NCBI GenBank assembly: GCA_003054655.1
Contig: QAYZ01000016.1
Location: forward strand, 930,001-994,000
Direction of reading: 5' to 3'
DNA length: 64,000 nt
Origin: Spartobacteria bacterium LR76
GTDB lineage: Bacteria; Verrucomicrobiota; Verrucomicrobiia; Chthoniobacterales; Terrimicrobiaceae
Below, one piece after another: positions 1 through 64,000 of this stretch; position 1 is the first letter of the stretch; every line of letters starts with the position of its first letter. A program made the translations under genes and the position numbers. The notes under the pieces are model-generated. The model was not told the origin of the DNA and ran no database searches. It saw only the letters and a program-made list of their open reading frames with translations.

Positions 1-248
1 ATGGCGATAGCCTCCTCGCGGGAAACCTCGATGCGCTCAAAGCGGTTGTTCGCCTTGATCTCCTTTTTCATCTCCTCCTCGATCCGCGCGAAGTCCTCGG
101 GCGTGATGCGGTGCGGCAGCTCCAGATCGTAATAAAAGCCGTTTTCCACCGGGGGACCGGCGGCGAATTGAGCCTCGGGCCAGATCTTCAGAATGGCCGT
201 GGCAAGCACGTGGGCGCACGAATGGCGCAGGGTCTCGAGTTCAGTCAT
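1..248 (-). CDS. thrS: threonyl-tRNA synthetase, N-terminal part (truncated by window edge)
   Basis: Reading leftwards from an ATG at 248, the open frame runs off the window edge, so only about 82 residues are visible. They match the editing-domain start of class II threonyl-tRNA synthetase: 'RHSCAHVLA' supplies the HxxxH-type metal/editing motif, followed by the family-typical 'GPPVENGFYYD'. ThrRS charges tRNA-Thr with threonine and hydrolyses mischarged Ser-tRNA-Thr. The protein starts directly at the editing domain, so the usual ~60-residue TGS domain is absent. Such TGS-less forms occur in some bacteria, though a more upstream start cannot be excluded. It lies downstream of the Trm112-like gene on the same strand. 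Confidence 0.85.
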   Translation of the reverse strand, partial: MTELETLRHSCAHVLATAILKIWPEAQFAAGPPVENGFYYDLELPHRITPEDFARIEEEMKKEIKANNRFERIEVSREEAIA

Positions 249-278
249 GGTAAGTCTACCGGTTCCTGCGTCGTCCGA

Positions 279-485
279 TCAGGCCAGTCGAATGGCCTCG
301 TCGGAGATCAACAGGGGGATGCCGTTGCGAATGGGATAAAACACCTGTTCATCCTGTCGGATCAAGCCCGCTTCAAAATTGCCCGCCTTGAAGGAACGGG
401 CGCGCGCGAGCTCCGAAGGCGTCGCCTCGCGGAGAGGCTGACGCGTTTCGGGACAACAGATGATTTCCAGGAGGCGTTTTTCCAT
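279..485 (-). CDS. Trm112-family / UPF0434 small zinc protein
   Basis: This 68-residue protein begins MEKRLLEIICCPETRQPL and ends with a 'YPIRNGIPLL' block, the signature of the YcaR/Trm112-like family. In eukaryotes and archaea Trm112 is an obligate activator of several methyltransferases acting on tRNA, rRNA or release factors. The role of the short bacterial versions is less settled. The paired cysteines near residues 10-11 suggest metal binding, but the second Cys pair of true Trm112 is missing, as in other UPF0434 members. The ATG at 485 was chosen because the family starts there; the upstream extension is unlike any known protein. It sits between the moeB-like gene and thrS on the same strand. 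Confidence 0.75.
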   Translation of the reverse strand: MEKRLLEIICCPETRQPLREATPSELARARSFKAGNFEAGLIRQDEQVFYPIRNGIPLLISDEAIRLA

Positions 486-498
486 AGCCTCGGGAGGT

Positions 499-1689
499 CT
501 AGTATTTGGCGACGCTCGGATCGACGCGGTCGGCCCAGGCGAGGATGCCGCCTTCCACATTGGCGAGCTTGCCAAAGCCTGCCTTCTGGAGCTGGCGGAG
601 GGCCTTGGCGCTGCGCACACCGCTCTTGCAGTGGATGACGATCTCATCGGCGCTGTCGAGTTCGCTCATGCGGGAGGTGAGCTCGCCCAGCGGGATGAGC
701 TTCGCGCCCGGGATGCGGGCGATGTCCCACTCGAAGGGCTCGCGCACGTCGAGGAGGACGAATTTCTCCTTCGCGTCGAGGCGCTTCTTGAGGTCCTCCA
801 CTGTGATCTCCGGCACCGGCGGCTCGGCGTCTTCCTCGGCCTGAGCCTGGGGAATGCCGCAGAATTGATCGTAGTCGATCGGCGCGGTGATGGTCGGGCT
901 GGCGCTACACACGGGGCACTTCGGGTCCTTGCGAATCTTGAACTCGCGGAACTTCATCTTCAGCGCGTCAAAATGGATGAGGCGACCGATGAGCGGCTCG
1001 CCGATGCCGACGATGAGCTTCACGGCCTCGATGGCCTGGATCACGCCGACGACGCCCGGGAGCACGCCCAGCACGCCACCCTCGGCGCAGCTCGGGACCA
1101 TGCCCGGTGGCGGCGGCTCGGGGTACAGGCAGCGGTAGCAGGGACCGCCGAGATGCGGGGCAAACACGGTGGCCTGGCCGTCAAAGCGGAAGATCGAGCC
1201 GTAGATATTCGGCTTCTTCAGGAAGACGCTGACGTCGTTGGAAAGATAGCGCGTGGGGAAATTATCCGTACCGTCGATGACGATGTCGTACTGCTCGACG
1301 ATCTCCATCGCGTTTTCAGCGCGGAACATCACGTCATGCAGGACGACGTTGACGTTGGGATTGATGTCTTTGATGCGGTCGCGGGCGCTGTTCAGCTTCT
1401 TGCGGCCCACATCCTTGGTGCCGTGGAGCACCTGGCGCTGGAGATTCGAGTAGTCGACGACGTCGAAATCGATCAGCCCGAGCGTGCCGACGCCGGCCGC
1501 AGCGAGATAAAGCGCGATGGGAGAGCCGAGCCCTCCCGTGCCGATGCACAGGACGCGGGCGGCCTTGAGCTTCCGTTGCCCCTCCAGCGTCACCTCCGGC
1601 ATGATGAGATGCCGCGAGTAACGGGCGATTTCATCATTGCTGAACTCGATGTCTTCGAGTCGAGCGGGATCGAGGATGCTCTTGGTCAT
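499..1689 (-). CDS. moeB: MoeB/ThiF-type adenylyltransferase fused to a rhodanese domain
   Basis: This 396-residue E1-like enzyme adenylates the C-terminal glycine of a ubiquitin-like sulfur carrier (MoaD, ThiS or CysO type). Its C-terminal rhodanese domain could supply the sulfur, as in human MOCS3, yeast Uba4 and mycobacterial MoeZ. The nucleotide loop 'GTGGLGSP' lies near residue 51 and 'NLQRQVLH' follows. Zinc-binding cysteine pairs are visible as 'CYRC' and 'CPVC'. The rhodanese active-site loop is 'CKSGVRS' with Cys near residue 354. An in-frame start 10 codons upstream (1719) is also possible. No MoaD- or ThiS-like carrier lies in the window, so the acceptor pathway (molybdopterin, thiamin, cysteine or tRNA thiolation) cannot be named. 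Confidence 0.9.
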   Translation of the reverse strand: MTKSILDPARLEDIEFSNDEIARYSRHLIMPEVTLEGQRKLKAARVLCIGTGGLGSPIALYLAAAGVGTLGLIDFDVVDYSNLQRQVLHGTKDVGRKKLNSARDRIKDINPNVNVVLHDVMFRAENAMEIVEQYDIVIDGTDNFPTRYLSNDVSVFLKKPNIYGSIFRFDGQATVFAPHLGGPCYRCLYPEPPPPGMVPSCAEGGVLGVLPGVVGVIQAIEAVKLIVGIGEPLIGRLIHFDALKMKFREFKIRKDPKCPVCSASPTITAPIDYDQFCGIPQAQAEEDAEPPVPEITVEDLKKRLDAKEKFVLLDVREPFEWDIARIPGAKLIPLGELTSRMSELDSADEIVIHCKSGVRSAKALRQLQKAGFGKLANVEGGILAWADRVDPSVAKY

Positions 1690-1799
1690 GGTAAGTTCGA
1701 TTAATGTTGAACCAGCCACGTTAGCGAAGAGAGACCGGATTGCAAGACACTGGAATATTTGACGACCACTCTTGTGCAGGGTATCTCCTCCAGCCTCGC

Positions 1800-2249
1800 A
1801 TGGGGATGAAAGCTACCATATCCAGCATATTTGCCGTTTTCGGCCTCGGCATCGTTTATTTCCTGGCCGCCATTCCCGCTGGCGTCGCCCTCAATCTCTC
1901 TCCCGCCGTTGCCGCCATCGCTGCCTGGACTGGATACACCGCCATCGCCGCCGCCATGCTCCTGATCGGCACTCCAGCCCGCGAGTGGATGCAGCGGAAG
2001 TTCAAAATCTCGCTGGAGCCGAATCCGCAGAAGGTTTTCTGGCGGGTCTGGGGACGCTTCGGCATGCAGGGATTGGGATTGCTCGCTCCAGTCACCACCG
2101 GCCCCTACATCGCTGCCCTGCTGGCTCTGGCCCTCGGCACCCAGCCTCGGAAGGTCATCCTCTGGATCGCCCTGGGAGCCATCCCGTGGTGCATTCTTTT
2201 TGCCATCCTCAGTGCGGCGGGAATCCAATTTCTCCCGAAGCCCGAGTAG
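1800..2249 (+). CDS. small multi-pass membrane protein (small multidrug export-like)
   Basis: This predicted integral membrane protein of about 149 residues has four or so hydrophobic segments and the central stretch 'APVTTGPYIAALLAL'. That pattern recalls the 'small multi-drug export protein' family (Pfam Sm_multidrug_ex), whose function is essentially unproven. ATGs at 1800 and 1806 are both possible starts. The gene is divergent from moeB and stands ahead of dnaX, separated by 94 bp holding a GC-rich hairpin (arms 2273-2278 and 2289-2294). The family call comes from memory of the motif and is moderate only. Confidence 0.6.
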   Translation: MGMKATISSIFAVFGLGIVYFLAAIPAGVALNLSPAVAAIAAWTGYTAIAAAMLLIGTPAREWMQRKFKISLEPNPQKVFWRVWGRFGMQGLGLLAPVTTGPYIAALLALALGTQPRKVILWIALGAIPWCILFAILSAAGIQFLPKPE

Positions 2250-2343
2250 TCCGCGACTCGGATCACGAGGAGCCGGGGAGGAAATTCGCCCCGGATGGAA
2301 AAAAGGCTTCGTTTCCCCCGGTCGTCCCACGTAGTTTTCCGGC

Positions 2344-4110
2344 GTGAGTTACCGTGTATTCGCCCGGAAGTACCGCCCCCAGACGTTCGACGAGGTGGTG
2401 GGGCAGGAACACATCACCCGCACCCTGCAAAATGCCATTTCGGCGGGACGGGTCGCCCAGGCGTACCTTTTTGTCGGTCCCCGAGGGATCGGAAAGACCT
2501 CGACCGCGCGCATCCTGGCCAAGGCGCTGAACTGCGTGAATGGCCCCACGGCCACCCCCTGCGGAGTGTGCGACGCCTGCAAGGAAATCGCGGAAGGGCG
2601 CAGCCTCGACGTACTGGAGATTGACGGTGCCAGCAACAACGGCGTCGAGAACATCCGCGAACTGCGCGACAACGCCGCCTACGCCCCCGCGCGCGGACCG
2701 TTTAAAGTCTACCTCATCGATGAGGTGCACATGCTCAGCGCCGGGGCCTTCAATGCCCTGCTGAAAACGCTGGAGGAGCCGCCCGAGCATGTGAAGTTCA
2801 TTTTCGCCACGACCGAAGCCCAGAAAGTCCCGGCCACGATCACGAGCCGGTGCCAGAGATTCGACCTGCGCCGCATTCCGACGGAATCGATCTCGGCGCA
2901 TCTCCAGGACATCGCCCGCAAGGAAAACATCACGATGGAACCCGCTGCCGCCGATGCGATTGCCCGCGCGGCCGAGGGCGGATTGCGCGACGCCGAGAGC
3001 ATGCTCGACCAGTCCGTGGCTTTCTGTGGGGATAATATCTCCGCCACCGACGTCATGGCGGTCTTCGGGTTCACTCCACGCGAGGTGATTCATTCCTTGC
3101 TCGACCACGTCCTCGCTCGCGATGCCGCCGCCGCGCTGGCGGTCATCGCCGGGCAGGCTGAGGCGGGCCGTGATCTCTCCCGCCTCCTCGCCGATCTGAT
3201 CTCGCTCATCCGCGACGAACTGGTAGCCGGAGTCGTAGGAGCCTCCTCGGCTCCTCGTGAAAAGCTCCTCTTGCTCCTTGATCTCTTCGCCGAAACCGAG
3301 GCCCGCATGCGCTGGGCGACGGACAAGAAGCTCCAGTTTGACGTGGCCACGATCAAGGCGGTCCACATTCTCGACCAGGCCAGCCTCGATGATGTGCTGA
3401 CAACCCTTTCCGCCCTGAGCCGCGGCGAATCAGTGCCAGCCGCGCCGGTGCGACAGACCCCTCCCGCAGTGCCAGCCCGCCCGGCTCCGGTCGCTCCAGC
3501 GATTCCTGCAGCCGCTGCCCCGCCAAAGCTGGAGACCGCACCGGCTCCGGCACCGATTTCCATCCCGGCCCCCACTCCATCAGCTCCGACTCACGAGACC
3601 GCCCCTGCCCGGCAGCTTCCCTCCGAGGATTTGCTTCTCACCAAAGCGGAAGAACGGGAGGAGAAATCCATCGATGCATCGATCGCGTGGGAAAACGTGG
3701 CCCGCACCTACGAGACATCCATCAAGTACCGATGGCTGACCAAGGGCGTCTTTGCCCTCATCGAGGCAGACTCCGTCCTCGTGCAACTCCCGCCGTCCGA
3801 AGCCAAGGAACTCGCCTCCTTCCTCGGAGAGATGGGCCGCAAGGATGCCGAGGAAAAGCTCTCCAAGGCGCTCAACCGCAAACTGACCCTGCGCATCGAG
3901 ATCGGCGAGCATCTTGCCGTGGTCGAGGAAACTCCCGAGCCTGAGCCGGAACCTGCGCCCAGCCCGGAGGTAAAAGCCTCCACTCCCGAACCTGCCGCAG
4001 CGGTGCCCCAAGCACCTGTCGGCGATCCGATGGACGAATTTAAGAACGACCCTCTCATCAAGAAAGCCCTGGAGATTTTCCGGGGTGAAATCCAGACAGC
4101 GACAAAATGA
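2344..4110 (+). CDS. dnaX: DNA polymerase III subunit gamma/tau
   Basis: This 588-residue clamp-loader ATPase belongs to the replicative polymerase III holoenzyme. The AAA+ module carries Walker A 'GPRGIGKTS' (residues 45-53), a zinc cluster of Cys64, Cys73, Cys76 and Cys79, Walker B 'LIDEVHML' near 123-130, and the SRC motif in 'ITSRCQRF'. After about residue 365 comes a Pro/Ala-rich linker, then a globular tau-like C-terminal part. Translation starts at a GTG (gtgagttaccgt), which gives the canonical N-terminus MSYRVFARKYRP. The stop overlaps the start of ybaB in an ATGA junction, the common dnaX-ybaB pairing. The usual third partner recR is replaced here by dcd. Confidence 0.97.
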   Translation: MSYRVFARKYRPQTFDEVVGQEHITRTLQNAISAGRVAQAYLFVGPRGIGKTSTARILAKALNCVNGPTATPCGVCDACKEIAEGRSLDVLEIDGASNNGVENIRELRDNAAYAPARGPFKVYLIDEVHMLSAGAFNALLKTLEEPPEHVKFIFATTEAQKVPATITSRCQRFDLRRIPTESISAHLQDIARKENITMEPAAADAIARAAEGGLRDAESMLDQSVAFCGDNISATDVMAVFGFTPREVIHSLLDHVLARDAAAALAVIAGQAEAGRDLSRLLADLISLIRDELVAGVVGASSAPREKLLLLLDLFAETEARMRWATDKKLQFDVATIKAVHILDQASLDDVLTTLSALSRGESVPAAPVRQTPPAVPARPAPVAPAIPAAAAPPKLETAPAPAPISIPAPTPSAPTHETAPARQLPSEDLLLTKAEEREEKSIDASIAWENVARTYETSIKYRWLTKGVFALIEADSVLVQLPPSEAKELASFLGEMGRKDAEEKLSKALNRKLTLRIEIGEHLAVVEETPEPEPEPAPSPEVKASTPEPAAAVPQAPVGDPMDEFKNDPLIKKALEIFRGEIQTATK

Positions 4111-4418
4111 ACATTCAGAAAATGATGCAACAGGCCCAGCGCATGCAGGCCAAGATTGCCGAAGCCCAATCCTCCCTCGCCGACAAAACCGTGGAAGCCT
4201 CCGCAGGCGGCGGCAAAGTCACCGTGACCGCCAATGGCACGGGTGATGTGCTTTCCATCACGATCGACCCGTCGATCGTCGATCCGCAGGACGTCGAGTT
4301 TCTCCAGGAACTCGTCCTGGCGGGCGTCAAGCAGGCCATCGAGGACTCCCGCAAGCTCGCTGAAAGCGAAATGAAGAAAGCCACCGGCGGCATGAACATC
4401 CCGGGAATGCCCTTCTAA
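4107..4418 (+). CDS. YbaB/EbfC family nucleoid-associated protein
   Basis: This 103-residue protein has the YbaB/EbfC architecture: an N-terminal helix 'MNIQKMMQQAQRMQ', a central 'VTVTANGTGDVLSITIDP' beta segment and a C-terminal helix. Family members form dimers that bind DNA and affect nucleoid structure and recombination-related processes. The ATGA overlap with dnaX implies translational coupling. Length and motif order are complete. Confidence 0.93.
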   Translation: MNIQKMMQQAQRMQAKIAEAQSSLADKTVEASAGGGKVTVTANGTGDVLSITIDPSIVDPQDVEFLQELVLAGVKQAIEDSRKLAESEMKKATGGMNIPGMPF

Positions 4419-4430
4419 GGAACCGGTATT

Positions 4431-5000
4431 ATGAGCGTTTGTTCGGATAAGTGGATTCGCCGGATGGCGAAGGAACGCGGAATGATCGAGCCCTTCGTGG
4501 ACGGTCAAGTCAAGGCGGCCGAGGACGGTTCGCGCCTCATCAGCTACGGCCTCTCGAGCTACGGCTACGATCTGCGCGTCTCGAATGAGTTCAAGGTGTT
4601 CACCAACATCTTTAATACCGTGGTCGACCCGAAGAATTTCGACCCGAAGTCGTTCGTCGACATCGAGACCGACGTCTGCATCGTCCCGCCGAACTCCTTC
4701 GCACTTGCCCGCAGCGTGGAGTATTTCCGCATCCCGCGCGAAGCGCTCACGATCTGCGTCGGCAAGAGCACGTACGCCCGCTGCGGCATCATTGTCAATG
4801 TGACCCCGTTCGAGCCCGAGTGGGAGGGACACGTGACGCTGGAGATTTCGAACACGACTCCCCTGCCCGCCAAGATCTACGCCAACGAAGGACTCGCCCA
4901 GGTCGTGTTTTACCTCGCCAGCGACGTCTGCGAGACGAGCTACGCCGACCGCGGCGGCAAATACATGGGCCAGCGCGGCATCACCGTCCCCCGGATATGA
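4431..5000 (+). CDS. dcd: dCTP deaminase
   Basis: This 189-residue enzyme converts dCTP to dUTP, the precursor route for dTMP. The conserved core 'KSTYARCGI' and the '[17 protein letters not shown]' segment with the catalytic glutamate are present, as is the C-terminal '[14 protein letters not shown]' lid. Length matches the bacterial trimeric family. It follows ybaB by 12 bp, and its TGA stop overlaps the ATG of crcB in an ATGA junction, so the two are probably co-translated. Confidence 0.95.
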
Positions 5001-5392
5001 AGATCTATGCTGCCGTGATGCTGGGTGGTGCTATCGGCAGCCTGTCGAGATTCCTGCTGGCCAGTTGGATCGACGGCATCTCCGGGGCGCTGTTCCCCTG
5101 GGGCACCGTCATCGTCAACATCATCGGGTGTTTTGTCATCGGTCTCTTCAGCGGGTTGATCCTGCCGGAGGGACCATGGAACGCGCCGCCGATCCTCCGA
5201 TCATTTGTCATCATCGGCATCCTGGGCGGTTTCACCACCTTCTCATCATTCAGCCTCCAGTCCGTGGCTCTGTTTCGTCAGGGGCACCACTGGCTGGCCC
5301 TGGGCAACGTATCCCTTTCGCTGGCTGCCTGTCTGCTCGCGACAGCCGCAGGCTTCGCCCTCTCGCTGTATATCGACAAGCAGGTCTCCTAG
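4997..5392 (+). CDS. crcB: CrcB/Fluc fluoride channel
   Basis: This 131-residue membrane protein has four hydrophobic helices and the Fluc hallmarks '[10 protein letters not shown]', '[11 protein letters not shown]' (with the pore Asn) and '[10 protein letters not shown]' (Phe-box and sodium-site threonine region). Fluc dimers export fluoride passively across the inner membrane. The start ATG lies inside the end of dcd (ATGA), and no separate leader exists, so a fluoride riboswitch directly upstream is ruled out by position. The 3' end overlaps the convergent ubiA-type gene by 4 nt. Only one crcB is visible, consistent with a homodimeric channel. Confidence 0.93.
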
Positions 5393-6225
5393 GAGACTAA
5401 GCGGTCAATAAGGGTTCCAAAAACAAAGAGTGCACCCACGATGGCATTGGCCTGAAAAAAGGCCTGATTGATCGCCTCCACGCTGCCCTTTCTGGCCAGG
5501 ATGTGCTCGTAAGCAAGCGGTAGGAGAATCAATCCTGTCGCGGCAAAATAGACAACACCAAGGTGAGCGGCCCATCCGAACGCCGCCAAGCCGAACCACG
5601 CGGCGAGATGCAGCAGGACGGCAAGCCGCAGGGCACCCGGCACACCTAGCAGCGTCACCATGGAGCGCAGCCCCTCGCGACGGTCGATCTCATAATCCTG
5701 CGTCGCGTAGATCGTGTCAAAACCCGCCGTCCAGACACAGACCGCGGCGGCAAGTATGACTGGTGCCAGAGCGATCGATCCCGTCACGGCCAGCCACGCC
5801 CCGACCGGCGCGATGGCGAGCGCCAGCCCCAGCACGAACTGCGCAAAATGGGTGAATCTTTTCGCATAGGAGTATCCCAGGATCACAGCCAACGCGACCG
5901 GAGACAAGGCGAGGCAGAGCGGATTCAAAAATGCCGTCACTCCCAAAAACGCCAGCGAGGAAACGACACAGGCGGCAACCGCCACCCCCTTGGAAACCAG
6001 GCGATGCCGCCCCTCCGTACGTGGATTGCGCTTGTCGATCTCCCAATCTGCGATGCGATTGAAGGTCATGGCCGCCGTGCGGGCGAATACCATCGCGAGC
6101 AGGATGCAGACGATCACCCGCACCGAGGGAAGGCCATCCGCGGCAACAACCATCGCTCCGACTGCGAAGGGCAGAGCAAAAATCGTGTGGGAGAAACGGA
6201 TGAATCGAAGCAGGTTCGATATCAT
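5389..6225 (-). CDS. UbiA-family prenyltransferase (MqnP/4-hydroxybenzoate polyprenyltransferase-like)
   Basis: This 278-residue intramembrane aromatic prenyltransferase has about eight hydrophobic helices. Both Asp-rich prenyl-diphosphate/Mg2+ motifs are present: 'NRIADWEIDKRN' near residues 56-67 and 'DTIYATQDYEID' near 169-180. The sequence resembles the 4-hydroxybenzoate octaprenyltransferase-like enzymes that accompany the futalosine menaquinone route (MqnP) as well as UbiA itself. The presence of mqnA and mqnE at 62.4-64 kb favours a menaquinone role, by inference. Its start overlaps the stop of the upstream secreted-protein gene by 4 nt, so the two are likely co-translated. Confidence 0.85.
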   Translation of the reverse strand: MISNLLRFIRFSHTIFALPFAVGAMVVAADGLPSVRVIVCILLAMVFARTAAMTFNRIADWEIDKRNPRTEGRHRLVSKGVAVAACVVSSLAFLGVTAFLNPLCLALSPVALAVILGYSYAKRFTHFAQFVLGLALAIAPVGAWLAVTGSIALAPVILAAAVCVWTAGFDTIYATQDYEIDRREGLRSMVTLLGVPGALRLAVLLHLAAWFGLAAFGWAAHLGVVYFAATGLILLPLAYEHILARKGSVEAINQAFFQANAIVGALFVFGTLIDRLVS

Positions 6226-6749
6226 CGGCGTGGCCGTGCACTATCCTCGAATAACTCGACCAAACCGTCGTCGATCCGCAAGTCTACCAGCCTCCACTCG
6301 CCCTGCGTCTTGTAAAAATAGAAGCGCCAGCGCAAGGGAAGATCGGAGTTTAAGGAAATACACGTGCGGCGCATGAGGACGGTTCCCACCTCGCGCTCAT
6401 CGACCACCTCGTATCCCGAGATCGGCCCGTAGCCGTCGATGGCCTCCTTGGTCTTGGCCTTCAGCCCGTCGACATCCTTTTGCCGCTCGGCGATGATCGT
6501 GTTGCGAACCAGCGCATCGTAGGCGGCATCGACCTGATCCGCCTTGAGAGCGAGAAAGAAGGCGTTGAGGATGTCATCCGGGGAGAACGCCTTTCCCGCC
6601 ACGGTCGCCTGCGATGGAGTCGGCGCAGGGGTGTTGACGGCAGTCGGCTCCTTCGCTCCTGGCGCAAAGATGAGGCTGCTGCGTTGATTCGTCTGCTGAC
6701 CAATGGCCGTCGCAGCCGCCACCAACAAAAACAAAAACGGATACTTCAT
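6222..6749 (-). CDS. secreted protein of unknown function
   Basis: This protein of about 175 residues starts with a clear signal peptide (MKYPFLFLLVAAATAIG, likely cleaved near QQ). A Pro/Thr/Ala-rich linker follows, then a folded domain of roughly 110 residues containing 'NAFFLALKADQVDAAYDAL' and ending 'GEWRLVDLRIDDG'. The layout resembles small periplasmic NTF2- or DUF4019-like domains, but I do not recognise it firmly. The ATG at 6749 is preceded by AGAGGG at good spacing; a GTG six bases upstream is the alternative. It lies 12 bp after the LacI-type regulator and overlaps the UbiA gene by 4 nt. Confidence 0.65.
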   Translation of the reverse strand: MKYPFLFLLVAAATAIGQQTNQRSSLIFAPGAKEPTAVNTPAPTPSQATVAGKAFSPDDILNAFFLALKADQVDAAYDALVRNTIIAERQKDVDGLKAKTKEAIDGYGPISGYEVVDEREVGTVLMRRTCISLNSDLPLRWRFYFYKTQGEWRLVDLRIDDGLVELFEDSARPRR

Positions 6750-6761
6750 GAACACAGCCCT

Positions 6762-7883
6762 CTAGCGTCGGCCGAGCTCCGACATATCCGGTCCATCACC
6801 GATGACGCGGAGAGTCGATCCGCTCACCCACTCGCCCGGGATGAGGATCTTGCGGGGCTGGCGCGGAAGGCCGAGTTCATTACGGCTGAGAGCGCCGATG
6901 AGGTGATCGACCGCCGATGCGCCGATCTCGTCGTGCTTCTCATTGATGCCGCTCCACTCGGAGACGTCTGCGACAAGGTTCAGGTTGGCGAGGCCGATAT
7001 CCTTCGGCACACTCAGCCCGAGCTGCTCGACCCATTCCCGAATGACCGGGTTGATGCAGAGAATCGCCTCCGGCTTCTGCTGCTCCAGCCAGGTGTCGAA
7101 CGCCTGCGGTCGCCCCTCCTTGAACCGCTCGAGGAAAAGAATCGGTATGCGCTGATCCTCCGGCAGCGCCGCTTGTTCGGAAAGATACGCGCCCTGAGCC
7201 TGTCCATTGGCCTCCGCGTCGATGTATCGACTATAGACCAGGCCGATGCGGCGATAGCCGAGCTGCAGCAGGTTCTGGTAGGCCAGCCGCATGTTGAAAA
7301 ACAGGTCGCGATCGGCGATCGGGAAACGCTGTGGGTAGAACTGCGCATGCAACCCATTGAGGCCGGTCGGCTGCCGGAGGTGGCCGCTGCCGATCAACGA
7401 AACGACACAATGCTCCCACTCCGCCAGCAGATACTGGTGATTGAGCATGAGCGGGAGGATGATGCCGTATATCCCCTGGACCTTGAGAAATTTCGACACC
7501 CGCGATACCTCGTCCTCAAAGCTGCTGTTTGCAGTCGAGAGACTGATTTCCTCCAGCCGGTACCCCATGTCGGCGCATCGCTGCCGAGCTCCGGCGAGAT
7601 ACCCCCGCAACCACGGAAACTCATGCCACGAAGCGACATGAGGATAGTCATTGAGCCATCCCATGGCAGCCTGCATCGACGTCGGCCGACTGGCGCGCGC
7701 CTGGGCCTGATACATCGCGACGAGCGGGTTGGGACGATATCCCTCCTGCCGGGCGATCTCCTGGATGCGATCCCTCGTGGACTTGGGAATCGTGGGGTGG
7801 TTTCTCAGTGCTCGAGAGACAGTCGCCTTGTGGACGCCCGCCAGTTTAGCAATGTGGTCGAGGGAAATTCTTTGAAGTTTCAC
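6762..7883 (-). CDS. LacI-family transcriptional regulator
   Basis: This 373-residue protein has an N-terminal LacI helix-turn-helix ('ISLDHIAKLAGVHKATVSRALR') and a hinge-like 'GYRPNPLV'. A periplasmic-binding-protein-like effector domain follows, with 'GIYGIILPLM' and 'RRIGLVYSRYID'. The GTG at 7883 places the HTH at the usual distance from the N-terminus; the open frame extends 30 codons further up without family similarity. The gene starts 98 bp from the divergent NUDIX-type gene. A GCAAC-A-GTTGC inverted repeat at 7887-7897 beside its start could be its own operator. Downstream genes encode a secreted protein and a prenyltransferase, which gives no clue to the effector. Confidence 0.88.
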   Translation of the reverse strand: MKLQRISLDHIAKLAGVHKATVSRALRNHPTIPKSTRDRIQEIARQEGYRPNPLVAMYQAQARASRPTSMQAAMGWLNDYPHVASWHEFPWLRGYLAGARQRCADMGYRLEEISLSTANSSFEDEVSRVSKFLKVQGIYGIILPLMLNHQYLLAEWEHCVVSLIGSGHLRQPTGLNGLHAQFYPQRFPIADRDLFFNMRLAYQNLLQLGYRRIGLVYSRYIDAEANGQAQGAYLSEQAALPEDQRIPILFLERFKEGRPQAFDTWLEQQKPEAILCINPVIREWVEQLGLSVPKDIGLANLNLVADVSEWSGINEKHDEIGASAVDHLIGALSRNELGLPRQPRKILIPGEWVSGSTLRVIGDGPDMSELGRR

Positions 7884-7886
7884 AGC

Positions 7887-7897
7887 GCAACAGTTGC
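7887..7897. promoter_or_regulatory. candidate LacI-type operator
   Basis: The 11-bp interrupted palindrome GCAACAGTTGC lies immediately upstream of the GTG start of the LacI-type gene, in the short divergent space before the NUDIX-type gene. LacI-family dimers bind short palindromes of this kind and often repress their own genes. It is one sequence match in one place, so the assignment is tentative. Confidence 0.3.
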
Positions 7898-7981
7898 ACG
7901 GTGGCGTATTTTTTTCCCATGCGCAAGGTTTATCCGGAATCAACTTGGCGAGAATCGTTTGCGCAGGCAGCATTCGCCGCC

Positions 7982-8590
7982 ATGGGTACTCCTGAAGAGA
8001 ATGTATTGGTCGTTCCCCGCAGCCTTTTCGACAAGCTCGGCTCCTTCCAGGGCCTGCGCCGTCCGGCGGAACCTTATCTCGAAAAATTCCTCCTCAAGGA
8101 AAACAACTCCTTCCTCGCCCGTTCGCTGGCGGAGAACGATCCTTCGTTCAAACAAATCATTCCCTACTGCGTCTTCACCCATGGAGACCGCATCCTCCAT
8201 TACGTCCGAGGATCAAAGTCCGGCGAAAAGCGTCTCGTGGCCAAGGGTTCCATCGGCATCGGCGGTCACATCAATGATACCGATGAAAGCCAGGCCAGTT
8301 TTGACCAATCCGCGTATCACTACGCCGTGAAGCGCGAGATTTCGGAAGAGCTTTCATTAACCGGCGGCTTCACCGAGCGCACCGTCGCCCTGATCAATGA
8401 CGACAGTAACGAAGTCGGTGCAGTGCATCTCGGCGTCGTTCACATCGTGACCCTGGAAAGCGATCAGGTCAGCGCTGGCGAAAAAGCCATCGCCGAACTC
8501 GGCTTCCTCACCATCGAACAACTCCGCGAACGTCGCGAGAATCTCGAAACATGGTCGCAGATCGTCGTCGATGCGTGGGATACGCTGTAG
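7982..8590 (+). CDS. NUDIX-superfamily predicted phosphoesterase (COG4112-like)
   Basis: The protein is 202 residues long if started at the ATG at 7982, where 'EENVLVVPRSLF' matches the start of the COG4112 MutT-like phosphoesterases; an in-frame ATG at 7919 would add 21 residues. The NUDIX pattern is visible as 'GIGGHIN' followed, after a longer than normal spacer, by 'KREISEELSL'. NUDIX enzymes hydrolyse nucleoside diphosphates linked to another moiety, and the substrate here is unknown. The gene is divergent from the LacI-type regulator, with which it may share an operator. Confidence 0.75.
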   Translation: MGTPEENVLVVPRSLFDKLGSFQGLRRPAEPYLEKFLLKENNSFLARSLAENDPSFKQIIPYCVFTHGDRILHYVRGSKSGEKRLVAKGSIGIGGHINDTDESQASFDQSAYHYAVKREISEELSLTGGFTERTVALINDDSNEVGAVHLGVVHIVTLESDQVSAGEKAIAELGFLTIEQLRERRENLETWSQIVVDAWDTL

Positions 8591-8665
8591 GCCTCGCTAA
8601 ATTTCATTAAGATATTTTGCGACTTTTGCGGGTGCGGAGGGTTCATCCCCTCAACAACTAATATT

Positions 8666-9154
8666 ATGAAACGCACCCTGCTAACCCTCATAGCCGTCGG
8701 CGGACTCGCAGGAGCCGCCGCGCTGATCGCAGCCGATAATCCCGACCAGGACTCACCTCCGCCCCCGCCGAAGCTCGAAAAGGGAGATCGGCCGGGCGGT
8801 CCTGGCGGCCCCGGCGGTAAAGGCCCGCGAGAGTTTCGCGGCCGGGATGGCGAGCGCGGCCCCGGAGATCGCGAAGGCGGCCCCGGCTTCCGTCTCGCTG
8901 GAGCCCTCGACCTGACCAAGGAACAGCGCGAAAAGCTCAAGACCATCCTCGATGGCCAGAAGGACAAGATCAAAGCCATCCGCGAGGAAGCACGCCAGAA
9001 GATGGATGCCGTGATGGCTGACGTAGAGTCGCAACTTCGCCCGAGCCTCACCACCGAGCAGCAAAAGGTTCTCGATGACCTCAAGTCTCTCGAAAAATCC
9101 CGCGAGGCCCTGAAAGACCAGAAGCAGGAGCAAAAAGCCGGAAAGCCTGAATAA
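8666..9154 (+). CDS. Spy/CpxP-like periplasmic LTxxQ-motif protein
   Basis: This 162-residue secreted protein has a signal peptide (MKRTLLTLIAVGGLAG...). A low-complexity Gly/Pro/Arg/Asp-rich segment (residues 29-70) precedes a helical domain with two LTxxQ repeats, 'LTKEQREKLK' and 'LTTEQQKVL'. The motif defines the Spy/CpxP family of periplasmic chaperones and metal or envelope stress sensors, and many verrucomicrobial and planctomycetal homologues are uncharacterised. The helical part is highly charged and amphipathic. It stands as a single gene between the NUDIX-type gene and a convergent small gene. Confidence 0.75.
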   Translation: MKRTLLTLIAVGGLAGAAALIAADNPDQDSPPPPPKLEKGDRPGGPGGPGGKGPREFRGRDGERGPGDREGGPGFRLAGALDLTKEQREKLKTILDGQKDKIKAIREEARQKMDAVMADVESQLRPSLTTEQQKVLDDLKSLEKSREALKDQKQEQKAGKPE

Positions 9155-9228
9155 CAGTTAACAAAGGAATATCCGGCGCTCTATCGCACTCGCGATGGGC
9201 GCCGAATTTCTCCTTGTATGGACCGATC

Positions 9229-9531
9229 CTAATGCGCCGGAACGGCCAGAAGGCGAAAATGAATATGCGCCTTTCCGCCTTCGTCACACCACTGCGCTCC
9301 CTGGATTTCCCACCGTCTCCGTGATGGGAGAAAGATAAACCCGGCATGCGGCACGCCTTCCCGCCGCATTTCACCCTCCGGCCAGAATACTCCCCTCGCC
9401 CGCTCGGGTTCGAGCATAACCTGTCCCGTACCGATCACTTCGGCATTCCGCCCGCCCATGGCAGCATGAGTCAGGCGCACTCGGAGACTTTCCGGCAACT
9501 CCTCCGCTTGATGACGATTATCGGCGCTCAT
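9229..9531 (-). CDS. small conserved hypothetical protein
   Basis: This 100-residue protein begins MSADNRHQAEELPES and contains 'RVRLTHAAMGGRNAEVIGTGQ' and 'GVPHAGFIFLPSRRRWEI'. It has no signal peptide or membrane segment. The mixed beta-rich pattern suggests a small soluble domain, but I cannot name a family. The ATG at 9531 is favoured because the upstream extension crosses the lysC terminator. It lies downstream of that terminator and is probably transcribed separately. Confidence 0.5.
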   Translation of the reverse strand: MSADNRHQAEELPESLRVRLTHAAMGGRNAEVIGTGQVMLEPERARGVFWPEGEMRREGVPHAGFIFLPSRRRWEIQGAQWCDEGGKAHIHFRLLAVPAH

Positions 9532-9572
9532 TTCCCAATGATATCCTGAGGCCCCGGATCTGCAAATAAAGC

Positions 9573-9600
9573 GGGGCGCATCAGCCGCCTGATACGCCCC
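9573..9600 (-). terminator. rho-independent terminator of the hom-thrC-lysC operon
   Basis: A 12-bp stem (GGGGCGCATCAG against CTGATACGCCCC, one mismatch) closes over a 4-nt loop. On the minus strand it is followed by a T-rich stretch (GCTTTATTT). It lies 29 bp beyond the lysC stop codon in the direction of transcription. Confidence 0.7.
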
Positions 9601-9628
9601 GTAAACAGCTAAAAGAAATCGAACCGAA

Positions 9629-10846
9629 TCAGGCCTGCGCGAGGCCAAAGGCTTCGTGGGCCAGATTTGCTGCTTCCACGATTTTTGCCTCATCGAGGAT
9701 GACGGCGATCTTGATCTCCGAGGTGGAGATCATCTCGATATTGACTCCGCCCTTGGCCAGAGCCTCAAAGAGGCGTGCCGCCACGCCGGAGTGCGAGCGC
9801 ATGCCGATGCCGACCACGCTCAGCTTCGCGATGCCTTCCTGCTTGAGGACGTCGCTCGCGCCGATTTCCTTGACGATCGGGTTGAGCAGCGTGCCGAGCT
9901 TCTCGAGTTCATCGCGGTTCGTGGTGAAGGAAATGTCCGTGGTGCCTGCGGCGGAGACGTTCTGCACGATCACGTCGACGATCACATGCGCGTCGGCCAG
10001 GGCGGTAAAGATGCGGGAGGCCGCGCCCGGGCGATCCGGTACGTTGGTGATGGTGACTTTGGCCTGGTTGCGTTCCACGGAGACGCCGCGAACTACGACG
10101 TTTTCCAGTCCGGGAGTTTCTTCTTTCACGATGGTTCCTCTGTTGGTGTTAAAGCTGCTGCGTACTTCGAAGGGGACTTTGAATTTCTTGGCAAATTCGA
10201 CGGATCGGGACTGCATGACCTTGGAGCCGGAGCTGGCCATTTCCAGGAGCTCGTCGTAGGCGATCACGTCGATCTTTCGGGCGTTGGGCACGATGCGCGG
10301 ATCGCAGGTGTAGATGCCGTCGACGTCGGTATAGATCTCGCAGTTGTTAGCCTTGAGCGCGGCCGCAATCGCGATGGCCGTGAGGTCGCTGCCGCCACGA
10401 CCGAGGGTCGTGATGGAGCCCTGCACCGTCTGGCCCTGAAACCCGGCCACGATGCAGATATAACCCTCCGAGAGGTATTTGCGGATCTGGCGGGGCGAGA
10501 TGTTGGCGATCTTGGCCTTCGTATGAATGCCGTCGGTCATGATGCCCGCCTGCGCGCCCGTGAGCGAAACCGCCTTGCCACCGAGAGCATTGATAGCCAT
10601 GGCCGTGAGCGCGATCGTCGTCTGCTCGCCCGTGGCGAGGAGCACGTCCATCTCACGCTCGGTCGGTTTATTGGAAACGTCGCGCGCCAGTTTGATGAGG
10701 CTATCGGTCACGCCGGACATGGCGGAGACAACGGTCACGACCGAATTCCCGGCCTGCTGGGTGGCAAGCACCCGCCGGGCGACATTCAGGATCCTCTCGG
10801 GAGTACCGACAGAGGTTCCTCCATATTTTTGGACGACTAGGGGCAT
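9629..10846 (-). CDS. lysC: aspartate kinase
   Basis: This 405-residue enzyme phosphorylates aspartate, the first step to lysine, threonine and methionine. The kinase motif 'VQKYGGTSVG' is at the N-terminus, with 'GRGGSDLTA' near 147-155 and 'DVDGIYTCDPR' near 175-185. Two ACT domains follow, seen in 'VTITNVPDRPGAA' and 'LSVVGIGMRSHSGVA', the usual allosteric sites for lysine and/or threonine. It is the last gene of hom-thrC-lysC, 9 bp after thrC, with a terminator behind it. Confidence 0.97.
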   Translation of the reverse strand: MPLVVQKYGGTSVGTPERILNVARRVLATQQAGNSVVTVVSAMSGVTDSLIKLARDVSNKPTEREMDVLLATGEQTTIALTAMAINALGGKAVSLTGAQAGIMTDGIHTKAKIANISPRQIRKYLSEGYICIVAGFQGQTVQGSITTLGRGGSDLTAIAIAAALKANNCEIYTDVDGIYTCDPRIVPNARKIDVIAYDELLEMASSGSKVMQSRSVEFAKKFKVPFEVRSSFNTNRGTIVKEETPGLENVVVRGVSVERNQAKVTITNVPDRPGAASRIFTALADAHVIVDVIVQNVSAAGTTDISFTTNRDELEKLGTLLNPIVKEIGASDVLKQEGIAKLSVVGIGMRSHSGVAARLFEALAKGGVNIEMISTSEIKIAVILDEAKIVEAANLAHEAFGLAQA

Positions 10847-10855
10847 GGCAAAAAA

Positions 10856-11923
10856 TCAGGATTGCTCGAGCACGCTGCGAACGGTCTCGAGATCGGCCTC
10901 GGCTTCGATCGGGTGGTAATCACCCGTGGTCATGGCGGTATCCGGGTCTTTCAACCCATGACCGGTGACTGTGAGCACGATCGACGATGCATTGAGCGGC
11001 GCGCCGCTCTCGAGGAGCTTGAAAAGACCGGCGACGGACGCGGCACTGGCGGGTTCGACGAAGATGCCTTCGTTCTTCGCCAGCCAGCTCTGGGCGGCGA
11101 GGATTTCCTCGTCGGTGGCGATATTGATGCTGCCGCCGCTTTGCGTGACGGCATTACTTGCGCCTTCCCAGCTTGCCGGATTGCCGATGCGAATGGCGGT
11201 AGCCACCGTGTTCGGCTGGTCGACGACTTTGTTATAGAAAATCGGAGCCGATCCGGCAGCCTGGAAACCGACCATGCGAGGCAAACGCGTGGAGCGCTTC
11301 GCTTCGGAAAACTCGCGGTATCCCTTCCAGTATGCGGTGATATTTCCTGCGTTGCCGACCGGCAGGATGTGCATATCAGGCGCGTCGCCCAGTTCCTCGA
11401 TGATCTCGAAGGAGGCGGTCTTCTGGCCCTCGATGCGGTGCGGGTTGATCGAGTTGACGATGGCGATGCCGTTGACACCGCCGAGTTCGCGCACGAGCCG
11501 GAGAGCGTCGTCGAAGTTGCCTTTGATCGCAATGACCTTGGCTCCGTACAGATAGGCCTGCACGAGCTTACCGGAGGCGATTTTTCCCGCCGGGAGAATC
11601 ACCGCGCATTGAATGCCCGCACGGGATGCATACGCGGCGGCGGCGGCGGAGGTGTTGCCGGTGGAGGCGCAGATCACGGTCTGTGCACCTTGCTCGACCG
11701 CCTTGGATAGGGCAACCGTCATGCCGCGATCCTTGAAGGAACCGGTCGGGTTGAGGCCCTCGTACTTGATGTAAACCTCGGCGCCGGCCTTTTCGCTCAG
11801 ACGCGGCGAATGAATGAGCGGGGTCGATCCTTCGTTCAGCGAAATCACCGGAGTGGCATCGCTGACAGGCAGGTATTCACGGTAGCGGCTGATGACGCCG
11901 CGGTCATGGAGAGGAGCTGGCAT
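10856..11923 (-). CDS. thrC: threonine synthase
   Basis: This 355-residue PLP enzyme of the short (class II-like) threonine synthase type converts O-phosphohomoserine to threonine. The PLP lysine lies in '[11 protein letters not shown]' near residue 64, and '[15 protein letters not shown]' is the phosphate/substrate loop. A glycine-rich '[12 protein letters not shown]' follows. Its ATG abuts the hom stop with no spacing, so it is probably translationally coupled to hom. Confidence 0.96.
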
Positions 11924-13219
11924 TTAGGAGAAGGATTCGACGTGCAGAAGTACGGGTTGGTCTCGGACGCAGTCCAATCCCGCGATACGCTCGACAGCCT
12001 TGCGCATCGCTCCGAAGGAAGCGTCGTGAATCATCAACACCAGCGGCACGGAGTCGCCCTCCTGGCCCTCGGGTTGAATGACAGAGAGAATGCCGATACC
12101 CGCCTCGCCCAGCGCTCCAGCGATGGCAGCGAGCACGCCCGGCTGGTCGTTGACCGCGAGGCGCAGGTAGTATCGGGAAATGGACTCGTCGACCGGCTGG
12201 CACTTGCCATACAGATCGTGCGAGGTGAAGCCGTAGCAAAAGCGTGGGCTCTCGATGGCCGCAGCGGCCTCCGCGAGATCTGAAATGACGGAGCTGGAGG
12301 TCGGGTCCTGACCAGCGCCGCGTCCGTAAAAGAGAGAGTCACCAGCGATATCGCCCTTCACCGCCACGGCATTGAACACGCCGTTGACCGAGGCCAGCAC
12401 ATGGCTCTTGGGAATGAGTGTCGGGCAGACGCGTACCTCGATGGCGTTTTCCGGCCCGGCCTGGATGGTCGCTAGCAGCTTGAGGCGGTAGCCGAGTTCA
12501 TCAGCAAAACGGATGTCCGCCGCCGTCACCTGGTCGATGCCGGAGACGAAAATCTGACTGGGATCGAGCCAGAACCCATAGGCCAGCGAGGCCAGGATGA
12601 GCGCCTTGTGCGCGGCGTCCCAGCCATTGATATCGAGCGTGGGGTCCGCCTCGGCATAGCCGAGTTGCTTGGCCTCCTCCAGGGCGGGTGCGAAATCCAT
12701 CCCGGTATCCGTCATGCGGGTGAGGATGTAGTTGCTCGTTCCATTCAGGATGCCATGGATGCTGAGAAAGCGATTCCCGACGTAAGATTCGCGGACGACC
12801 TTGATGATGGGAATGCCGCCAGCCACCGCCGCCTCGTAAAAAACCGGCACGCGATGCTCACGCGCGAGATGAAAAATCTCCTGCCCATGCTCGGCGAGCA
12901 GAGCCTTGTTGCCGGTGACGACGATTTTCCCGGCACGGATCGCCTTGCGCACGAACTCCAGCGGAACGTCGATACCGCCCATCAACTCGACCACGATGCG
13001 AATCGAGGGATCGGTCAGCAGTTCATCGAGGTTGGTCGTAAACAACGATTCCGGCGCATCCACGGAACGCGGCTTGGACAGATCGCGCACAGCGACCTTC
13101 CGCACCTCGAACCGGGCACCCATGCGTTGCGAAATCAAATCGCCGTTGGCCGCGAGGTTCTTGTAAACCCCGGCGCCAACCGTCCCAAATCCCGCCAAAC
13201 CAATTCCAATAGGCTCCAT
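11924..13219 (-). CDS. hom: homoserine dehydrogenase
   Basis: This 431-residue NAD(P)-dependent enzyme reduces aspartate semialdehyde to homoserine. It shows the Rossmann motif 'GLAGFGTVGAGVY' at residues 7-19, the catalytic-domain blocks 'GILNGTSNYILT' and 'EADPTLDINGWDAAHK', and a C-terminal ACT domain starting near 'YYLRLAVNDQPGVLAAI'. It is the monofunctional form, not fused to aspartate kinase. It is the first gene of the threonine/lysine branch operon. The 78 bp upstream show no obvious leader peptide or attenuator. Confidence 0.97.
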   Translation of the reverse strand: MEPIGIGLAGFGTVGAGVYKNLAANGDLISQRMGARFEVRKVAVRDLSKPRSVDAPESLFTTNLDELLTDPSIRIVVELMGGIDVPLEFVRKAIRAGKIVVTGNKALLAEHGQEIFHLAREHRVPVFYEAAVAGGIPIIKVVRESYVGNRFLSIHGILNGTSNYILTRMTDTGMDFAPALEEAKQLGYAEADPTLDINGWDAAHKALILASLAYGFWLDPSQIFVSGIDQVTAADIRFADELGYRLKLLATIQAGPENAIEVRVCPTLIPKSHVLASVNGVFNAVAVKGDIAGDSLFYGRGAGQDPTSSSVISDLAEAAAAIESPRFCYGFTSHDLYGKCQPVDESISRYYLRLAVNDQPGVLAAIAGALGEAGIGILSVIQPEGQEGDSVPLVLMIHDASFGAMRKAVERIAGLDCVRDQPVLLHVESFS

Positions 13220-13297
13220 CGTACGAAAAGCCAGCCAGTATTGGCAGACTCGCGGAATTTGCCAAAACCAAATTTTTCCGACGATGTCGGCAGCCTT

Positions 13298-13960
13298 CTA
13301 GAATCCCGGGTTCGGCGGTCCCGCCACCGGGGCATAAACCACAGAATTTGCGCCCGGAACCGGCCTCTGGACGACCGTCCCCGACGCATCATAGCTGCGC
13401 ACCGGGGTGGCATCGACAAAAGTGACCACGCCCACGCCGCCCTTGTCATCGGCCAGCGCAATATACTGGACCAGACGATCTTGCTTCGGGAAGTCCCATT
13501 CGCCGTTAAACTTCGCATACTTGGGCTGCAGGTCGCCCATCTCGGTCTGAAGCGCCACATTCGGCCCCGTCTGGGTCGGAGGGCCGAACTTCTTGATCAT
13601 ATAATCCCGCAATCCATCCCACCCTCCTGCCGTGGTCAGGCTGTTCACTCCCGGCCCCTTGAAATACCGCAGTTCCAGCTTCACCAGCTTGCCATCGACG
13701 AAATACGCGATCGCCCGCGTGATGTAGGGGTTGGGATTCTCGATTTCGTATACATTCCGGCCCGGTCGACCGAAGGGCATCTTCTGGGCCTGAGGAAACA
13801 GCTTCTTTACCGCCTTCTCGTTTTCGCCGATCTTCAGACCGTTCAGGTTCACTTCGCGAACGAATTGCTCTCCGGCCTGATGAGACCCGGGCTGAACGGT
13901 TTCACAACCCGTCAGGACAAGACACAAGGCGAGGATCGAAAGCGCGGTGAAATGCTTCAT
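13298..13960 (-). CDS. lipoprotein of unknown function
   Basis: This 220-residue protein has a type II signal and lipobox 'LVLTGC', giving a mature lipid-anchored protein from Cys19. After it comes 'LNGLKIGENEKAVKKLFPQAQ', which resembles the first helix of BamE/SmpA-like domains. The rest is a beta-rich domain with 'YEIENPNPYITRAIAYFVDGKLVKLELRY' in the middle and a Pro/Val-rich tail. A BamE-like fold is only a suggestion. It is followed in the same direction, after 78 bp, by hom. Confidence 0.65.
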   Translation of the reverse strand: MKHFTALSILALCLVLTGCETVQPGSHQAGEQFVREVNLNGLKIGENEKAVKKLFPQAQKMPFGRPGRNVYEIENPNPYITRAIAYFVDGKLVKLELRYFKGPGVNSLTTAGGWDGLRDYMIKKFGPPTQTGPNVALQTEMGDLQPKYAKFNGEWDFPKQDRLVQYIALADDKGGVGVVTFVDATPVRSYDASGTVVQRPVPGANSVVYAPVAGPPNPGF

Positions 13961-14007
13961 GCGGCGCAGCCCTTATCAAATTGGTCGGCGGTGAGCAATG
14001 CTACCCT

Positions 14008-14706
14008 TCAGGCAGCAGGCTGGCTGCCCACCTCAGGTTCCGGTCCGTAGTACTTTTCGCCGATCATGATCTTGGGCCTTCCCTGCGCGACGCGCCACTT
14101 GTTGGAATCCCGGAGCGAGTAGATACATCCGCAGTATTCCTGCATGTAAAACCGCTCCTCCTTGGAAATCTCCAGCATCCGCTGCGATCCGCCCTGTTTA
14201 CGCCAGTTGTAGGTCCAGTAGGTCAGCCCCGGGTACTTCGCCGCCGCACGCTCACCGCACTCATTGATCTGCTCCATGCTCTTCCACCGCGAGATGCCGA
14301 GACAGCTCGTAATGACGGAGAAGCCATTCTCATGGGCGTAAAGCGCCGTGCGTTCAAACCGCATATCGAAACACATCGTACAGCGGGCACCCTTTTCCGG
14401 TTCCCACTCCATGCCCTTGGCCCGGGCAAACCAATCATCCACATCGTAGTCGGCGTCGATGAAGGGAATCCCGTTTTTTTCCGCAAAGCGGATATTCTCC
14501 TCCTTGCGCAGATCGTACTCCTCCCGCGGGTGGATATTGGGATTGTAGAAATAGATCGTGTAGTCGATGCCCGAGGCCTTGATGGCCTCCATCACCTCGC
14601 CAGAGCATGGAGCGCAGCACGAATGCAGCAGCACCTTGTCCGCGTCCCCCGGAGGGCGAAGTTGCGGACGGGTGAAGTGGCTGCGGTCGAGAGGATTCTG
14701 GCTCAT
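14008..14706 (-). CDS. queH: epoxyqueuosine reductase QueH
   Basis: This 232-residue enzyme reduces epoxyqueuosine to queuosine in tRNA (the non-cobalamin alternative to QueG). The hallmark motifs of the former DUF208 family are all present: '[10 protein letters not shown]' near residue 30, '[16 protein letters not shown]', '[14 protein letters not shown]' and '[11 protein letters not shown]'. These supply the Cys ligands for an iron-sulfur cluster and metal site. It lies 11 bp after the upstream lipoprotein gene on the same strand. Confidence 0.93.
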
Positions 14707-14717
14707 GGGAATGCCCT

Positions 14718-15212
14718 CTATTTCTTCAATACGATCATCTCCGCGTCAATCGCGGTAATCGTGTTCGTATACGGCTGGACATAGCCGGGCTGGTAAACGG
14801 GAACGAAATTCGTGTACGTATAGGACCTGCCGTTTTTGCAATACGTCCCCGTCACCGGGACGTAATCAAACTGCGGCGGCACCTGAAAATAGGCCGTCTG
14901 GGTGTTGCTGCTCACGTCCTTCAGCACAACAGCATCGGCACCGTGGATTTGAGCATTGTAGATCATGCTTTTGCGCATGAAGTTCCACCCATTGTAGCTC
15001 TGAAAAGCCAGCCGGCCTATGGTGGCATACCCTTCCCTCGGCGGTTTGCCGATGATCGGGATAAAGGCATCCGGCGGTTTGGGCGGATAGGCCTTCATCG
15101 TATACGGGATGTAATACTGCTCGGTGGATTTCACCGAGGCACAACCAGACAAAAGCCCGAGCGCCACCAGCGCCAACGCCATCGAGAACCCGGTTGAAAA
15201 ACGGGCTGTCAT
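14718..15212 (-). CDS. lipoprotein of unknown function
   Basis: This 164-residue protein has the lipobox 'LLSGC' (Cys near 24). The mature part is rich in Tyr and Pro and contains '[14 protein letters not shown]' and '[14 protein letters not shown]'. The last pattern is common in small bacterial surface lipoproteins that bind or sense ligands, but the family is not identified. It is the likely first gene of a two-gene unit with queH and is divergent from the 15243 gene with 30 bp between them, so their promoters overlap. Confidence 0.6.
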
Positions 15213-15242
15213 GGTGTTTACTATACTCGTCTGGAAGGACCT

Positions 15243-15602
15243 ATGAAAACGAAATCAGCGATTCTCGGATTTCTGGCTTTCGCCGCCATTGCGTCCACCT
15301 CGTGGGCTGGCGGTCCGCAGTTCGCGATTTCCATCAATACCGGCCCGGTTTGCCGCCCCGCCCCGGTCTGCGCTCCCGTACCAGTCATTTGCCGCCCGAT
15401 CCGGACCTACTATGCCTGCCCAGCCCCCGCCTTTTACGCCTGGGGGCCGACAGTCGTTGTCGCGACCCAGCCGGGTACCACAGGATTTTCCACCGTCACA
15501 AATTACGCTCCAGCGACGGCACCCGTCTACCGCGTGCCTCCCCCGGTGATCCAGACCCAGCCGATAACGGTCTATCCCACGAGCTTCGGGTGGCGGCGAT
15601 AA
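15243..15602 (+). CDS. small secreted Pro/Cys-rich protein
   Basis: This 119-residue protein has a signal peptide ending in 'STSWAG'. The mature part is rich in proline, valine and aromatic residues, with five cysteines between about residue 36 and 58 ('CRPAPVCAPVPVICRPI'). It looks like a small exported structural or surface protein. No family is recognised. A strong terminator follows at 15618-15657. Confidence 0.6.
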   Translation: MKTKSAILGFLAFAAIASTSWAGGPQFAISINTGPVCRPAPVCAPVPVICRPIRTYYACPAPAFYAWGPTVVVATQPGTTGFSTVTNYAPATAPVYRVPPPVIQTQPITVYPTSFGWRR

Positions 15603-15617
15603 CTTCCCCCGAGTAGA

Positions 15618-15657
15618 AGCGGTCTCGTCGGCGCGTTCGACGAGGCCGCTCTTTTTT
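15618..15657 (+). terminator. rho-independent terminator
   Basis: A 12-bp stem AGCGGTCTCGTC / GACGAGGCCGCT with one G-U pair is followed by a run of six T. It closes the small secreted-protein gene that ends at 15602 and isolates it from the tRNA-His promoter. Confidence 0.85.
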
Positions 15658-15679
15658 GCGTTTTCAACGCAACAACGCG

Positions 15680-15708
15680 TTGACAATCGGGACCAAACAC
15701 CGGATTCT
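15680..15708 (+). promoter_or_regulatory. candidate sigma-70 promoter for tRNA-His
   Basis: A perfect TTGACA at 15680-15685 and a weaker GATTCT at 15703-15708 are separated by 17 bp, directly after the preceding terminator. The predicted start would be about 28 nt before the tRNA. Confidence 0.5.
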
Positions 15709-15743
15709 CTCCCACCCATCGCCTCACGGCGCTGGTTCGCAAT

Positions 15744-15819
15744 GGTGGCCGTAGCTCAATGGTAGAGCTCCAGATTGTGGTTCTGGCTGTTGCGGGTTCG
15801 AGTCCCGTCGGTCACCCCA
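15744..15819 (+). tRNA. tRNA-His (anticodon GTG)
   Basis: The sequence folds as a cloverleaf with the extra G-1 typical of tRNA-His pairing to C73, a 7-bp acceptor (GTGGCCG with CGGTCAC, one G-U), a D arm 'AGCTCAATGGTAGAGCT', the anticodon loop TTGTGGT with GTG at 15777-15779, and a T arm with GGTTCGAGTCC. The CCA end is encoded. Confidence 0.97.
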
Positions 15820-15852
15820 CCTTTCAGCATTCTCGACTTCGTCGTCTTTGCC

Positions 15853-16290
15853 ATGAATATTCAGTTCCGGTCGTCAAATCCCGATGAGCGCATTTTGTCA
15901 AATTTCGCGGCTACTCCGTTTTCCATCTCAATCGGCGAGGAAACGTTCCAATGCGCCTCTGTTGAGGGATTCTGGCAGGGGCTGAAATCCAAGGGAGACA
16001 TGCGTAAGCATATCTTCCTGCAATCGGGCCTCGCGGCCAAAAAAGCGGGGTCGGGCAAGAAGTCGGATTATTTCGAAATTGGCGGGCGCAAATATCGGGT
16101 GGGCGGCAAGGATCACGAGGCTCTCATCCTGGAAGCGATCCGACAAAAGATACTGCAAAACCCCCGCGCTGCGGATGCCCTCCGGCGCAGCGTAGGAACT
16201 CTCACCCACGAGGTGGGAGGGCATTCAAAGCCCATCTTTAAGATGGAAAAGATGCTGATGGCGCTCCGGCGGGAGCTCTTCGGTCATTAG
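15853..16290 (+). CDS. NADAR-family N-glycosidase (YbiA-like)
   Basis: This 145-residue protein has the N-terminal NADAR (former DUF1768) pattern: 'FRSSNPDERILSNFA', 'ATPFSI', then 'FQCASVEGFWQGLKSKG' with the conserved glutamate and tryptophan. Family members cleave N-glycosidic bonds. E. coli YbiA acts on reactive riboflavin-pathway intermediates, and other members remove ADP-ribose from guanine in nucleic acids. No DarT-type toxin or riboflavin gene lies nearby, so either role is open. The ATG at 15853 was chosen because it starts the conserved block. It begins only 33 bp after tRNA-His. Confidence 0.82.
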   Translation: MNIQFRSSNPDERILSNFAATPFSISIGEETFQCASVEGFWQGLKSKGDMRKHIFLQSGLAAKKAGSGKKSDYFEIGGRKYRVGGKDHEALILEAIRQKILQNPRAADALRRSVGTLTHEVGGHSKPIFKMEKMLMALRRELFGH

Positions 16291-16353
16291 GAGAAGGCAC
16301 CATCCCTCAACAACTGTGGACGAAGCCAACCGTTGCACGCCAGAGATGCCCCC

Positions 16354-16686
16354 TCATCTCGCTTTGCTACGCTTTTGCGCGTCGAGCTTTTTGCGCTCCG
16401 AGTACTGATACTCAGGCTCGAAGCAAACCGCAGGAAGCTCCGTCATCGCGCCATGCAGGTAGCGCCCCGCGTCGGCGATGGCCTGGTTATAAACTGTCGG
16501 CGCGATTTCGCTCAGGAAAAAATTGAGTAATAACCCGGTCTGGAGGTTGCCGACCTCAATATCCAATTCGGCAGATAAAAACTCCCGGAGGGAACGGGCC
16601 ATTTCCTTCTCGGCCTCTTTGGGAAATTGAACAGGCACAGCGCGATTATCGCGAGAAGGCAATAAAAACCAAGCGATCTTGTCCAT
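16354..16686 (-). CDS. DUF2164-family protein
   Basis: This protein of 110 residues (94 if it starts at the GTG at 16638) contains 'SLREFLSAELDIEVGNLQTGLLLNFFLSEIAPTVYNQAIADA' over its middle, matching my memory of DUF2164: an acidic helix, a 'LLLxFF' helix and 'YNQAI'. The function of this family is unknown. The C-terminus is basic ('ERKKLDAQKRSKAR'). It lies 34 bp downstream of the sulfotransferase on the same strand. The family core begins near residue 20, so the shorter start is plausible. Confidence 0.6.
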   Translation of the reverse strand: MDKIAWFLLPSRDNRAVPVQFPKEAEKEMARSLREFLSAELDIEVGNLQTGLLLNFFLSEIAPTVYNQAIADAGRYLHGAMTELPAVCFEPEYQYSERKKLDAQKRSKAR

Positions 16687-16720
16687 TGCCCCGGGAACGC
16701 TCGCCGCGGATCGATGCTGC

Positions 16721-17710
16721 TTAGTTCGATTCCTGCCCTCTGGGCGCGCAGAAAGCCAAACGGCTCTTCACCTTCTGCCAGAGGAGACCGAGCCGAAATC
16801 TTGCCTCCAGTGCTGACCGCAAAGCCCATCTCAAAGGCGCGGTCGCCGGGGGGAGAGCAATCGCTTGCCCAACTGTTTGCATGGTGGCACTCGCGTAGGC
16901 TTCGACAACCCAAAGCTCCCATCGCGACAGCTCCTTCCGCCACGTCCCGATATTGGCTGCTCCCACCGGGCTTCTCGTCTTGAGGTGAATCCCATCTTCC
17001 CAAGGCGCTGTTTCTTTTGCGGCAGTCAGATAAAAATCCAGCATTTCCGGCTGATACGGCTCGCCGAGAAAATCGCAAATCTTGCGAAGATGCTCCTCCG
17101 GGTTCGTCACAAGTGCCTCGTAGCTTACTTCCAGATAGTGATCCGGGCCCAGTTTCGCTCCCTCTCTCGCCGCCCGGGTCATCCCGACCCACTGCCGGAC
17201 GATGCGTTGAATATCCCCTTCACACCAACCGCCATTTCTCATGGACACACAGGTATCCCTGGCATCCCGATAAAGGTGAATGAATCTCGCCGTGGGAAAC
17301 ACCTCGTGGAGCTTCATGACATAGTACGAGTATTTCGGCGTTTTGTCACCCCAGCGCGGCTTCCCGTTCATTCCCGCACAGTCAAAGTATATCCTGTTCA
17401 CAAGGGCGGCGAGATCGGCAATCTCGGGATCAAAAATTGCCCGTCGCAGCACCGCATCCTCACATTCCCAGTCCTTCCACCGTGAATGCGAGGAGATCAT
17501 TTCAAATGCCTGTTCTTTCTCGTCCTTTCTGAGAGGCCCGCTGAGCGGCAGGGTGTCGAGCAGCGGGATCAGGAACCATGACTCCCGGGGCACCCGCAAT
17601 CGCGAGTGCATATTGATCATCAACCTCAGTACAGTGGTCCCGGACCGCCCGGAACCCACGATAAAGAAAGGGTTTTCCACCATCCGTTTAGGCGCTGCCG
17701 CACCCAGCAT
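16721..17710 (-). CDS. sulfotransferase
   Basis: This 329-residue protein has the PAPS-binding 5'-phosphosulfate loop 'VGSGRSGTTVLR' at residues 18-29 and the 3'-phosphate motif 'RFIHLYRDARDTCVSMRNGG' near 140-160. It would transfer sulfate from PAPS to a hydroxyl or amine of a sugar, lipid or protein. The acceptor cannot be predicted. The region between motifs is Trp/Arg-rich and includes 'GDKTPKY', typical of this superfamily. An internal ATG at 17683 is an alternative start. No PAPS synthesis or glycan genes adjoin it. Confidence 0.88.
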   Translation of the reverse strand: MLGAAAPKRMVENPFFIVGSGRSGTTVLRLMINMHSRLRVPRESWFLIPLLDTLPLSGPLRKDEKEQAFEMISSHSRWKDWECEDAVLRRAIFDPEIADLAALVNRIYFDCAGMNGKPRWGDKTPKYSYYVMKLHEVFPTARFIHLYRDARDTCVSMRNGGWCEGDIQRIVRQWVGMTRAAREGAKLGPDHYLEVSYEALVTNPEEHLRKICDFLGEPYQPEMLDFYLTAAKETAPWEDGIHLKTRSPVGAANIGTWRKELSRWELWVVEAYASATMQTVGQAIALPPATAPLRWALRSALEARFRLGLLWQKVKSRLAFCAPRGQESN

Positions 17711-18082
17711 TGCCGACTATATGACTACGACGAGATTTCGATTTCACTTCCAAGGTAACCATCAATTTCCAAATTTGTTTCAAAAAAAATCACCCGGCCC
17801 GCGTATTACCATCAACCCGGAGACCAAGCAGAAATCGTGCCTCATTTCTAAAATACACGCCGAACGCCGCCGCTACGCAGGTATTGCCTCCCCTATTTGC
17901 CACGGCTTACTGGGCTTCGGCATAAGCGTGCAGTTTCTTCCGGGAAAGGAGGAAAAATCACCGCCTGCCGCGCGGCCACCCGGCACCAGACAGAGCACGT
18001 TCTCCAGTGTGAATAACATCCTTGGACAAATTGGTTCGCTTGCGCCACCGAGAGGTTATTCTTGAGAAACCTTCCTACCCAG
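17711..18082. other. intergenic region, 372 bp, no gene seen
   Basis: This divergent gap separates the sulfotransferase gene from the secreted carbohydrate-binding-like gene. The 17720-17860 part is richer in A and T than the flanking genes, with a run of eight A near 17785, and probably holds the sulfotransferase promoter. I see no convincing RNA gene or long repeat. Short open frames through the region lack recognisable protein character. Confidence 0.5.
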
Positions 18083-18643
18083 ATGAAATCGCACTCCCAC
18101 ATTTCCCTGTTTGTCATTGGCGCGACATTCCTGACCACACTGATCCCGAGTGGTCACGCAACCGACGCCGCCACTGTCCAGGCCGAGCAGGACTCGGTCG
18201 TTATCGGGTTTGATGTTGGCGAATGGAAGGGAGCCGAGCTTTCCACCGAGCAGGTAAAGGTCGGCACCCATTCCGCGCTGTGGAAAGACCATCTCGCCAA
18301 TGAGTCGATCTCATCTGGAAACATTCCCCATGACTGGACTGGCTACGACGGCCTGAAACTCTGGATCTACAACGCGGGCAAGCCCCCGGTTGCGTTCATG
18401 ATCGTCGCGGTTTCACAGAAGGACCGAGCGACATTTTCCTACTATGCCCACCGGGTCGTTGTTGACTGGGAAGGGTGGAACGAAGTTCGCATACCGTTCA
18501 CCGCTTTTGAACCCAATCGCGATCCCGTCGGCTGGAACAAGATAGACTCCGTCCTCATTACCTCCAAGGGCTGGGCTCTGAAGCCCGGCGCGGACGCTTT
18601 CCTTTACCTCGACGGGCTCACGCTCACCAAATCCGCGAAATAA
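18083..18643 (+). CDS. secreted protein with a galactose-binding/CBM-like beta-sandwich
   Basis: This protein of about 186 residues has a signal peptide ('HISLFVIGATFLTTLIPSG'). The mature part contains 'VVIGFDVGEWKGAELS', 'DWTGYDGLKLWIYNAG', 'VDWEGWNEVRIPFTAF', 'GWNKIDSVLITSKGW' and 'FLYLDGLTL'. This order is typical of the CIA30/CBM-like jelly-roll domains found at the ends of polysaccharide lyases and heparinase-like proteins. Here the domain stands alone, with no catalytic module. A TTG at 18062 would extend it by seven residues. It may bind cell-surface or plant polysaccharide, by inference only. Confidence 0.65.
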   Translation: MKSHSHISLFVIGATFLTTLIPSGHATDAATVQAEQDSVVIGFDVGEWKGAELSTEQVKVGTHSALWKDHLANESISSGNIPHDWTGYDGLKLWIYNAGKPPVAFMIVAVSQKDRATFSYYAHRVVVDWEGWNEVRIPFTAFEPNRDPVGWNKIDSVLITSKGWALKPGADAFLYLDGLTLTKSAK

Positions 18644-18761
18644 AGCCAGGCTGACGCCCAAAGTTTCTCGGCCTGGAGAGCCACCTGTCTGCGGCAGATC
18701 AGCTTTCATCCGCCCCTGTCGCCGAAATGCTCCGAGGACAAATGCCGGGATGGTTTCCGGC

Positions 18762-19841
18762 CTATTTCCCCGCGACGGCCGGTGTGGGTTCGGCTTTGAT
18801 GGCATCGCCGTCTCGCAGCATCGCGTTGGGATTCAGGATAACCGGAGTGTTGGCCGATAGACCTTCCGACATGACCTCAATGTTGCGTCCGAGATTCCGT
18901 CCCGGCAGCACCTCGATAAAGCGCACTTTGCCGTCCTCGGCAATCGCCACCAGATTACTTCCCTCACGAGAAACCAGGGCGTTTGTCGGTACGAGGAATG
19001 TGTTCGGAGGGGGAGTCACGTCAAAGGTGGCTGTGCCTGTGAGTCCGGCCGGCAGGGTCTTCTCCTTGTTGTCCAGCAGCAGCTCGATCCGCATCGTGCC
19101 GCTGGCTGTGTCAAAGACCCGGCTGACATGGGCCAGCTTTGCCGTGAAGGTGCGCCCGGGAAATTCGCGAAACTCCACGCGCGCCTCCTTTTCCTTGCCG
19201 AGCCTCAATGCGAGATCCGGGCTGGCGTACACGGCAAAGCGCAAGGTATCGAGCCGGTCCAGTTGATAAAGCCAGCCTGTGGATGGCGCGGCATCGCCTC
19301 TCGCCAGGTCGCCCCGGTCAAAGTTTCGTTCGGAAATCACACCATCAAATGGCGCGATCACCGTGGAGAAGCGCTGCTGCTCCTCGAGCTTGGCCAGCTC
19401 TGCCTCCGCGACCCTCACTGCCGCAGCGGTCTCACTGGCGGTCGTCTGCCGCTGCTCGGTCTCCTCCTTGGAAACGACCTGGGATTGCAGGAGGCGGGTG
19501 GAGCGCTCGGAGAGAGACAAGGCAATACCTGCCCGCGCCTTGACCTGCTCGACATTGGCCTTGGCGGCATCCACGGCCCGGTCAACCTCGGGCGCAGCGA
19601 CGACCGCCAGGACATCTCCAGCTTTCACCTCGTCGCCGATTTCATAGCGCCGCTCGCTGATGACCCCCGTGGCCCGGGTGAAAATCGTCGCTGACTCAAA
19701 GGGCTCCGTACGGCCCGGCACTTCATAGCGCGACGCCTTGGTGGCGGGAACAGGCTGCGCGGTCTTCACCGCCATGGGATCAGCGGCAAAGGCTGTCGCG
19801 ATCAGGCACGAGGCAGACAGGATGGTGGCGAGTATCTTCAT
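18762..19841 (-). CDS. RND efflux periplasmic adaptor (membrane fusion protein)
   Basis: This 359-residue protein has a signal peptide ending 'ATAFA', then a lipoyl half-motif 'ATIFTRATGVISERRYEIGDEVKAGDVLAVV' (about 51-82). An alpha-helical hairpin spans about 85-150, the second half-lipoyl is 'STVIAPFDGVISERNFDRGD', and beta-barrel and membrane-proximal domains follow. Adaptors of this type connect the RND pump to an outer-membrane channel. It is translated after the pump gene with a 4-nt overlap, the reverse of the common adaptor-first order. No TolC homologue is adjacent. Confidence 0.92.
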   Translation of the reverse strand: MKILATILSASCLIATAFAADPMAVKTAQPVPATKASRYEVPGRTEPFESATIFTRATGVISERRYEIGDEVKAGDVLAVVAAPEVDRAVDAAKANVEQVKARAGIALSLSERSTRLLQSQVVSKEETEQRQTTASETAAAVRVAEAELAKLEEQQRFSTVIAPFDGVISERNFDRGDLARGDAAPSTGWLYQLDRLDTLRFAVYASPDLALRLGKEKEARVEFREFPGRTFTAKLAHVSRVFDTASGTMRIELLLDNKEKTLPAGLTGTATFDVTPPPNTFLVPTNALVSREGSNLVAIAEDGKVRFIEVLPGRNLGRNIEVMSEGLSANTPVILNPNAMLRDGDAIKAEPTPAVAGK

Positions 19842-22800
19842 GAGCGGGCAAATTCTTCAGAGTCTTTGAGCATTTCCGGCGAGTCCTCGGTTTCGCGCTC
19901 CTCCCGGCGATCAAACCGCTTCCTTACGGCGGCAAAGACCACCGGGACCAGAAAGAGCGAGGCGGTGGTGCCAAACACCAGTCCGCCGATGACGGCCCGG
20001 CCGAGGGGCGCATTCTGCTCGCCGCCTTCCGCGTGTCCAATAGCCATCGGGATCACGCCCAGGATCATGGCCGAGGCTGTCATCAGCACCGGGCGCAGGC
20101 GAGTCGTTGCGGCTTCGATCGCGGCCCGCAGAGCCGAGAGACCGTCGTCGGAACGCAGCTTGGCAAAGGTCGTCACCAGCACGCTGTTGGCAGTCGATAC
20201 ACCGACCACCATGATGATGCCCATGAGCGCGGGCACGCTGAGCGGAGTCCCGGTGAGCCAGAGACCAAAGAACGCCCCGGAGATGGCGACTGGCAGGCCG
20301 CTTACCGCCACGAACGGCAGTGACCAGGATTGGAAATTCACCACCATCACCAGAAACACCAGCAAGGCCGCCAGCCCGAGGCCGCCGATCAGTTCGCTGT
20401 ACGACGAGCGCATGAGTTCCGCCTGCCCGACCAGCTCGATCTTGTTGCCCGGCTTGAGCTGGGGACGGAGCTCGCCGATGATCTTCTCCAGATCGTTGGT
20501 CACCGAGCCAAGATCGCGCCCATGGGCATTGCCGACGATGGTAAAGACAGGCTGCATCATGCTGCGGGTGACTGTAGCGGGCGAACGGCGCTCGACCACC
20601 GTGGCAAACGAGCGAAGAGGTATCCCCTGCCCGTTCCCGACAGAGGGACGCACCACGAGATTCAGGATATCGTCGATCGAGTCGAGCTTATCCGGCGGCG
20701 CGATGACCTGCACATCGTAGGAGGAACCGGTGGCAGGATCGGACCAGAAATTCGGACTCACCGTGCCCCCGGAACCCAGCGCGGAGAGAATCGAGCGGGA
20801 CGCGTCCTGCTGGCTGATGCCGAATGTCGCCGCACGCACACGATCGACCTGGATGGCGTAGCGCGGTTGGTCGAGCACCTCGCGCAGAGTGACATCAACG
20901 GCTCCAGGCGTCTCGGCAAAGCGCTTCTTCAGTTCTTTGGCAATGGCGAGATTGCCCGGCCTGTCACGCCCGATGACACGCACTTCAAAGGTCGTTGGTG
21001 CGCCGGAGGACAGCGTTTGGCTCGTCGCATCAGCAGGTTGGAAGAAAGCCTGCACATCGGCAAACTTCTCCCGGAGCATGGCTCGGATCTTTGCGACATA
21101 CTCCTCGCTCGACGCATGGTCGCCATGCAACTGGATCAGGATCTCTCCATCCGAGGAACTGATCGCCGCACTCGGCACCCAGGCCAGATTGATGGGATTG
21201 GGAGCGCCGATGTTCTCGACGATGAACTGCAGTTCATTCGCCGGGATGATCTCGCGAATCTCGCGTTGAATATTCGCCATTTCCCGCGCCGTATCCTCCA
21301 CGCGGATGCCGCTCGGGATGCGGACGAAGAGACGGATCAACCCCGCATCGGTCTTCGGAAAAAACTCGCGGCCAGCCTGGGTCACGCCCCATACGCCCAA
21401 GGCCACGGCGATGCCGACAGGGATGAGGACGAGGACCTTGCGCCGCATGAGAAAAGTGAGCACTCCGCGCTGGAACCTGATGATGCGATCCAGCCCGCCC
21501 TCGACCGTGTGATGCGTCTTCATGAGGGGGTTGGGCTTGCTGTGTTTTGCCTTGTCCTCCGCCCTCAATTCGGAGGGCAGGATCATCGAGGCCAGTGTAG
21601 GCACCAGCGTACGGGCAAGCATGTAGCTGGCCAGCATGGCAAACACGACAGCCATCGCAAGCGGACGGAATACGTCGGCCGCCGTTCCCGTCAAAAGGAA
21701 GATCGGCAGAAAGACGATGCAGATGGAAATGGTCGAGACGAACTCCGGAAACGCCACCTCGCGGGCTCCATCCAGGATGGCCGTGCGCACGTCCTTGCCG
21801 AGGCCGATCTGGCGTTTGATGTTCTCGATCTCGACCAGCGCATTGTCGACCAGGATGCCGATGGCCAGAGCGAGTCCGCCCAGGGTCATGAGATTAAAGG
21901 TCGCTCCAGTGAGGTTCAGCCCGATGATGGAGCATAGCAGGGCGAGCGGGATGGAGGTGAGGACGATCAATGTCGACCGCCACGAACCAAGGAAAAGCAG
22001 TACCACCATGGCCACCAACCCGCCAACGAGCAGGATTTCGTGCTGCACACCGTGGACAGCGGCACGCACAAAGACCGACTGGTCAAAGATCGGCTCGATG
22101 CTCATGCCGGGAGGTGCCGAGGCCCGGATCTCCGGCAGTCGCGCCAGGATGCCGTCGATGATGTCGATGGTGGAGGCGTTGCCGAGCTTCAGGATCGAGA
22201 TCATCACGGCGTTGCGGCCATCGAGACGGGCGATGTTTGTCGTCACCGCCTCGCCGTCCCGCACATTGGCGACGTCGCGCAGCAACACGGTGCGGCCCTC
22301 GACGGATCGCAGCGGGATGTCCAGAAAGGCCTGCACCGTCTCCGGGCTGGCATTGATCTCCACCGGCAGTTCCCGGTCTCCTTCCCTCAAGGAACCGGAG
22401 GGCAAGGTGAGGTTTTGCTGCCCGATGATCGCGGAGACATCCGAGGCCGTCAGGTTAAAGGCGTGCAGTGCATCGGGGTCGAGGTCGACCATGACCTGCC
22501 GCGCCGCCCCTCCGTAGGGCAGCGAAATGCGCAGCCCCGGCACGCTCTGCAACTGGCCGCGCAAGGTCAGCCGCGCATAGTCAAACAACTGGCCGCTCGA
22601 CAGCGTATCCGAGGACATGACGAGTTGCACGATCGGCACGCTCGACGGGCTGGTCCGGATGATCAGCGGAGGCGTGGTCCCCGGCGGCATGCGGCGCAGG
22701 ATCGTCTGGGAAACACTGGTCGCCTGGGACATGGCGGTGTTCATGTCCACGTACGGCTGGAAAGTCAGGTTCACCAGGCCGACACCGTTGGATGTCTCCG

Positions 22801-23047
22801 AGCTGACCTCGATGAGATCGTCCACGTTGTTCATGATGGCGATCTCGGAGAAGGAGGTGATCTTTGCCGCCATCTCTGTCGCACTCAGACCCGTATAGGT
22901 CCAGACGATCGTGATCTCAGGACTATCGACCCGGGGCAAAATATCCGTCGACATGCGACGCGCTGACATCACCCCAAACAGAAGAATGAGAATGGCCAAC
23001 ACGGCAATCGTGTATTTGTAGCGAAGCGCAAAAACGACAATCCACAT
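19838..23047 (-). CDS. RND-family efflux pump, inner-membrane transporter (AcrB-like)
   Basis: This 1069-residue transporter has the full RND layout: an N-terminal transmembrane helix, two large periplasmic loops, and two six-helix blocks near residues 340-500 and 885-1040. The TM4 motif is 'AIGILVDNALVEIENI', in which only one of AcrB's two proton-relay aspartates is present (D then N). The TM10 equivalent reads 'VVGVSTANSVLVTTFAK', where AcrB has a lysine between A and N. The pump probably extrudes hydrophobic compounds using the proton gradient, but this relay is non-canonical. The gene is the first of a two-gene unit with the adaptor and is divergent from a response regulator gene that may control it. 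Confidence 0.92.
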   Translation of the reverse strand: MWIVVFALRYKYTIAVLAILILLFGVMSARRMSTDILPRVDSPEITIVWTYTGLSATEMAAKITSFSEIAIMNNVDDLIEVSSETSNGVGLVNLTFQPYVDMNTAMSQATSVSQTILRRMPPGTTPPLIIRTSPSSVPIVQLVMSSDTLSSGQLFDYARLTLRGQLQSVPGLRISLPYGGAARQVMVDLDPDALHAFNLTASDVSAIIGQQNLTLPSGSLREGDRELPVEINASPETVQAFLDIPLRSVEGRTVLLRDVANVRDGEAVTTNIARLDGRNAVMISILKLGNASTIDIIDGILARLPEIRASAPPGMSIEPIFDQSVFVRAAVHGVQHEILLVGGLVAMVVLLFLGSWRSTLIVLTSIPLALLCSIIGLNLTGATFNLMTLGGLALAIGILVDNALVEIENIKRQIGLGKDVRTAILDGAREVAFPEFVSTISICIVFLPIFLLTGTAADVFRPLAMAVVFAMLASYMLARTLVPTLASMILPSELRAEDKAKHSKPNPLMKTHHTVEGGLDRIIRFQRGVLTFLMRRKVLVLIPVGIAVALGVWGVTQAGREFFPKTDAGLIRLFVRIPSGIRVEDTAREMANIQREIREIIPANELQFIVENIGAPNPINLAWVPSAAISSSDGEILIQLHGDHASSEEYVAKIRAMLREKFADVQAFFQPADATSQTLSSGAPTTFEVRVIGRDRPGNLAIAKELKKRFAETPGAVDVTLREVLDQPRYAIQVDRVRAATFGISQQDASRSILSALGSGGTVSPNFWSDPATGSSYDVQVIAPPDKLDSIDDILNLVVRPSVGNGQGIPLRSFATVVERRSPATVTRSMMQPVFTIVGNAHGRDLGSVTNDLEKIIGELRPQLKPGNKIELVGQAELMRSSYSELIGGLGLAALLVFLVMVVNFQSWSLPFVAVSGLPVAISGAFFGLWLTGTPLSVPALMGIIMVVGVSTANSVLVTTFAKLRSDDGLSALRAAIEAATTRLRPVLMTASAMILGVIPMAIGHAEGGEQNAPLGRAVIGGLVFGTTASLFLVPVVFAAVRKRFDRREERETEDSPEMLKDSEEFARS

Positions 23048-23154
23048 AGGGTCAGCTCATTGGTGTGTCCCCTCACCTTAACATCCCCGCGGCCCGAAAG
23101 TGTGTCAGCGACCGTCCAAAATTGTAACAAAGTCTGTCGAACCCGGCATTTTGA

Positions 23155-23174
23155 TACACCTTCTTACACTTTTT
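23155..23174. promoter_or_regulatory. candidate response-regulator binding direct repeat
   Basis: Two adjacent 10-mers, TACACCTTCT and TACACTTTTT, match at 8 of 10 positions. Head-to-tail boxes with a 10-11 bp period are the usual target of OmpR/PhoB-type regulators. The site lies between the divergent RND pump and response regulator genes, 46 bp upstream of the latter. Confidence 0.35.
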
Positions 23175-23219
23175 GAGATTTCTCCCGGCCATTTCCAGGT
23201 ATTCTGATGCTGCACATTC

Positions 23220-23939
23220 ATGCCGTCCGCCCTTCATATTGCCGTCGTTGATGACAATCACGAGATCCGCGAGTTGCTCGTGCGATACCTCGGCGAGCAC
23301 GGCTACAAGGTCAGCGCAGCGGAGAATGCCGACGCCTTCCGCCGACAAGCCGAGACGGGAATGCCGGATCTCATCGTCCTCGACATCATGATGCCCGGCG
23401 ACGATGGCATCGTGCTCTGCCGGGAAGTGCGGGCAAAATATTCCGTGCCCATCATCTTTCTCACGGCGATGGCCGACGATACCGACCGCATCATCGGCCT
23501 CGAGATGGGCGGCGACGATTATCTAACGAAGCCCTTCAACCCCCGGGAGCTTCTCGCCCGCATCAAGGCCGTCATGCGCCGCATCCAGAGCATGCCGCCG
23601 ATCCGCGAGGCCGTCCAATCCGAAAAGATCACCTTTGGCCCCAAGTCTCTGGATGTGAACCGCCGCGAGGTCGTCGGTCGCGACGGCGTTGCCGTGCCGC
23701 TGAGCCATGCGGAGTTTCGCCTGCTCTGTGTTTTCCTTGAGCGCCCTGGCGCCATTCTCTCCCGCGACCAACTCCTCGACCTCACCTCCGGTCGCGTTGC
23801 CGATGTCTGGGATCGCAGCATCGACAATCAGGTGAGCCGCCTGCGCCGCAAGATCGAGGACGACCCCTCGCAGCCGGAATTCATCAAGACCTGCTGGGGC
23901 GATGGCTATCAATTCACGGCGGAGGTTTCCCGGTCATGA
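23220..23939 (+). CDS. OmpR/PhoB-family response regulator
   Basis: This 239-residue regulator has a receiver domain with the acidic pocket 'VVDDN' (residues 9-13), phospho-acceptor Asp55 in 'VLDIMMPG' and the conserved Lys104 in 'TKPF'. A winged-helix DNA-binding domain spans about 135-235 ('LSHAEFRLLCVFLERPG', 'VSRLRRKIEDDP'). Its stop overlaps the histidine kinase start (ATGA), the usual two-component pairing. It is divergent from the RND pump, so pump control is likely but unproven. Confidence 0.95.
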   Translation: MPSALHIAVVDDNHEIRELLVRYLGEHGYKVSAAENADAFRRQAETGMPDLIVLDIMMPGDDGIVLCREVRAKYSVPIIFLTAMADDTDRIIGLEMGGDDYLTKPFNPRELLARIKAVMRRIQSMPPIREAVQSEKITFGPKSLDVNRREVVGRDGVAVPLSHAEFRLLCVFLERPGAILSRDQLLDLTSGRVADVWDRSIDNQVSRLRRKIEDDPSQPEFIKTCWGDGYQFTAEVSRS

Positions 23940-25345
23940 AACTGTGGCCGCGCACGCTCACGGGCCAGTTGGTCCTGGTCCTGCTGCTAGCTCTCGCGAT
24001 TTCGCAGATCGTCACCCTGTTCATCTATCGCTTTGAGCGCGCCCGCGCCCTCCGCGTCGTGATCGGCGAGGAGTGCCTCGGTCGTGCGGTGTCCGCCTTC
24101 CGTCTCGCGGAAGGAGTGACTCCCGACCAAAGAAAGTCGGTTCTCAAAACCATTGAGACTCCGCTCACCCGCTACTGGCTGACCCGCGACGAGGTTTCCT
24201 CGGAGGAGTGGCAGAAAGAAGCGCGCGACCACCTCCTCAAACCCACCTCCGCCGCAGGCAGCAACAATCCCACCGCAAGCATGTTTGCCCGCGAAGCCAT
24301 GCTGAGCCAGATCTCCAGCGCATCATGGCGCGAACTGCCCGGCGGCACGTGGCTCCTCCAGAAACCCCTCCACATCCTGGATCTGGCGGTCTGGAATGGC
24401 TTTGGCTTCAAGATGCAACTCCACGATGGCGAGTACCTCAACATGATCTACGCCAAGCCGGAGTACCTCATGCAATCGGCGCTCACCCCCGGCTATTACA
24501 CCGCGCTCGTCATCACCGTGCTCATCTTTGCCGGAGCCGCGCTCCTGATCGCCCGCCGCATCGTGCGTCCGCTTCGTCACCTGACCAAATCGGCAGAGCG
24601 CCTCGGTCGCGGCCATGAGGTGGAGATTCTCAAGGAAGAGGGCCCCGAGGACATCCGCGCGACCATCTCGGCCTTCAACCGCATGCAGGTGCGCCTGAAC
24701 CGCTTCCTCACCGACCGCACCCGCATGCTCGCCGCCATCAGCCACGACCTGCGCACGCCCATCACCTCGCTGCGCCTGCGCACGGAGTTCATCGCGGATG
24801 AGGAAATGCGGCAGAAATTCAACGCCACGCTCGACGAAATGCAGGGCATGGCCGAGGCCTCGCTATCCTTCGCCAAGTCGGAATCCACCGCCGAGACCAC
24901 CCGGGTCGTCGATCTCGACGCCCTGCTGGAGAGCATCTGCGACGACATCACGGAACTGGGCGGCAATGTTGACCTGACCAGCCCGGGCCGGCTCCCGTAC
25001 AAGTGCCGCGCCGATTCCCTCCGCCGTGCGCTGCGCAATATCATCGAGAATGCCGTGCGCTACGGCGAGTGCGCCCGCGTTACCCTCCACCGCCATTCCG
25101 ACCGCATCGACATCACCGTGGAGGACGATGGCCCCGGCATTCCGGTGGCCGATCGCGAGCGCGTCTTTGAGCCCTTCGTTCGGCTGGAAAGTTCCCGCAA
25201 CCGCGATACCGGGGGCGTGGGTCTCGGCCTCTCCATTGCCCGCTCCATCATTCGCAACCACGGCGGCGAGATCACACTCTCCCAAGGCAACAAAGGCCTC
25301 CGCGTCCTGATTCAGCTTCCCCCGGTCTGTCCTAATCTGGCTTAG
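23936..25345 (+). CDS. sensor histidine kinase (EnvZ-like)
   Basis: This 469-residue kinase has transmembrane segments at about 11-30 and 187-206 enclosing a periplasmic sensor domain of roughly 155 residues, then a HAMP linker (207-258). The dimerisation/phospho-acceptor region has His270 in 'AAISHDLRTPITSL'. The catalytic ATPase shows the N box 'RNIIENAVRYG', G1 'DDGPGIP' and G2 'GGVGLGLSIA'. It phosphorylates the regulator encoded just upstream. It overlaps the convergent 25332 gene by 14 nt. Confidence 0.95.
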   Translation: MKLWPRTLTGQLVLVLLLALAISQIVTLFIYRFERARALRVVIGEECLGRAVSAFRLAEGVTPDQRKSVLKTIETPLTRYWLTRDEVSSEEWQKEARDHLLKPTSAAGSNNPTASMFAREAMLSQISSASWRELPGGTWLLQKPLHILDLAVWNGFGFKMQLHDGEYLNMIYAKPEYLMQSALTPGYYTALVITVLIFAGAALLIARRIVRPLRHLTKSAERLGRGHEVEILKEEGPEDIRATISAFNRMQVRLNRFLTDRTRMLAAISHDLRTPITSLRLRTEFIADEEMRQKFNATLDEMQGMAEASLSFAKSESTAETTRVVDLDALLESICDDITELGGNVDLTSPGRLPYKCRADSLRRALRNIIENAVRYGECARVTLHRHSDRIDITVEDDGPGIPVADRERVFEPFVRLESSRNRDTGGVGLGLSIARSIIRNHGGEITLSQGNKGLRVLIQLPPVCPNLA

Positions 25346-26171
25346 TCTTCGTCAATCCTAACGACGTCAACACGGCAGCCTCCTGCTCGGGCGTTACTTC
25401 AACGACATTTCCCTCGCTAGAGAGGGCGGCAACCGTCGGCCCGCTCTCTGTCAGCCCATGCCACGGCAGAAATTCAAGGACAACAAAATCCCGCCCGTCC
25501 CAAGATACGAGCGATATCTGAAACAGCGTAAATTGCCCCAGGAACTCCGCTTTTCGGGAAAATTTGATCGGGCCTGACGGTATACGATCCAACGCACCGC
25601 CATCGATTTTCACCCACCAGGCAGGCCTTTCGGGAAAATCCACCTCCAGCCCGGTCGGGATAAGTTTCACACTTCGAAAATAGAAATTCAGCCATTCCGC
25701 TGCGGTGCGCGATTTGCTGGCCGATTGCCTGCACTCTTCGATGATGTCCCGTCCGAAATGGACAGGCAGTGCGGCCAGCATGAAACGGTCGTAGCCTTGA
25801 TCGAACTCATCATCCTGCGGCAGCCCTCCGAAGCAGCCCCGCATACCGGTTGAACCCACCCCGAAACGAATCTGGAGCTCATTAGCTATCGCTCGTCGCT
25901 CCAGAACTCGTCTCTCGTCACTATCAACCTTCAAAGGGATCGAATGAAGAAAGAACCTCCCTCTGGCCACATCGCACAAAGCTGACACATACCCAACGGG
26001 CCATCCCCAGGGCGTGAACCAGAAAACGCACACGAGAATCACCACCACCCGAAACTTTCGCGCATCCTCAACAAGGTCTTCACGAAGCCGTCGTGAGAAC
26101 GGAGCGATCAATAAGGCAAGAACCAGGGCCAGCGTAAGACACACCCCGCCGAGATAGATCAGGGCCATCAT
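25332..26171 (-). CDS. membrane-anchored protein of unknown function
   Basis: This 279-residue protein has two N-terminal hydrophobic segments (about 5-23 and 41-58) followed by a long soluble part with many aromatic residues, including 'GCFGGLPQDDEFDQGYDRFML' and 'FVVLEFLPWHGLTESGPTVAAL'. I recognise no domain. The soluble part may face the cytoplasm after a hairpin anchor. The last four codons share sequence with the end of the convergent kinase gene. Codon character is ordinary for the window, so it looks like a genuine gene. Confidence 0.55.
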   Translation of the reverse strand: MMALIYLGGVCLTLALVLALLIAPFSRRLREDLVEDARKFRVVVILVCVFWFTPWGWPVGYVSALCDVARGRFFLHSIPLKVDSDERRVLERRAIANELQIRFGVGSTGMRGCFGGLPQDDEFDQGYDRFMLAALPVHFGRDIIEECRQSASKSRTAAEWLNFYFRSVKLIPTGLEVDFPERPAWWVKIDGGALDRIPSGPIKFSRKAEFLGQFTLFQISLVSWDGRDFVVLEFLPWHGLTESGPTVAALSSEGNVVEVTPEQEAAVLTSLGLTKTKPD

Positions 26172-26229
26172 CTGGTTTTCACCGGCGGGCTTTGGTCTGG
26201 ATATCCTGGGGAGGAAACAAACATTGCGT

Positions 26230-26766
26230 CTAGGTCTCTCTTAATCTTAGGAAGAAAACTGTCGCTAATCCAGCCTCCTTCCCCGGCACGGAAAGAACGA
26301 GCACCGATCCGGGCGAAAGCACCACCTCATCGGGCTGCCCCGCTTCCACGCCGTCCACCGTCACGCGCAGCTCACGCTTGTGTACGGGCTTGGTCCCGAG
26401 CGAGATCGTCGCTGCGGGGTTCTTCAAAGTCGGAGCCTCCAGCACGATCCTGTCACCCTCCGCCCGCGGCGTGACGGATACGATGGAAATCCCTTCCGCG
26501 GCCAGCGCGCGGCGAACGACCGCGCCGACGCTCGGAATGAGAACGCCACGCACCGGACGCTTCACGTCGAGAGGCAGTTCCTCCGGTTTGCCTGCTTTCA
26601 CCGGCTGCTTGCAAGGCAGGAACATTCCTTCCATTCCCATCTCGCGAATCTTCTCTACCGGGCAGATGAAAGACTCCACGCTGATCCTGGAATCCGCTGC
26701 CTGAGCGGAAGACATCCCCGCCAATAAATACAGCAAAGAGACAGCCAATACAGCCCCGCGCTTCAT
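26230..26766 (-). CDS. secreted protein of unknown function
   Basis: This 178-residue protein has a signal peptide ending 'SSAQA'. The mature part is beta-rich: 'FICPVEKIREMGMEGMFLPCKQPVKAG' with two cysteines that could form a disulfide, followed by 'RGVLIPSVGAVVRRALAAEGI' and 'HKRELRVTVDGVEAGQPDEVVLSPG'. No family is recognised. The ATG overlaps the stop of the upstream VOC-family gene (ATGA), so the two are co-translated despite acting in different compartments. Confidence 0.6.
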   Translation of the reverse strand: MKRGAVLAVSLLYLLAGMSSAQAADSRISVESFICPVEKIREMGMEGMFLPCKQPVKAGKPEELPLDVKRPVRGVLIPSVGAVVRRALAAEGISIVSVTPRAEGDRIVLEAPTLKNPAATISLGTKPVHKRELRVTVDGVEAGQPDEVVLSPGSVLVLSVPGKEAGLATVFFLRLRET

Positions 26767-27161
26767 CGTCCGGCCCCCGATTCGCTCAGGGCGTTTGACA
26801 CCTCGATGAGGTTGCCATCCGGATCGCGAAAATAGACGGAAAGAATCAGGCCGCACGCGCCCGCTCTAACCACCGGCCCTTCCACGACATCGACGCCATG
26901 AGTGGCGAGGCTTTGAAACAATCCCTCCACAGGCTCATCGGAGATGAAACACAGGTCCGCCGAGCCGGGTGTCGCGCGGGCGGCGTGAGGTTCCAACTCC
27001 CGACCGACTTCATGCAGCTTGATCATCTGGGAGCCGAAAGACAAAGCATCCCGCCCGTCACCAAGCGGCACCACCTTCATGCCGAGAACTTCGGAATAAA
27101 ACCGCACCGTCCGAGGAATATCCGCCACCGTTAGCACCAAGTGATCAAGGTGAGAGATCAT
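26763..27161 (-). CDS. VOC/glyoxalase-fold protein
   Basis: This 132-residue protein has the vicinal oxygen chelate pattern: 'MISHLDHLVLTVADIPRTVRFYSEVLGM' with the first metal His, and 'GLILSVYFRDPDGNLIEVSN' with the C-terminal metal Glu. Members include glyoxalase I, extradiol dioxygenases and fosfomycin/bleomycin resistance proteins, so the substrate is unknown. The sequence is closest in style to single-domain 'virulence/VOC' proteins such as the Bacillus YwbC/YodE group. The ATG at 27161 is the family start; the longer open frame above it is spurious. Confidence 0.82.
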   Translation of the reverse strand: MISHLDHLVLTVADIPRTVRFYSEVLGMKVVPLGDGRDALSFGSQMIKLHEVGRELEPHAARATPGSADLCFISDEPVEGLFQSLATHGVDVVEGPVVRAGACGLILSVYFRDPDGNLIEVSNALSESGAGR

Positions 27162-27315
27162 GAGGCAGCCTATTCCCTTCCTGCCTGCACCACAAGGCGC
27201 CTCCATCACATCCCTCCTCGGTACGTAGCGTTCCCCAGTCCGCCACATGCACTGCGATGCCAGCGCAAAACAGGAGGATTGCATTCCATGCGAAAGCCAC
27301 CTAATTGCACCCGCG

Positions 27316-28407
27316 ATGACAGAGACCTCGGCATTCGTAGCGCTCACCCTTTTACCCGGCATGGGGCCGGTCCGGGTGCGCCGACTGCTGGCGAGGTTTG
27401 GCTCCGCCGCCGCAATTCTGGCCGCCACAGCGAAAGAACTGCGTCAGGTCGAGGGCATTGGCTCCGAAACCGGTGATACGCTTGTCTCGTGGCAGGATCG
27501 GGTCGACCCAGTGGCGGAGCTGGAAAAAGTCGCGGCCTTTGGCGCGACGGTTGTCTCGCTGGCCGACCCCGAGTACCCGGAGTCCCTTCGGGAGCTTCAC
27601 GACGCCCCCATCCTTCTTTACGTCTGGGGCGATCCATCCGTCCTCGCCTCATCGCAACTGGGAGTCGTCGGCACCCGCAAGCCCTCCCACTACGCCGCCG
27701 AGTGCGCCAAGAAGCTCTCCTACCAGCTCGCCTATGCGGGGATCACGGTGACCAGCGGGCTGGCTCGCGGCGTCGATGCCCTCGCCCATCAGGCAGCCAT
27801 CGCCGCTCGCGGGCGTACAGTCGCGGTACTGGGCAGCGGCCTGAATAATCTCTACCCGCCGGAAAATCGCGAACTGGCCGAGAAAATCGCCATCACCGGA
27901 GCAGTCGTCTCCGAGTTTCCCATGGATACCAAGCCGGACCCCCGGCAGTTTCCGATGCGGAACCGGATCATCTCCGGGCTGTCCTTTGGCCTCCTCGTCG
28001 TGGAGGCGGGAACCAAAAGCGGCTCGCTCATCAGCGCCTCGCAGGCCACCGAGCAGGGGCGCTCCGTATACGCCGTCCCGGGCCGCATCGATCAACCCAA
28101 CGCCCTCGGGTCCAACCGCTTGATCCAGCAAGGGGCCAAGCTCGTCATGAGCGCCCAGGACATCCTCGACGACCTCGGTTTACTCTTCTCCGAAACACCC
28201 AAATTGACCAAATCCGCGCCCGCCATTTCTCTGAGTGGGTCGGAAAAGACTGTCCACGAGGCACTTGGCGACGAGGAAACGACGATTGACGACCTCATCG
28301 CCAAATGCGGGTTGCCAACGCATGAGGTCTCTTCTACGTTGCTCGCCCTTGAAATGAGGCGGCTGGTCAAGCAACTCCCCGGTGGCCGCTTCGTAAAATT
28401 AAACTGA
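27316..28407 (+). CDS. dprA: DNA-processing protein DprA (Smf)
   Basis: This 363-residue protein protects incoming single-stranded DNA and loads RecA during natural transformation. An N-terminal helix-hairpin-helix/SAM-like part ('TLLPGMGPVRVRRLLARFG') precedes the Rossmann-like core with 'GVVGTRKPS', 'TSGLARGVDALAHQAAI', 'VLGSGLNNLYPPEN' and 'FPMRNRIISGLS'. A C-terminal winged helix near 295-363 completes the family layout. The ATG at 27316 was preferred over a start 23 codons upstream. topB follows after 2 bp, the usual dprA-topoisomerase neighbourhood (more often topA). Confidence 0.95.
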   Translation: MTETSAFVALTLLPGMGPVRVRRLLARFGSAAAILAATAKELRQVEGIGSETGDTLVSWQDRVDPVAELEKVAAFGATVVSLADPEYPESLRELHDAPILLYVWGDPSVLASSQLGVVGTRKPSHYAAECAKKLSYQLAYAGITVTSGLARGVDALAHQAAIAARGRTVAVLGSGLNNLYPPENRELAEKIAITGAVVSEFPMDTKPDPRQFPMRNRIISGLSFGLLVVEAGTKSGSLISASQATEQGRSVYAVPGRIDQPNALGSNRLIQQGAKLVMSAQDILDDLGLLFSETPKLTKSAPAISLSGSEKTVHEALGDEETTIDDLIAKCGLPTHEVSSTLLALEMRRLVKQLPGGRFVKLN

Positions 28408-28409
28408 CC

Positions 28410-30887
28410 ATGCCCAAAACTCTCGTCATCGCCGAAAAGCCCAGCGTCGCCGCGGACCTCGCCCGTGCTCTCGGCAAAATCCCGAAGAAGGACGACCTCT
28501 TCGAGAACGACGAGTATGTCATTACCTCGGCCATCGGCCACCTCGTGGAGCTGTGCCTCCCCAACGAGATGGACAAGAAGCGGGGCAAGTGGTCCTTCGC
28601 CGCGCTGCCGATCATTCCCGAGGAATTCGACCTCAAGCCGATCGAGAAAACGCAGTCGCGCTTCAATCTCCTCAAGCGCCTCCTGAAGCGCTCCGACATC
28701 GATGTCGTCGTAAACGCCTGCGACGCCGGGCGCGAGGGCGAACTCATTTTCCATTATCTGGTCAAGCTGGCGGGTTCCAAAAAACCCACCCAGCGCCTGT
28801 GGCTGCAAAGCATGACGCCCGAGGCCATCCGCGACGGCTTCTCCAAGCTCCGCGAGGGCGAGGAAATGCGCCCGCTGGCCGACGCCGCCGTCTGCCGCAG
28901 TGAAAGCGACTGGCTGGTCGGCATCAACGGCACCCGCGCCATGACCGCCTTTAATTCCAAGGGCGGAGGCTTCCAGCTCACCCCGGTGGGCCGCGTCCAG
29001 ACCCCCACCCTCGCCATCCTGGCCGAGCGTGAAGTGAAGATTCGCGGATTCAAGCCGCGCCCGTATTTCGAGGTCTTTGGCGACTTCGGCGTGCAGGCGG
29101 GCAGCTATCGCGGCCGCTGGTTTGACGAGGCTTTCAAGAAGGGCGCGGATGAAGACGGTCGCGCCGAGCGCATCTGGACCCGCGAGCAGGCCGACGCCAT
29201 CGCCGCCAAGTGCCTGGGCAAACCCGGTATCGTCACCGAGGAGAAAAAGCCCGCCACCCAGATCTCGCCCCAGCTTTACGACCTGACGACGCTCCAGCGC
29301 GAGGCCAACTCGCGTTTCTCACTCAGCGCCCGCCGCACGCTGCAAATCGCCCAGGCGCTCTACGAAAAGCACAAGGTCCTCACCTACCCGCGTACCGACT
29401 CGCGCTATCTGCCCGAGGATTACGTAGGCAACGTGAAGGCCGCTCTCACGAAATTCGACAACCCGGAGCTCGCCGGGCATGCGCAGAAGGCGCTTTCCCA
29501 GGGCTGGGTGCGCCCAAACAAGCGCATCTTCAACGACGCCAAGGTCACCGACCACCACGCCATCATCCCGACCGGTGTTGCGCCCAAAAATCTCGATGAG
29601 ATCGAGATGAAGGTCTACGACATGGTGGCCCGCCGGTTCATCGCCGTCTTCTATCCCGCCGCCGAGTTTGAGATCACGACCCGCATCACGCGCGTCGAGG
29701 GCGAACCGTTCAAGAGTGACGGCAAGATCATCGTCAATCCGGGCTGGATGGCCGTTTACGGCAAGCAGGCCGCCACGGGCGACGACCAGACCCTTTGCCC
29801 CGTCGTCTCGGGCGAGACCGCCCAGACCGAGAATACCGAGGTCAAACAGAACGAGACCAAGCCTCCCGCCCGCTTCACGGAAGCCACGCTGCTTTCCGCC
29901 ATGGAAGGCGCGGGCAAGCTCGTCGAGGACGAGGAACTCCGCGAGGCCATGAGCCAGCGCGGCCTCGGCACCCCGGCCACGCGCGCCCAGATCATCGAAG
30001 GGCTCATCCTCGATTCCTACATCAACCGCCAGGGCCGCGACCTCATCGTGACCCAGAAGGGCCTCTCGCTCATCAACCTCCTGCGCGGCATCGGCATCAA
30101 TGCCCTCACCTCCCCCGAACTCACGGGCGAGTGGGAGTTCAAGCTCAAGCAGATGGAGCGCGGCGCCATGCCCCGCCCGCAGTTCATGGACGAGATCCGG
30201 CACTTCACCGAGGAGATCGTCGCCAAGGCCAAGGACTACTCGGGCGACGCCGTCGAGGGACAATTCCACGACCTGGAGGCCAAGTGCCCAAAGTGCGGCA
30301 ACGTCGGCTTCAAGGAATCCTACAAGGCCTACGAGTGCAAATCCTGCGCCCTCCTCGTCTGGAAAAACATGGCCGGACGCGAACTCGAACGCGAGGAGGT
30401 GCAGACCCTTCTCGAAAAAGGAGCCGTCGGCCCGCTGGAGGGCTTCCGCAGCAAGCTCGGTCGTCCCTTTTCTGCCGTCATCAAGCTCGACCCGGAGTTT
30501 AAGCAGAGCTTCGACTTTGGCACGTCCGACGCCGCCGAGGCGCAGACCATCGACTTTTCCGCCCTGCCCGTCATCACCACCTGCCCGGTCTGCAAGACCG
30601 GCTCCGTGCGCGACACCGGCAGCGCCTACCAGTGCGACAACACGGGCAAGTGCAAGTTCCGTATGGGCAAATCCATCTGCCAGCGGGAGATTCCCGCCGA
30701 GCAGGTCATCAAGCTCGCGGAAAACGGCAAGACCGACCTCATCCCGCGCTTCATCTCCAAGAAGGGCAAGCCGTTCTCGGCCTTCCTCAAGCTGGAGGGC
30801 ACGCGCGTGGCGTTCGAGTTTGAGCCCCGCAAACCCGCGGCCAAAAAGACCTCGGCGCGAGCGGCTTCCTCCGCAGCAGCAGCCTGA
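28410..30887 (+). CDS. topB: type IA DNA topoisomerase (topoisomerase III)
   Basis: This 825-residue enzyme has an N-terminal Toprim domain with Glu9 in 'VIAEKPSVA' and 'DAGREGELI' (residues 105-113), and the active-site Tyr326 in 'TYPRTDSRY'. The 'NACDAGREGEL' form is that of Bacillus-type TopB rather than TopA's DxD. The region 300-600 forms the gate. The C-terminus adds zinc-ribbon/topo C-repeat units: 'CPKCGNVGF..YECKSC' near 630 and 'CPVCKTGSV' near 730, then a basic Lys/Ala tail. It relaxes negative supercoils and decatenates DNA. It is co-directional with dprA, 2 bp apart. Confidence 0.93.
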   Translation: MPKTLVIAEKPSVAADLARALGKIPKKDDLFENDEYVITSAIGHLVELCLPNEMDKKRGKWSFAALPIIPEEFDLKPIEKTQSRFNLLKRLLKRSDIDVVVNACDAGREGELIFHYLVKLAGSKKPTQRLWLQSMTPEAIRDGFSKLREGEEMRPLADAAVCRSESDWLVGINGTRAMTAFNSKGGGFQLTPVGRVQTPTLAILAEREVKIRGFKPRPYFEVFGDFGVQAGSYRGRWFDEAFKKGADEDGRAERIWTREQADAIAAKCLGKPGIVTEEKKPATQISPQLYDLTTLQREANSRFSLSARRTLQIAQALYEKHKVLTYPRTDSRYLPEDYVGNVKAALTKFDNPELAGHAQKALSQGWVRPNKRIFNDAKVTDHHAIIPTGVAPKNLDEIEMKVYDMVARRFIAVFYPAAEFEITTRITRVEGEPFKSDGKIIVNPGWMAVYGKQAATGDDQTLCPVVSGETAQTENTEVKQNETKPPARFTEATLLSAMEGAGKLVEDEELREAMSQRGLGTPATRAQIIEGLILDSYINRQGRDLIVTQKGLSLINLLRGIGINALTSPELTGEWEFKLKQMERGAMPRPQFMDEIRHFTEEIVAKAKDYSGDAVEGQFHDLEAKCPKCGNVGFKESYKAYECKSCALLVWKNMAGRELEREEVQTLLEKGAVGPLEGFRSKLGRPFSAVIKLDPEFKQSFDFGTSDAAEAQTIDFSALPVITTCPVCKTGSVRDTGSAYQCDNTGKCKFRMGKSICQREIPAEQVIKLAENGKTDLIPRFISKKGKPFSAFLKLEGTRVAFEFEPRKPAAKKTSARAASSAAAA

Positions 30888-30966
30888 TCGCATTAGCTTA
30901 TTTTCATAAATATTAGGGTTCCGCTTTACATATCGCGGGATCGTGATTAGGTGGCGTCGTTGTTCA

Positions 30967-32820
30967 ATGACCAGCCCTGAGGCCAGTCAATCGTCCCCGT
31001 CGGGTTTTCGAATTCTTGTCGATCTTACCCTGCGCTACCCTCGTCTTCTGGGGGTCATCATCCTGCTGGGCTTCCTGTCCAGCCTGGTGAGCGCCCCCAC
31101 GCCGTACCTCGGCAAGATCATCATCGACGACCTGATCTTTCGCGGCGGCGCGGCGGCTGGCCACGAGGTTTCCGGCTGGCTGGGCATCTCGCACACCGTC
31201 TGGATGATGACCGGCATCGTCGCGCTCGGCGTCTTCCTGAAGGTCGTCGGCAGCCTGCTGGGAGGTTGGCAATGTCATTACATCCTCCAGATCACCCGCA
31301 ACTCGCTCTACGACGTGCGCCTGAATACCGCGCTCCGCCTCATGGGTGCGCGGCAGGAGAAGCTCGAGCGGCTGGAGGCCGGGCGTATTGCCTCCCGCAT
31401 CGGCTTCGATGTGAACCAGATGGATGGCGCGATCTTCAGCATCCTGCGGAATTTCCTCTCCAGCGTCTTCCTCGTCATCGTGGTCGTCGGGTTCATGGTC
31501 TTCATCAATCCGTGGCTGACCCTCGTGGTTCTCGCCACCATGCCGATCACCGCGATCCTCAGCATGGTGTCGTACTCGAAGCTCCGGGAGTTCAGCCGCG
31601 AGGAGTCCGACCGCGTGGCCGACCTCACCGCGACCACGGCGGAAACCTTTGGCGCGCTCAAGGTCATCCGCGTCTTTGCCTCGGAGGGCTTTTTCCTCTC
31701 CCGCCTGCAAAAGCGCTGCGAAGCGCTGCGCTATGAGGGGCTTTACCACTGGACGCGCTTTCACGCCCTCAACCTCCTGCTCACCCTGCTCAGCAGCCTC
31801 GGCGGCGATATTTTCCTTTTGGTCGGCGGCATCCTCGCAATCAAGGGCGAGATCACCTTTGGCTCCTTCTTCGCCTTCTACGGCTACCAGGCCATGCTCT
31901 GGGGCCCCATCGGCACGCTCCTCAACGCCGGTCAGATCATGCAAACCGGCACCGCCAGCGCGGAAAAGGTGCGGACCATGGCCCTGCTGGAGCAGGAGCC
32001 TTACCTGAACAACGCCCGGCCCAAGCCCTCGCAGGCCTTCCAGGGCGAGATCATCGCGGAAAACCTCACCTTTGCCTACAATGCGGGCGAGCCCATCATT
32101 CGCGACCTGAGTTTCCGCATCGCCCCGGGCTCCATGGTCGCCCTCGTCGGCCAGTCCGGCTCCGGCAAGACCACGCTGGCCAATCTCCTCCTCGGCATGT
32201 ACCTGCCGACCGGCGGCAAGCTCTACATCGACGGCACGGATATCCGCGATTGGGACCTTCAGGCCTTGCGGGTCCACATGGGCGTCGTGTTGCAGGATGC
32301 CATGCTCTTCAACGACACGCTGCGCACGAATCTCTGTATGGGCCGCGAGCACCCCGATGAACGCATCTGGGCCGCCCTCGCTGGCGCGCACCTCGATACC
32401 TTCGTGCGCGGATTGCCCAAAGGCCTCGATGAGCACGCAGGCATCGGCGGCACGCGACTCTCCGGCGGCCAGAAACAGCGCATCGCCATCGCCCGCGTGT
32501 TTCTCAAGAACCCCAAGCTCCTCATCCTCGACGAGGCCACCAGCGCCCTCGATAGCGAGACGGAAAAGGCCATCCAGCGCTCCTTTGACGCCCTCATGGC
32601 GGGCCGCACCTCCGTCGTCATCGCGCACCGGCTTTCCACCATCTACCAGGCCGACCAGATCCTCGTCCTCCACCAGGGCCGCCTCGTCGAGAGCGGTACT
32701 CACGAGGAACTCGTCAGCCGCCCCGCAGGCCACTATCGCGAACTCTACGAAGCCCAGGTCGAGGGCATGATCCCCATGAGCGGCGCCACCCGCCGGTCGT
32801 GGACAGAACCCCGCCACTAA
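30967..32820 (+). CDS. ABC transporter, fused permease and ATPase (exporter type)
   Basis: This half-transporter of about 617 residues has six transmembrane helices in residues 20-320 and a nucleotide-binding domain with Walker A 'GQSGSGKTT', signature 'LSGGQKQR', Walker B 'LLILDEATSALD' and H-loop 'VIAHRLSTI'. The NBD begins near 'IAENLTFAYNAGEP'. There is no N-terminal C39 peptidase domain, so it is not a leader-cleaving bacteriocin exporter. An upstream GTG (30943) is an alternative start. It is followed after 6 bp by an HlyD-type adaptor, which suggests export of a peptide, lipid or small molecule across the envelope. Confidence 0.92.
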   Translation: MTSPEASQSSPSGFRILVDLTLRYPRLLGVIILLGFLSSLVSAPTPYLGKIIIDDLIFRGGAAAGHEVSGWLGISHTVWMMTGIVALGVFLKVVGSLLGGWQCHYILQITRNSLYDVRLNTALRLMGARQEKLERLEAGRIASRIGFDVNQMDGAIFSILRNFLSSVFLVIVVVGFMVFINPWLTLVVLATMPITAILSMVSYSKLREFSREESDRVADLTATTAETFGALKVIRVFASEGFFLSRLQKRCEALRYEGLYHWTRFHALNLLLTLLSSLGGDIFLLVGGILAIKGEITFGSFFAFYGYQAMLWGPIGTLLNAGQIMQTGTASAEKVRTMALLEQEPYLNNARPKPSQAFQGEIIAENLTFAYNAGEPIIRDLSFRIAPGSMVALVGQSGSGKTTLANLLLGMYLPTGGKLYIDGTDIRDWDLQALRVHMGVVLQDAMLFNDTLRTNLCMGREHPDERIWAALAGAHLDTFVRGLPKGLDEHAGIGGTRLSGGQKQRIAIARVFLKNPKLLILDEATSALDSETEKAIQRSFDALMAGRTSVVIAHRLSTIYQADQILVLHQGRLVESGTHEELVSRPAGHYRELYEAQVEGMIPMSGATRRSWTEPRH

Positions 32821-32826
32821 CTCGCC

Positions 32827-34026
32827 ATGGTCGTCGACGAAATCACATCCAAGCGCTCCGACGTGCGGACCAAATCGCCGCTCTGCGATGACGATTACCG
32901 CCTGCCGCTCGCGAAGCTTCCCAAGGCCATTCCGCCACGCTGGATGTACACCAGCATGCTCTGGAGCATCGGCGTCACCGTCGTGCTCACCGCCGCGACT
33001 CTCCTCAGCCCGATGGATGAGTATGTCACTGCTCCCGGCGAGGTGCGCCCGGCCGAGTACGCCTACGTCTTCAGCCGGGCCGAGGGCCTCCTGGAGACCA
33101 TCGATGTGAAGGACGGCGAAAAAGTCCGCCAGGGCCAGGTGCTCGCCCGTCTCGACGGCTGGGAAATCCGCAAGCGCATCCGGGAAATCGAGGCCGACAT
33201 CGCCCAGACGGAAGCCGAGCTCGCCATGGCCGAGGCCGCCCAGCGCAAAGTCACCGCCGCGCCCGTCCCCGCCGAATTTCTCTTCAGCGCCGTCGAGATG
33301 GAGCGCCAGAAGGAAATCCAGGGCCTCCAGCAGGATTACCTCCATCGCCTGAACGAACTCCAGAAAACCGGAGCCGCCTCCGGCACGGAGCTCCTCAACA
33401 TCCGCCTCCAGCTCATCGCCTCCGAGTCGATGCTGAAGCGCAGCCAGCAGGCCTACGATCTCTTCAAGGGCGACTACGGCGCCGCCTCCCAAACCGAAGC
33501 CGCCGAAAAAGTGCGCGTCACCGAGGCCCGGCTCGCCGGGTTGCGCTCCCGCCTGGAATCCGCCCAGAGCGACCTGAAGCGACTGGAGATCATCGCCCCC
33601 ACCGACGGCAACATCCTCACGACCGCCCGACGCTTCCCCGGCGAAAAAATCGCCGCAGGCACCGCCCTCTTCAAGATCAGCGACGACAACGACAAGACCG
33701 AGCTGCGCCTCTACGCCACCGAGGACCGCGTGAACCTCATCCAGCCCGGCCAGCTCGTGCGCTTCCGCGCCAACAACAACCCCGACCGCCTCGCCCCCCT
33801 CGCCATCGCCCGCGTCACCGAGGTCGCCCGCGACCGCGACCTCGCCTCCGAAGAGGATGCAGCCGATACGAACAGGCTGAGCACCTATCGCGTGAAGGCG
33901 GCTATTGAAGAGGCACAATACCCCCTCGCCGTCGGCGCCACCGTCGAGGCCGAGATCGTCCTCGAGCGCCGCCCCTTCTGGCGCCTCCTCCTCATGAAGC
34001 CCCAGCCCACCGGCTCGAAGCTCTAG
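32827..34026 (+). CDS. HlyD-family secretion adaptor
   Basis: This 399-residue protein has one transmembrane segment near residues 42-62 ('MLWSIGVTVVLTAATLL'), an N-terminal cytoplasmic tail and a lipoyl half-motif 'GLLETIDVKDGEKVRQGQVLARLDG'. A long coiled coil of about 110-260, rich in Gln and Glu, and a second half 'IAPTDGNILTTARRFPGEKIAAG' follow. It matches the membrane-fusion partner of exporter-type ABC transporters and is in one unit with the ABC gene. No outer-membrane channel or candidate cargo peptide is adjacent. Confidence 0.9.
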   Translation: MVVDEITSKRSDVRTKSPLCDDDYRLPLAKLPKAIPPRWMYTSMLWSIGVTVVLTAATLLSPMDEYVTAPGEVRPAEYAYVFSRAEGLLETIDVKDGEKVRQGQVLARLDGWEIRKRIREIEADIAQTEAELAMAEAAQRKVTAAPVPAEFLFSAVEMERQKEIQGLQQDYLHRLNELQKTGAASGTELLNIRLQLIASESMLKRSQQAYDLFKGDYGAASQTEAAEKVRVTEARLAGLRSRLESAQSDLKRLEIIAPTDGNILTTARRFPGEKIAAGTALFKISDDNDKTELRLYATEDRVNLIQPGQLVRFRANNNPDRLAPLAIARVTEVARDRDLASEEDAADTNRLSTYRVKAAIEEAQYPLAVGATVEAEIVLERRPFWRLLLMKPQPTGSKL

Positions 34027-34390
34027 CGCGGTTCAACTAAAGATGCGCCCCCTGCTCGGTGAGCACCCGGGGCCGACAGGGTGGATAACCAGCACCTCCT
34101 CGCGAGCGTCAATGCGCACGCCCATCGCGCCGCCTATCGTAGCGCATGATAGTCATGGCCGCGTCAGAAAGTTTGCGAAGCTCCGCGTGATGCGACCGAT
34201 GCGACGAGGCTGCCGTGAGGCTGGACTGGATCAGCAAGGAATTGACAATGGGAACGCGAGCCGGAGCCTGCCGACTGGCGAAGGAGGCGAGACCCCGGCT
34301 CGCGTTCCCATTCTAAGATAAGGCCTGTTTGGGAGTGTTTTGCTCTGTCGGAGAGCGTTAGCCAGGTGCTGATCTGACTACCCCCGTTTC
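34027..34390. other. intergenic region, 364 bp, with a long inverted repeat
   Basis: This gap lies between the HlyD-type gene and the convergent restriction endonuclease gene. The 34050-34200 part has protein-like composition in several frames but no complete gene; it may be a decayed fragment. The right half contains the 34247-34312 inverted repeat. No promoter is needed here because both flanking genes end in the gap. Confidence 0.5.
34247..34312. repeat. 18-bp perfect inverted repeat with structured loop
   Basis: The arms AATGGGAACGCGAGCCGG (34247-34264) and CCGGCTCGCGTTCCCATT (34295-34312) are perfectly complementary and separated by 30 nt. The loop itself contains short complementary blocks (GCCT with AGGC, GCC with GGC), so the whole can fold as a branched hairpin. 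It sits between two convergent genes, beside the restriction-modification locus. It may be a dispersed intergenic repeat (REP- or MITE-like) or a bidirectional terminator; there is no second copy in the window that I noticed. Confidence 0.7.
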
Positions 34391-35401
34391 TCACTGCTCG
34401 TTGGTCTCTCGTCTACGTGGCATCACGTCTGGATACGGCCCGAGGAAACGCTCTCCGTTGAAGTGAATCATGTGGTCGGGATCTTCGGCGATCCAGACTT
34501 CGGATTCCCACGCAATCTGCGAGACGAAGGCCTGCATAGCCCGGCGGTTCTCGAAGGCGGTGACGAACACGAGGCCCGCGTTGCAGTTGGCGAAGAGGTC
34601 TTTGAGTTCCTTGCGGCGCTTGCCGTCCACCGGGCCGGCGCTAGTGACTGCTTCGATGAGCAGAAGCCAGTTTCGCTTGGTATCGTGAACGATGACATCG
34701 GGAATCTTGGCGGCGGAATCCAAAGTAACGCCGAGCGCGGCCAGTCCCGCGGTTTCCAAATGGACGAATTTGTTTTCGGTGTCGCCGATGTAGAGGACCA
34801 CGCCTCCGGGAGCAAAGGCTGGGCAGAACTGCTCGATAATGGCTTTAATAAGCGGATTCTGACCACCGGGCGACAGCGCGACCTGAGAGCCATCGGGCAA
34901 GGTGACGGGTACACGGGCGAGGTCGCGCTTGCGGGCGATCTCGTATTTGAGCGTTTCGCGACTGGCCAGGTAATGCGCCAAAGCCGGAGTCCAATCGTGG
35001 GTGCCGAATGTGCGCAAGAGAGCGAGCGCAGTGGGCTCGATTTGATAGACGGTCTTGCCGCTGTTGGTCGGACGGTTGGGGTCGTCAGGATTGCGTAGCA
35101 GCAGGCCTTCCTCCACGAAGAATTTCACTGCATCATCGCGGATGGTTTCTCGTGTGTTGGGAGCGTAGTGGTTGCCGTAGGCGGCGGCGATGAAGTCGAT
35201 GATCGGAGTGATACCGCGCAAAGGAGCCTGGGCGTCGGACCATGAGGCATCCGGCTGAAGGTCAAGCAGGGCAAGCAACGTGTAGGCAGCGATTTCATTC
35301 CGCTGCTTCGGGCCAAACTGCAGCGCCGTCAGGGCTTCGATGGTCTCGGAGCGCCGCTTTTTCCGGGCGGCGGCTTTGCGTTTGGAGCTATCAGCGGGCA
35401 T
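34391..35401 (-). CDS. BsuBI/PstI-type restriction endonuclease
   Basis: This 336-residue protein matches the PstI/BsuBI family, type II enzymes recognising CTGCAG. The N-terminal 30-135 region looks like a winged-helix recognition part. The C-terminal nuclease block contains 'LSPGGQNPLIKAIIEQFCPAF', 'GGVVLYIGDTENK', 'KIPDVIVHDTKRNWLLLIEAVTSAGP' (PD at 234-235, Glu250) and 'KRRKELKDLF', giving PD-(D/E)xK-like residues. The specificity is inferred from the family alone. The start overlaps the methyltransferase stop by 11 nt. Confidence 0.9.
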   Translation of the reverse strand: MPADSSKRKAAARKKRRSETIEALTALQFGPKQRNEIAAYTLLALLDLQPDASWSDAQAPLRGITPIIDFIAAAYGNHYAPNTRETIRDDAVKFFVEEGLLLRNPDDPNRPTNSGKTVYQIEPTALALLRTFGTHDWTPALAHYLASRETLKYEIARKRDLARVPVTLPDGSQVALSPGGQNPLIKAIIEQFCPAFAPGGVVLYIGDTENKFVHLETAGLAALGVTLDSAAKIPDVIVHDTKRNWLLLIEAVTSAGPVDGKRRKELKDLFANCNAGLVFVTAFENRRAMQAFVSQIAWESEVWIAEDPDHMIHFNGERFLGPYPDVMPRRRETNEQ

Positions 35402-36872
35402 GAAGGTATTTGGTGACGAGTCGGTCGATTTCGTCCTGCGAGTGGTCGAGGGTTTTCATTTCGCGGCCCATTGCTTCGAGAGTGTCGCGGTCGGGATAGG
35501 CGAGCGTGCGGAGGTCGGTGGCGTTCACTTGCGTGTGGCCGCTGAAGCGGCGGAAATACTGATCAACGACTGTGGAGTTCAGAAAGGCATAAAGGCCAAC
35601 GGCAAGCGTGCGCTCCAAGCCATGTCCGTTGGCGTGGAAGTAATTCAGATGATTTTCGAAGCCAACCCACTCGGTTTTCACTTCGTCCGGGTCGAACAGG
35701 CAGGCGACGAGGCGGCGACGCTCTTCTTTCGAAGTGAAGCGTTTCGTGAGCAGATAGACGCCAGAGGGCACGAGCCATTGGCGCGTCTCGTCGTTGTCGA
35801 GAATGGCGTTGGGCTTGCGGGCTTCCAGCTTGGGCCAGTGAACTGTGCCTCCGTTGAAGTGGCAGGGATAGAGCAGCGGCACGGTGCCGCGTTCGGGTTC
35901 TTTGCGGAGTGAGTCCTTGAGCCGGAAGTCCACGACTCGTCCGGTGGAGACCGTGACACCCAGCGAGGCGAGGCTGGAGCGAAGGCTGGCCATGGTTTCC
36001 TTGGCCGTGGCGTGGCTGGCTGCGACGGGGATGTGGATAAACTTCTCCGGGTCGCGCGGGTGGACAATTTCCGCGAAGGGAAACAAGGCTTCGCTGATGT
36101 CGCCGCCACGCTCTCCGCTACTGCTGGATACGAGGATTTCGTCGGGCTGATTCCGGCCCTTCACCGCGTGGAAGATGATATTCTCCTGCAGCACGTTGTC
36201 ATCGCGGAAGGCGGCTTGCCGGGATTCGAAGACATGAAGGCGACGCAGTGCCATCTGGCTGAGGAAGTCTTCACGGAACGGGCGGAAGTAAGGGCCATTG
36301 CAGAAGCTGCGCGGAGTGATGCCGACGAGCTGCCCCCCTGGAACGAGCAACCGCTGAATGAGGGCGATGAAGCCAGTGTAGAGGTTGCTAGTCTCGATAC
36401 CGACAGAACGCAGGGCGCGGCGCTCAACGGAGTCCGTTCCGATTTTGCGATACGGTGGATTCGCAATGGAGACATCGAACACCGGCGGATGCGTGCGGAA
36501 CAAATCTCCCGAGACACGTGCCGACATTTCCTGGATGAAGTCGGCGGAATGAATGGTAAATGTGAAGCTGATGCCTGCCTCGGCGCAGCGATGCTCGCAA
36601 TCACGCATCGTCTCGGCCAGCGCGTCGAGGATTTCCCTGTCGAGTTCAAATAGTGTGGCCTCTATGGCACGAATACCGTCGCGCTTTTCACAACAGCGAG
36701 AGACGAAAGCCGCTGTGAGGGAGCCAGCCCCGGCACCAGCGTCAAGCAGGCGCACCGTTCGCGGGAGTGGCCCGAACATTGAAGCCATGAAGTCAGCCAC
36801 CGACGTCGCAGTGAGGAACTGCCCGAGTTCCTCCTGGCGACTTCTGGGGTTTTCGATGGCCGCAATTTTCAT
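35391..36872 (-). CDS. BsuBI/PstI-type adenine-N6 DNA methyltransferase
   Basis: This 493-residue methyltransferase has the SAM motif 'RLLDAGAGAGSL' (41-52) and the catalytic 'SIANPPYRKIGT' with NPPY at 138-141, typical of N6-adenine enzymes of the Eco57I/PstI group. The N-terminal 'RQEELGQFLTATSVADFM' is a family signature, and the C-terminal half carries the recognition part. It is the modification partner of the overlapping endonuclease gene and would methylate the A of CTGCAG if the family rule holds. CTGCAG occurs inside both R and M genes (near 35315 and 36185), so the host would need protection. Confidence 0.92.
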   Translation of the reverse strand: MKIAAIENPRSRQEELGQFLTATSVADFMASMFGPLPRTVRLLDAGAGAGSLTAAFVSRCCEKRDGIRAIEATLFELDREILDALAETMRDCEHRCAEAGISFTFTIHSADFIQEMSARVSGDLFRTHPPVFDVSIANPPYRKIGTDSVERRALRSVGIETSNLYTGFIALIQRLLVPGGQLVGITPRSFCNGPYFRPFREDFLSQMALRRLHVFESRQAAFRDDNVLQENIIFHAVKGRNQPDEILVSSSSGERGGDISEALFPFAEIVHPRDPEKFIHIPVAASHATAKETMASLRSSLASLGVTVSTGRVVDFRLKDSLRKEPERGTVPLLYPCHFNGGTVHWPKLEARKPNAILDNDETRQWLVPSGVYLLTKRFTSKEERRRLVACLFDPDEVKTEWVGFENHLNYFHANGHGLERTLAVGLYAFLNSTVVDQYFRRFSGHTQVNATDLRTLAYPDRDTLEAMGREMKTLDHSQDEIDRLVTKYLHAR

Positions 36873-37223
36873 GGCGTCATACTACCAATCTGAGTTCCGT
36901 TTCGCCATCGAACAAACGCCGTAAATCGAGATGTGGGTGGAGGAGTCTGGCTTGGGCGATGCGTTACGCGCCATGGGGCAGAAGGACGAAGAAACCGGAG
37001 GATTGCAATCGGGCTGAACTTTCGAACATAGGGATTTGCCAGAAAGAATGCACGAGCCTGCTTCCTTGCCAAAATCCGGGGATTTTGACGAGGAAAACCG
37101 GGGCATGCCCGGAACGCAGACACGCCTCCAGGCAACCACGAGCACAGGAAAGCCGGAGCCCGAAACCAAAAAGGCCCGGAAAGCTGAAAGAATGTCCACT
37201 TGGGCCACCATCTCTTAACCGCT
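36873..37223. other. intergenic region, 351 bp, no gene supported
   Basis: This space separates the methyltransferase start from the end of the ksgA fusion. Open frames exist on both strands (for example 36882-37211 minus), but none has domain character and they overlap each other. Small self-complementary spots are visible, such as AAAATCCGGGGATTTT near 37072 and CCGGGGCATGCCCGG near 37101. It probably contains the restriction-modification promoter and insertion-junction DNA. Confidence 0.45.
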
Positions 37224-38552
37224 CTACCTGCCCTTTGCGGCGTCGTAGGCTGCCAGCACCTGGCGGAAGACGGGGCTGAAGTCCTGCGGGGTCCGGGCCA
37301 GCCACTCGCGCACTTGCGGCATCGCGAAAAATGCGCCGGTTTCCAGTTCCATCCGGGGGAGGACAAACGGGCCGTCGTGGGTGCCGGAGTACAGCTCGAT
37401 GAATTCAAAGCCGGTCTCCGCCGAGCACCCTAGGCGGCCGAATTTCTCCAGCGGGCAGCGAATTCCCAATTCCTCGAGAATCTCGCGCTCCGCCGCTCCG
37501 TCGTAGGTTTCCCCGGCATCGACATGTCCCGCCGCGCTGGAGTCCCAGACGCCCGGGTTCTTGTCCTTCCAGATCGAGCGCTTTTGCAGGAAGAGCTCCC
37601 CGGCCTGGTTGAAAATCAGCATGTGAACCGCCCGATGGCGGAAGTTATTCACATGGACAGCATTCCGCGGCTCCGAGCCGATGACGCGATCAGATTCGTC
37701 CACGATGTCAAACATTTCGTCACCGCTTTGCGCCCTCGCCGGAGCGACCATCTGCGTGAGCTTTTCCCACTGTTGTAATGACAATTCCTCCGCCCGTACG
37801 GTCTCCGGGAGACCCAGCGCAGCGCAGGCGTCGGGCCACAATTCCCGGTACTCCGGCAGGAGCTTGCGCAGTTGTTTCCGGCGTTCGGAAAATCCCTTGC
37901 GCACGAGGTACTCAAAGAGCGCCTCGTCGCACGCGGGCACCTCGTCGGCGCTCTTCTTTTCGAGGATGACGACAGCCGACGCGACCTTGGGCTGCGGGAA
38001 GAAAACGGTGTGCGGAATTTTCTTCGCGTAGCTCACCTTCCACCGCCTCGCGGTGCACACGCTCATCGCGCCAAAATCCTTCGTGCCCGGAGTCGCCGCG
38101 AGCCTCGCCGCCACCTCGTGCTGGAGCATCAGAACAAGTATTGATGCGGGTGAGAGGGCGGATGCGTATTTCGCGATGAGTGGGGTTGACACGTAATACG
38201 GCAGGTTTCCGACGATCTTCACCGGCCCCTTTCCGTAGAGCTGGCGCAGGTCAAAATCCAGCGCGTCCATGTGGAACAGTTCTACACCCTGACCCGCGAA
38301 TTTTTTGGTCAGCCACTCCACCATCAGACCATCCTTCTCGATGAGCGTGACTGTCACCCCCGGCTGCACCAGACACTCGCTGAGCGACCCGAGACCCGGG
38401 CCGACTTCCACCACGTGCTCACCCTCACGCAACGAGAGTTGCGCGGCGATCCAGCGGGCGATGTTTTGATCGTGTAAAAAGTTCTGCCCCAGGCTCTGGC
38501 GAGGCCGTGTCTCCAACTCGGCCAGGGCATGCTGGATTTCCGTGAGCGTCAT
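37224..38552 (-). CDS. rsmA: 16S rRNA dimethyladenosine transferase (KsgA/RsmA) fused to a NUDIX hydrolase
   Basis: This 442-residue protein is a clear two-domain fusion. Residues about 3-265 are KsgA/RsmA, which dimethylates two adjacent adenines near the 3' end of 16S rRNA: 'RQSLGQNFLHD', SAM loop 'EVGPGLGSL', catalytic 'GNLPYYVSTPL' and C-terminal 'KGFSERRKQLRKLLP'. Residues about 277-442 are a NUDIX hydrolase of the Idi/YfcD-like type ('FDIVDESDRVIG', 'FRHRAVHMLIF'), with a complete NUDIX box at 342-364 ('GHVDAGETYDGAAE' then 'REILEELGI'). Both active sites look intact and the frame is unbroken. The ATG at 38552 is the family start; an upstream in-frame start at 38591 exists. Confidence 0.93.
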   Translation of the reverse strand: MTLTEIQHALAELETRPRQSLGQNFLHDQNIARWIAAQLSLREGEHVVEVGPGLGSLSECLVQPGVTVTLIEKDGLMVEWLTKKFAGQGVELFHMDALDFDLRQLYGKGPVKIVGNLPYYVSTPLIAKYASALSPASILVLMLQHEVAARLAATPGTKDFGAMSVCTARRWKVSYAKKIPHTVFFPQPKVASAVVILEKKSADEVPACDEALFEYLVRKGFSERRKQLRKLLPEYRELWPDACAALGLPETVRAEELSLQQWEKLTQMVAPARAQSGDEMFDIVDESDRVIGSEPRNAVHVNNFRHRAVHMLIFNQAGELFLQKRSIWKDKNPGVWDSSAAGHVDAGETYDGAAEREILEELGIRCPLEKFGRLGCSAETGFEFIELYSGTHDGPFVLPRMELETGAFFAMPQVREWLARTPQDFSPVFRQVLAAYDAAKGR

Positions 38553-38570
38553 GGACTTGGGATACAGGAA

Positions 38571-38593
38571 AGCCCTCTGTTTCACAAACACAG
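38571..38593. repeat. inverted repeat upstream of the ksgA fusion
   Basis: CCCTCTGTTT and AAACACAGGG form a 10-bp stem with one mismatch over a 3-nt loop, 18 bp before the start of the KsgA-NUDIX gene and in the divergent space to sppA. It could be an operator or an mRNA leader hairpin. Only the fold is seen directly. Confidence 0.35.
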
Positions 38594-38733
38594 GGTGAAA
38601 AATTCCGAGGGAAAAAGTGGATTTCTTCGCAAGTTATTCACAATAGCCTGTCAATGGAGAAAATCCTCGATGGGGAAATACCTCCGATACCTCTTGAGAC
38701 AGGAGCCAACATCAGGCAGGGTACGGCCTTTCC

Positions 38734-39741
38734 ATGAAAAAGTCGGGTTGTGTTATCCTCGCGCTCTTCTTCCTGGTTTGCATCAGCATGTTTGCAAACC
38801 TCCTCCTGTTCTTCGCTCTCATTGGAAGCTTCAAGGGTTCAACAAGCGTGGCCGGGGTGAAGGTTCTCCGGCCACGGGAATTTGAAGAAGTCGTCGAAAA
38901 GGAAGGCACGACATCGTCCTCCCGCATCGCGGTCATTCCGCTGGAGGGAGTCATCGCCCACGGCGCGCCCGGCCCGCTCGGCGAGGACATGGTGAATGAT
39001 TTCAAACGCGCCCTGGAGCAAGCCCGCGACGACGACCGGGTGAAAGCCGTCGTCATCTCCGTCGACAGCCCTGGCGGCGAAATCACCGCCTCCGACGTGC
39101 TGTACAACAGCCTGAAGGAATTCAGCCGTCACAAGCCCTCGATCATCTACTTCAACTCCATCGGAGCCTCCGGCGCGTACTACACCGCCTGCGGCGCCTC
39201 GTGGATCATGTGCAACGACACGACCTTCACCGGGTCGATCGGCGTCATCATTTCCACCCTGAACTATCGGGAACTCTTCGGAAAGGTCGGCCTGGAGTCG
39301 GTCGTCTTCAAGAGCGGCAAGTTCAAGGACATGCTCAACGGTGCCCGCGAGATGAGTCCCGAGGAGCGCGCCTACATCGAGGGACTCGTGATGCAGAGCT
39401 ACGGCCGCTTCGTCGGCATCGTCGCCAAGGCCCGCAAGCTCGATGAAAACGCCCTGCGCAATGGCGTGGCCGATGGACGCATCCTGAGCGGAGTCGACGC
39501 CCGCGATGCCAAGCTGGTCGATGAACTCGGCTATATCGAGGACGCCTATGCCAAGGCCCGTGAACTCGGCAAGGCCCCCGGCGCGGAAATCGTCCGCTAC
39601 AAGCGCGTAGTGACCTTTGCCAGCCTCTTCCGCGCCTTCAGCGAGACCAAGACACCCGCGATCAAGGTGGATGTCTTCGAGAACCTTCCCAAGCTCCAGC
39701 CCGGCCGGGTGTACCTGATGCCCGCAATCTTCGCGCCGTAA
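38734..39741 (+). CDS. sppA: signal peptide peptidase SppA (S49 family)
   Basis: This 335-residue inner-membrane serine protease has an N-terminal membrane anchor (residues 7-31) and the S49 core. The nucleophile is Ser146 in 'SIGASGAYYTA' and the catalytic lysine is probably Lys198 in 'FKSGKFKDM', by family comparison. 'VDSPGGEIT' and 'TFTGSIGVI' are further signatures. It is the short (half-length) form that assembles into an oligomer and degrades cleaved signal peptides. It starts a plus-strand run of five genes. Confidence 0.94.
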   Translation: MKKSGCVILALFFLVCISMFANLLLFFALIGSFKGSTSVAGVKVLRPREFEEVVEKEGTTSSSRIAVIPLEGVIAHGAPGPLGEDMVNDFKRALEQARDDDRVKAVVISVDSPGGEITASDVLYNSLKEFSRHKPSIIYFNSIGASGAYYTACGASWIMCNDTTFTGSIGVIISTLNYRELFGKVGLESVVFKSGKFKDMLNGAREMSPEERAYIEGLVMQSYGRFVGIVAKARKLDENALRNGVADGRILSGVDARDAKLVDELGYIEDAYAKARELGKAPGAEIVRYKRVVTFASLFRAFSETKTPAIKVDVFENLPKLQPGRVYLMPAIFAP

Positions 39742-39744
39742 CCC

Positions 39745-40518
39745 GTGTCCATCGCGATCTGGGCAGTATTGGCAATCCTTGGGATTGCCTATTGGTTTTA
39801 TTACCTCCGAGGTCTTCCCCGTCCGGTTCATCCGACGGAAAAAGCCGCCACCTTTGGGCCGGGAGACATGGTGGCAGGCCTGCTCCTGGGAGCCTATCTG
39901 GCCTCCAATATCTTCGCCGCCAGCCAGAAACCGCCGGCCGTCACTCGCGAAATCATCGTCGTGAGCTGCGTGTATTATTCGCTGATCGTCATCATGCTGC
40001 TCAGCCTGCTGATCGTGCGAAGCCGCAACCCTCTCCTTCTCTTCGGACTCAAGTGGCCCACCTGGAAGAAGGATCTCCCCCTGGCCTTGCTCGCCCTTGT
40101 CGCCCTTTACCCGGTGCTCAATCTCACCCAGGAGGTCGTCCTGTCCTTTGTGGGCGAGAAGGAAGCCACCCAGGAGGTTCTTCTCTTTCTGATCCGGTCG
40201 ACCACATTGGAAGACAAGCTGCTGGTCGTCCTGATGGCCCTGGTCTTTGCGCCTGTCTCGGAGGAGCTGATTTTCCGCGGATTTCTCTACGGAGTCGCAC
40301 GTCAATACGGAGGCAGGTGGGCCGGCATGACGGTCTCCGCCGCGTTGTTCGCCGCCATACATATTCACCTCCCCTCGATGCCGGCCCTGTTTCTGCTGGC
40401 GATCGGCCTGACGCTTATTTACGAGCGTGCGCGGTCGCTGTGGGCTCCGATCCTTGTTCACATGCTGTTCAATGCCGGTACGGTGATTTACGTACTGATC
40501 GCCAAACCCCAGCTATGA
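39745..40518 (+). CDS. CPBP/CAAX-type intramembrane metalloprotease
   Basis: This 257-residue multi-pass membrane protein shows the CPBP motifs 'APVSEELIFRGFLYG' (EExxxR) and 'FAAIHIHLPS' (FxxxH), and a third 'HMLFNAG' (HxxxN-type). Family members cleave prenylated or other substrates, or process bacteriocin immunity functions; the substrate here is unknown. It starts at GTG 39745, 3 bp after sppA, and its stop overlaps the thiL ATG by 4 nt. Confidence 0.88.
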   Translation: MSIAIWAVLAILGIAYWFYYLRGLPRPVHPTEKAATFGPGDMVAGLLLGAYLASNIFAASQKPPAVTREIIVVSCVYYSLIVIMLLSLLIVRSRNPLLLFGLKWPTWKKDLPLALLALVALYPVLNLTQEVVLSFVGEKEATQEVLLFLIRSTTLEDKLLVVLMALVFAPVSEELIFRGFLYGVARQYGGRWAGMTVSAALFAAIHIHLPSMPALFLLAIGLTLIYERARSLWAPILVHMLFNAGTVIYVLIAKPQL

Positions 40519-41420
40519 AACGACTCGACCAGGTTCGCGAAGACGATCTGGTAAGCGAACTCATCCGCCATCTGCCGGCTGGCTCGGGCACATTGCTCGC
40601 GGCGGGCGATGACTGCGCCGTGCTCAAGGCCAAACTCGGCAGCCTGCTAGTCTACAAAACAGACTGCATCGTCGAGGGCGTTCACTACCTCCCGGAAGAC
40701 CGTCCCGCCCTGGTGGCCCGCAAGGCGCTCTGCCGCAATCTCAGCGACATCGCCGCGATGGGGGGAGTCCCTCGCTGGGCGCTCGTGACCGTGTTGAGTC
40801 CTCCGGAAAAGCCGGTACGGTACTGGACCACGTTTTATCGGGGACTCGGAAAGACCGCCCGCGAATTTGGCCTCGGCATCGTCGGGGGAGAGGTTTCGCG
40901 CAGCCGTCAGGCCGCCATCTCGGTGGCCATGATCGGCGAACTGCCGGAAAATCGCTACGTCACCCGCATGGGAGGAAGAGCCGGGGACCGGATCTTTGTC
41001 ACCGGGAAACTCGGCGGCTCATTCGCCAGCCGCAGGCATCTCACCTTTACGCCTCGCCTGAAAGAAGGCCAATGGCTCGCGGAGCACCGAATCGCTACCG
41101 CTATGATGGATCTCAGCGATGGTCTCGGCTCCGACCTGCCCAGACTCGCCCGCTTGAGCCGCTGCGGGTACTCGATCACACCGGAGGCGCTTCCGCGCCG
41201 CCGTGGCTGCTCCATCGACCAGGCCATCCGCGATGGAGAGGACTACGAATTGCTCTTCACCGTCCCACCCCGGCGGGTAGGCGAACTCCGGGAAAAATGG
41301 CCATTTCCCAAGACACTGCTCACGGAAATAGGGGCCTTGACCCGGTCGACCGCATCGAAGATCCCCCCCGGCTTCGATCACTTTTTCCATTGCCAGCCCG
41401 CAGAGAAAAGGGCGTCCTAG
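40515..41420 (+). CDS. thiL: thiamine-monophosphate kinase
   Basis: This 301-residue kinase phosphorylates thiamine monophosphate to the active diphosphate cofactor. Motifs include 'LLAAGDDCAVL' (ATP/Mg binding), 'YKTDCIVEGVHY', 'NLSDIAAMGGVPRWALV' and 'MMDLSDGLGSDLPRLA'. Length is normal for ThiL. The start overlaps the protease stop in an ATGA junction, and corA follows after 7 bp, so it lies in the operon-like run from sppA. Confidence 0.94.
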   Translation: MKRLDQVREDDLVSELIRHLPAGSGTLLAAGDDCAVLKAKLGSLLVYKTDCIVEGVHYLPEDRPALVARKALCRNLSDIAAMGGVPRWALVTVLSPPEKPVRYWTTFYRGLGKTAREFGLGIVGGEVSRSRQAAISVAMIGELPENRYVTRMGGRAGDRIFVTGKLGGSFASRRHLTFTPRLKEGQWLAEHRIATAMMDLSDGLGSDLPRLARLSRCGYSITPEALPRRRGCSIDQAIRDGEDYELLFTVPPRRVGELREKWPFPKTLLTEIGALTRSTASKIPPGFDHFFHCQPAEKRAS

Positions 41421-41427
41421 ACACGCG

Positions 41428-42498
41428 ATGATCAGGATCAAGTATCACGCCCCCGGCACGCCCCCGGCGACCTTGGTTGCCAATACGGAAACGGAGGCCA
41501 AGCCCTCCGTCCTCACGCTCATCCAATACGACAAGGAGGGCATCTTTGAGGGGCGGTTCGATACTTTCGAGGAGTTGATGTCCCGATATGATCCCGCCAA
41601 GGTGAACTGGATCAACATCGATGGCCTCGGCAGCCTCGACGTCATCCGCAAAGTCGCAGAGCGTTTCAATATCCACCCGCTGGCCCTGGAGGATGTCCTC
41701 AATACGACCCAGCGCCCGAAGGTGGACGTCTACGAAGACCAGTTTTTCATCGTGAGCGAGATGCTCTACACCGAGAGCGACCATCGCGTCGTTCTGGAGC
41801 AGCTCAGCCTGTTTCTCGGCGCCCACTACGTGATCACCATCCAGGAGGAAAGCGAGCACGACGTCTTCCAGAAAATCCGCGAACGCCTGCGCTCGGGCCG
41901 CGGCTACGCCCGGACAATGCAGGCCGATTATCTCGCCTATGCACTGCTCGACGCCACGGTCGACCAGTTTTACCCGACTCTGGAATCTGTCGCCGACAGC
42001 CTGGAGGACCTGGAAGAACGTCTCATGGAACGCCCCAGCAAGGATCTCATGCGAAAGCTCTACGGCATCAAGCGACTCCTGCTGCAGCTCCGCCGTGCCG
42101 CGTGGCCGCAGCGCGAGATCTTCAACGCGCTCATCCGCGATGAAAGCGGGATGATCTCCCAGGGCACGCAGGTTTTCCTGCGCGACTGCTACGATCATAC
42201 GACGCAGATCATCGACATCCTCGAGAGCTTCCGCGACCTCGCCGCCGGCCTCATGGAGGTCTACCTCACCAGTCTGGGATTCCGCACCAACGAGATCATG
42301 CGGGTGCTCACCGTCATCTCCAGCATCTTTATCCCCCTCACCTTCATCGCGGGCATCTACGGCATGAACTTCAATACCAACTCTCCCTTCAACATGCCCG
42401 AGCTGGACTGGAAATTCGGCTACCTGTATTGCCTCGGCCTCATGGGCTGCGTCGCCATCGGAATGGTCATTTTCTTCAAGAGAAAAAACTGGCTGTGA
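41428..42498 (+). CDS. corA: CorA-family magnesium/cobalt transporter
   Basis: This 356-residue protein has a large cytoplasmic N-terminal domain and two C-terminal transmembrane helices. The selectivity signature 'IYGMNF' (GMN) follows TM1 ('FIPLTFIAGIYGMNF'), and the short C-terminal tail is basic ('KRKNWL'). It forms a pentameric Mg2+ channel. Its TGA stop overlaps the GTG start of the next gene (GTGA). Confidence 0.94.
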   Translation: MIRIKYHAPGTPPATLVANTETEAKPSVLTLIQYDKEGIFEGRFDTFEELMSRYDPAKVNWINIDGLGSLDVIRKVAERFNIHPLALEDVLNTTQRPKVDVYEDQFFIVSEMLYTESDHRVVLEQLSLFLGAHYVITIQEESEHDVFQKIRERLRSGRGYARTMQADYLAYALLDATVDQFYPTLESVADSLEDLEERLMERPSKDLMRKLYGIKRLLLQLRRAAWPQREIFNALIRDESGMISQGTQVFLRDCYDHTTQIIDILESFRDLAAGLMEVYLTSLGFRTNEIMRVLTVISSIFIPLTFIAGIYGMNFNTNSPFNMPELDWKFGYLYCLGLMGCVAIGMVIFFKRKNWL

Positions 42499-43631
42499 GC
42501 GGCATCCTGATCCTGACAGCGAGCTTCGGAGAGGGACACAACGCCGCCGCGCGCAATCTCCGAGAGGCGATCTCTGCGAGGGCTCCGGAGACTTCCGTGA
42601 CCATCTGCGACATCTATCGCGACACGTATGGATGGTTCAACGAACTGACCAGGCAGACCTATCTCCGTCTGATCAACCACGCCCCGCAGGTGTGGAAGCT
42701 CGCCTTCGACCTCCTCGATCACACTCCGCTCGTGGAGTGGCAGACCAGACTTCACGGCATCGCCGCCCGCAAACTCGCCCGCATCATCGAGGAAAGCGGC
42801 GCCTCCACGGTGGTATCGACTTTCCCCGGCTGCAATCATCTGCTGGATCACGCCTACCGGCATCGCCTAAAGCGCCCGTTCCGTCTCGTGACGATCATCA
42901 CGGATTCCATCTCGATCAACTCGGTCTGGCACCGCTCCTGCAGCGAATGGTTCATCGTTGGCAACCAGCCGACCGCCGACGTCCTGATCCGGGCGGGAGT
43001 GCCGGAGTTTAAGATCCGTATCGATGGCTTTCCCGTGCCGCGAGTTTTCGCCGGGTTGCACAGATCAAAGACTCCGCCCGGACCGGGCGGAAAATGGCGT
43101 ATCCTCTACGTCGTCAACTCGGGCCATCATCTCGCCCCGGGCATCGTGCGCAGCATCCTCGGCATTGAGAATGTCGAGCTCACCGTGACCATCGGCAGAC
43201 ATCCAAAGCTCCGCCAGGAACTCGATCAGGTTTCCCGCGATCTCAATACTCCCTTCACCATTCTAGGCTGGACGTCTGAAATGCCGCGGCTGATGGCGGC
43301 AAGCCATCTCGTCATCAGCAAGGCAGGCGGAGCCACCGTGCAGGAGACACTGGCGGCGGGAACGCCGATGATCATCACCCAGGTGATCCCCGGCCAGGAG
43401 GAAGGCAATGCCACCCTGGTCATCGAGGCAGGGGCAGGCGCATTTGCCGACACTCCGCAGACGATTGCCCGGACCATACGGGAGGCATTTGCCAATAATG
43501 GCGCTCAATGGACCAAGTGGCGCGATCAAGTCCTCCGTCTCAGCCGCCCCGATGCCGCCGACCGGATCGCAGATTTTGTCCTGACCCTTAACGGTTCACC
43601 GTCACCCGATCTCCAGCCGCAGGCAGGTTGA
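42495..43631 (+). CDS. MGDG synthase-like glycosyltransferase (GT28)
   Basis: This 378-residue protein has the N-terminal '[19 protein letters not shown]' of the monogalactosyldiacylglycerol synthase family. The C-terminal GT28 part contains '[36 protein letters not shown]' and '[12 protein letters not shown]', the UDP-sugar site. It most likely transfers a sugar to diacylglycerol or a related lipid at the membrane face. It starts at a GTG overlapping corA and ends overlapping a convergent kinase gene by 44 nt, an unusually long tail-to-tail overlap. Confidence 0.85.
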
Positions 43632-45363
43632 CCACGCAGACAAAGCGGGTTCCCTCCCCAGGCGTACTCGTCACCGTGATGTCGCCGCCCATCATGCGGC
43701 TCAGGCTCTGCGCGATGACCAGCCCGAGGCCGCTCCCGCCAAACTGGCGGGTCGTCGAGCTATCGGCTTGGGCGAAGGGTTTAAACAACCGGCTGAGCTG
43801 ATGGGGCTGGATCCCGATGCCCGTGTCGATGACTTCAAAAATGACGGCGTCGGCCTCTCCTTGCTTTACGAGCAAATCGATGCGTCCGGTGGATGTGAAC
43901 TTCACTGCGTTGCTCACCAGGTTTGTCAGAATCTGTCCCAGCCGCAGGCTATCGCCGACGACGATATCCTGAACAGCCGGGTCTATCCGGCTTTCCAGGA
44001 GCAATCCCTTGAGCTTGGCCGCAGGCAACTGGAGACGGCACACCCGCCCGACAACATCGCGAAGAGCAAAGGCAACATGCTCGATCTGCATGCCTCCGGC
44101 CTCGATCTTGGAGTAATCCAGCACATCGTTCAGAATGCAAAGGAGCGATTGGCTGCTATCGGCTATGAGATTGACATAGTCCGCCTGCTCATCGGTAAGC
44201 GGCGTCGTTTTAAGCAGATCGAGGAACCCTATGACGCCATTCATCGGAGTCCGCACCTCGTGACTCATGGTGGCGAGGAATCGCCCCTTGGCTCGATTGG
44301 CGTTTTCCGCTTCCTCCCTGGCCTGCTGCACCAGCTTCTCGGCCGCCTTGCGCTCGGTGACGTCGCGCAGCAGGAGGATACGCGCTGACGGCTCCTCCGC
44401 ATCCTCGGGTACCGGAATGATGGAGCACTCCCAGATGGCACCATCGGTCACCGCCACCTCGACATTTTCCACCGCCCGCCGCTCAAGCAGCTCGATCACA
44501 CCGGTCCATCCGCGGAGAAGACGCTGGACGGGACGGTCAAGTGCGGCCTTGGCAGACACGCCAAACCGACGACACGCCGCGCGATTCAGGTCAAGCACCA
44601 GCCCGCGCGAGTCGATGACGATGAGGCATTCCTTGAGATGCTCCACGAGCAATACCCTGGCGACGGGGGCCAGATCGCCCATGCGGCTGCCCAGGAGAGC
44701 CCAGATGGCCAGCCACGCCGTGAAAGCAAGGACGATCGGCGTGTAGTTGAAGCCCATCGTGGGCGACCAGCCGACCATGTACAACCCATTCACCGCCGTC
44801 GGCAACAACCCGCTCATGAACATCAGAAACTCCCCTCGGCGAGACCATGGCGGCGCATGGCGAAGGTGGGCGGCCAGCCAATAGAGCGCGGTAATGGCAA
44901 ATACCGCGACAAACGTGAAATAAACGATCGTCATCGGCCCGACCTGATAGGCGAGCACGGCAAACTCGGAGTTGCGAGTCAGCCGGATATCGTCGAGCCA
45001 GAGCGCACCCAGTCTCGGCGTCCATGCCACCACCAGCATGGAGAGAGGAATGATGAGCGACAGGTAAAGCCGCTCCCTGACCAGGAAACGAGTGCCCTTG
45101 ACCAGCCGATGAACGGCCTCGGCGAAGAGCAAGGGAACGAATGGCAGGATGGTGAAACGCAGCTTGAGGAGCAACACCTTGTCCGCCAATGTCGTGGAAG
45201 AAACCTCGGCCGCGGCGATGATGCACCATACGCCAACCAGCACCAGAGCAATCGCGTAAGGCCGCATCGCCAGGATCTGGACGCGGCGATAGGCGATGGC
45301 AGCCAGCGCAAATGCCAGTCCCGACGCGATGAGCGCTACAAAAAACTGCCACGCGAAACTCAT
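43588..45363 (-). CDS. 7TM-sensor histidine kinase with PAS domain
   Basis: This 591-residue orphan kinase has seven predicted transmembrane segments in residues 1-225 (histidine kinase N-terminal 7TM type) and a PAS-like domain of about 235-340. HisKA has His368 in '[19 protein letters not shown]', and the ATPase domain shows '[11 protein letters not shown]', 'DTGIGI' and '[13 protein letters not shown]'. It has no receiver domain and no response regulator gene beside it. The 3' end overlaps the convergent glycosyltransferase gene by 44 nt. Confidence 0.92.
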
Positions 45364-45563
45364 CGCCAGCCTCTCTCCGCAGTCTCTCTATCGAGGCAAA
45401 GTCGACAGCATGACCTCGCCCCGGAGTAAACGAGGTCCGGAAACGGGAAAACGGGGGAGGTTCCGCCCTGACACGAGCGATTCATGGACGTACGACACCT
45501 ATCGTGCCGCCGTCCACTTGTCGAACATCTCCGGCGGGCAAGCCGCGGATTTTTCCGCCGCTG

Positions 45564-46643
45564 TTACCCGTGAATCCGCCGGGAGAGCTGCTGAGCCTTC
45601 AGGCAAAGCTCCGCCGCCTTGAACGCATGTGCCTGAGTCATCGCGTTTTCCGTGCGATTAAGGCAATCCAGGATCAACTGGCCAAAGAAGGGGTATCCGA
45701 CGTTGCCGGCGCAGTCGATGCGTCGCTCGCCTTGCTGGTCGACGATGAACAGGATATCCTTGCTCGCGTCCGCCGTGGCGATGTCGATATACTTGCGCAA
45801 CTCGATGTAGCCCTTTGTTCCCAGGATGAGAGTACGGCCATCCCCCCAGGTGCGCAGGCCATCCGGAGTCAGCCAATCCACCCGATAATATCCCGACGCA
45901 CCGGCATTGCCGACCAGCGACGCCTCGCCGAAATCCTCCAGCTCCGGGTAATCCGGGTTGGCAAAATTCCCGACGGAACTCGACACGACCGAAGCATCGC
46001 TGCTGCCGGTGTAGAAAAGGAACTGCTCGCTTTGATGGCTGCCGATATCGCACAGGATGCCGCCGTACTCCTCCTTGTTGAAGAACCACGCCGGACGGGC
46101 CGAGGCGCTCAGGCGATGCGGCCCGAAGCCAGCAGTCTGCACCACGCGCCCAATCGCGCCGGAAGCGATCAACTGACCGGCAAAGACCGCGCTCTCCACG
46201 TGCAGACGCTCGCTGTAGTAGACCATGTAGCGCTGCCCCGTGCGGGCGGCGACTGCGCGGGCCTCATCAAGCTGTGCCAGCGTGGTAAACGGCGTTTTGT
46301 CCGTGAAGTAATCCTTCCCGGCCTCCAGGACCTTGCACCCGAGCGGACCGCGCTTGTTCGGGATGGCGGCCGCGGCCACCATCCTTATCGATGCGTCGTC
46401 GAGGATCTGCTCAAGAGATCCTGCCGCCTCGGCGGTGGGGAAGCTCTTTTGGAATGCCGCGACTTTCGCCGGATCGGGATCGTAAACCCAGCGCACCTCT
46501 CCGCCAGCCTCGACCAGTCCATTGGTCTGCCCGTAGATGTGGCCGTGATCGAGCGCCACGGCGGCGAAAAGAAATTCCCCGGGCTTGCAGACCGGTGCCG
46601 GCTTGCCTTGGGGGGCGTATGTCATTCCATCGGAATTTGTCAT
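45564..46643 (-). CDS. Gfo/Idh/MocA-family oxidoreductase
   Basis: This protein of about 359 residues is a putative NAD(P)-dependent sugar/polyol dehydrogenase. The N-terminal Rossmann part is atypical ('FLFAAVALDHGHIYGQTNGLVEAG' in place of a plain GxGxxG), while 'KDYFTDKTPFTTLAQLDEA' supplies the family's conserved Lys region. The C-terminal half contains 'GGILCDIGSHQSEQFLFY', the GFO_IDH_MocA_C pattern. It is the third gene of a catabolic unit after a second oxidoreductase and a sugar isomerase. Its start lies 1 bp beyond the isomerase stop. Confidence 0.85.
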   Translation of the reverse strand: MTNSDGMTYAPQGKPAPVCKPGEFLFAAVALDHGHIYGQTNGLVEAGGEVRWVYDPDPAKVAAFQKSFPTAEAAGSLEQILDDASIRMVAAAAIPNKRGPLGCKVLEAGKDYFTDKTPFTTLAQLDEARAVAARTGQRYMVYYSERLHVESAVFAGQLIASGAIGRVVQTAGFGPHRLSASARPAWFFNKEEYGGILCDIGSHQSEQFLFYTGSSDASVVSSSVGNFANPDYPELEDFGEASLVGNAGASGYYRVDWLTPDGLRTWGDGRTLILGTKGYIELRKYIDIATADASKDILFIVDQQGERRIDCAGNVGYPFFGQLILDCLNRTENAMTQAHAFKAAELCLKAQQLSRRIHG

Positions 46644-46644
46644 G

Positions 46645-47415
46645 TCAGGAAACAAAGGTCTTTGAGAGGTAATCGAAGCTGAGCTGGATCGACTCGAAGG
46701 GATCGCCCGGGCAGGTATCCTGCTCGACGACGAACCACTCCGTCCCGGCCTTCTCAGCCGCAGCCACGATGGCCGACCAGTTCAGGTTTCCATAACCCAC
46801 CTCGGCAAAGCGAGGTTTATCCGGGGACTCCACCACGTAGTCCTTGCAGTGAAGGACCGGCACACGGCCATCGAGCTTCTCGATCCAGGTCACCGGGTCG
46901 CCTCCGCCGTACTGCACCCAGTACGTGTCTGGCTCGGCGGCGAGGTTGCGAGGGTCGGTCTCCGCATAAATCCGTTCGAGAATCGTCCGCCCGCCGCAGT
47001 GAATGAATTCGTGGGCGTGATTGTGATAAAGAAGCGTCTGCCCGGCGTCGGCCAGCACAGCCCCGGATTTATCGAGTCCGCTGATGAGTCCCTGCACGGA
47101 TGCCTCATTGGCAAAGTCGATGCCTGCGGGAAATGGATACGCCGTATATTTGCACCCGAGCCTGGAAAGCCGCTCCACGACTTTCTCGGGAGACTTCAGA
47201 ATGACGTCTCCGGGTTCGTGCGTGGCGCAGATCGTCAGCCCTTCTCCCTGGCAGATGGCAACAAGCTCGCTCTCATCGATCGGCCCCATGCCGCTGACCT
47301 GAACCGCGCGATATCCGATCTGGGCGACCCGCTTCAGCGTGGCCGTGATGTCTGCGGGCGTACGGATGAAATCCCGCAGCGTGTAGAGCTGGATGGCGAT
47401 ATTTTCGATCTTCAT
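46645..47415 (-). CDS. sugar phosphate isomerase/epimerase (xylose isomerase-like TIM barrel)
   Basis: This 256-residue AP-endonuclease-2/IolE-type TIM barrel starts MKIENIAIQLYTLRDFI and has metal-site blocks 'LLYHNHAHEF', 'QYGGGDPVTWIEKL', 'HCKDY' and 'WFVVEQDTC'. It probably isomerises or epimerises a sugar or inositol derivative produced by the flanking dehydrogenases. The gene is 9 bp after the first oxidoreductase gene, within the LacI-controlled unit. Confidence 0.88.
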   Translation of the reverse strand: MKIENIAIQLYTLRDFIRTPADITATLKRVAQIGYRAVQVSGMGPIDESELVAICQGEGLTICATHEPGDVILKSPEKVVERLSRLGCKYTAYPFPAGIDFANEASVQGLISGLDKSGAVLADAGQTLLYHNHAHEFIHCGGRTILERIYAETDPRNLAAEPDTYWVQYGGGDPVTWIEKLDGRVPVLHCKDYVVESPDKPRFAEVGYGNLNWSAIVAAAEKAGTEWFVVEQDTCPGDPFESIQLSFDYLSKTFVS

Positions 47416-47424
47416 GGCGACGAC

Positions 47425-48576
47425 TTAGTGAGCAAAGGACAGTGTGAAATCGGAGGATTTCACCTCCACGGTCTTTTTGACAAAGGTCGACTCGGCGATC
47501 TTCTTTTTCAGCCAGTTCTCATAGTCCGCACCATCGAATGGCATCTCGAGCGTCTCTCCGCGAGCCGAGGAAAGCAGCATGGCATTGGCAAGCTCCACCG
47601 AGTGAATTCCCTCCTCCGCCGGAGCGATCAGGGGTTCCTTGTCGAGAATGGCCGCCGTGAAATTCCGCAGGATTTCCACATGCTGCCCGCCATGCCCAGA
47701 GAGCGGGATCTCCACGTTCCAAACCGACGGGCGGGAATACATGGCGTCGACCGTCTTGCTGAAGTCCGACATGCGCGTCTCGTTACGGGTATAAAGAAAC
47801 TTGTTATCCTCGATCACCACGCGACCCTGCTCTCCCACGACCTCGAGGCGATTGGTGCCGGGAGCCTCGCCGGTCGAGGTGATGAAGGTGCCGTGCATTC
47901 CGCTGGAGTATTCCATGTACGCGGTCACGTCGTCCTCCACCTCAATGTCGTGATAACGGCTGATGTGGCAGAAAGCGCGCACCCGTGATGGGCGGCCGAA
48001 GAACCAATACCAGAGGTCCAGGTTATGAGGGCACTGATTGAGCAGCACGCCGCCGCCTTCCCCACCCCAGGTCGCACGCCATCCGCCCGACGCATAATAA
48101 AGATAGGTGCGGAACCAATCTGTAATCGTCCAGCTCGCCCGGCGAATCTCGCCAAGCTCCCCGCTCTGGATCATTTCGCGGAGCTTGATGTAATACGGGT
48201 CCGTCCGCTGGTTGAACATCGCCGCAAAAACCTGGTCGCTCGATTTATGCGCAGCGATCAGCTTCTCGCAATCCGCCTTGTGCACGGAAATCGGCTTCTC
48301 CACCAGCACATGCAGGCCGGCATTGAGCGCATCAATACCGATCGTTGTATGAGAATAGTGCGGCGTGGCGATCAGGATTGCGTCGATTTCACCCGAGGCA
48401 ATCATCTCTCCTGCGGTTGCATAGCCTTTCGCCTGGGAATAGCGTGCCACCTTGTCGGCGTTTTCATCCGCCACCGCGGTGAGCCGCAGACGCGGAACTT
48501 TCCCAGCGAGGACGTTATCCGCGTGCGCGCCGCCCATGTTTCCAAGACCCACGATCCCTAAACGAACTTCTTTCAT
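47425..48576 (-). CDS. Gfo/Idh/MocA-family oxidoreductase
   Basis: This 383-residue dehydrogenase has the classical Rossmann 'LGIVGLGNMGGAHADNV' at its N-terminus and the substrate-site 'HVLVEKPISVHKADCEKL' with the conserved EKP lysine. C-terminal blocks such as 'GGVLLNQCPHNLDLWYWFFG' follow. It resembles inositol 2-dehydrogenase-type enzymes without a specific assignment. It is the first gene of the three-gene unit and is divergent from the LacI gene, 55 bp away. Confidence 0.92.
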   Translation of the reverse strand: MKEVRLGIVGLGNMGGAHADNVLAGKVPRLRLTAVADENADKVARYSQAKGYATAGEMIASGEIDAILIATPHYSHTTIGIDALNAGLHVLVEKPISVHKADCEKLIAAHKSSDQVFAAMFNQRTDPYYIKLREMIQSGELGEIRRASWTITDWFRTYLYYASGGWRATWGGEGGGVLLNQCPHNLDLWYWFFGRPSRVRAFCHISRYHDIEVEDDVTAYMEYSSGMHGTFITSTGEAPGTNRLEVVGEQGRVVIEDNKFLYTRNETRMSDFSKTVDAMYSRPSVWNVEIPLSGHGGQHVEILRNFTAAILDKEPLIAPAEEGIHSVELANAMLLSSARGETLEMPFDGADYENWLKKKIAESTFVKKTVEVKSSDFTLSFAH

Positions 48577-48599
48577 ATCAAAATGGAGGATTGATTCAC

Positions 48600-48607
48600 A
48601 CACGTGT
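48600..48607. promoter_or_regulatory. candidate LacI operator (ACACGTGT)
   Basis: The perfect palindrome ACACGTGT sits in the 55-bp gap between the divergent dehydrogenase and LacI genes. The central CG dyad is typical of LacI/GalR operators. It would let the regulator control both itself and the catabolic unit. Confidence 0.4.
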
Positions 48608-48631
48608 TAGGTTACTTTGGTAGGACAGTCA

Positions 48632-49681
48632 ATGAAAAACCCGGTCCATTCCACCAGTGAACTCGCCCGACGACTAGGCCTCTCCCGTTGGACGGTCTCC
48701 CGTGCGCTGAATGGCCACGCAGGCATCAATCCGGAAACAGCGGCCCGCGTGCGGGATGAAGCGCGCAAGGCGGGCTTTTCCCCCAGTATCCTCGGCCGGG
48801 GTCTGAGGAGCGGCCGCACGGATCTCATCGGGATCATCGCCCCCGATCTGGAGGAGTATTTCCTCACCCGCAAGCTCTCCGTCCTGCGCCTGCGCATCGA
48901 GGAGGCGGGATATCATGGCATCATTCAAATGACAGACTCCAGCGCGGCCAGCGAACGCGCGGCGCTCGAGCGATTTCGCACCATCCGATGCACCGGTGTA
49001 CTCACATTTGCCTCCAGCCTGGGACCTCGCGACATCGGCCTGCAACGCTTGAAGGAGGCCAGGATTCCCTGCCTGCAGATCGACCCTCTCCTGAAAACCT
49101 CCGGGATCACAGCCGGGACCGACCGGCTCGAGGCGCAACGCCTGACGCTTGAGCATCTCTTTTCTCTCGGTCATCGCCAGATCGGGGTCTTTGGCATCGA
49201 CTCCTCCACCACCTACGGGCGCCAGCGCTATGAGGGCATCGCTGCCGCCTGCATGGCGGCCGGGCTTTCCCCGGAGAAAAGCCTTCGCTGGTTTTCTCGG
49301 GAACAACCGAAAGATGATTTCGCGACCGGCCATGCCCTGGCGAATGAATTTGCCAAGGCACCCCAAAGGCCCACCGCCATAGTAACCATCAATGATCGCA
49401 TGGCCCTCGGCGCGATACGGGGATTGCAGGAAAACGGACTCGACGTCCCGCGAGACATCTCGGTGATCGGCTACGACAACGCGGATTTCTCCGCCTACTC
49501 CAATCCGTCGCTGACGACTATCGATCCCCAAGGAGAAACACTGATGCAGGGGGCGCTCGACATGATCCTCTCGCCGAAAAATCCGGGAAGCTTCCGGGTG
49601 CAGCCGACCCTGATCGTCCGTCAGTCCACAGCCGCTCCATCGGGAGATCGCCAAAGGAACTCATGCTCCTGCAGTGTTTAA
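48632..49681 (+). CDS. LacI-family transcriptional regulator
   Basis: This 349-residue regulator has the HTH 'STSELARRLGLSRWTVSRALNGHAGINPETAARV', a hinge and an effector domain with 'LIGIIAPDLEEYF', 'FSLGHRQIGVFGI', 'TAIVTINDRMALGAI' and 'DISVIGYDNADFSAYSNPSLTTI'. It is likely to repress or activate the divergent oxidoreductase-isomerase unit in response to its sugar substrate. The ATG at 48632 is preferred; five codons upstream is another in-frame start. Confidence 0.94.
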   Translation: MKNPVHSTSELARRLGLSRWTVSRALNGHAGINPETAARVRDEARKAGFSPSILGRGLRSGRTDLIGIIAPDLEEYFLTRKLSVLRLRIEEAGYHGIIQMTDSSAASERAALERFRTIRCTGVLTFASSLGPRDIGLQRLKEARIPCLQIDPLLKTSGITAGTDRLEAQRLTLEHLFSLGHRQIGVFGIDSSTTYGRQRYEGIAAACMAAGLSPEKSLRWFSREQPKDDFATGHALANEFAKAPQRPTAIVTINDRMALGAIRGLQENGLDVPRDISVIGYDNADFSAYSNPSLTTIDPQGETLMQGALDMILSPKNPGSFRVQPTLIVRQSTAAPSGDRQRNSCSCSV

Positions 49682-49743
49682 CTGCTATCGCGATGACGTT
49701 TTGACTTGCCACTTTGGCCGAAGTTTCGTGTTATGATTCGATT

Positions 49744-50163
49744 ATGAAGGCTGCCGTCACCCTCCTCGCCGTGCTTGCAATCGGCGGAACTGCTTTCGCA
49801 GACATCCAGCAACCCCCTGCCTCCGATTACGGTCCGACCCGTAAACTCGGTCGCGGTCTTGGCAACGTCGCTTTCGGCGTCACTGAGATCCCTGATTCCA
49901 TTTTTGGAGTGAACTACTCCGAAGGCAACTCCGCCGCCTGGAGCTACGGTCTCGTCCGCGGCGTCGGTCGCACCTTTGCCCGCCTCGGTTATGGTCTTTA
50001 TGAAATGGCCACTTTCCCGGTGCCTACCGTGAAGGGTTCCTACCGCCCGCCGTACAAGAGCATCGTCCCGTGGATCAACGGTGGTTATGAAGAGTTCCCG
50101 CCGGAGCTCGGATGGGAGACCCGCTTCAACTACGTCCGCGACTACCAGCGAACCCCCTGGTAG
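49744..50163 (+). CDS. TIGR04073-like exosortase-associated secreted protein
   Basis: This 139-residue protein has a signal peptide ending 'GTAFA'. The mature part matches the pattern I recall for TIGR04073, a family linked to the exosortase/PEP-CTERM system in Verrucomicrobia and relatives: 'TRKLGRGLGNVAFGVTEIPDSIF', then 'GLVRGVGRTFARLGYGLYEMATFPVPTVKGSY', ending with a Tyr/Pro/Trp-rich stretch. Function is unknown; co-occurrence with exosortase is the reason for its family name. No exosortase or PEP-CTERM protein is in the window. A strong terminator follows. Confidence 0.8.
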   Translation: MKAAVTLLAVLAIGGTAFADIQQPPASDYGPTRKLGRGLGNVAFGVTEIPDSIFGVNYSEGNSAAWSYGLVRGVGRTFARLGYGLYEMATFPVPTVKGSYRPPYKSIVPWINGGYEEFPPELGWETRFNYVRDYQRTPW

Positions 50164-50190
50164 AAACCAGCTTCCATTTTGGAGATTTCA

Positions 50191-50222
50191 TCAGCGCATC
50201 GAAAGGTGCGCTGATTTTTTTT
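50191..50222 (+). terminator. rho-independent terminator
   Basis: An 8-bp perfect stem TCAGCGCA / TGCGCTGA over an 8-nt loop is followed by eight T. It lies 27 bp after the stop of the TIGR04073-like gene. Confidence 0.9.
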
Positions 50223-50296
50223 GCCCCCAAGCGCCCTCAATTCGCGGCGGACACCATCGTCTCACAGGGAAAGCAACAGGCGAGGCACCCTTGCTC

Positions 50297-50450
50297 GCAT
50301 CGCGGGTATCGGACAAGTCGCCTCGTCCGATGTAGCGGGATGCCGCAGCGATGCAGGCTGCTGATCAACTTTCCGGAACCGACTGTTCCGAGCTCAGGGC
50401 GTTTCCATGAAACAATATCATGGAAGCGGCGGAGATAGCCAAACTATCGG
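50297..50450. repeat. cluster of short hairpins
   Basis: Four independent inverted repeats are seen in about 150 bp: ATCGGAC/GTCCGAT (50308-50331) inside an outer GCATC/GATGC pair (50297-50343), GCAGC/GCTGC (50345-50361), CGGAAC/GTTCCG (50374-50390) and TTCCATG/CATGGAA (50403-50425), with a weaker GATAG/CTATC (50434-50448). They could be the folded 3' end of the permease mRNA, a non-coding RNA or repeat debris. No known RNA family is recognised. Confidence 0.45.
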
Positions 50451-50471
50451 CGTCAGAGAGCGACTCCGGAG

Positions 50472-52286
50472 CTATCCGTAAATCACCAACTGGATGTTGT
50501 CGGGAAGGCTGCCAGCCACTTCTGAGGCCACGTTTCCGCGCAACAACTTGCTCATGGAGCCGCGATGGGATGCGCCCAGCATGAGATAGTCGACTCCCAG
50601 CGTGGCCGCCATATCGACGATGATCGACGCGGCGTTGGGCGCATTGACAAAGACCGGTATCGTCGTCACTCCCCGATGCTTCCCGATCTGGAGGGCGGTG
50701 CCGAGAATCGCACTGGCCTCCGGGTCGCTTTTCCAGTCAGCCTTGGGTAGTGCAGCAGCTCCACCGCCGTAAAGAATGGCGATTTCCCGGATGTAAAGGA
50801 CGTAAAGGGCGGCATTTCGCATCTGAGCCTCCTCAAAGGCAAAACGCAGCACCGGGGTGAGCCCACGCACACTGACGAGGATCTTCTGTGTCTCGCCTGA
50901 CGGTGCGGACATCTTCTCCACGACGTCAGGACGCACGATATCGGCAAATTCCTTGGAGACCGTGAGCGTGCGCGTGCCGCTCAGGCGCTGGGCATACGCC
51001 CATAGGCCGAGACCGACCACCAGCACGCAGATAACGAAAAAGAGGGCGTCCGGCTTGGTCTTGGCCAGAGTCAACTCAACCGCAGCCAGGAGGACAAACG
51101 TGAAGAGCATCAACCCACGCTCGAGCACGTTCATCTTCAAATGCCGATTGAAGGTGCATGAGCCGAGATTCACACAGATGGCACCAACCACGCCGATCGC
51201 ATAAAGCCCGGCCAATGCCTCAAAGTTGTCCGTGGCGAGTAGGACGATGATCGGCAGTCCGACCGAGATGCCGAGCGGAGCCAGCGGAACACCATGGGAG
51301 TTCAGCTTCGTAAAGGCACGCGGCATGTCCCCTTCCCTCGACATCATGAAGAGGAGTCCGATCAGCGCAGCAATCGCCGTATTCACCGCACTGAGAAGCA
51401 ACAGGGCAAAAACGACGCCCACGATGAACCCAAAGACGTGGCCAAAGCCCGGCCCGAAATTCATCGCGCCATACTGCTCGGCGAGGAAGCGCAGCATATC
51501 TTCCTTGCGCTTGATCATTTCCGGAGCGAGCTCCTTCGGCAGAGACAGCATCGCCCACCCGAGCAAGGCCGTCCCGAGGCTCACCTCGATCGCAACCGGC
51601 AGGATGGCCTTGAAAGCATTGCGTCCCACCTGGGGATGGCCAATGACAGAACCGCGATCCGGTTTCATGGTTCCGGTCAGGTTCGCGATGGCCTCGACAC
51701 CGCTCAGGGCCAGAATCACTCCCACAAACGACACCCAGGTATGCTGGAAATTGTCATGGAGCGGCTCCATGTGCGTGAAAGTGAGGTGCGGAACCGAGAA
51801 GAGAATGATCAGGACGACCACCACGACAGTCGGCAGAGCCAACGCCACGGCCAGACTACCGCTGTGGCGGGGACCGTAAAAGTTCAGCACGCCCATGAGC
51901 AGGATGGCACCAGTCGTCGAAACCAGGATCCACTTCTCAGGAACTCCAAGGTAACTCAATGCCGCCCAGCCACTAAGAGCCGCTGTAACGGTTAAATCGG
52001 CCACCAGGAGCAGGGCTCCGACCACGGCCAGCAAGCGCCCCTGCTGCTTCGCTGCGGAATAGACGCCGCCTCCATCCGGGAAGACCCGGCAGATCACCAT
52101 GTAATTGATGCCCACCAGCGCCGTGAGCGCACAGACGGCAACGATGATGGGAAAAGAGGAGAAGCCAGCCGCGACGAACGCGAGACCGATGACATATGCT
52201 TTGCTGGTGCCCCAATCGCCAAAAAGAAGGGCTGAGGCACGAGGCCAGTCGAGATTGCGCGGCCTATGAATTTCAGGACTATCCAA
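50472..52286 (-). CDS. amino acid permease (APC) fused to a universal stress protein domain
   Basis: This 604-residue protein has about 12 transmembrane helices in residues 15-455 with APC-superfamily character ('FGDWGTSKAYVIGLAFVAAG', 'FPDGGGVYSAAKQQG', 'LSGVEAIANLTGTM'). A cytoplasmic UspA-like domain (about 468-604) ends in the nucleotide-loop pattern 'LMLGASHRGSMSKLLRGNVASEV'. The permease part probably imports an amino acid or related cation, and the Usp domain may gate it by binding ATP or AMP, as in other transporter-Usp fusions. Both parts are in one unbroken frame. Confidence 0.88.
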   Translation of the reverse strand: MDSPEIHRPRNLDWPRASALLFGDWGTSKAYVIGLAFVAAGFSSFPIIVAVCALTALVGINYMVICRVFPDGGGVYSAAKQQGRLLAVVGALLLVADLTVTAALSGWAALSYLGVPEKWILVSTTGAILLMGVLNFYGPRHSGSLAVALALPTVVVVVLIILFSVPHLTFTHMEPLHDNFQHTWVSFVGVILALSGVEAIANLTGTMKPDRGSVIGHPQVGRNAFKAILPVAIEVSLGTALLGWAMLSLPKELAPEMIKRKEDMLRFLAEQYGAMNFGPGFGHVFGFIVGVVFALLLLSAVNTAIAALIGLLFMMSREGDMPRAFTKLNSHGVPLAPLGISVGLPIIVLLATDNFEALAGLYAIGVVGAICVNLGSCTFNRHLKMNVLERGLMLFTFVLLAAVELTLAKTKPDALFFVICVLVVGLGLWAYAQRLSGTRTLTVSKEFADIVRPDVVEKMSAPSGETQKILVSVRGLTPVLRFAFEEAQMRNAALYVLYIREIAILYGGGAAALPKADWKSDPEASAILGTALQIGKHRGVTTIPVFVNAPNAASIIVDMAATLGVDYLMLGASHRGSMSKLLRGNVASEVAGSLPDNIQLVIYG

Positions 52287-52429
52287 AGTAATCAGGCAGT
52301 TTTAGAGAACGGCACGTTTGTCGTTGGCTGTACGCCGCCCGTCAAATCCTTTCGATGAAAGGCCGACGAAGTGTCCGATAAACATCCTTTGCTCTGCCCG
52401 CCAAGGCAGGCTAATCTGCCCGGCTGACA

Positions 52430-53782
52430 ATGTCCCAAATCACTTTTGAACTCATACTGATCGCGGTTTTGCTCGTGGCGAATGGTATTTTCGCCATGGC
52501 GGAGATCGCGTTGGTATCCGCCCGCAAGGCGCGCCTGAAGACCCTTGCGGACGAGGGAGCTACCGGCGCAAGGCTCGCTCTCGATCTCGCCAACTCACCC
52601 GGCAAATTTCTTTCAACCGTCCAGGTCGGCATCACCCTCGTAGGCGTGCTGGCTGGTGCGGTCGGCGGAGCCAACATCGCGGATAAGCTGGCTCATGCCC
52701 TCGGCGATGTGCCGGTCATCGGCAAATACGCACACGTCCTCTCGATGCTGTTCGTCGTCTCGATCATCACCTATCTCTCGGTGATCATTGGCGAACTCGT
52801 CCCGAAGCGCCTGGCCCTGAACAACCCCGAGCGCATCGCCGCGATCCTGGCCGGACCTATGAACTGGCTGTCCAAAATCGCCGGACCGTTGGTGAACCTC
52901 CTTAACCACTCCAGCGACCTGCTGATGACGCTCATGGGCGTCAAGAAGTCCGCCGAGCCGCCCGTCTCCGAGGAAGAGGTGCGCGTGCTGATCGACGAAG
53001 GCCTGAGCGCCGGTGTCTTCCGCAAGGCGGAAAAGGAATGGGTCGAGAGTGTCTTCGAACTCGACGAGCAGACCGCCGAGGATCTCATGACGCCCCGCCC
53101 GCAGATCGTCTGGCTTTCCCTCGACGATACCGACGAGGAAAACTGGCGTCGCATCGCAGGCTCCGGCCACTCGAATTTTCCCGTCTACCAGAAAAGCCAC
53201 GAGCACGTCGTCGGCATGATCTCGGTCAAGTCGCTCTGGGCGAATCTCTCGCTCGCGGGCAACGCCGACCTCTCGGCCCTCGTCGTCCCGCCGCTTTACG
53301 TACCGACCACGATGCACGCCAGCAAGCTCATCGAGGAATTCAAAAAATCCGGCAAGCACATCGCGCTGGTGGTGGATGAATTTGGCAGCGTGCAGGGTCT
53401 CGTCACCCTCAAGGATCTGATGGTCGCCATCGTCGGCAACCTGCCCGAGAAGGAGCAGCGCCGCGAGCCCAAGGCCGTGCTGCGGCCGGACGGTTCCTGG
53501 CTGGTCGACGCGCTCCTCGACATCGAGGAGGTGCGCAAGGTGCTCAGCATCGAGGACGAACTGCCCGGCGAAGAGGAGGGAAATTTCACCACTCTCGGCG
53601 GCTTCCTGCTCGACCGCTTCGGCCATTTGCCAAACGAAGGCGAGAACCTCGTGTGGGAGCGCCATCGCTTCGAGATCATCGACATGGACAACCAGCGCAT
53701 CGACAAGGTGCTCGTCACCGAACTCGCCCCGCCCAAGTCCTCCGCCGAGGACGAAGCCGCAAACTCCGCCGCAAACATCTGA
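52430..53782 (+). CDS. CNNM/CorC-type hemolysin-family membrane protein (DUF21-CBS-CorC_HlyC)
   Basis: This 450-residue protein has an N-terminal DUF21 membrane domain ('ELILIAVLLVANGIFAMAEIALVSARK', 'TVQVGITLVGVLAGAVGGANIA'), a tandem CBS pair beginning near 'TAEDLMTPRPQIVWL' and a C-terminal CorC_HlyC domain ('RPDGSWLVDALLDIEEV'). Members of this family act in Mg2+ efflux or homeostasis, or as hemolysin-like proteins of unclear role. It is divergent from the permease gene with a 143-bp gap that includes a CCTTTC/GAAAGG hairpin near 52345-52360. rnpB follows. Confidence 0.92.
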   Translation: MSQITFELILIAVLLVANGIFAMAEIALVSARKARLKTLADEGATGARLALDLANSPGKFLSTVQVGITLVGVLAGAVGGANIADKLAHALGDVPVIGKYAHVLSMLFVVSIITYLSVIIGELVPKRLALNNPERIAAILAGPMNWLSKIAGPLVNLLNHSSDLLMTLMGVKKSAEPPVSEEEVRVLIDEGLSAGVFRKAEKEWVESVFELDEQTAEDLMTPRPQIVWLSLDDTDEENWRRIAGSGHSNFPVYQKSHEHVVGMISVKSLWANLSLAGNADLSALVVPPLYVPTTMHASKLIEEFKKSGKHIALVVDEFGSVQGLVTLKDLMVAIVGNLPEKEQRREPKAVLRPDGSWLVDALLDIEEVRKVLSIEDELPGEEEGNFTTLGGFLLDRFGHLPNEGENLVWERHRFEIIDMDNQRIDKVLVTELAPPKSSAEDEAANSAANI

Positions 53783-53815
53783 ATTGATCCCGCCCCCGGC
53801 CCGCCGTATGGTGCC

Positions 53816-54232
53816 GGGAGTGGCGGATGGCCGATTCCGACGTCGCAAGACGCTCGGGATAGGAAAGTCCGGACACCATAAGGCAGCATGCCCTGTGAAA
53901 ACGGGGGCGCGCTGAACGAAAGTTCTTTGCGACGGATAGTGTCACAGAAAACAAACCGCCGGAGCTTCGCAAGGAGCCTCGGTAAGGGTGAAAAGGCGGA
54001 GTAAAAGCCCACCGTCCGCGCCAGTGATGGCCGGAGCCGATAAACCCCACGCGGTGCAAGACAAAACAGGAGGTCGGACCGCCTGTCCGTCATGCTGGTC
54101 CGCCAGCGTGACAGCCTCCGGGTAATAGTCGCAGCCCTCACGGGCTGTCCGGCGCGCAAGCGCCAGACAAGATAAATGGCCATCCCCGCGCCTGCTTGCA
54201 GGAGCGGGACAAAATCCGGCTTACAGCCACCC
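53816..54232 (+). ncRNA. rnpB: RNase P RNA (bacterial type A)
   Basis: The catalytic RNA of ribonuclease P, which matures the 5' ends of tRNAs, is recognised by its conserved blocks in order: GGAAAGTCCGGAC near 53853, the CACAGAAAACAAACCGCC segment near 53943, GGTAAGGGTGAAAAGG near 53981, GATAAACCCCACGCGGTGCAAGAC, the tRNA-CCA-binding loop motif GGGTAA near 54120, and AGATAAATGGCCATCC with GACAAAATCCGGCTTACAG at the 3' end. The outer P1 helix pairs GAGTGGC near 53818 with GCCAC near 54226. The ends are approximate to a few bases. Confidence 0.95.
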
Positions 54233-54235
54233 AAG

Positions 54236-54275
54236 CAGGGGCGGTTCTCAAAAGGAGCCGCCCCTGTCCTGTTTT
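54236..54275 (+). terminator. rho-independent terminator of rnpB
   Basis: A 9-bp stem CAGGGGCGG / CCGCCCCTG, with a partly paired inner loop, is followed a few bases later by TTTT. It directly follows the RNase P RNA 3' end. Confidence 0.75.
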
Positions 54276-54321
54276 ACACCTCGCATTGCCTTCCCTCGCG
54301 ATCTGGCGCAAGATGGAGCGC

Positions 54322-54963
54322 ATGGATGTGAGTGATTTGCGGCAGGACTACCAGATCGGCGAACTCGACCGGGAGCACATGGCGGTGGACCCGTTTCGTC
54401 AGTTCGATGTGTGGTTCAAGGCAGCGCTCAATTCCAAGGATCTCCGCGAGCCCAACGCCATGACGCTCGCCACCGCCGGAGCCGACGGCAAAGTCACCGC
54501 CCGCACCGTGCTGCTCAAGGCCTGGGACGAAAAGGGCTTCGTTTTTTATACCAACTACAACAGCCACAAGGCCCACCAGATCGCGGAGAACAGCAACGTC
54601 GCCCTCCTCTTTCCCTGGCTCACCATGGAGCGCCAGGTGGAAATCTGCGGGCGCGCCGAGAAGGTCTCGCTGGCCGAGAGCTTCGCCTACTTTGCCAGCC
54701 GTCCCTTTTCCAGCCGCCTCGGGGCGTGGGTTTCGCACCAGAGCAGCGTGATTACGTCGCGCAGCCTGCTGGAGATGAAGTTCGACGAAATGAAGCGCAA
54801 GTTCGCCAATGGCGAGGTGCCGCTGCCGGATTTCTGGGGCGGCTATCGCGTGGTGCCGGAGACGGTCGAGTTCTGGCAGGGCCGCACCAGCCGCCTGCAC
54901 GATCGCTTCCTCTATACCCGCCAGCCGGAAGGCGGCTGGAAGCTCGAGCGCCTGTCGCCCTGA
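54322..54963 (+). CDS. pdxH: pyridoxamine 5'-phosphate oxidase
   Basis: This 213-residue FMN enzyme oxidises pyridoxamine or pyridoxine phosphate to PLP. Family blocks are 'EPNAMTLATAGADGKVTARTVLLKAWDEKGFVFYTNYNSHKA', 'SRPFSSRLGAWVSHQSSVI' and the C-terminal 'PETVEFWQGRTSRLHDRFLYTR'. The ATG at 54322 gives the usual family length and is preceded by GGAG; ATG 54313 is an alternative. It begins shortly after the rnpB terminator. Confidence 0.95.
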   Translation: MDVSDLRQDYQIGELDREHMAVDPFRQFDVWFKAALNSKDLREPNAMTLATAGADGKVTARTVLLKAWDEKGFVFYTNYNSHKAHQIAENSNVALLFPWLTMERQVEICGRAEKVSLAESFAYFASRPFSSRLGAWVSHQSSVITSRSLLEMKFDEMKRKFANGEVPLPDFWGGYRVVPETVEFWQGRTSRLHDRFLYTRQPEGGWKLERLSP

Positions 54964-55008
54964 GTTTGGAGCTTGCGCCGGGGGAGCATCCCGGAAAGGC
55001 TGGCCCCG

Positions 55009-57051
55009 ATGGACAAGGAGATCGCTGAACTGCGAGCCCGCGTCGAGCGCCTGGAGCGAATGGCCGGGCTCACGCCCCCGACCGAACGCCCCGCGCAACC
55101 GTCAGCCGTTGAGCCTGCGCCGGAACCCGTCGCGCCTCCGCCACCTCGCGACCCCGTCCCGGCCCCGCCTGCGTTTCCCTCGCCCACTCCCGCATTTTCC
55201 ACCCCTCCGCCACTGCCGACGCAGTCCCCCCGGCCCGCCGAGGCTCCGGCTCTGCGGTTCAGCGAGGCATGGCTTGCGCGCACTGGCATCGTCCTGCTCC
55301 TCATCGGCGGCATTTTCTTTCTCAAGCTCTCGCTCGATCGCGGCTGGATCACGCCGTTCCTCCAGCTCGCCATCGCCGTGATCGCCTGCCTCGGGCTGAT
55401 GACGTGGGGCTTTATTCTCTCTCGCAAGCGCCCGGAACTCGGCGACCTCGCCTTTGGCGGCGGCATCGCCGGACTCGTCGGCGTGTGGACCTGCGGACAG
55501 TATCTCTATCACCTGTACCCCGGCTCCACGACCATCACGCTCTCCCTCCTCACGGCGGCAGTCTGCCTGGCCCAGGCCCTGCGGCAAAATTCCCGTGTGC
55601 TGTGCATCCTCGCCATCCTGGGAATTTTCATCTCTCCCCTCTTCATCGGCCTCGATCAGCCGGGGCTCTTTGCCATTCATGCCTCGGTCATCACGATCAT
55701 CGTTTCGCTGGTCTTCATCCGGCGCGGCTGGCTCGGGGCGTTATTCATCGGGGCCGTTACGGCGGGGCTGCTCCTGTACGGGGCCGCCATTTCCTCCCGG
55801 CTGGGCATCGACCACGAGCTGCGCCCGGCGTTGCAGGCCGCGCTGATCTTCTGGTGGCTGGCGCTCTGGCTGGCCCCGGTCGCGCGCTATCAACTGCGGG
55901 GAGAGGCTCCCGCGCCGGTCGCCGCCGCGTGGTTCACCGCCTTTACGCCCGCCCTGCTGACCGCCGGAGCGGCGCTGACGATCTGGGGAGCGGATACCCG
56001 CCACGCCCTCGGCATCTTTCTCCTGGTTGCAGCCCTGCTCTGCGGGGTGCTCGGTCGGCTTCTGGTCATCAGCGGCTCGCGGGAGATGGCCAGCCCGCAG
56101 CAGTTCGGCGCGGCGCTCCTCGCCGGGGTCGCCCTGCCCGTCCAGCTTTCCGGCTGGGTGTTTTCCTTTGCCTTTGCGGCCTTTATCATCGCCCTCCATT
56201 TCGCCGCCAGCCGGGCAAAAAACACTCCCCTCACCGTCGCCGCCACTCTGGCCTCGGCGGCAGGGCTGATATTCTTTGCCATCGATGCCATTTCGCTCAG
56301 TGATCGCGGGGGCGCTCTCCACGCGCTTTCCGCGCTGGCCTTTGTCATCGCCCTCATGGCGGCGGCCTTTGCCCGCTCCGAGGGATCGCTGAAATACGCC
56401 CATCAGGTCGCGGCCCAGTGGTTGCTCGCGTTCTGGTTCGCCGCGCTCTGCCCGCCGGGCATCCTTCCATGGCCCGTGGGAATCGCTCTCGCCAGCATCG
56501 CCGCGGGCGCGGGCATGATGGGCCTTCCGGGCGGCAATACCCTCGCCCTGCGGGTCTCGAGCCACATCCTGCTGCTGCAAGTCCTTATCGCGGCGGCGCT
56601 TCAGTTGATGAACAGCGCAGAGAGCACGCCGTGGATCAACGGCCCCGCCCTTGCCCTCCTTTTCGCCCTGGGCATGGCGGCGTTTCTGGCGATTCGTTCC
56701 GCCAATCTCAACGTCAAGGCGATCTATCTCTGGATCGTGCTGGCCGGAACACTCTTCCTGCTCTCGCATGAGTTTGCCCCCATCGGGCGCGGGACGCTGG
56801 TCAGCATCTCGTGGACGGTGGTCGCCGTCGCGCTCATCCTCAGCGGCATCGTGCGCGATGTGCGAATGGTTCGCGTCGCGGGCATCTCCACGCTGGTGCT
56901 CGTGCTCGCCCGGCTCTTCACCGTGGATCTCGCCTCGCTCGACCTCCCGGCCAAGACCCTCGTTTTCCTCGGCATCGGCGTCCTGCTTTTCTCCGCAGGC
57001 TATTTTCTCCCGAAGTTCTTACCCCGGGAAAATCCGCCGCCCGAGAACTAA
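55009..57051 (+). CDS. DUF2339-family multi-pass membrane protein
   Basis: This 680-residue protein has a short N-terminal coiled coil ('DKEIAELRARVERLERMAG') and a long Pro/Ala-rich linker (to about residue 80). About 18-20 transmembrane helices follow, starting with 'RTGIVLLLIGGIFFLKLSLDRGWITP', the DUF2339 signature. Function is unknown; members are found widely in Gram-negative bacteria. It ends in a 4-nt overlap with the convergent next gene. Confidence 0.88.
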   Translation: MDKEIAELRARVERLERMAGLTPPTERPAQPSAVEPAPEPVAPPPPRDPVPAPPAFPSPTPAFSTPPPLPTQSPRPAEAPALRFSEAWLARTGIVLLLIGGIFFLKLSLDRGWITPFLQLAIAVIACLGLMTWGFILSRKRPELGDLAFGGGIAGLVGVWTCGQYLYHLYPGSTTITLSLLTAAVCLAQALRQNSRVLCILAILGIFISPLFIGLDQPGLFAIHASVITIIVSLVFIRRGWLGALFIGAVTAGLLLYGAAISSRLGIDHELRPALQAALIFWWLALWLAPVARYQLRGEAPAPVAAAWFTAFTPALLTAGAALTIWGADTRHALGIFLLVAALLCGVLGRLLVISGSREMASPQQFGAALLAGVALPVQLSGWVFSFAFAAFIIALHFAASRAKNTPLTVAATLASAAGLIFFAIDAISLSDRGGALHALSALAFVIALMAAAFARSEGSLKYAHQVAAQWLLAFWFAALCPPGILPWPVGIALASIAAGAGMMGLPGGNTLALRVSSHILLLQVLIAAALQLMNSAESTPWINGPALALLFALGMAAFLAIRSANLNVKAIYLWIVLAGTLFLLSHEFAPIGRGTLVSISWTVVAVALILSGIVRDVRMVRVAGISTLVLVLARLFTVDLASLDLPAKTLVFLGIGVLLFSAGYFLPKFLPRENPPPEN

Positions 57052-58484
57052 GCGACGCCAGCGGGTTCCGCCGTCGGCGTCTCGGAGAATCCAAAGAGCC
57101 GCCGGTCCCGAATGATCGACGCCACCTCCGGCGACACGCTCTTTTCCCACTGGGAATCTCCGGCCCGGATTTTCGCCAGCACCTCCGAGGAGCGAATCTT
57201 CAGGTAATCCTGCTGATAGCCCTCGATGGCCTCGATGAAGCCATTTGTAATGAGGTGATTGTAGAGATGCCCGAGGTTGTCCGGAGTGAGGAAGTTATCC
57301 GCCGTGACCAGTTCGCCGCTCTGGCCGATGAAGGGATAGACGTAAAGCTTCACCCCTTTCTTGAAGAGCCGTCCCAGCCCCTCCAGGATGCCGCCCTCGA
57401 GGTCGCGATAATACTGCTCCTCGAAAATCTCGACCAGCGCAGGCACGCCCAGCGGCAGACCGATCATGCGGTCGGTGTAGCGGGTCAGGTAATTCACCAA
57501 ACGGTAATACTCGCCGTATTTGGAAATGAGCACGGTGCGGCCGATCGTTCGGAGCATGTCGACGCGATTTAGGAAATCCCGCAGGTCGAGCTCTCCGCTG
57601 GAGAGCAGGTTCTTCATGGTGATCTCCATGAGGATCTCCGGCTCCTCGTTCTTTACTGTTTCCTCGCGCAGGAACATCGAGCGTGCGCAATCGAGCATGT
57701 CGTTGGTCACGAGTGTCACCGGACGGAAGCTTCCGCGCTCCACCAGCAGCGGCTTCTTGTAAAACGCATCGGCAGGACTGACCACCTCGCCATCGGCACG
57801 GAACAGCGCGGCATCCGTAAGGCCGAGGGCGACCAACTGAAGAGCCATGATGCGGTTGTCAATCTCGACAAAATCCGGCCCGCTGAACCTGATCATGTCG
57901 ATCTCGATGCGACCGGGTTCCAGATTGTCCAGCAGGGAGCTTAGGAACGCCTCCGGGTTGTCGCGCAGGTAGAACGCTCCATAGATGAGATTGACGCCCA
58001 CGATGCCGAGCGCCTCCTGCTGCTCGAGATTATGCGGGTCCAGCATGCGCACATGCAGGATGATGTCATTGGTCGGCTGACGCGGCTTGGACTGGAAACG
58101 GATACCCATCCAGCCATGAGACTCATCATGGCGGCGGAAGCTTCGCGCCGCCACCGTGTCGGCAAAGGCAAAGAAGGTGCGCTCGGACCCGACCTTCGCA
58201 TCGAGGCGCTCGATGAGCAGCTCAAACTCGTGCTCCAGCATGCTGTTCAGCCGGGCCTCGCTGACGTAGCGCCCGGAGTAACCGTAAATCGAGTCACTGA
58301 ACGTCATGTCGTAGGCCGACATCGTCTTGGCCACCGTCCCGGCAGCGCCGCCGACGGAGAAAAACTGCCGCGCAACCTCTTGACCTGCACCAATTTCCGC
58401 AAAGGAACCATAAAGCGCAGGGTCGCGATTGATCTTGAAGGCTTTCTTGCTCACCTGCTGATCGAATGGCTCCGCTGGAATCAT
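57048..58484 (-). CDS. conserved soluble protein of unknown function
   Basis: This 478-residue protein begins MIPAEPFDQQVSKKAFKIN and contains 'LYGSFAEIGAGQEVARQFFSVGGAAGTVAKTMSAYDMTFSDSIYG' near its start. Later come 'GIVGVNLIYGAFYL', 'RIEIDMIRFSGPDFVEIDNRIMALQLVALGLT' and 'EEQYYRDLEGGILEGLGRLF'. It has no signal peptide or transmembrane segment. I have seen this kind of protein in Planctomycetes, Cyanobacteria and Bacteroidetes under vague or misleading names (such as 'nicotinate-nucleotide adenylyltransferase'), but I cannot assign a function. It looks like a single-copy, single-gene unit convergent with the DUF2339 gene. Confidence 0.75.
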   Translation of the reverse strand: MIPAEPFDQQVSKKAFKINRDPALYGSFAEIGAGQEVARQFFSVGGAAGTVAKTMSAYDMTFSDSIYGYSGRYVSEARLNSMLEHEFELLIERLDAKVGSERTFFAFADTVAARSFRRHDESHGWMGIRFQSKPRQPTNDIILHVRMLDPHNLEQQEALGIVGVNLIYGAFYLRDNPEAFLSSLLDNLEPGRIEIDMIRFSGPDFVEIDNRIMALQLVALGLTDAALFRADGEVVSPADAFYKKPLLVERGSFRPVTLVTNDMLDCARSMFLREETVKNEEPEILMEITMKNLLSSGELDLRDFLNRVDMLRTIGRTVLISKYGEYYRLVNYLTRYTDRMIGLPLGVPALVEIFEEQYYRDLEGGILEGLGRLFKKGVKLYVYPFIGQSGELVTADNFLTPDNLGHLYNHLITNGFIEAIEGYQQDYLKIRSSEVLAKIRAGDSQWEKSVSPEVASIIRDRRLFGFSETPTAEPAGVA

Positions 58485-58588
58485 CCGCCGAGTTTGCCTG
58501 ATCCCCCCGATGAGGCAATAGGCAACTTTCCCGCCCGGCGGCAAAATAGGCGGTTGCGCATGGCGCGGACGGATTTACACTTCCGCCC

Positions 58589-59779
58589 GTGAATTCATTG
58601 CGCGTTCTGACCTGCGGTCTTTTGCTTTCCGCCGGTCTGGCATTCCTCGGAGGGTGTGGGAAAAAAGCTCCCGAACATCCCTCGGCGACTGAAGCCACGC
58701 CTCCTCCGGTGCCTGAGGATCCATCTGCAACCCGCATCGGACTCATCCTTCCCCTCTCCGGTTCACAAGCCTCATTCGGCAATGATGCGATCAAAGGTGC
58801 CCAACTGGCGGAGGCTGAAGTCAATGCCGCAGGCGGCGTCCTAGGCCACCCGATCAAGCTGATCGTCCGCGATAGCCAGTCCGCCACCGAGACCACGGTG
58901 GAGGCCGTGTCCGAACTCGCAGAGAAGGAGAATGCGGTGGCTCTCATCGGAGAAATCGCGAGCGATCGTTCGCTGGCAGCAGCTCCTGTCGCGCAGAAAC
59001 TCGGTATTCCGCTCATCACTCCTGGTGCGACTCATGCAGGGGTGACGGCTGCGGGAGACTATATCTTCCGCGTCTGCTACACAGACGCAGCCCAGGCCGT
59101 TGCGATGGCGAAATTTGCCCGTTCCATTGATGTCACCAAGGCCGCGATCCTTTACGACGCGACGAACCCTTACAGCTCGGATCTCGCGGATATTTTCAAA
59201 AAGGATTTCACCGGGCATGGAGGACAGATCGTGGCCGAGGCGACCTATAAGACGGGCGAATCCAACTTCTCGGGCCAGCTCCAGCAAATCAAAGCAGCCG
59301 CTCCGGAGATCATCTTTCTCCCGTCCTATTACCGGGAGGCCGCGATGGCCATCATCGAGGCGCGGCAACTCGGGATCGAAGCGCCCTTTCTCGGGACAGA
59401 TGGCTGGGATTCCTCGGAGTTTCTCCGGGTCGGAGGCAAGGCGGCGGACAACTCGTACTTCGCCAGTCACTTCTCAGCGGAAAGCAGAGATCCCGCCGTC
59501 ATCGAGTTCGTCAAGCGTTACACGGCAAAATACAACTCCACTCCCGCGCCTCTCGCTGCGCTCGGGTACGACAGTGTCTATCTGGTCGTCGACGCCCTCA
59601 AGCGCGCCGGCACCGACGACCCCGAGCCTCTGAAAAATTCTCTCGCGGGCACTCAGGATTTTCCCGGCGTCACGGGCAAGATCACCTTTGACGAGAAGCA
59701 CAATCCGTCGAAACCCGCCTTCGTTCTGCGCGTACAGGATGGGAAGTTCAACTACATCGAGACCGTAGAGCCTCGCTGA
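58589..59779 (+). CDS. branched-chain amino acid-type substrate-binding lipoprotein (LivJ-like)
   Basis: This 396-residue periplasmic-binding protein type I starts at GTG and has the lipobox 'LAFLGGC'. After a Pro/Ala linker it has 'TRIGLILPLSGSQASFGNDAIKGAQLAEAEVNAAGG', 'LIVRDSQSATETTVEAV', 'LITPGATHAGVTAAGDYIFRVCY' and 'TYKTGESNFSGQLQQIKAA'. It would bind an amino acid or small amide for an ABC importer. No LivH/M permease or LivG/F ATPase genes flank it, so it is an orphan receptor here. Confidence 0.9.
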   Translation: MNSLRVLTCGLLLSAGLAFLGGCGKKAPEHPSATEATPPPVPEDPSATRIGLILPLSGSQASFGNDAIKGAQLAEAEVNAAGGVLGHPIKLIVRDSQSATETTVEAVSELAEKENAVALIGEIASDRSLAAAPVAQKLGIPLITPGATHAGVTAAGDYIFRVCYTDAAQAVAMAKFARSIDVTKAAILYDATNPYSSDLADIFKKDFTGHGGQIVAEATYKTGESNFSGQLQQIKAAAPEIIFLPSYYREAAMAIIEARQLGIEAPFLGTDGWDSSEFLRVGGKAADNSYFASHFSAESRDPAVIEFVKRYTAKYNSTPAPLAALGYDSVYLVVDALKRAGTDDPEPLKNSLAGTQDFPGVTGKITFDEKHNPSKPAFVLRVQDGKFNYIETVEPR

Positions 59780-60769
59780 TCAGGCTGCCCCTTTCTTCGC
59801 AGCCTTTTCCGTTTCGCGCACGAGCTTGTCGAAGCGCTTGGCCGTGTTCGAATAGAACGGATACCGTGAAGTATCTCCCTCGCTGGGCTTGAAGCGCCAG
59901 TGTTTGTACGCCCAGAGCCAGAGATGCGGCTCGGCATGAATGGACGGCTCGAGGACATTCCAGCAAAGCTGGGTCACCTCGGCCGCCGTGGCGTTCTCCG
60001 GGTACTCCAGCGGCGGGTGGATGTGCATCCGCACACGGCCATCCGGCATGGGATGACACTCCACCGGCATGATCAGTGCCCCGGTCCGCATCGCCAGCGC
60101 GGCGTGCATCTGAGTGGCGCAAAGCTTCAGCCCGCCAAAGGTCTCAATGATCACCCCGGCCTCGTCGGGGTCGATATTGAGGTCATTGAGCATGGAGAAT
60201 TTCCCGCCGCTCTTGAGGTGTTTGAGCATGCGGATCATGGCGCGCTCCTGCGGGAAAATCTGGTGCCCGGTACTGGAGCGCAGGCGGTCAAAGATCGCGC
60301 CCAGGAGCGGGTTCTTAAACTTCTGCGTGATGACGAGCCCCGGCTCCACGATGTAGGCGCTGATGAGGCTCATCCACTCGAAGTTGGAATAGTGCAGACA
60401 CAGGTAGATCACCGGCTTGCCGATTTCCTTGTGGCCCGACGGATGATCCAGCCCCTCGACCACGGCGAGCTGCTGAAACCGCTCCGGCGAGAGATTCGGC
60501 GCCCAGAAGAGCTCCAGCATCGTGCGGGCAAACGTCTGGTAGCTGCGTTCGGCGATGCGCGCTTTTTCCTTCGGCGTGTACTTGTCGCCAAAGGCGGCGT
60601 CGAGATTGGCGCGAGCCACCTGCCGACCGCGCTTGTCGGCGTGATAGGCGATCGACCCGACCACGGCCGCGAGGCGGCGCAACGCACCGTAGGGCAGACG
60701 CCCCACCAGCCAGACCACGGCGGACAGGCCGTAGTATTCCAGCCGCTGCTGAAAGGTCGGCTCCGCCAT
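59780..60769 (-). CDS. lipid A acyltransferase (LpxL/HtrB family)
   Basis: This 329-residue membrane-bound acyltransferase has one N-terminal hydrophobic segment and the catalytic 'LCLHYSNFEWM' (HxxxxE in place of the usual HxxxxD/E) near residues 122-132. The family-typical 'PVECHPMPDGRVRMHIHPPLE' follows. It would add a secondary acyl chain to lipid A or a related lipid, supporting a Gram-negative envelope. It is 3 bp downstream of metG on the same strand. Confidence 0.88.
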   Translation of the reverse strand: MAEPTFQQRLEYYGLSAVVWLVGRLPYGALRRLAAVVGSIAYHADKRGRQVARANLDAAFGDKYTPKEKARIAERSYQTFARTMLELFWAPNLSPERFQQLAVVEGLDHPSGHKEIGKPVIYLCLHYSNFEWMSLISAYIVEPGLVITQKFKNPLLGAIFDRLRSSTGHQIFPQERAMIRMLKHLKSGGKFSMLNDLNIDPDEAGVIIETFGGLKLCATQMHAALAMRTGALIMPVECHPMPDGRVRMHIHPPLEYPENATAAEVTQLCWNVLEPSIHAEPHLWLWAYKHWRFKPSEGDTSRYPFYSNTAKRFDKLVRETEKAAKKGAA

Positions 60770-60772
60770 GGC

Positions 60773-62302
60773 TTACTCTGCCGCTGCCTCGATCCGCGGG
60801 AAAAGTACCTGCGGCTCTCCCAGCACATGACCATCCGGCAATCCGCCCCAGGCCGTATCGGCGAGCGTAATGTCACCGGGCGCGGCGAGTTGATCGAGGA
60901 TGCCGCGCGAGGCCCTGGGCAGCACGGGAGCGATGAGGATGGCGAGAATGCGCAAGGACTCGGCCAGCGTGTAGAGCACGGTATCGAGCTCCTGCGCCTT
61001 CTCCGGGTCCTTGGCGAGCTTCCACGGGGCGGACTCCTCGACGAAGGCATTGCAGCGCGTCGCGAGGCCCCACGTGATTTCCAGAGCCTGATGCACGAGA
61101 TTCTGGTCGAGCGCGGCGGTATAATCCTTCACCGTCTGCGCGGCAAAGGCGGAAATCCCGGCGGCTTCGCTGCGCACGAGTTTCCCTTGCCGATACCGCT
61201 TGGCCATGTTGAGCGTGCGGTTCAGCAGGTTGCCCAGGCTGTTGGCCAGGTCGACATTGTACCGCTGCACGAGCCGCTGGTCGGTAAAATCCATGTCCTG
61301 CCCCACCACGCAATCGCGCATGAGGAAATACCGCAGACTCTCCACGCCGAACGTATCGGCAAAGGTGTGCGGGTCGCGGATGTTGCCGAGCGATTTGCTC
61401 ATCTTCTCACCGTCCACCAGCACGTAGCCGTGAACGAGGAAGCGCGGCATGTCTTCATCGGCGAAGCCCATGGCCTTGAGCATGGCGAGCCAGTAGATGC
61501 CGTGAGCCGGGATGATGATGTCCTTGCCGATGACGTGCAGGGCGGGCCAGAGCTGGCGGAACTTCGCATCGTCCGAGAGATACCCGGCGAAGCTGATGTA
61601 GTTCACCAGCGCGTCAAACCACACATAGGTCACGCAGGACGTATCGAAGGGCAGTTCGATGCCCCACGCGAGGCGGGACTTCGGGCGGGAGATCGAGAGA
61701 TCGCCGCTCAGACGCTCGGCGGCATTGCGGAGTTCCGTCTGGCGAAAAGCGGGCTGGACGCAACCGGGATGCGAATCGAGGAATTGCAGGAGCCAGTCGC
61801 GATAGTTGCCGAGGCGGAAGTACCAATTTTCCTCCTCCAGTTCGACGACCTCGCCCCACTCGGGGCCGAAGTTGCCATCCTCGCCGCGCTCCTTGTCGGT
61901 GAGGAACTGCTCCTGCCGCACACTGTAAAAGCCGCGATACTTCGCCTTGTAGATGTCGCCGCGATCGTAGAGATCCTGGAGGATCTTCTGCACGCAGGTC
62001 TTGTGCAGCGGGTCGGTGGTGGCGGCCCAGCCGTCGTAGCTGATCTCCAGCTTCTCCCAGAGTTCGATGAACTTTGCCGTCGTCTTGGTGACGAATTCCT
62101 CGGGCGAGATGCCCTCCTTGGCCGCAGCCTGCTGGACCTTTTGCCCATGCTGGTCGACGCCGGTGAGGAGATAGGAACTGTCGCCCTTGAGGCGATGGTA
62201 ACGCACGAGGACATCGGCGAGGATTTTCTCGTAGGCATGGCCGATGTGCGGAGCCGCGTTGGTGTAGTCGATCGCGGTGGTGATGTAAAACGTCTTGCTC
62301 AA
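60773..62302 (-). CDS. metG: methionyl-tRNA synthetase
   Basis: This 509-residue class I synthetase has the HIGH motif as 'APHIGHAYEKI' (residues 17-27) and KMSKS in 'DGEKMSKSLGNI'. The connective-peptide region reads 'YRGFYSVRQEQFLTDKE', lacking the Cys knuckle of zinc-bearing forms. The C-terminal tRNA-binding EMAP-like domain is also absent, so it is the short form. It precedes the lipid A acyltransferase by 3 bp. Confidence 0.95.
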   Translation of the reverse strand: MSKTFYITTAIDYTNAAPHIGHAYEKILADVLVRYHRLKGDSSYLLTGVDQHGQKVQQAAAKEGISPEEFVTKTTAKFIELWEKLEISYDGWAATTDPLHKTCVQKILQDLYDRGDIYKAKYRGFYSVRQEQFLTDKERGEDGNFGPEWGEVVELEEENWYFRLGNYRDWLLQFLDSHPGCVQPAFRQTELRNAAERLSGDLSISRPKSRLAWGIELPFDTSCVTYVWFDALVNYISFAGYLSDDAKFRQLWPALHVIGKDIIIPAHGIYWLAMLKAMGFADEDMPRFLVHGYVLVDGEKMSKSLGNIRDPHTFADTFGVESLRYFLMRDCVVGQDMDFTDQRLVQRYNVDLANSLGNLLNRTLNMAKRYRQGKLVRSEAAGISAFAAQTVKDYTAALDQNLVHQALEITWGLATRCNAFVEESAPWKLAKDPEKAQELDTVLYTLAESLRILAILIAPVLPRASRGILDQLAAPGDITLADTAWGGLPDGHVLGEPQVLFPRIEAAAE

Positions 62303-62395
62303 GGTATGTGCGGCTGGCTGAAACTTTTATGCAGGGAGCGAAATGTATATCCGCTCGGCCCGGAGGCGTAAAGCCAAGAGCCGGAACCTGTCACC

Positions 62396-63166
62396 CTAAA
62401 CGAAATCCAGTTCCGCCGTGCGCGCAAGCAGCCCGTGCCGCAGCGCCAGCTCGCGGAAAAGCAGGATCGCCTCCTTTTCCTTCGCGCCCAGGTCGTAGCG
62501 GATATAGCGCGTCAGGTACTCGTAGGAGCCACTGGGATCACCCGTCTTGCTGGCGATCTCCCGCCGGGCTTCGAGTCCGTCCCCCTTGACCTCCCGCAAC
62601 GCCCTGGCAACTCCCGCCGAGTCCTTCAGCCCCAAGCGCAACGCCCAGGCCGCGAAGACAAACGGCAGCCCCGTATGCGAGAGCCAGAGCTCGCCCAGAT
62701 CGTGATACCGCCAGCCGCCGTCATGGCGCGCGCGAAACTCCAGCGCCGGATCGCCGATGATAAGGCGCGAGGCGTTTACCGGCGGATTCGACGAAGCCAC
62801 CAGCTCCCAGTCGCCGGGGTAAAATTCCGAAAGCAGCACCTGCAAAAGGGCGACCGAACTCCGCGACGACGGATCGAGGTAAATCTCCCCCGGAACGCCA
62901 AACTGCCCCCGGCTCGCCACGAAAACGCTGTGCACCGGCCCGAGGCAGGCAATCGCCACGTCATCGACCACCTTCTCCACCCCGAGGTGCAGGATCTCAA
63001 AAAGCGGGATCAGCGCGACGTCGATCTTCCCGGCTTCGAAGCTGTTCGTCAGCTTCGCGGGCACCTCAAGCAAGACCTTCGCCGGGTCCAGCCCCCAGAT
63101 GAGGGGCCGGGCATTGAGATAGGAAACACTGCCGACGCGCACGCCGGCCAGAGCGGCAGGATTCAT
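62396..63166 (-). CDS. mqnA: chorismate dehydratase MqnA (futalosine menaquinone pathway)
   Basis: This 256-residue enzyme converts chorismate to 3-enolpyruvyl-benzoate, the first step of the futalosine route. The family start 'RVGSVSYLNARPLIWGL' and 'KIDVALIPLFEIL', 'SVALLQVLLSEFY' and 'LIIGDPAL' are the solute-binding-like blocks. The start overlaps the mqnE stop by 1 nt (TGATG), so the two are co-translated. Together with mqnE and the UbiA-type gene at 5.4 kb it indicates menaquinone synthesis without the classical men genes. Confidence 0.93.
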   Translation of the reverse strand: MNPAALAGVRVGSVSYLNARPLIWGLDPAKVLLEVPAKLTNSFEAGKIDVALIPLFEILHLGVEKVVDDVAIACLGPVHSVFVASRGQFGVPGEIYLDPSSRSSVALLQVLLSEFYPGDWELVASSNPPVNASRLIIGDPALEFRARHDGGWRYHDLGELWLSHTGLPFVFAAWALRLGLKDSAGVARALREVKGDGLEARREIASKTGDPSGSYEYLTRYIRYDLGAKEKEAILLFRELALRHGLLARTAELDFV

Positions 63167-64000
63167 CAGGCTGCGACGAGTTCGCCCGGCCCGGTGTTCG
63201 GAATGCGCTCGTAGAAGCTGTTTCGCTGCATGGGCACGCGCCCGGCCTCGCGGATGGCCTTTTCCAGGGCGGCGACGGTCTGCTGTTGCGGAGTCTGCGC
63301 ACCTGCCATGTGGAAAATCTTTTCCTCGATGATCGTGCCGTGCAGATCGTCGACCCCGTAACCGAGGGAGAGCTGGGCCGTTGGCAACCCGAGGCTGATC
63401 CAGTACCCCGTGATGTGCGGGATGTTATCGAGGTAAATGCGGCTGATCGCGATGTTCTTCAGTTCCTCGTACGCCGTGGCGTGCGGGATGCCCTTCAGCG
63501 CGGGCCGCGCGCCGTCGGGCTCGAAGGCAAAGGGAATGAAGCCAGTGAACCCACCCGTGTCGTCCTGAATCTCGCGCAGGCGGCGCAGGTGGTCGATGCG
63601 ATGATGAGCATTCTCGATGTGCCCGTAGAGCATGGTGCAGGTGCTGTGCTCGCCGAGCTGATGCCAGGTGCGGTGCACTTCGGCCCATTCCTCGGCGGTC
63701 TCCTTGCCCTTGCAAATCTGGTCGCGGATGCCCTGGTCGAAAATCTCCGCTCCTCCGCCCGTGATAGCCCCCAGTCCGTTCTCGCGGAGCAGGATCAGGG
63801 TATCGCGCAACGGCATCTTGAAAACCCGGTCGGCCAGGTGGCGAATCTCGACAGCGGTAAAGGCCTTGATGATGAGCGCGGAATCCAGCTCGCGCAGTTC
63901 GCGGAGCAACGTGAGATACCAGTCGCCCGTCAGCGTGGGATGCAGGCCGCCCACCATGTGAATCTCGGTGATGCCGAGCTTCAGCGCATCGCGCACGGTG
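63166..64000 (-). CDS. mqnE: aminofutalosine synthase MqnE, C-terminal part (truncated by window edge)
   Basis: The last ~278 residues of a radical-SAM enzyme that joins the MqnA product with SAM to give aminofutalosine. The blocks 'ITEIHMVGGLHPTLTGDWYLTLL', 'IIKAFTAVEIRHLA', 'AITGGGAEIFD' and 'STCTMLYGHIENAHHRIDHL' fit MqnE rather than the cyclase MqnC. The N-terminal CxxxCxxC cluster lies outside the window. It is upstream of mqnA in the same unit with a 1-nt overlap. Confidence 0.9.
   Translation of the reverse strand, partial: TVRDALKLGITEIHMVGGLHPTLTGDWYLTLLRELRELDSALIIKAFTAVEIRHLADRVFKMPLRDTLILLRENGLGAITGGGAEIFDQGIRDQICKGKETAEEWAEVHRTWHQLGEHSTCTMLYGHIENAHHRIDHLRRLREIQDDTGGFTGFIPFAFEPDGARPALKGIPHATAYEELKNIAISRIYLDNIPHITGYWISLGLPTAQLSLGYGVDDLHGTIIEEKIFHMAGAQTPQQQTVAALEKAIREAGRVPMQRNSFYERIPNTGPGELVAA

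Follow-up and report, generated by a model that had tools for sequence, protein, structure and literature searches.

A conserved fusion of a KsgA/RsmA rRNA methyltransferase with a NUDIX domain in a group of Verrucomicrobia

Nearly all organisms have KsgA, an enzyme that serves as a late checkpoint when the small ribosomal subunit is assembled. The window analyzed here, a stretch of 64,000 nucleotides, contains a gene in which KsgA appears to continue into a NUDIX hydrolase, and the question is whether the two are truly one protein and, if so, what the second domain would do beside the first. A KsgA joined to a nucleotide or diphosphate hydrolase, with the two genes paired in relatives, is a pointer to a link between ribosome assembly and metabolism. 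The fusion is, besides, a way into the YfcD-like branch of NUDIX enzymes, for which we found no assigned substrate; PMC5158307, which deals with eight NUDIX substrates, does not mention YfcD.

The fused gene and its KsgA half

The gene and its parts were placed on the window as follows.

37224..38552, minus strand: gene of the KsgA-NUDIX fusion (442 aa), beginning with ATG at 38552
37752..38552, minus strand: KsgA/RsmA half, residues 1-267 (Pfam, TIGR00755, fold match)
37716..37751, minus strand: linker, residues 268-279
37227..37715, minus strand: NUDIX half, residues 280-442 (Pfam and fold match to YfcD 2fkb)
38196..38207, minus strand: NLPY motif, residues 116-119
37461..37529, minus strand: NUDIX box GX5EX7REUXEEXGU, residues 342-364

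Translation of the minus strand runs from the ATG to the stop codon at 37226..37224 with zero internal stops, and an in-frame GTG at 38591 offers an alternative start. The in-frame fusion announced by a sequence-only reading of this DNA is thus one uninterrupted frame of 442 residues, and the motifs which that reading named are where they should be: GNLPYY at residues 115-120, the SAM loop in the methyltransferase and a canonical NUDIX box at 342-364. Pfam finds RrnaAD and NUDIX in the protein and no third domain at E 0.001.

The KsgA half is complete. RrnaAD covers residues 18-263 (E 1.3e-48, 165.8 bits vs a Pfam cut-off of 24), and the score against the NCBIfam KsgA/RsmA model TIGR00755 is above the cut-off (226.8 bits vs 171). 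The C-terminal KsgA subdomain is included, with Pfam positions 5-255 of 263 covered and a fold match extending over residues 1-273. In an alignment of 55 rows (the window and 54 of the 80 kept loci presented below), N116-Y119 and the E49, G51, G53 and G55 of the E-x-G-x-G-x-G SAM loop are invariant (55/55); NLPY is kept in 79 of the 80 loci, L077 having NIPY, and in 97 of 99 genomes. The full-length model (pLDDT 93.7, pTM 0.90) has 6ift, the KsgA of Bacillus subtilis, as a fold match for its residues 1-273 (Z 31.5 and rmsd 2.5, with 273 positions compared). Its ten-residue block of lowest confidence is residues 271-280, at the linker (pLDDT 71), and the linker stretch is 2-19 residues long across 47 fused genomes; the high pTM of the model suggests that the two domains may have a preferred mutual arrangement. 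By family and fold, the N-terminal half is an ordinary KsgA, predicted to dimethylate the neighbouring adenines A1518 and A1519 close to the 3' end of 16S rRNA.

A scan of our genome collection returned 261 relatives, and the 80 best among them were kept. One ORF is matched by both halves in all 80 kept loci; in one of them (L024) the ORF is only 368 aa long and its tail is out of frame. Because a separate assembly, 97% identical (L009), and 79 further loci also carry both halves in one ORF, an assembly error or a chance ORF is ruled out, and with it the frameshift between the halves that had been named as fatal to the gene. The 80 loci all belong to Verrucomicrobiota (Chthoniobacterales, Spartobacteria, Terrimicrobiaceae and similar) and come mostly from metagenome assemblies, with Chthoniobacter flavus Ellin428 (L052) as an isolate. 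Two longer frames, L177 (874 aa) and L188 (1124 aa), were considered as three-domain fusions and rejected, the surplus looking by eye like shadow frames of upstream DNA. Elsewhere in the window, near the fusion, a BsuBI/PstI-type restriction endonuclease adjoins an Eco57I-type methylase (34391-36872, minus strand), likely a type II restriction-modification pair.

Distribution and history of the fusion

Each half was searched for on its own in one set of 132 genomes of the class, presence being called at E 1e-10. They are fused in 45 genomes from 12 family groups (38 verified as a single ORF in the DNA, 7 called from frame lengths and spanning matches). A fusion limited to one MAG is therefore ruled out, and so is absence from all relatives, the other finding that the sequence-only reading had named as refuting: the fusion is genuine and is shared, as a conserved feature, by a group of Verrucomicrobia. 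In twenty genomes from 15 family groups a NUDIX gene with a frame of its own comes after ksgA on one strand, the aligned NUDIX start lying at most 45 bp from the ksgA stop in 11 of them and at most 80 bp in 15. None of the 132 has the two genes reversed, or on opposite strands, at a distance of 2 kb or less. The genes are unlinked in 61 genomes: on different contigs in 41, a placement that can hide linkage in draft genomes, and on one contig in 20, at 2.3 and 2.5 kb in G102 and G406 and more than 35 kb apart in the other 18. One or both genes are missing in the last 6. A NUDIX ortholog is present in 127 of the 132 genomes, in single copy save for one weak second match. Twenty adjacent cases among the 81 unfused two-gene genomes would be far in excess of chance in genomes of megabase size. 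A separate observation comes from L168 (genome G431), closely related to a fused genome: there the ksgA stop overlaps a possible NUDIX start, which suggests coupled translation.

In a draw of 387 genomes from the phylum, at least 55 (counted by eye) have a single match spanning both halves. The spanning matches listed fall in the order of the window (11, window included) and in family groups f8 (38) and f11 (6), all of the same class; none lies beyond the class among the matches listed. NUDIX relatives are weaker there, and in 22 of the 22 genomes beyond the class that could be placed among the matches listed, ksgA and NUDIX are on different contigs.

Trees of each half were built from 99 genomes: 47 fused (38 of the 45, plus 9 more from the phylum draw), 20 adjacent, 2 near, and 30 of the other 59 unlinked, taken at most two per family group. 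In the best quick trees the 47 fused genomes stand in three places, so that three changes are needed: one for a clade of 41 genomes (the order of the window with f8 and f11), a second for five genomes of f83, and a third for a single f98 genome (G446), whose sister is another f98 genome in the adjacent state. The fusion of this single genome could be a sequencing slip. AU tests on KsgA reject a single clade of all 47 (p 0.0016) and do not reject the grouping of the 41-genome clade with f83 (p 0.315). For NUDIX, whose alignment is short, the free quick search missed better trees: keeping all 47 together gains 4.6 log units over the free tree (p 0.571), and grouping the 41 with f83 gains 26.1 (p 0.792). 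Since the constrained NUDIX trees beat the free one, the three NUDIX places are not trustworthy and are no proof of separate origins. We conclude that the fusion arose one to three times, not more; fission in place of fusion may be what the trees record, since their root is not known.

Twenty of the 132 genomes have ksgA and then NUDIX, and none has them reversed nearby. From this distribution and from the trees, the fusion most likely has its origin in an ancestral pairing of the two genes in the class. The simplest account is that an old gene pair turned into a single protein in which both predicted enzymes are active. Our preferred explanation as a whole, which we hold to be probable by a modest measure, is a bifunctional protein made of a dimethylase and a NUDIX hydrolase of small diphosphates, joined from that pair. 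What would have preserved the fusion is a need for both activities to be expressed in constant proportion and at one site, probably the 30S subunit under assembly.

Of the alternatives, the strongest is that the merger was neutral: co-transcribed neighbours were joined by loss of a stop codon, both still working with no biochemical tie between them. We give it a minority chance, though one of real weight. The short spacing fits it well, as a NUDIX start at most 45 bp from the ksgA stop in 11 of the 20 adjacent genomes means that fusion needs only a small change, and the 61 genomes that keep the genes apart tell that the physical link is not required. Against a neutral merger, adjacency recurs in 15 family groups and the fused state is unbroken in the 41-genome clade, two genomes of 0.9 Mb included. 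Two single-contig genomes of this size from the order of the window, G036 and G057, keep no more than two NUDIX domains apiece at E 0.001 (locus recorded with them: L259:1489-1944), one of which is the KsgA-fused domain with its box intact. In G036 the second is RppH-like, its best model being NF001937 (89.1 bits, under the cut-off of 139). That genomes of this size retain the fused NUDIX suggests that it is of importance, and also that RppH-like work is done by another protein.

The NUDIX half and its candidate substrates

The NUDIX domain is found at residues 305-386 (Pfam E 2.7e-16, 60.2 bits vs a cut-off of 21.1). None of the specific NCBIfam models is reached: not the nearest, the YfcD equivalog NF011922 (80.5 bits vs 152), nor the IPP isomerase models TIGR02150 (51.9 vs 105.8) and NF002995 (65.1 vs 127), nor NF001938 (28.2 vs 116), the sole RppH model among the best 25 rows. 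A model of the isolated domain (pLDDT 93.1, from a 17-row alignment) is closest in fold to YfcD 2fkb (Z 24.1; rmsd 1.6, 160 residues aligned), followed by DR0079 2o5f (Z 22.5, rmsd 2.0 over 156), and it also matches the IPP isomerase IDI 1nfs (Z 21.0, rmsd 2.2 over 164). The first match beyond the YfcD, DR0079 and IDI families comes at rank 14 (3dup, Z 17.2).

The metal-binding residues of a NUDIX hydrolase are kept. The strict NUDIX box is present in the window, in 96 of 99 class genomes and in 61 of the 80 loci. Within it G342, H343, G347, R356, E357, E360, E361 and G363 are invariant in all 99 sampled class genomes, and the same holds around it for H300, H306, R307, H310, Q323, R325, K329, E383 and E402; this invariance is alike in the fused, adjacent and unlinked forms of the 99 genomes. 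From these conserved metal-binding residues, the C-terminal half is predicted to be a metal-dependent NUDIX pyrophosphohydrolase, most likely cleaving a small nucleoside or prenyl diphosphate. E348, kept in 96 of the 99 genomes, is replaced in 17 of the 80 fused proteins (D in 11, C in 2, Q in 2, H in 1 and R in 1) and the last glycine of the box in 2 of the 80, so that full hydrolase activity is not certain everywhere. These replacements of E348 also fit a NUDIX half that has become a non-catalytic binding module, sensing a nucleotide or contacting the 30S subunit. We think this improbable, as the RE-x-x-EE residues are kept in 80 of 80 fused proteins and the conserved residues in 99 of 99 genomes, fused and unlinked alike.

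The resemblance to type 1 IPP isomerase was examined residue by residue. H300, H306, H343, R325 and K329 align with identical residues of IDI, which serve there as ligands of the metal and of the diphosphate. Ala341 falls in the column of the cysteine of SxCGH, the catalytic cysteine of the isomerase, and this column holds A in 49, S in 48 and C in 2 of the 99 genomes. With the catalytic cysteine missing and both IDI cut-offs unreached, IPP isomerase was rejected; the NUDIX half looks like a hydrolase of the YfcD/DR0079/IDI branch and like no isomerase of known type. Hydrolysis of IPP, DMAPP or another prenyl diphosphate, which would tie ribosome maturation to isoprenoid supply, is a distinct proposal that we regard as unlikely but worth keeping in view. 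It draws on the rank of 1nfs among the nearest folds and on the five residues common with IDI, invariant in 99 of 99 genomes. The plant enzymes AtNudx1 and AtNudx3 are moreover reported to remove phosphate from IPP and DMAPP (PMC6779861), and on that account prenyl diphosphates are a reasonable candidate alongside nucleotides. It is weakened by YfcD and DR0079 being nearer than IDI and by the gene context, since an isoprenoid gene was found in none of the 20 scanned neighbours of unlinked NUDIX genes (5 of them without a family).

These 20 proteins show a mixed context, and no common pathway was found among them: folE2 twice (G001, G131), alginate export twice, five with no family, and the remainder of one kind each, among them NAD(P)HX repair, ArgJ, formyltransferase, LptF/G and a ComB-like phosphatase. 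In the two genomes with folE2 among these neighbours (L192, L218) it lies just upstream of the unlinked NUDIX ortholog. A dihydroneopterin triphosphate pyrophosphatase (FolQ-like) was considered and set aside: folE2 is present in 109 genomes and was seen near an unlinked NUDIX in three, G001, G131 and G128 (at 3.6 kb in the last), and NUDIX is also kept in genomes with no folE2 match, e.g. in f84 and f2. The neighbours of fused and adjacent genes were examined at 123 loci. In 10 genomes of the adjacent state (L162, L164, L166, L167, L170, L172-L176) ksgA is preceded by a class-III aminotransferase that looks BioA-like and, further upstream, by a radical-SAM protein that looks QueE-like, one member of which was scanned; both labels were given by eye. 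The aminotransferase occurs once downstream of a fused gene (L036, the member that was scanned). The BioA-like, QueE-like and KsgA enzyme types all use SAM. A weakly DUF697-like protein was also seen upstream of ksgA on the same strand at 42 of the 123 loci (e.g. L030:2729-3973), the two members scanned both being under the cut-off. None of this, whether around fused, adjacent or unlinked genes, fixes the substrate.

In E. coli, ksgA neighbours apaGH, and the sequence-only reading had suggested that the fusion could be a covalent version of this partnership, acting on Ap4A. A NUDIX half hydrolyzing Ap4A (ApnA) in place of ApaH draws on this neighbourhood and on the absence of ApaH over its family cut-off (TIGR00668) from all 132 class genomes, which makes a replacement possible; the control itself had ApaH over the cut-off in 1 of 14 genomes. 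Weaker matches occur in 36 of the class genomes, as would be expected of other phosphoesterases; the window's own genome (G000) has no TIGR00668 match, and Pfam, giving RrnaAD and NUDIX only, finds no ApaH-type domain in the fusion protein. ApaH is equally missing where ksgA and NUDIX are unlinked, the fused domain belongs to a different subfamily, nearest to YfcD, DR0079 and IPP isomerase, and one of the 0.9-Mb genomes of the order has retained an RppH-like NUDIX as well, in a separate protein. RppH-type enzymes act on ApnA and on RNA ends. We find Ap4A a doubtful substrate, a little more so than prenyl diphosphates. What stands of the earlier proposal is the tie itself: a physical link conserved in 45 fused and 20 adjacent genomes of 132 makes some functional connection likely, and it is the version built on ksgA-apaG-apaH and Ap4A that is not supported.

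NUDIX enzymes can act on RNA ends, and KsgA is an rRNA-binding assembly factor; both facts would suit a NUDIX half that removes 5' pyrophosphate from pre-rRNA or another RNA at the 30S subunit. This is the least probable of the activities considered here, the best RppH model among the rows listed being far below its cut-off (28.2 vs 116) and an RppH-like paralogue being present in G036. A more speculative idea, to which we attach a slim chance, is that NUDIX acts on a compound tied to the chemistry or the site of KsgA, e.g. N6-(di)methylated adenine nucleotides from the breakdown of marked rRNA, or is a diphosphate sensor gating the last 30S step. If true, the writer of an RNA mark would be fused to an enzyme that clears or reads the matching metabolite.

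Comparison with known systems

AtNUDX3 of Arabidopsis presumably has a likeness of motif. There a NUDIX hydrolase is joined to another enzyme, dipeptidyl peptidase III, according to a reference title in PMC5389931; both the partner enzyme and the kingdom differ from the present case. The main text of the same review on Nudix enzymes contains neither 'methyltransferase' nor 'Verrucomicrob', and that of a paper on the essential genes of Verrucomicrobium spinosum (PMC12283558) has no ksgA, rsmA or Nudix. In our searches of the open-licence literature the fusion appears only as one row of a gene table, with no title or abstract on it among the papers listed: Table 1 of PMC3861447 lists, on an Akkermansia-like gut fosmid, protein 34, of 450 aa, with ksgA and NUDIX domains and a best match in Akkermansia sp. 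CAG:344. The two domains, in a single protein, are the same as ours, and the table row comes without an analysis of the fusion. By this row Akkermansia, a common genus of the human gut, appears to carry the fusion.

The N-terminal half agrees with KsgA/RsmA (TIGR00755; 6ift, 3fuu, 1qyr) in its whole domain, its NLPY, its score over the cut-off and its fold. It differs by what follows: among the bacterial KsgA chains listed none exceeds 292 residues, whereas here a second enzyme domain of 163 residues is appended. YfcD of E. coli (2fkb) is nearest to the NUDIX half, being the best fold match, at 29% identity, and the best PDB profile match; however it stands alone, lacks the histidines at the H300 and H343 positions, and its equivalog cut-off is not attained by the fusion. 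DR0079 of Deinococcus radiodurans (2o5f, 1q27), the second fold match, has 24% identity, no His at the H300, H306 and H343 positions and is also a stand-alone protein; a reference title in PMC5389931 gives it a preference for cytosine nucleotides. Type 1 IDI (1nfs) has in common with the fusion its fold and the His, Arg and Lys positions. It differs in its catalytic cysteine, which is Ala or Ser in the NUDIX half and its orthologs (C in 2 of 99), and in its family models, the cut-offs of both being above the score of the fused domain; and E. coli IDI is without the full REUxEE box that the NUDIX half of the fusion carries.
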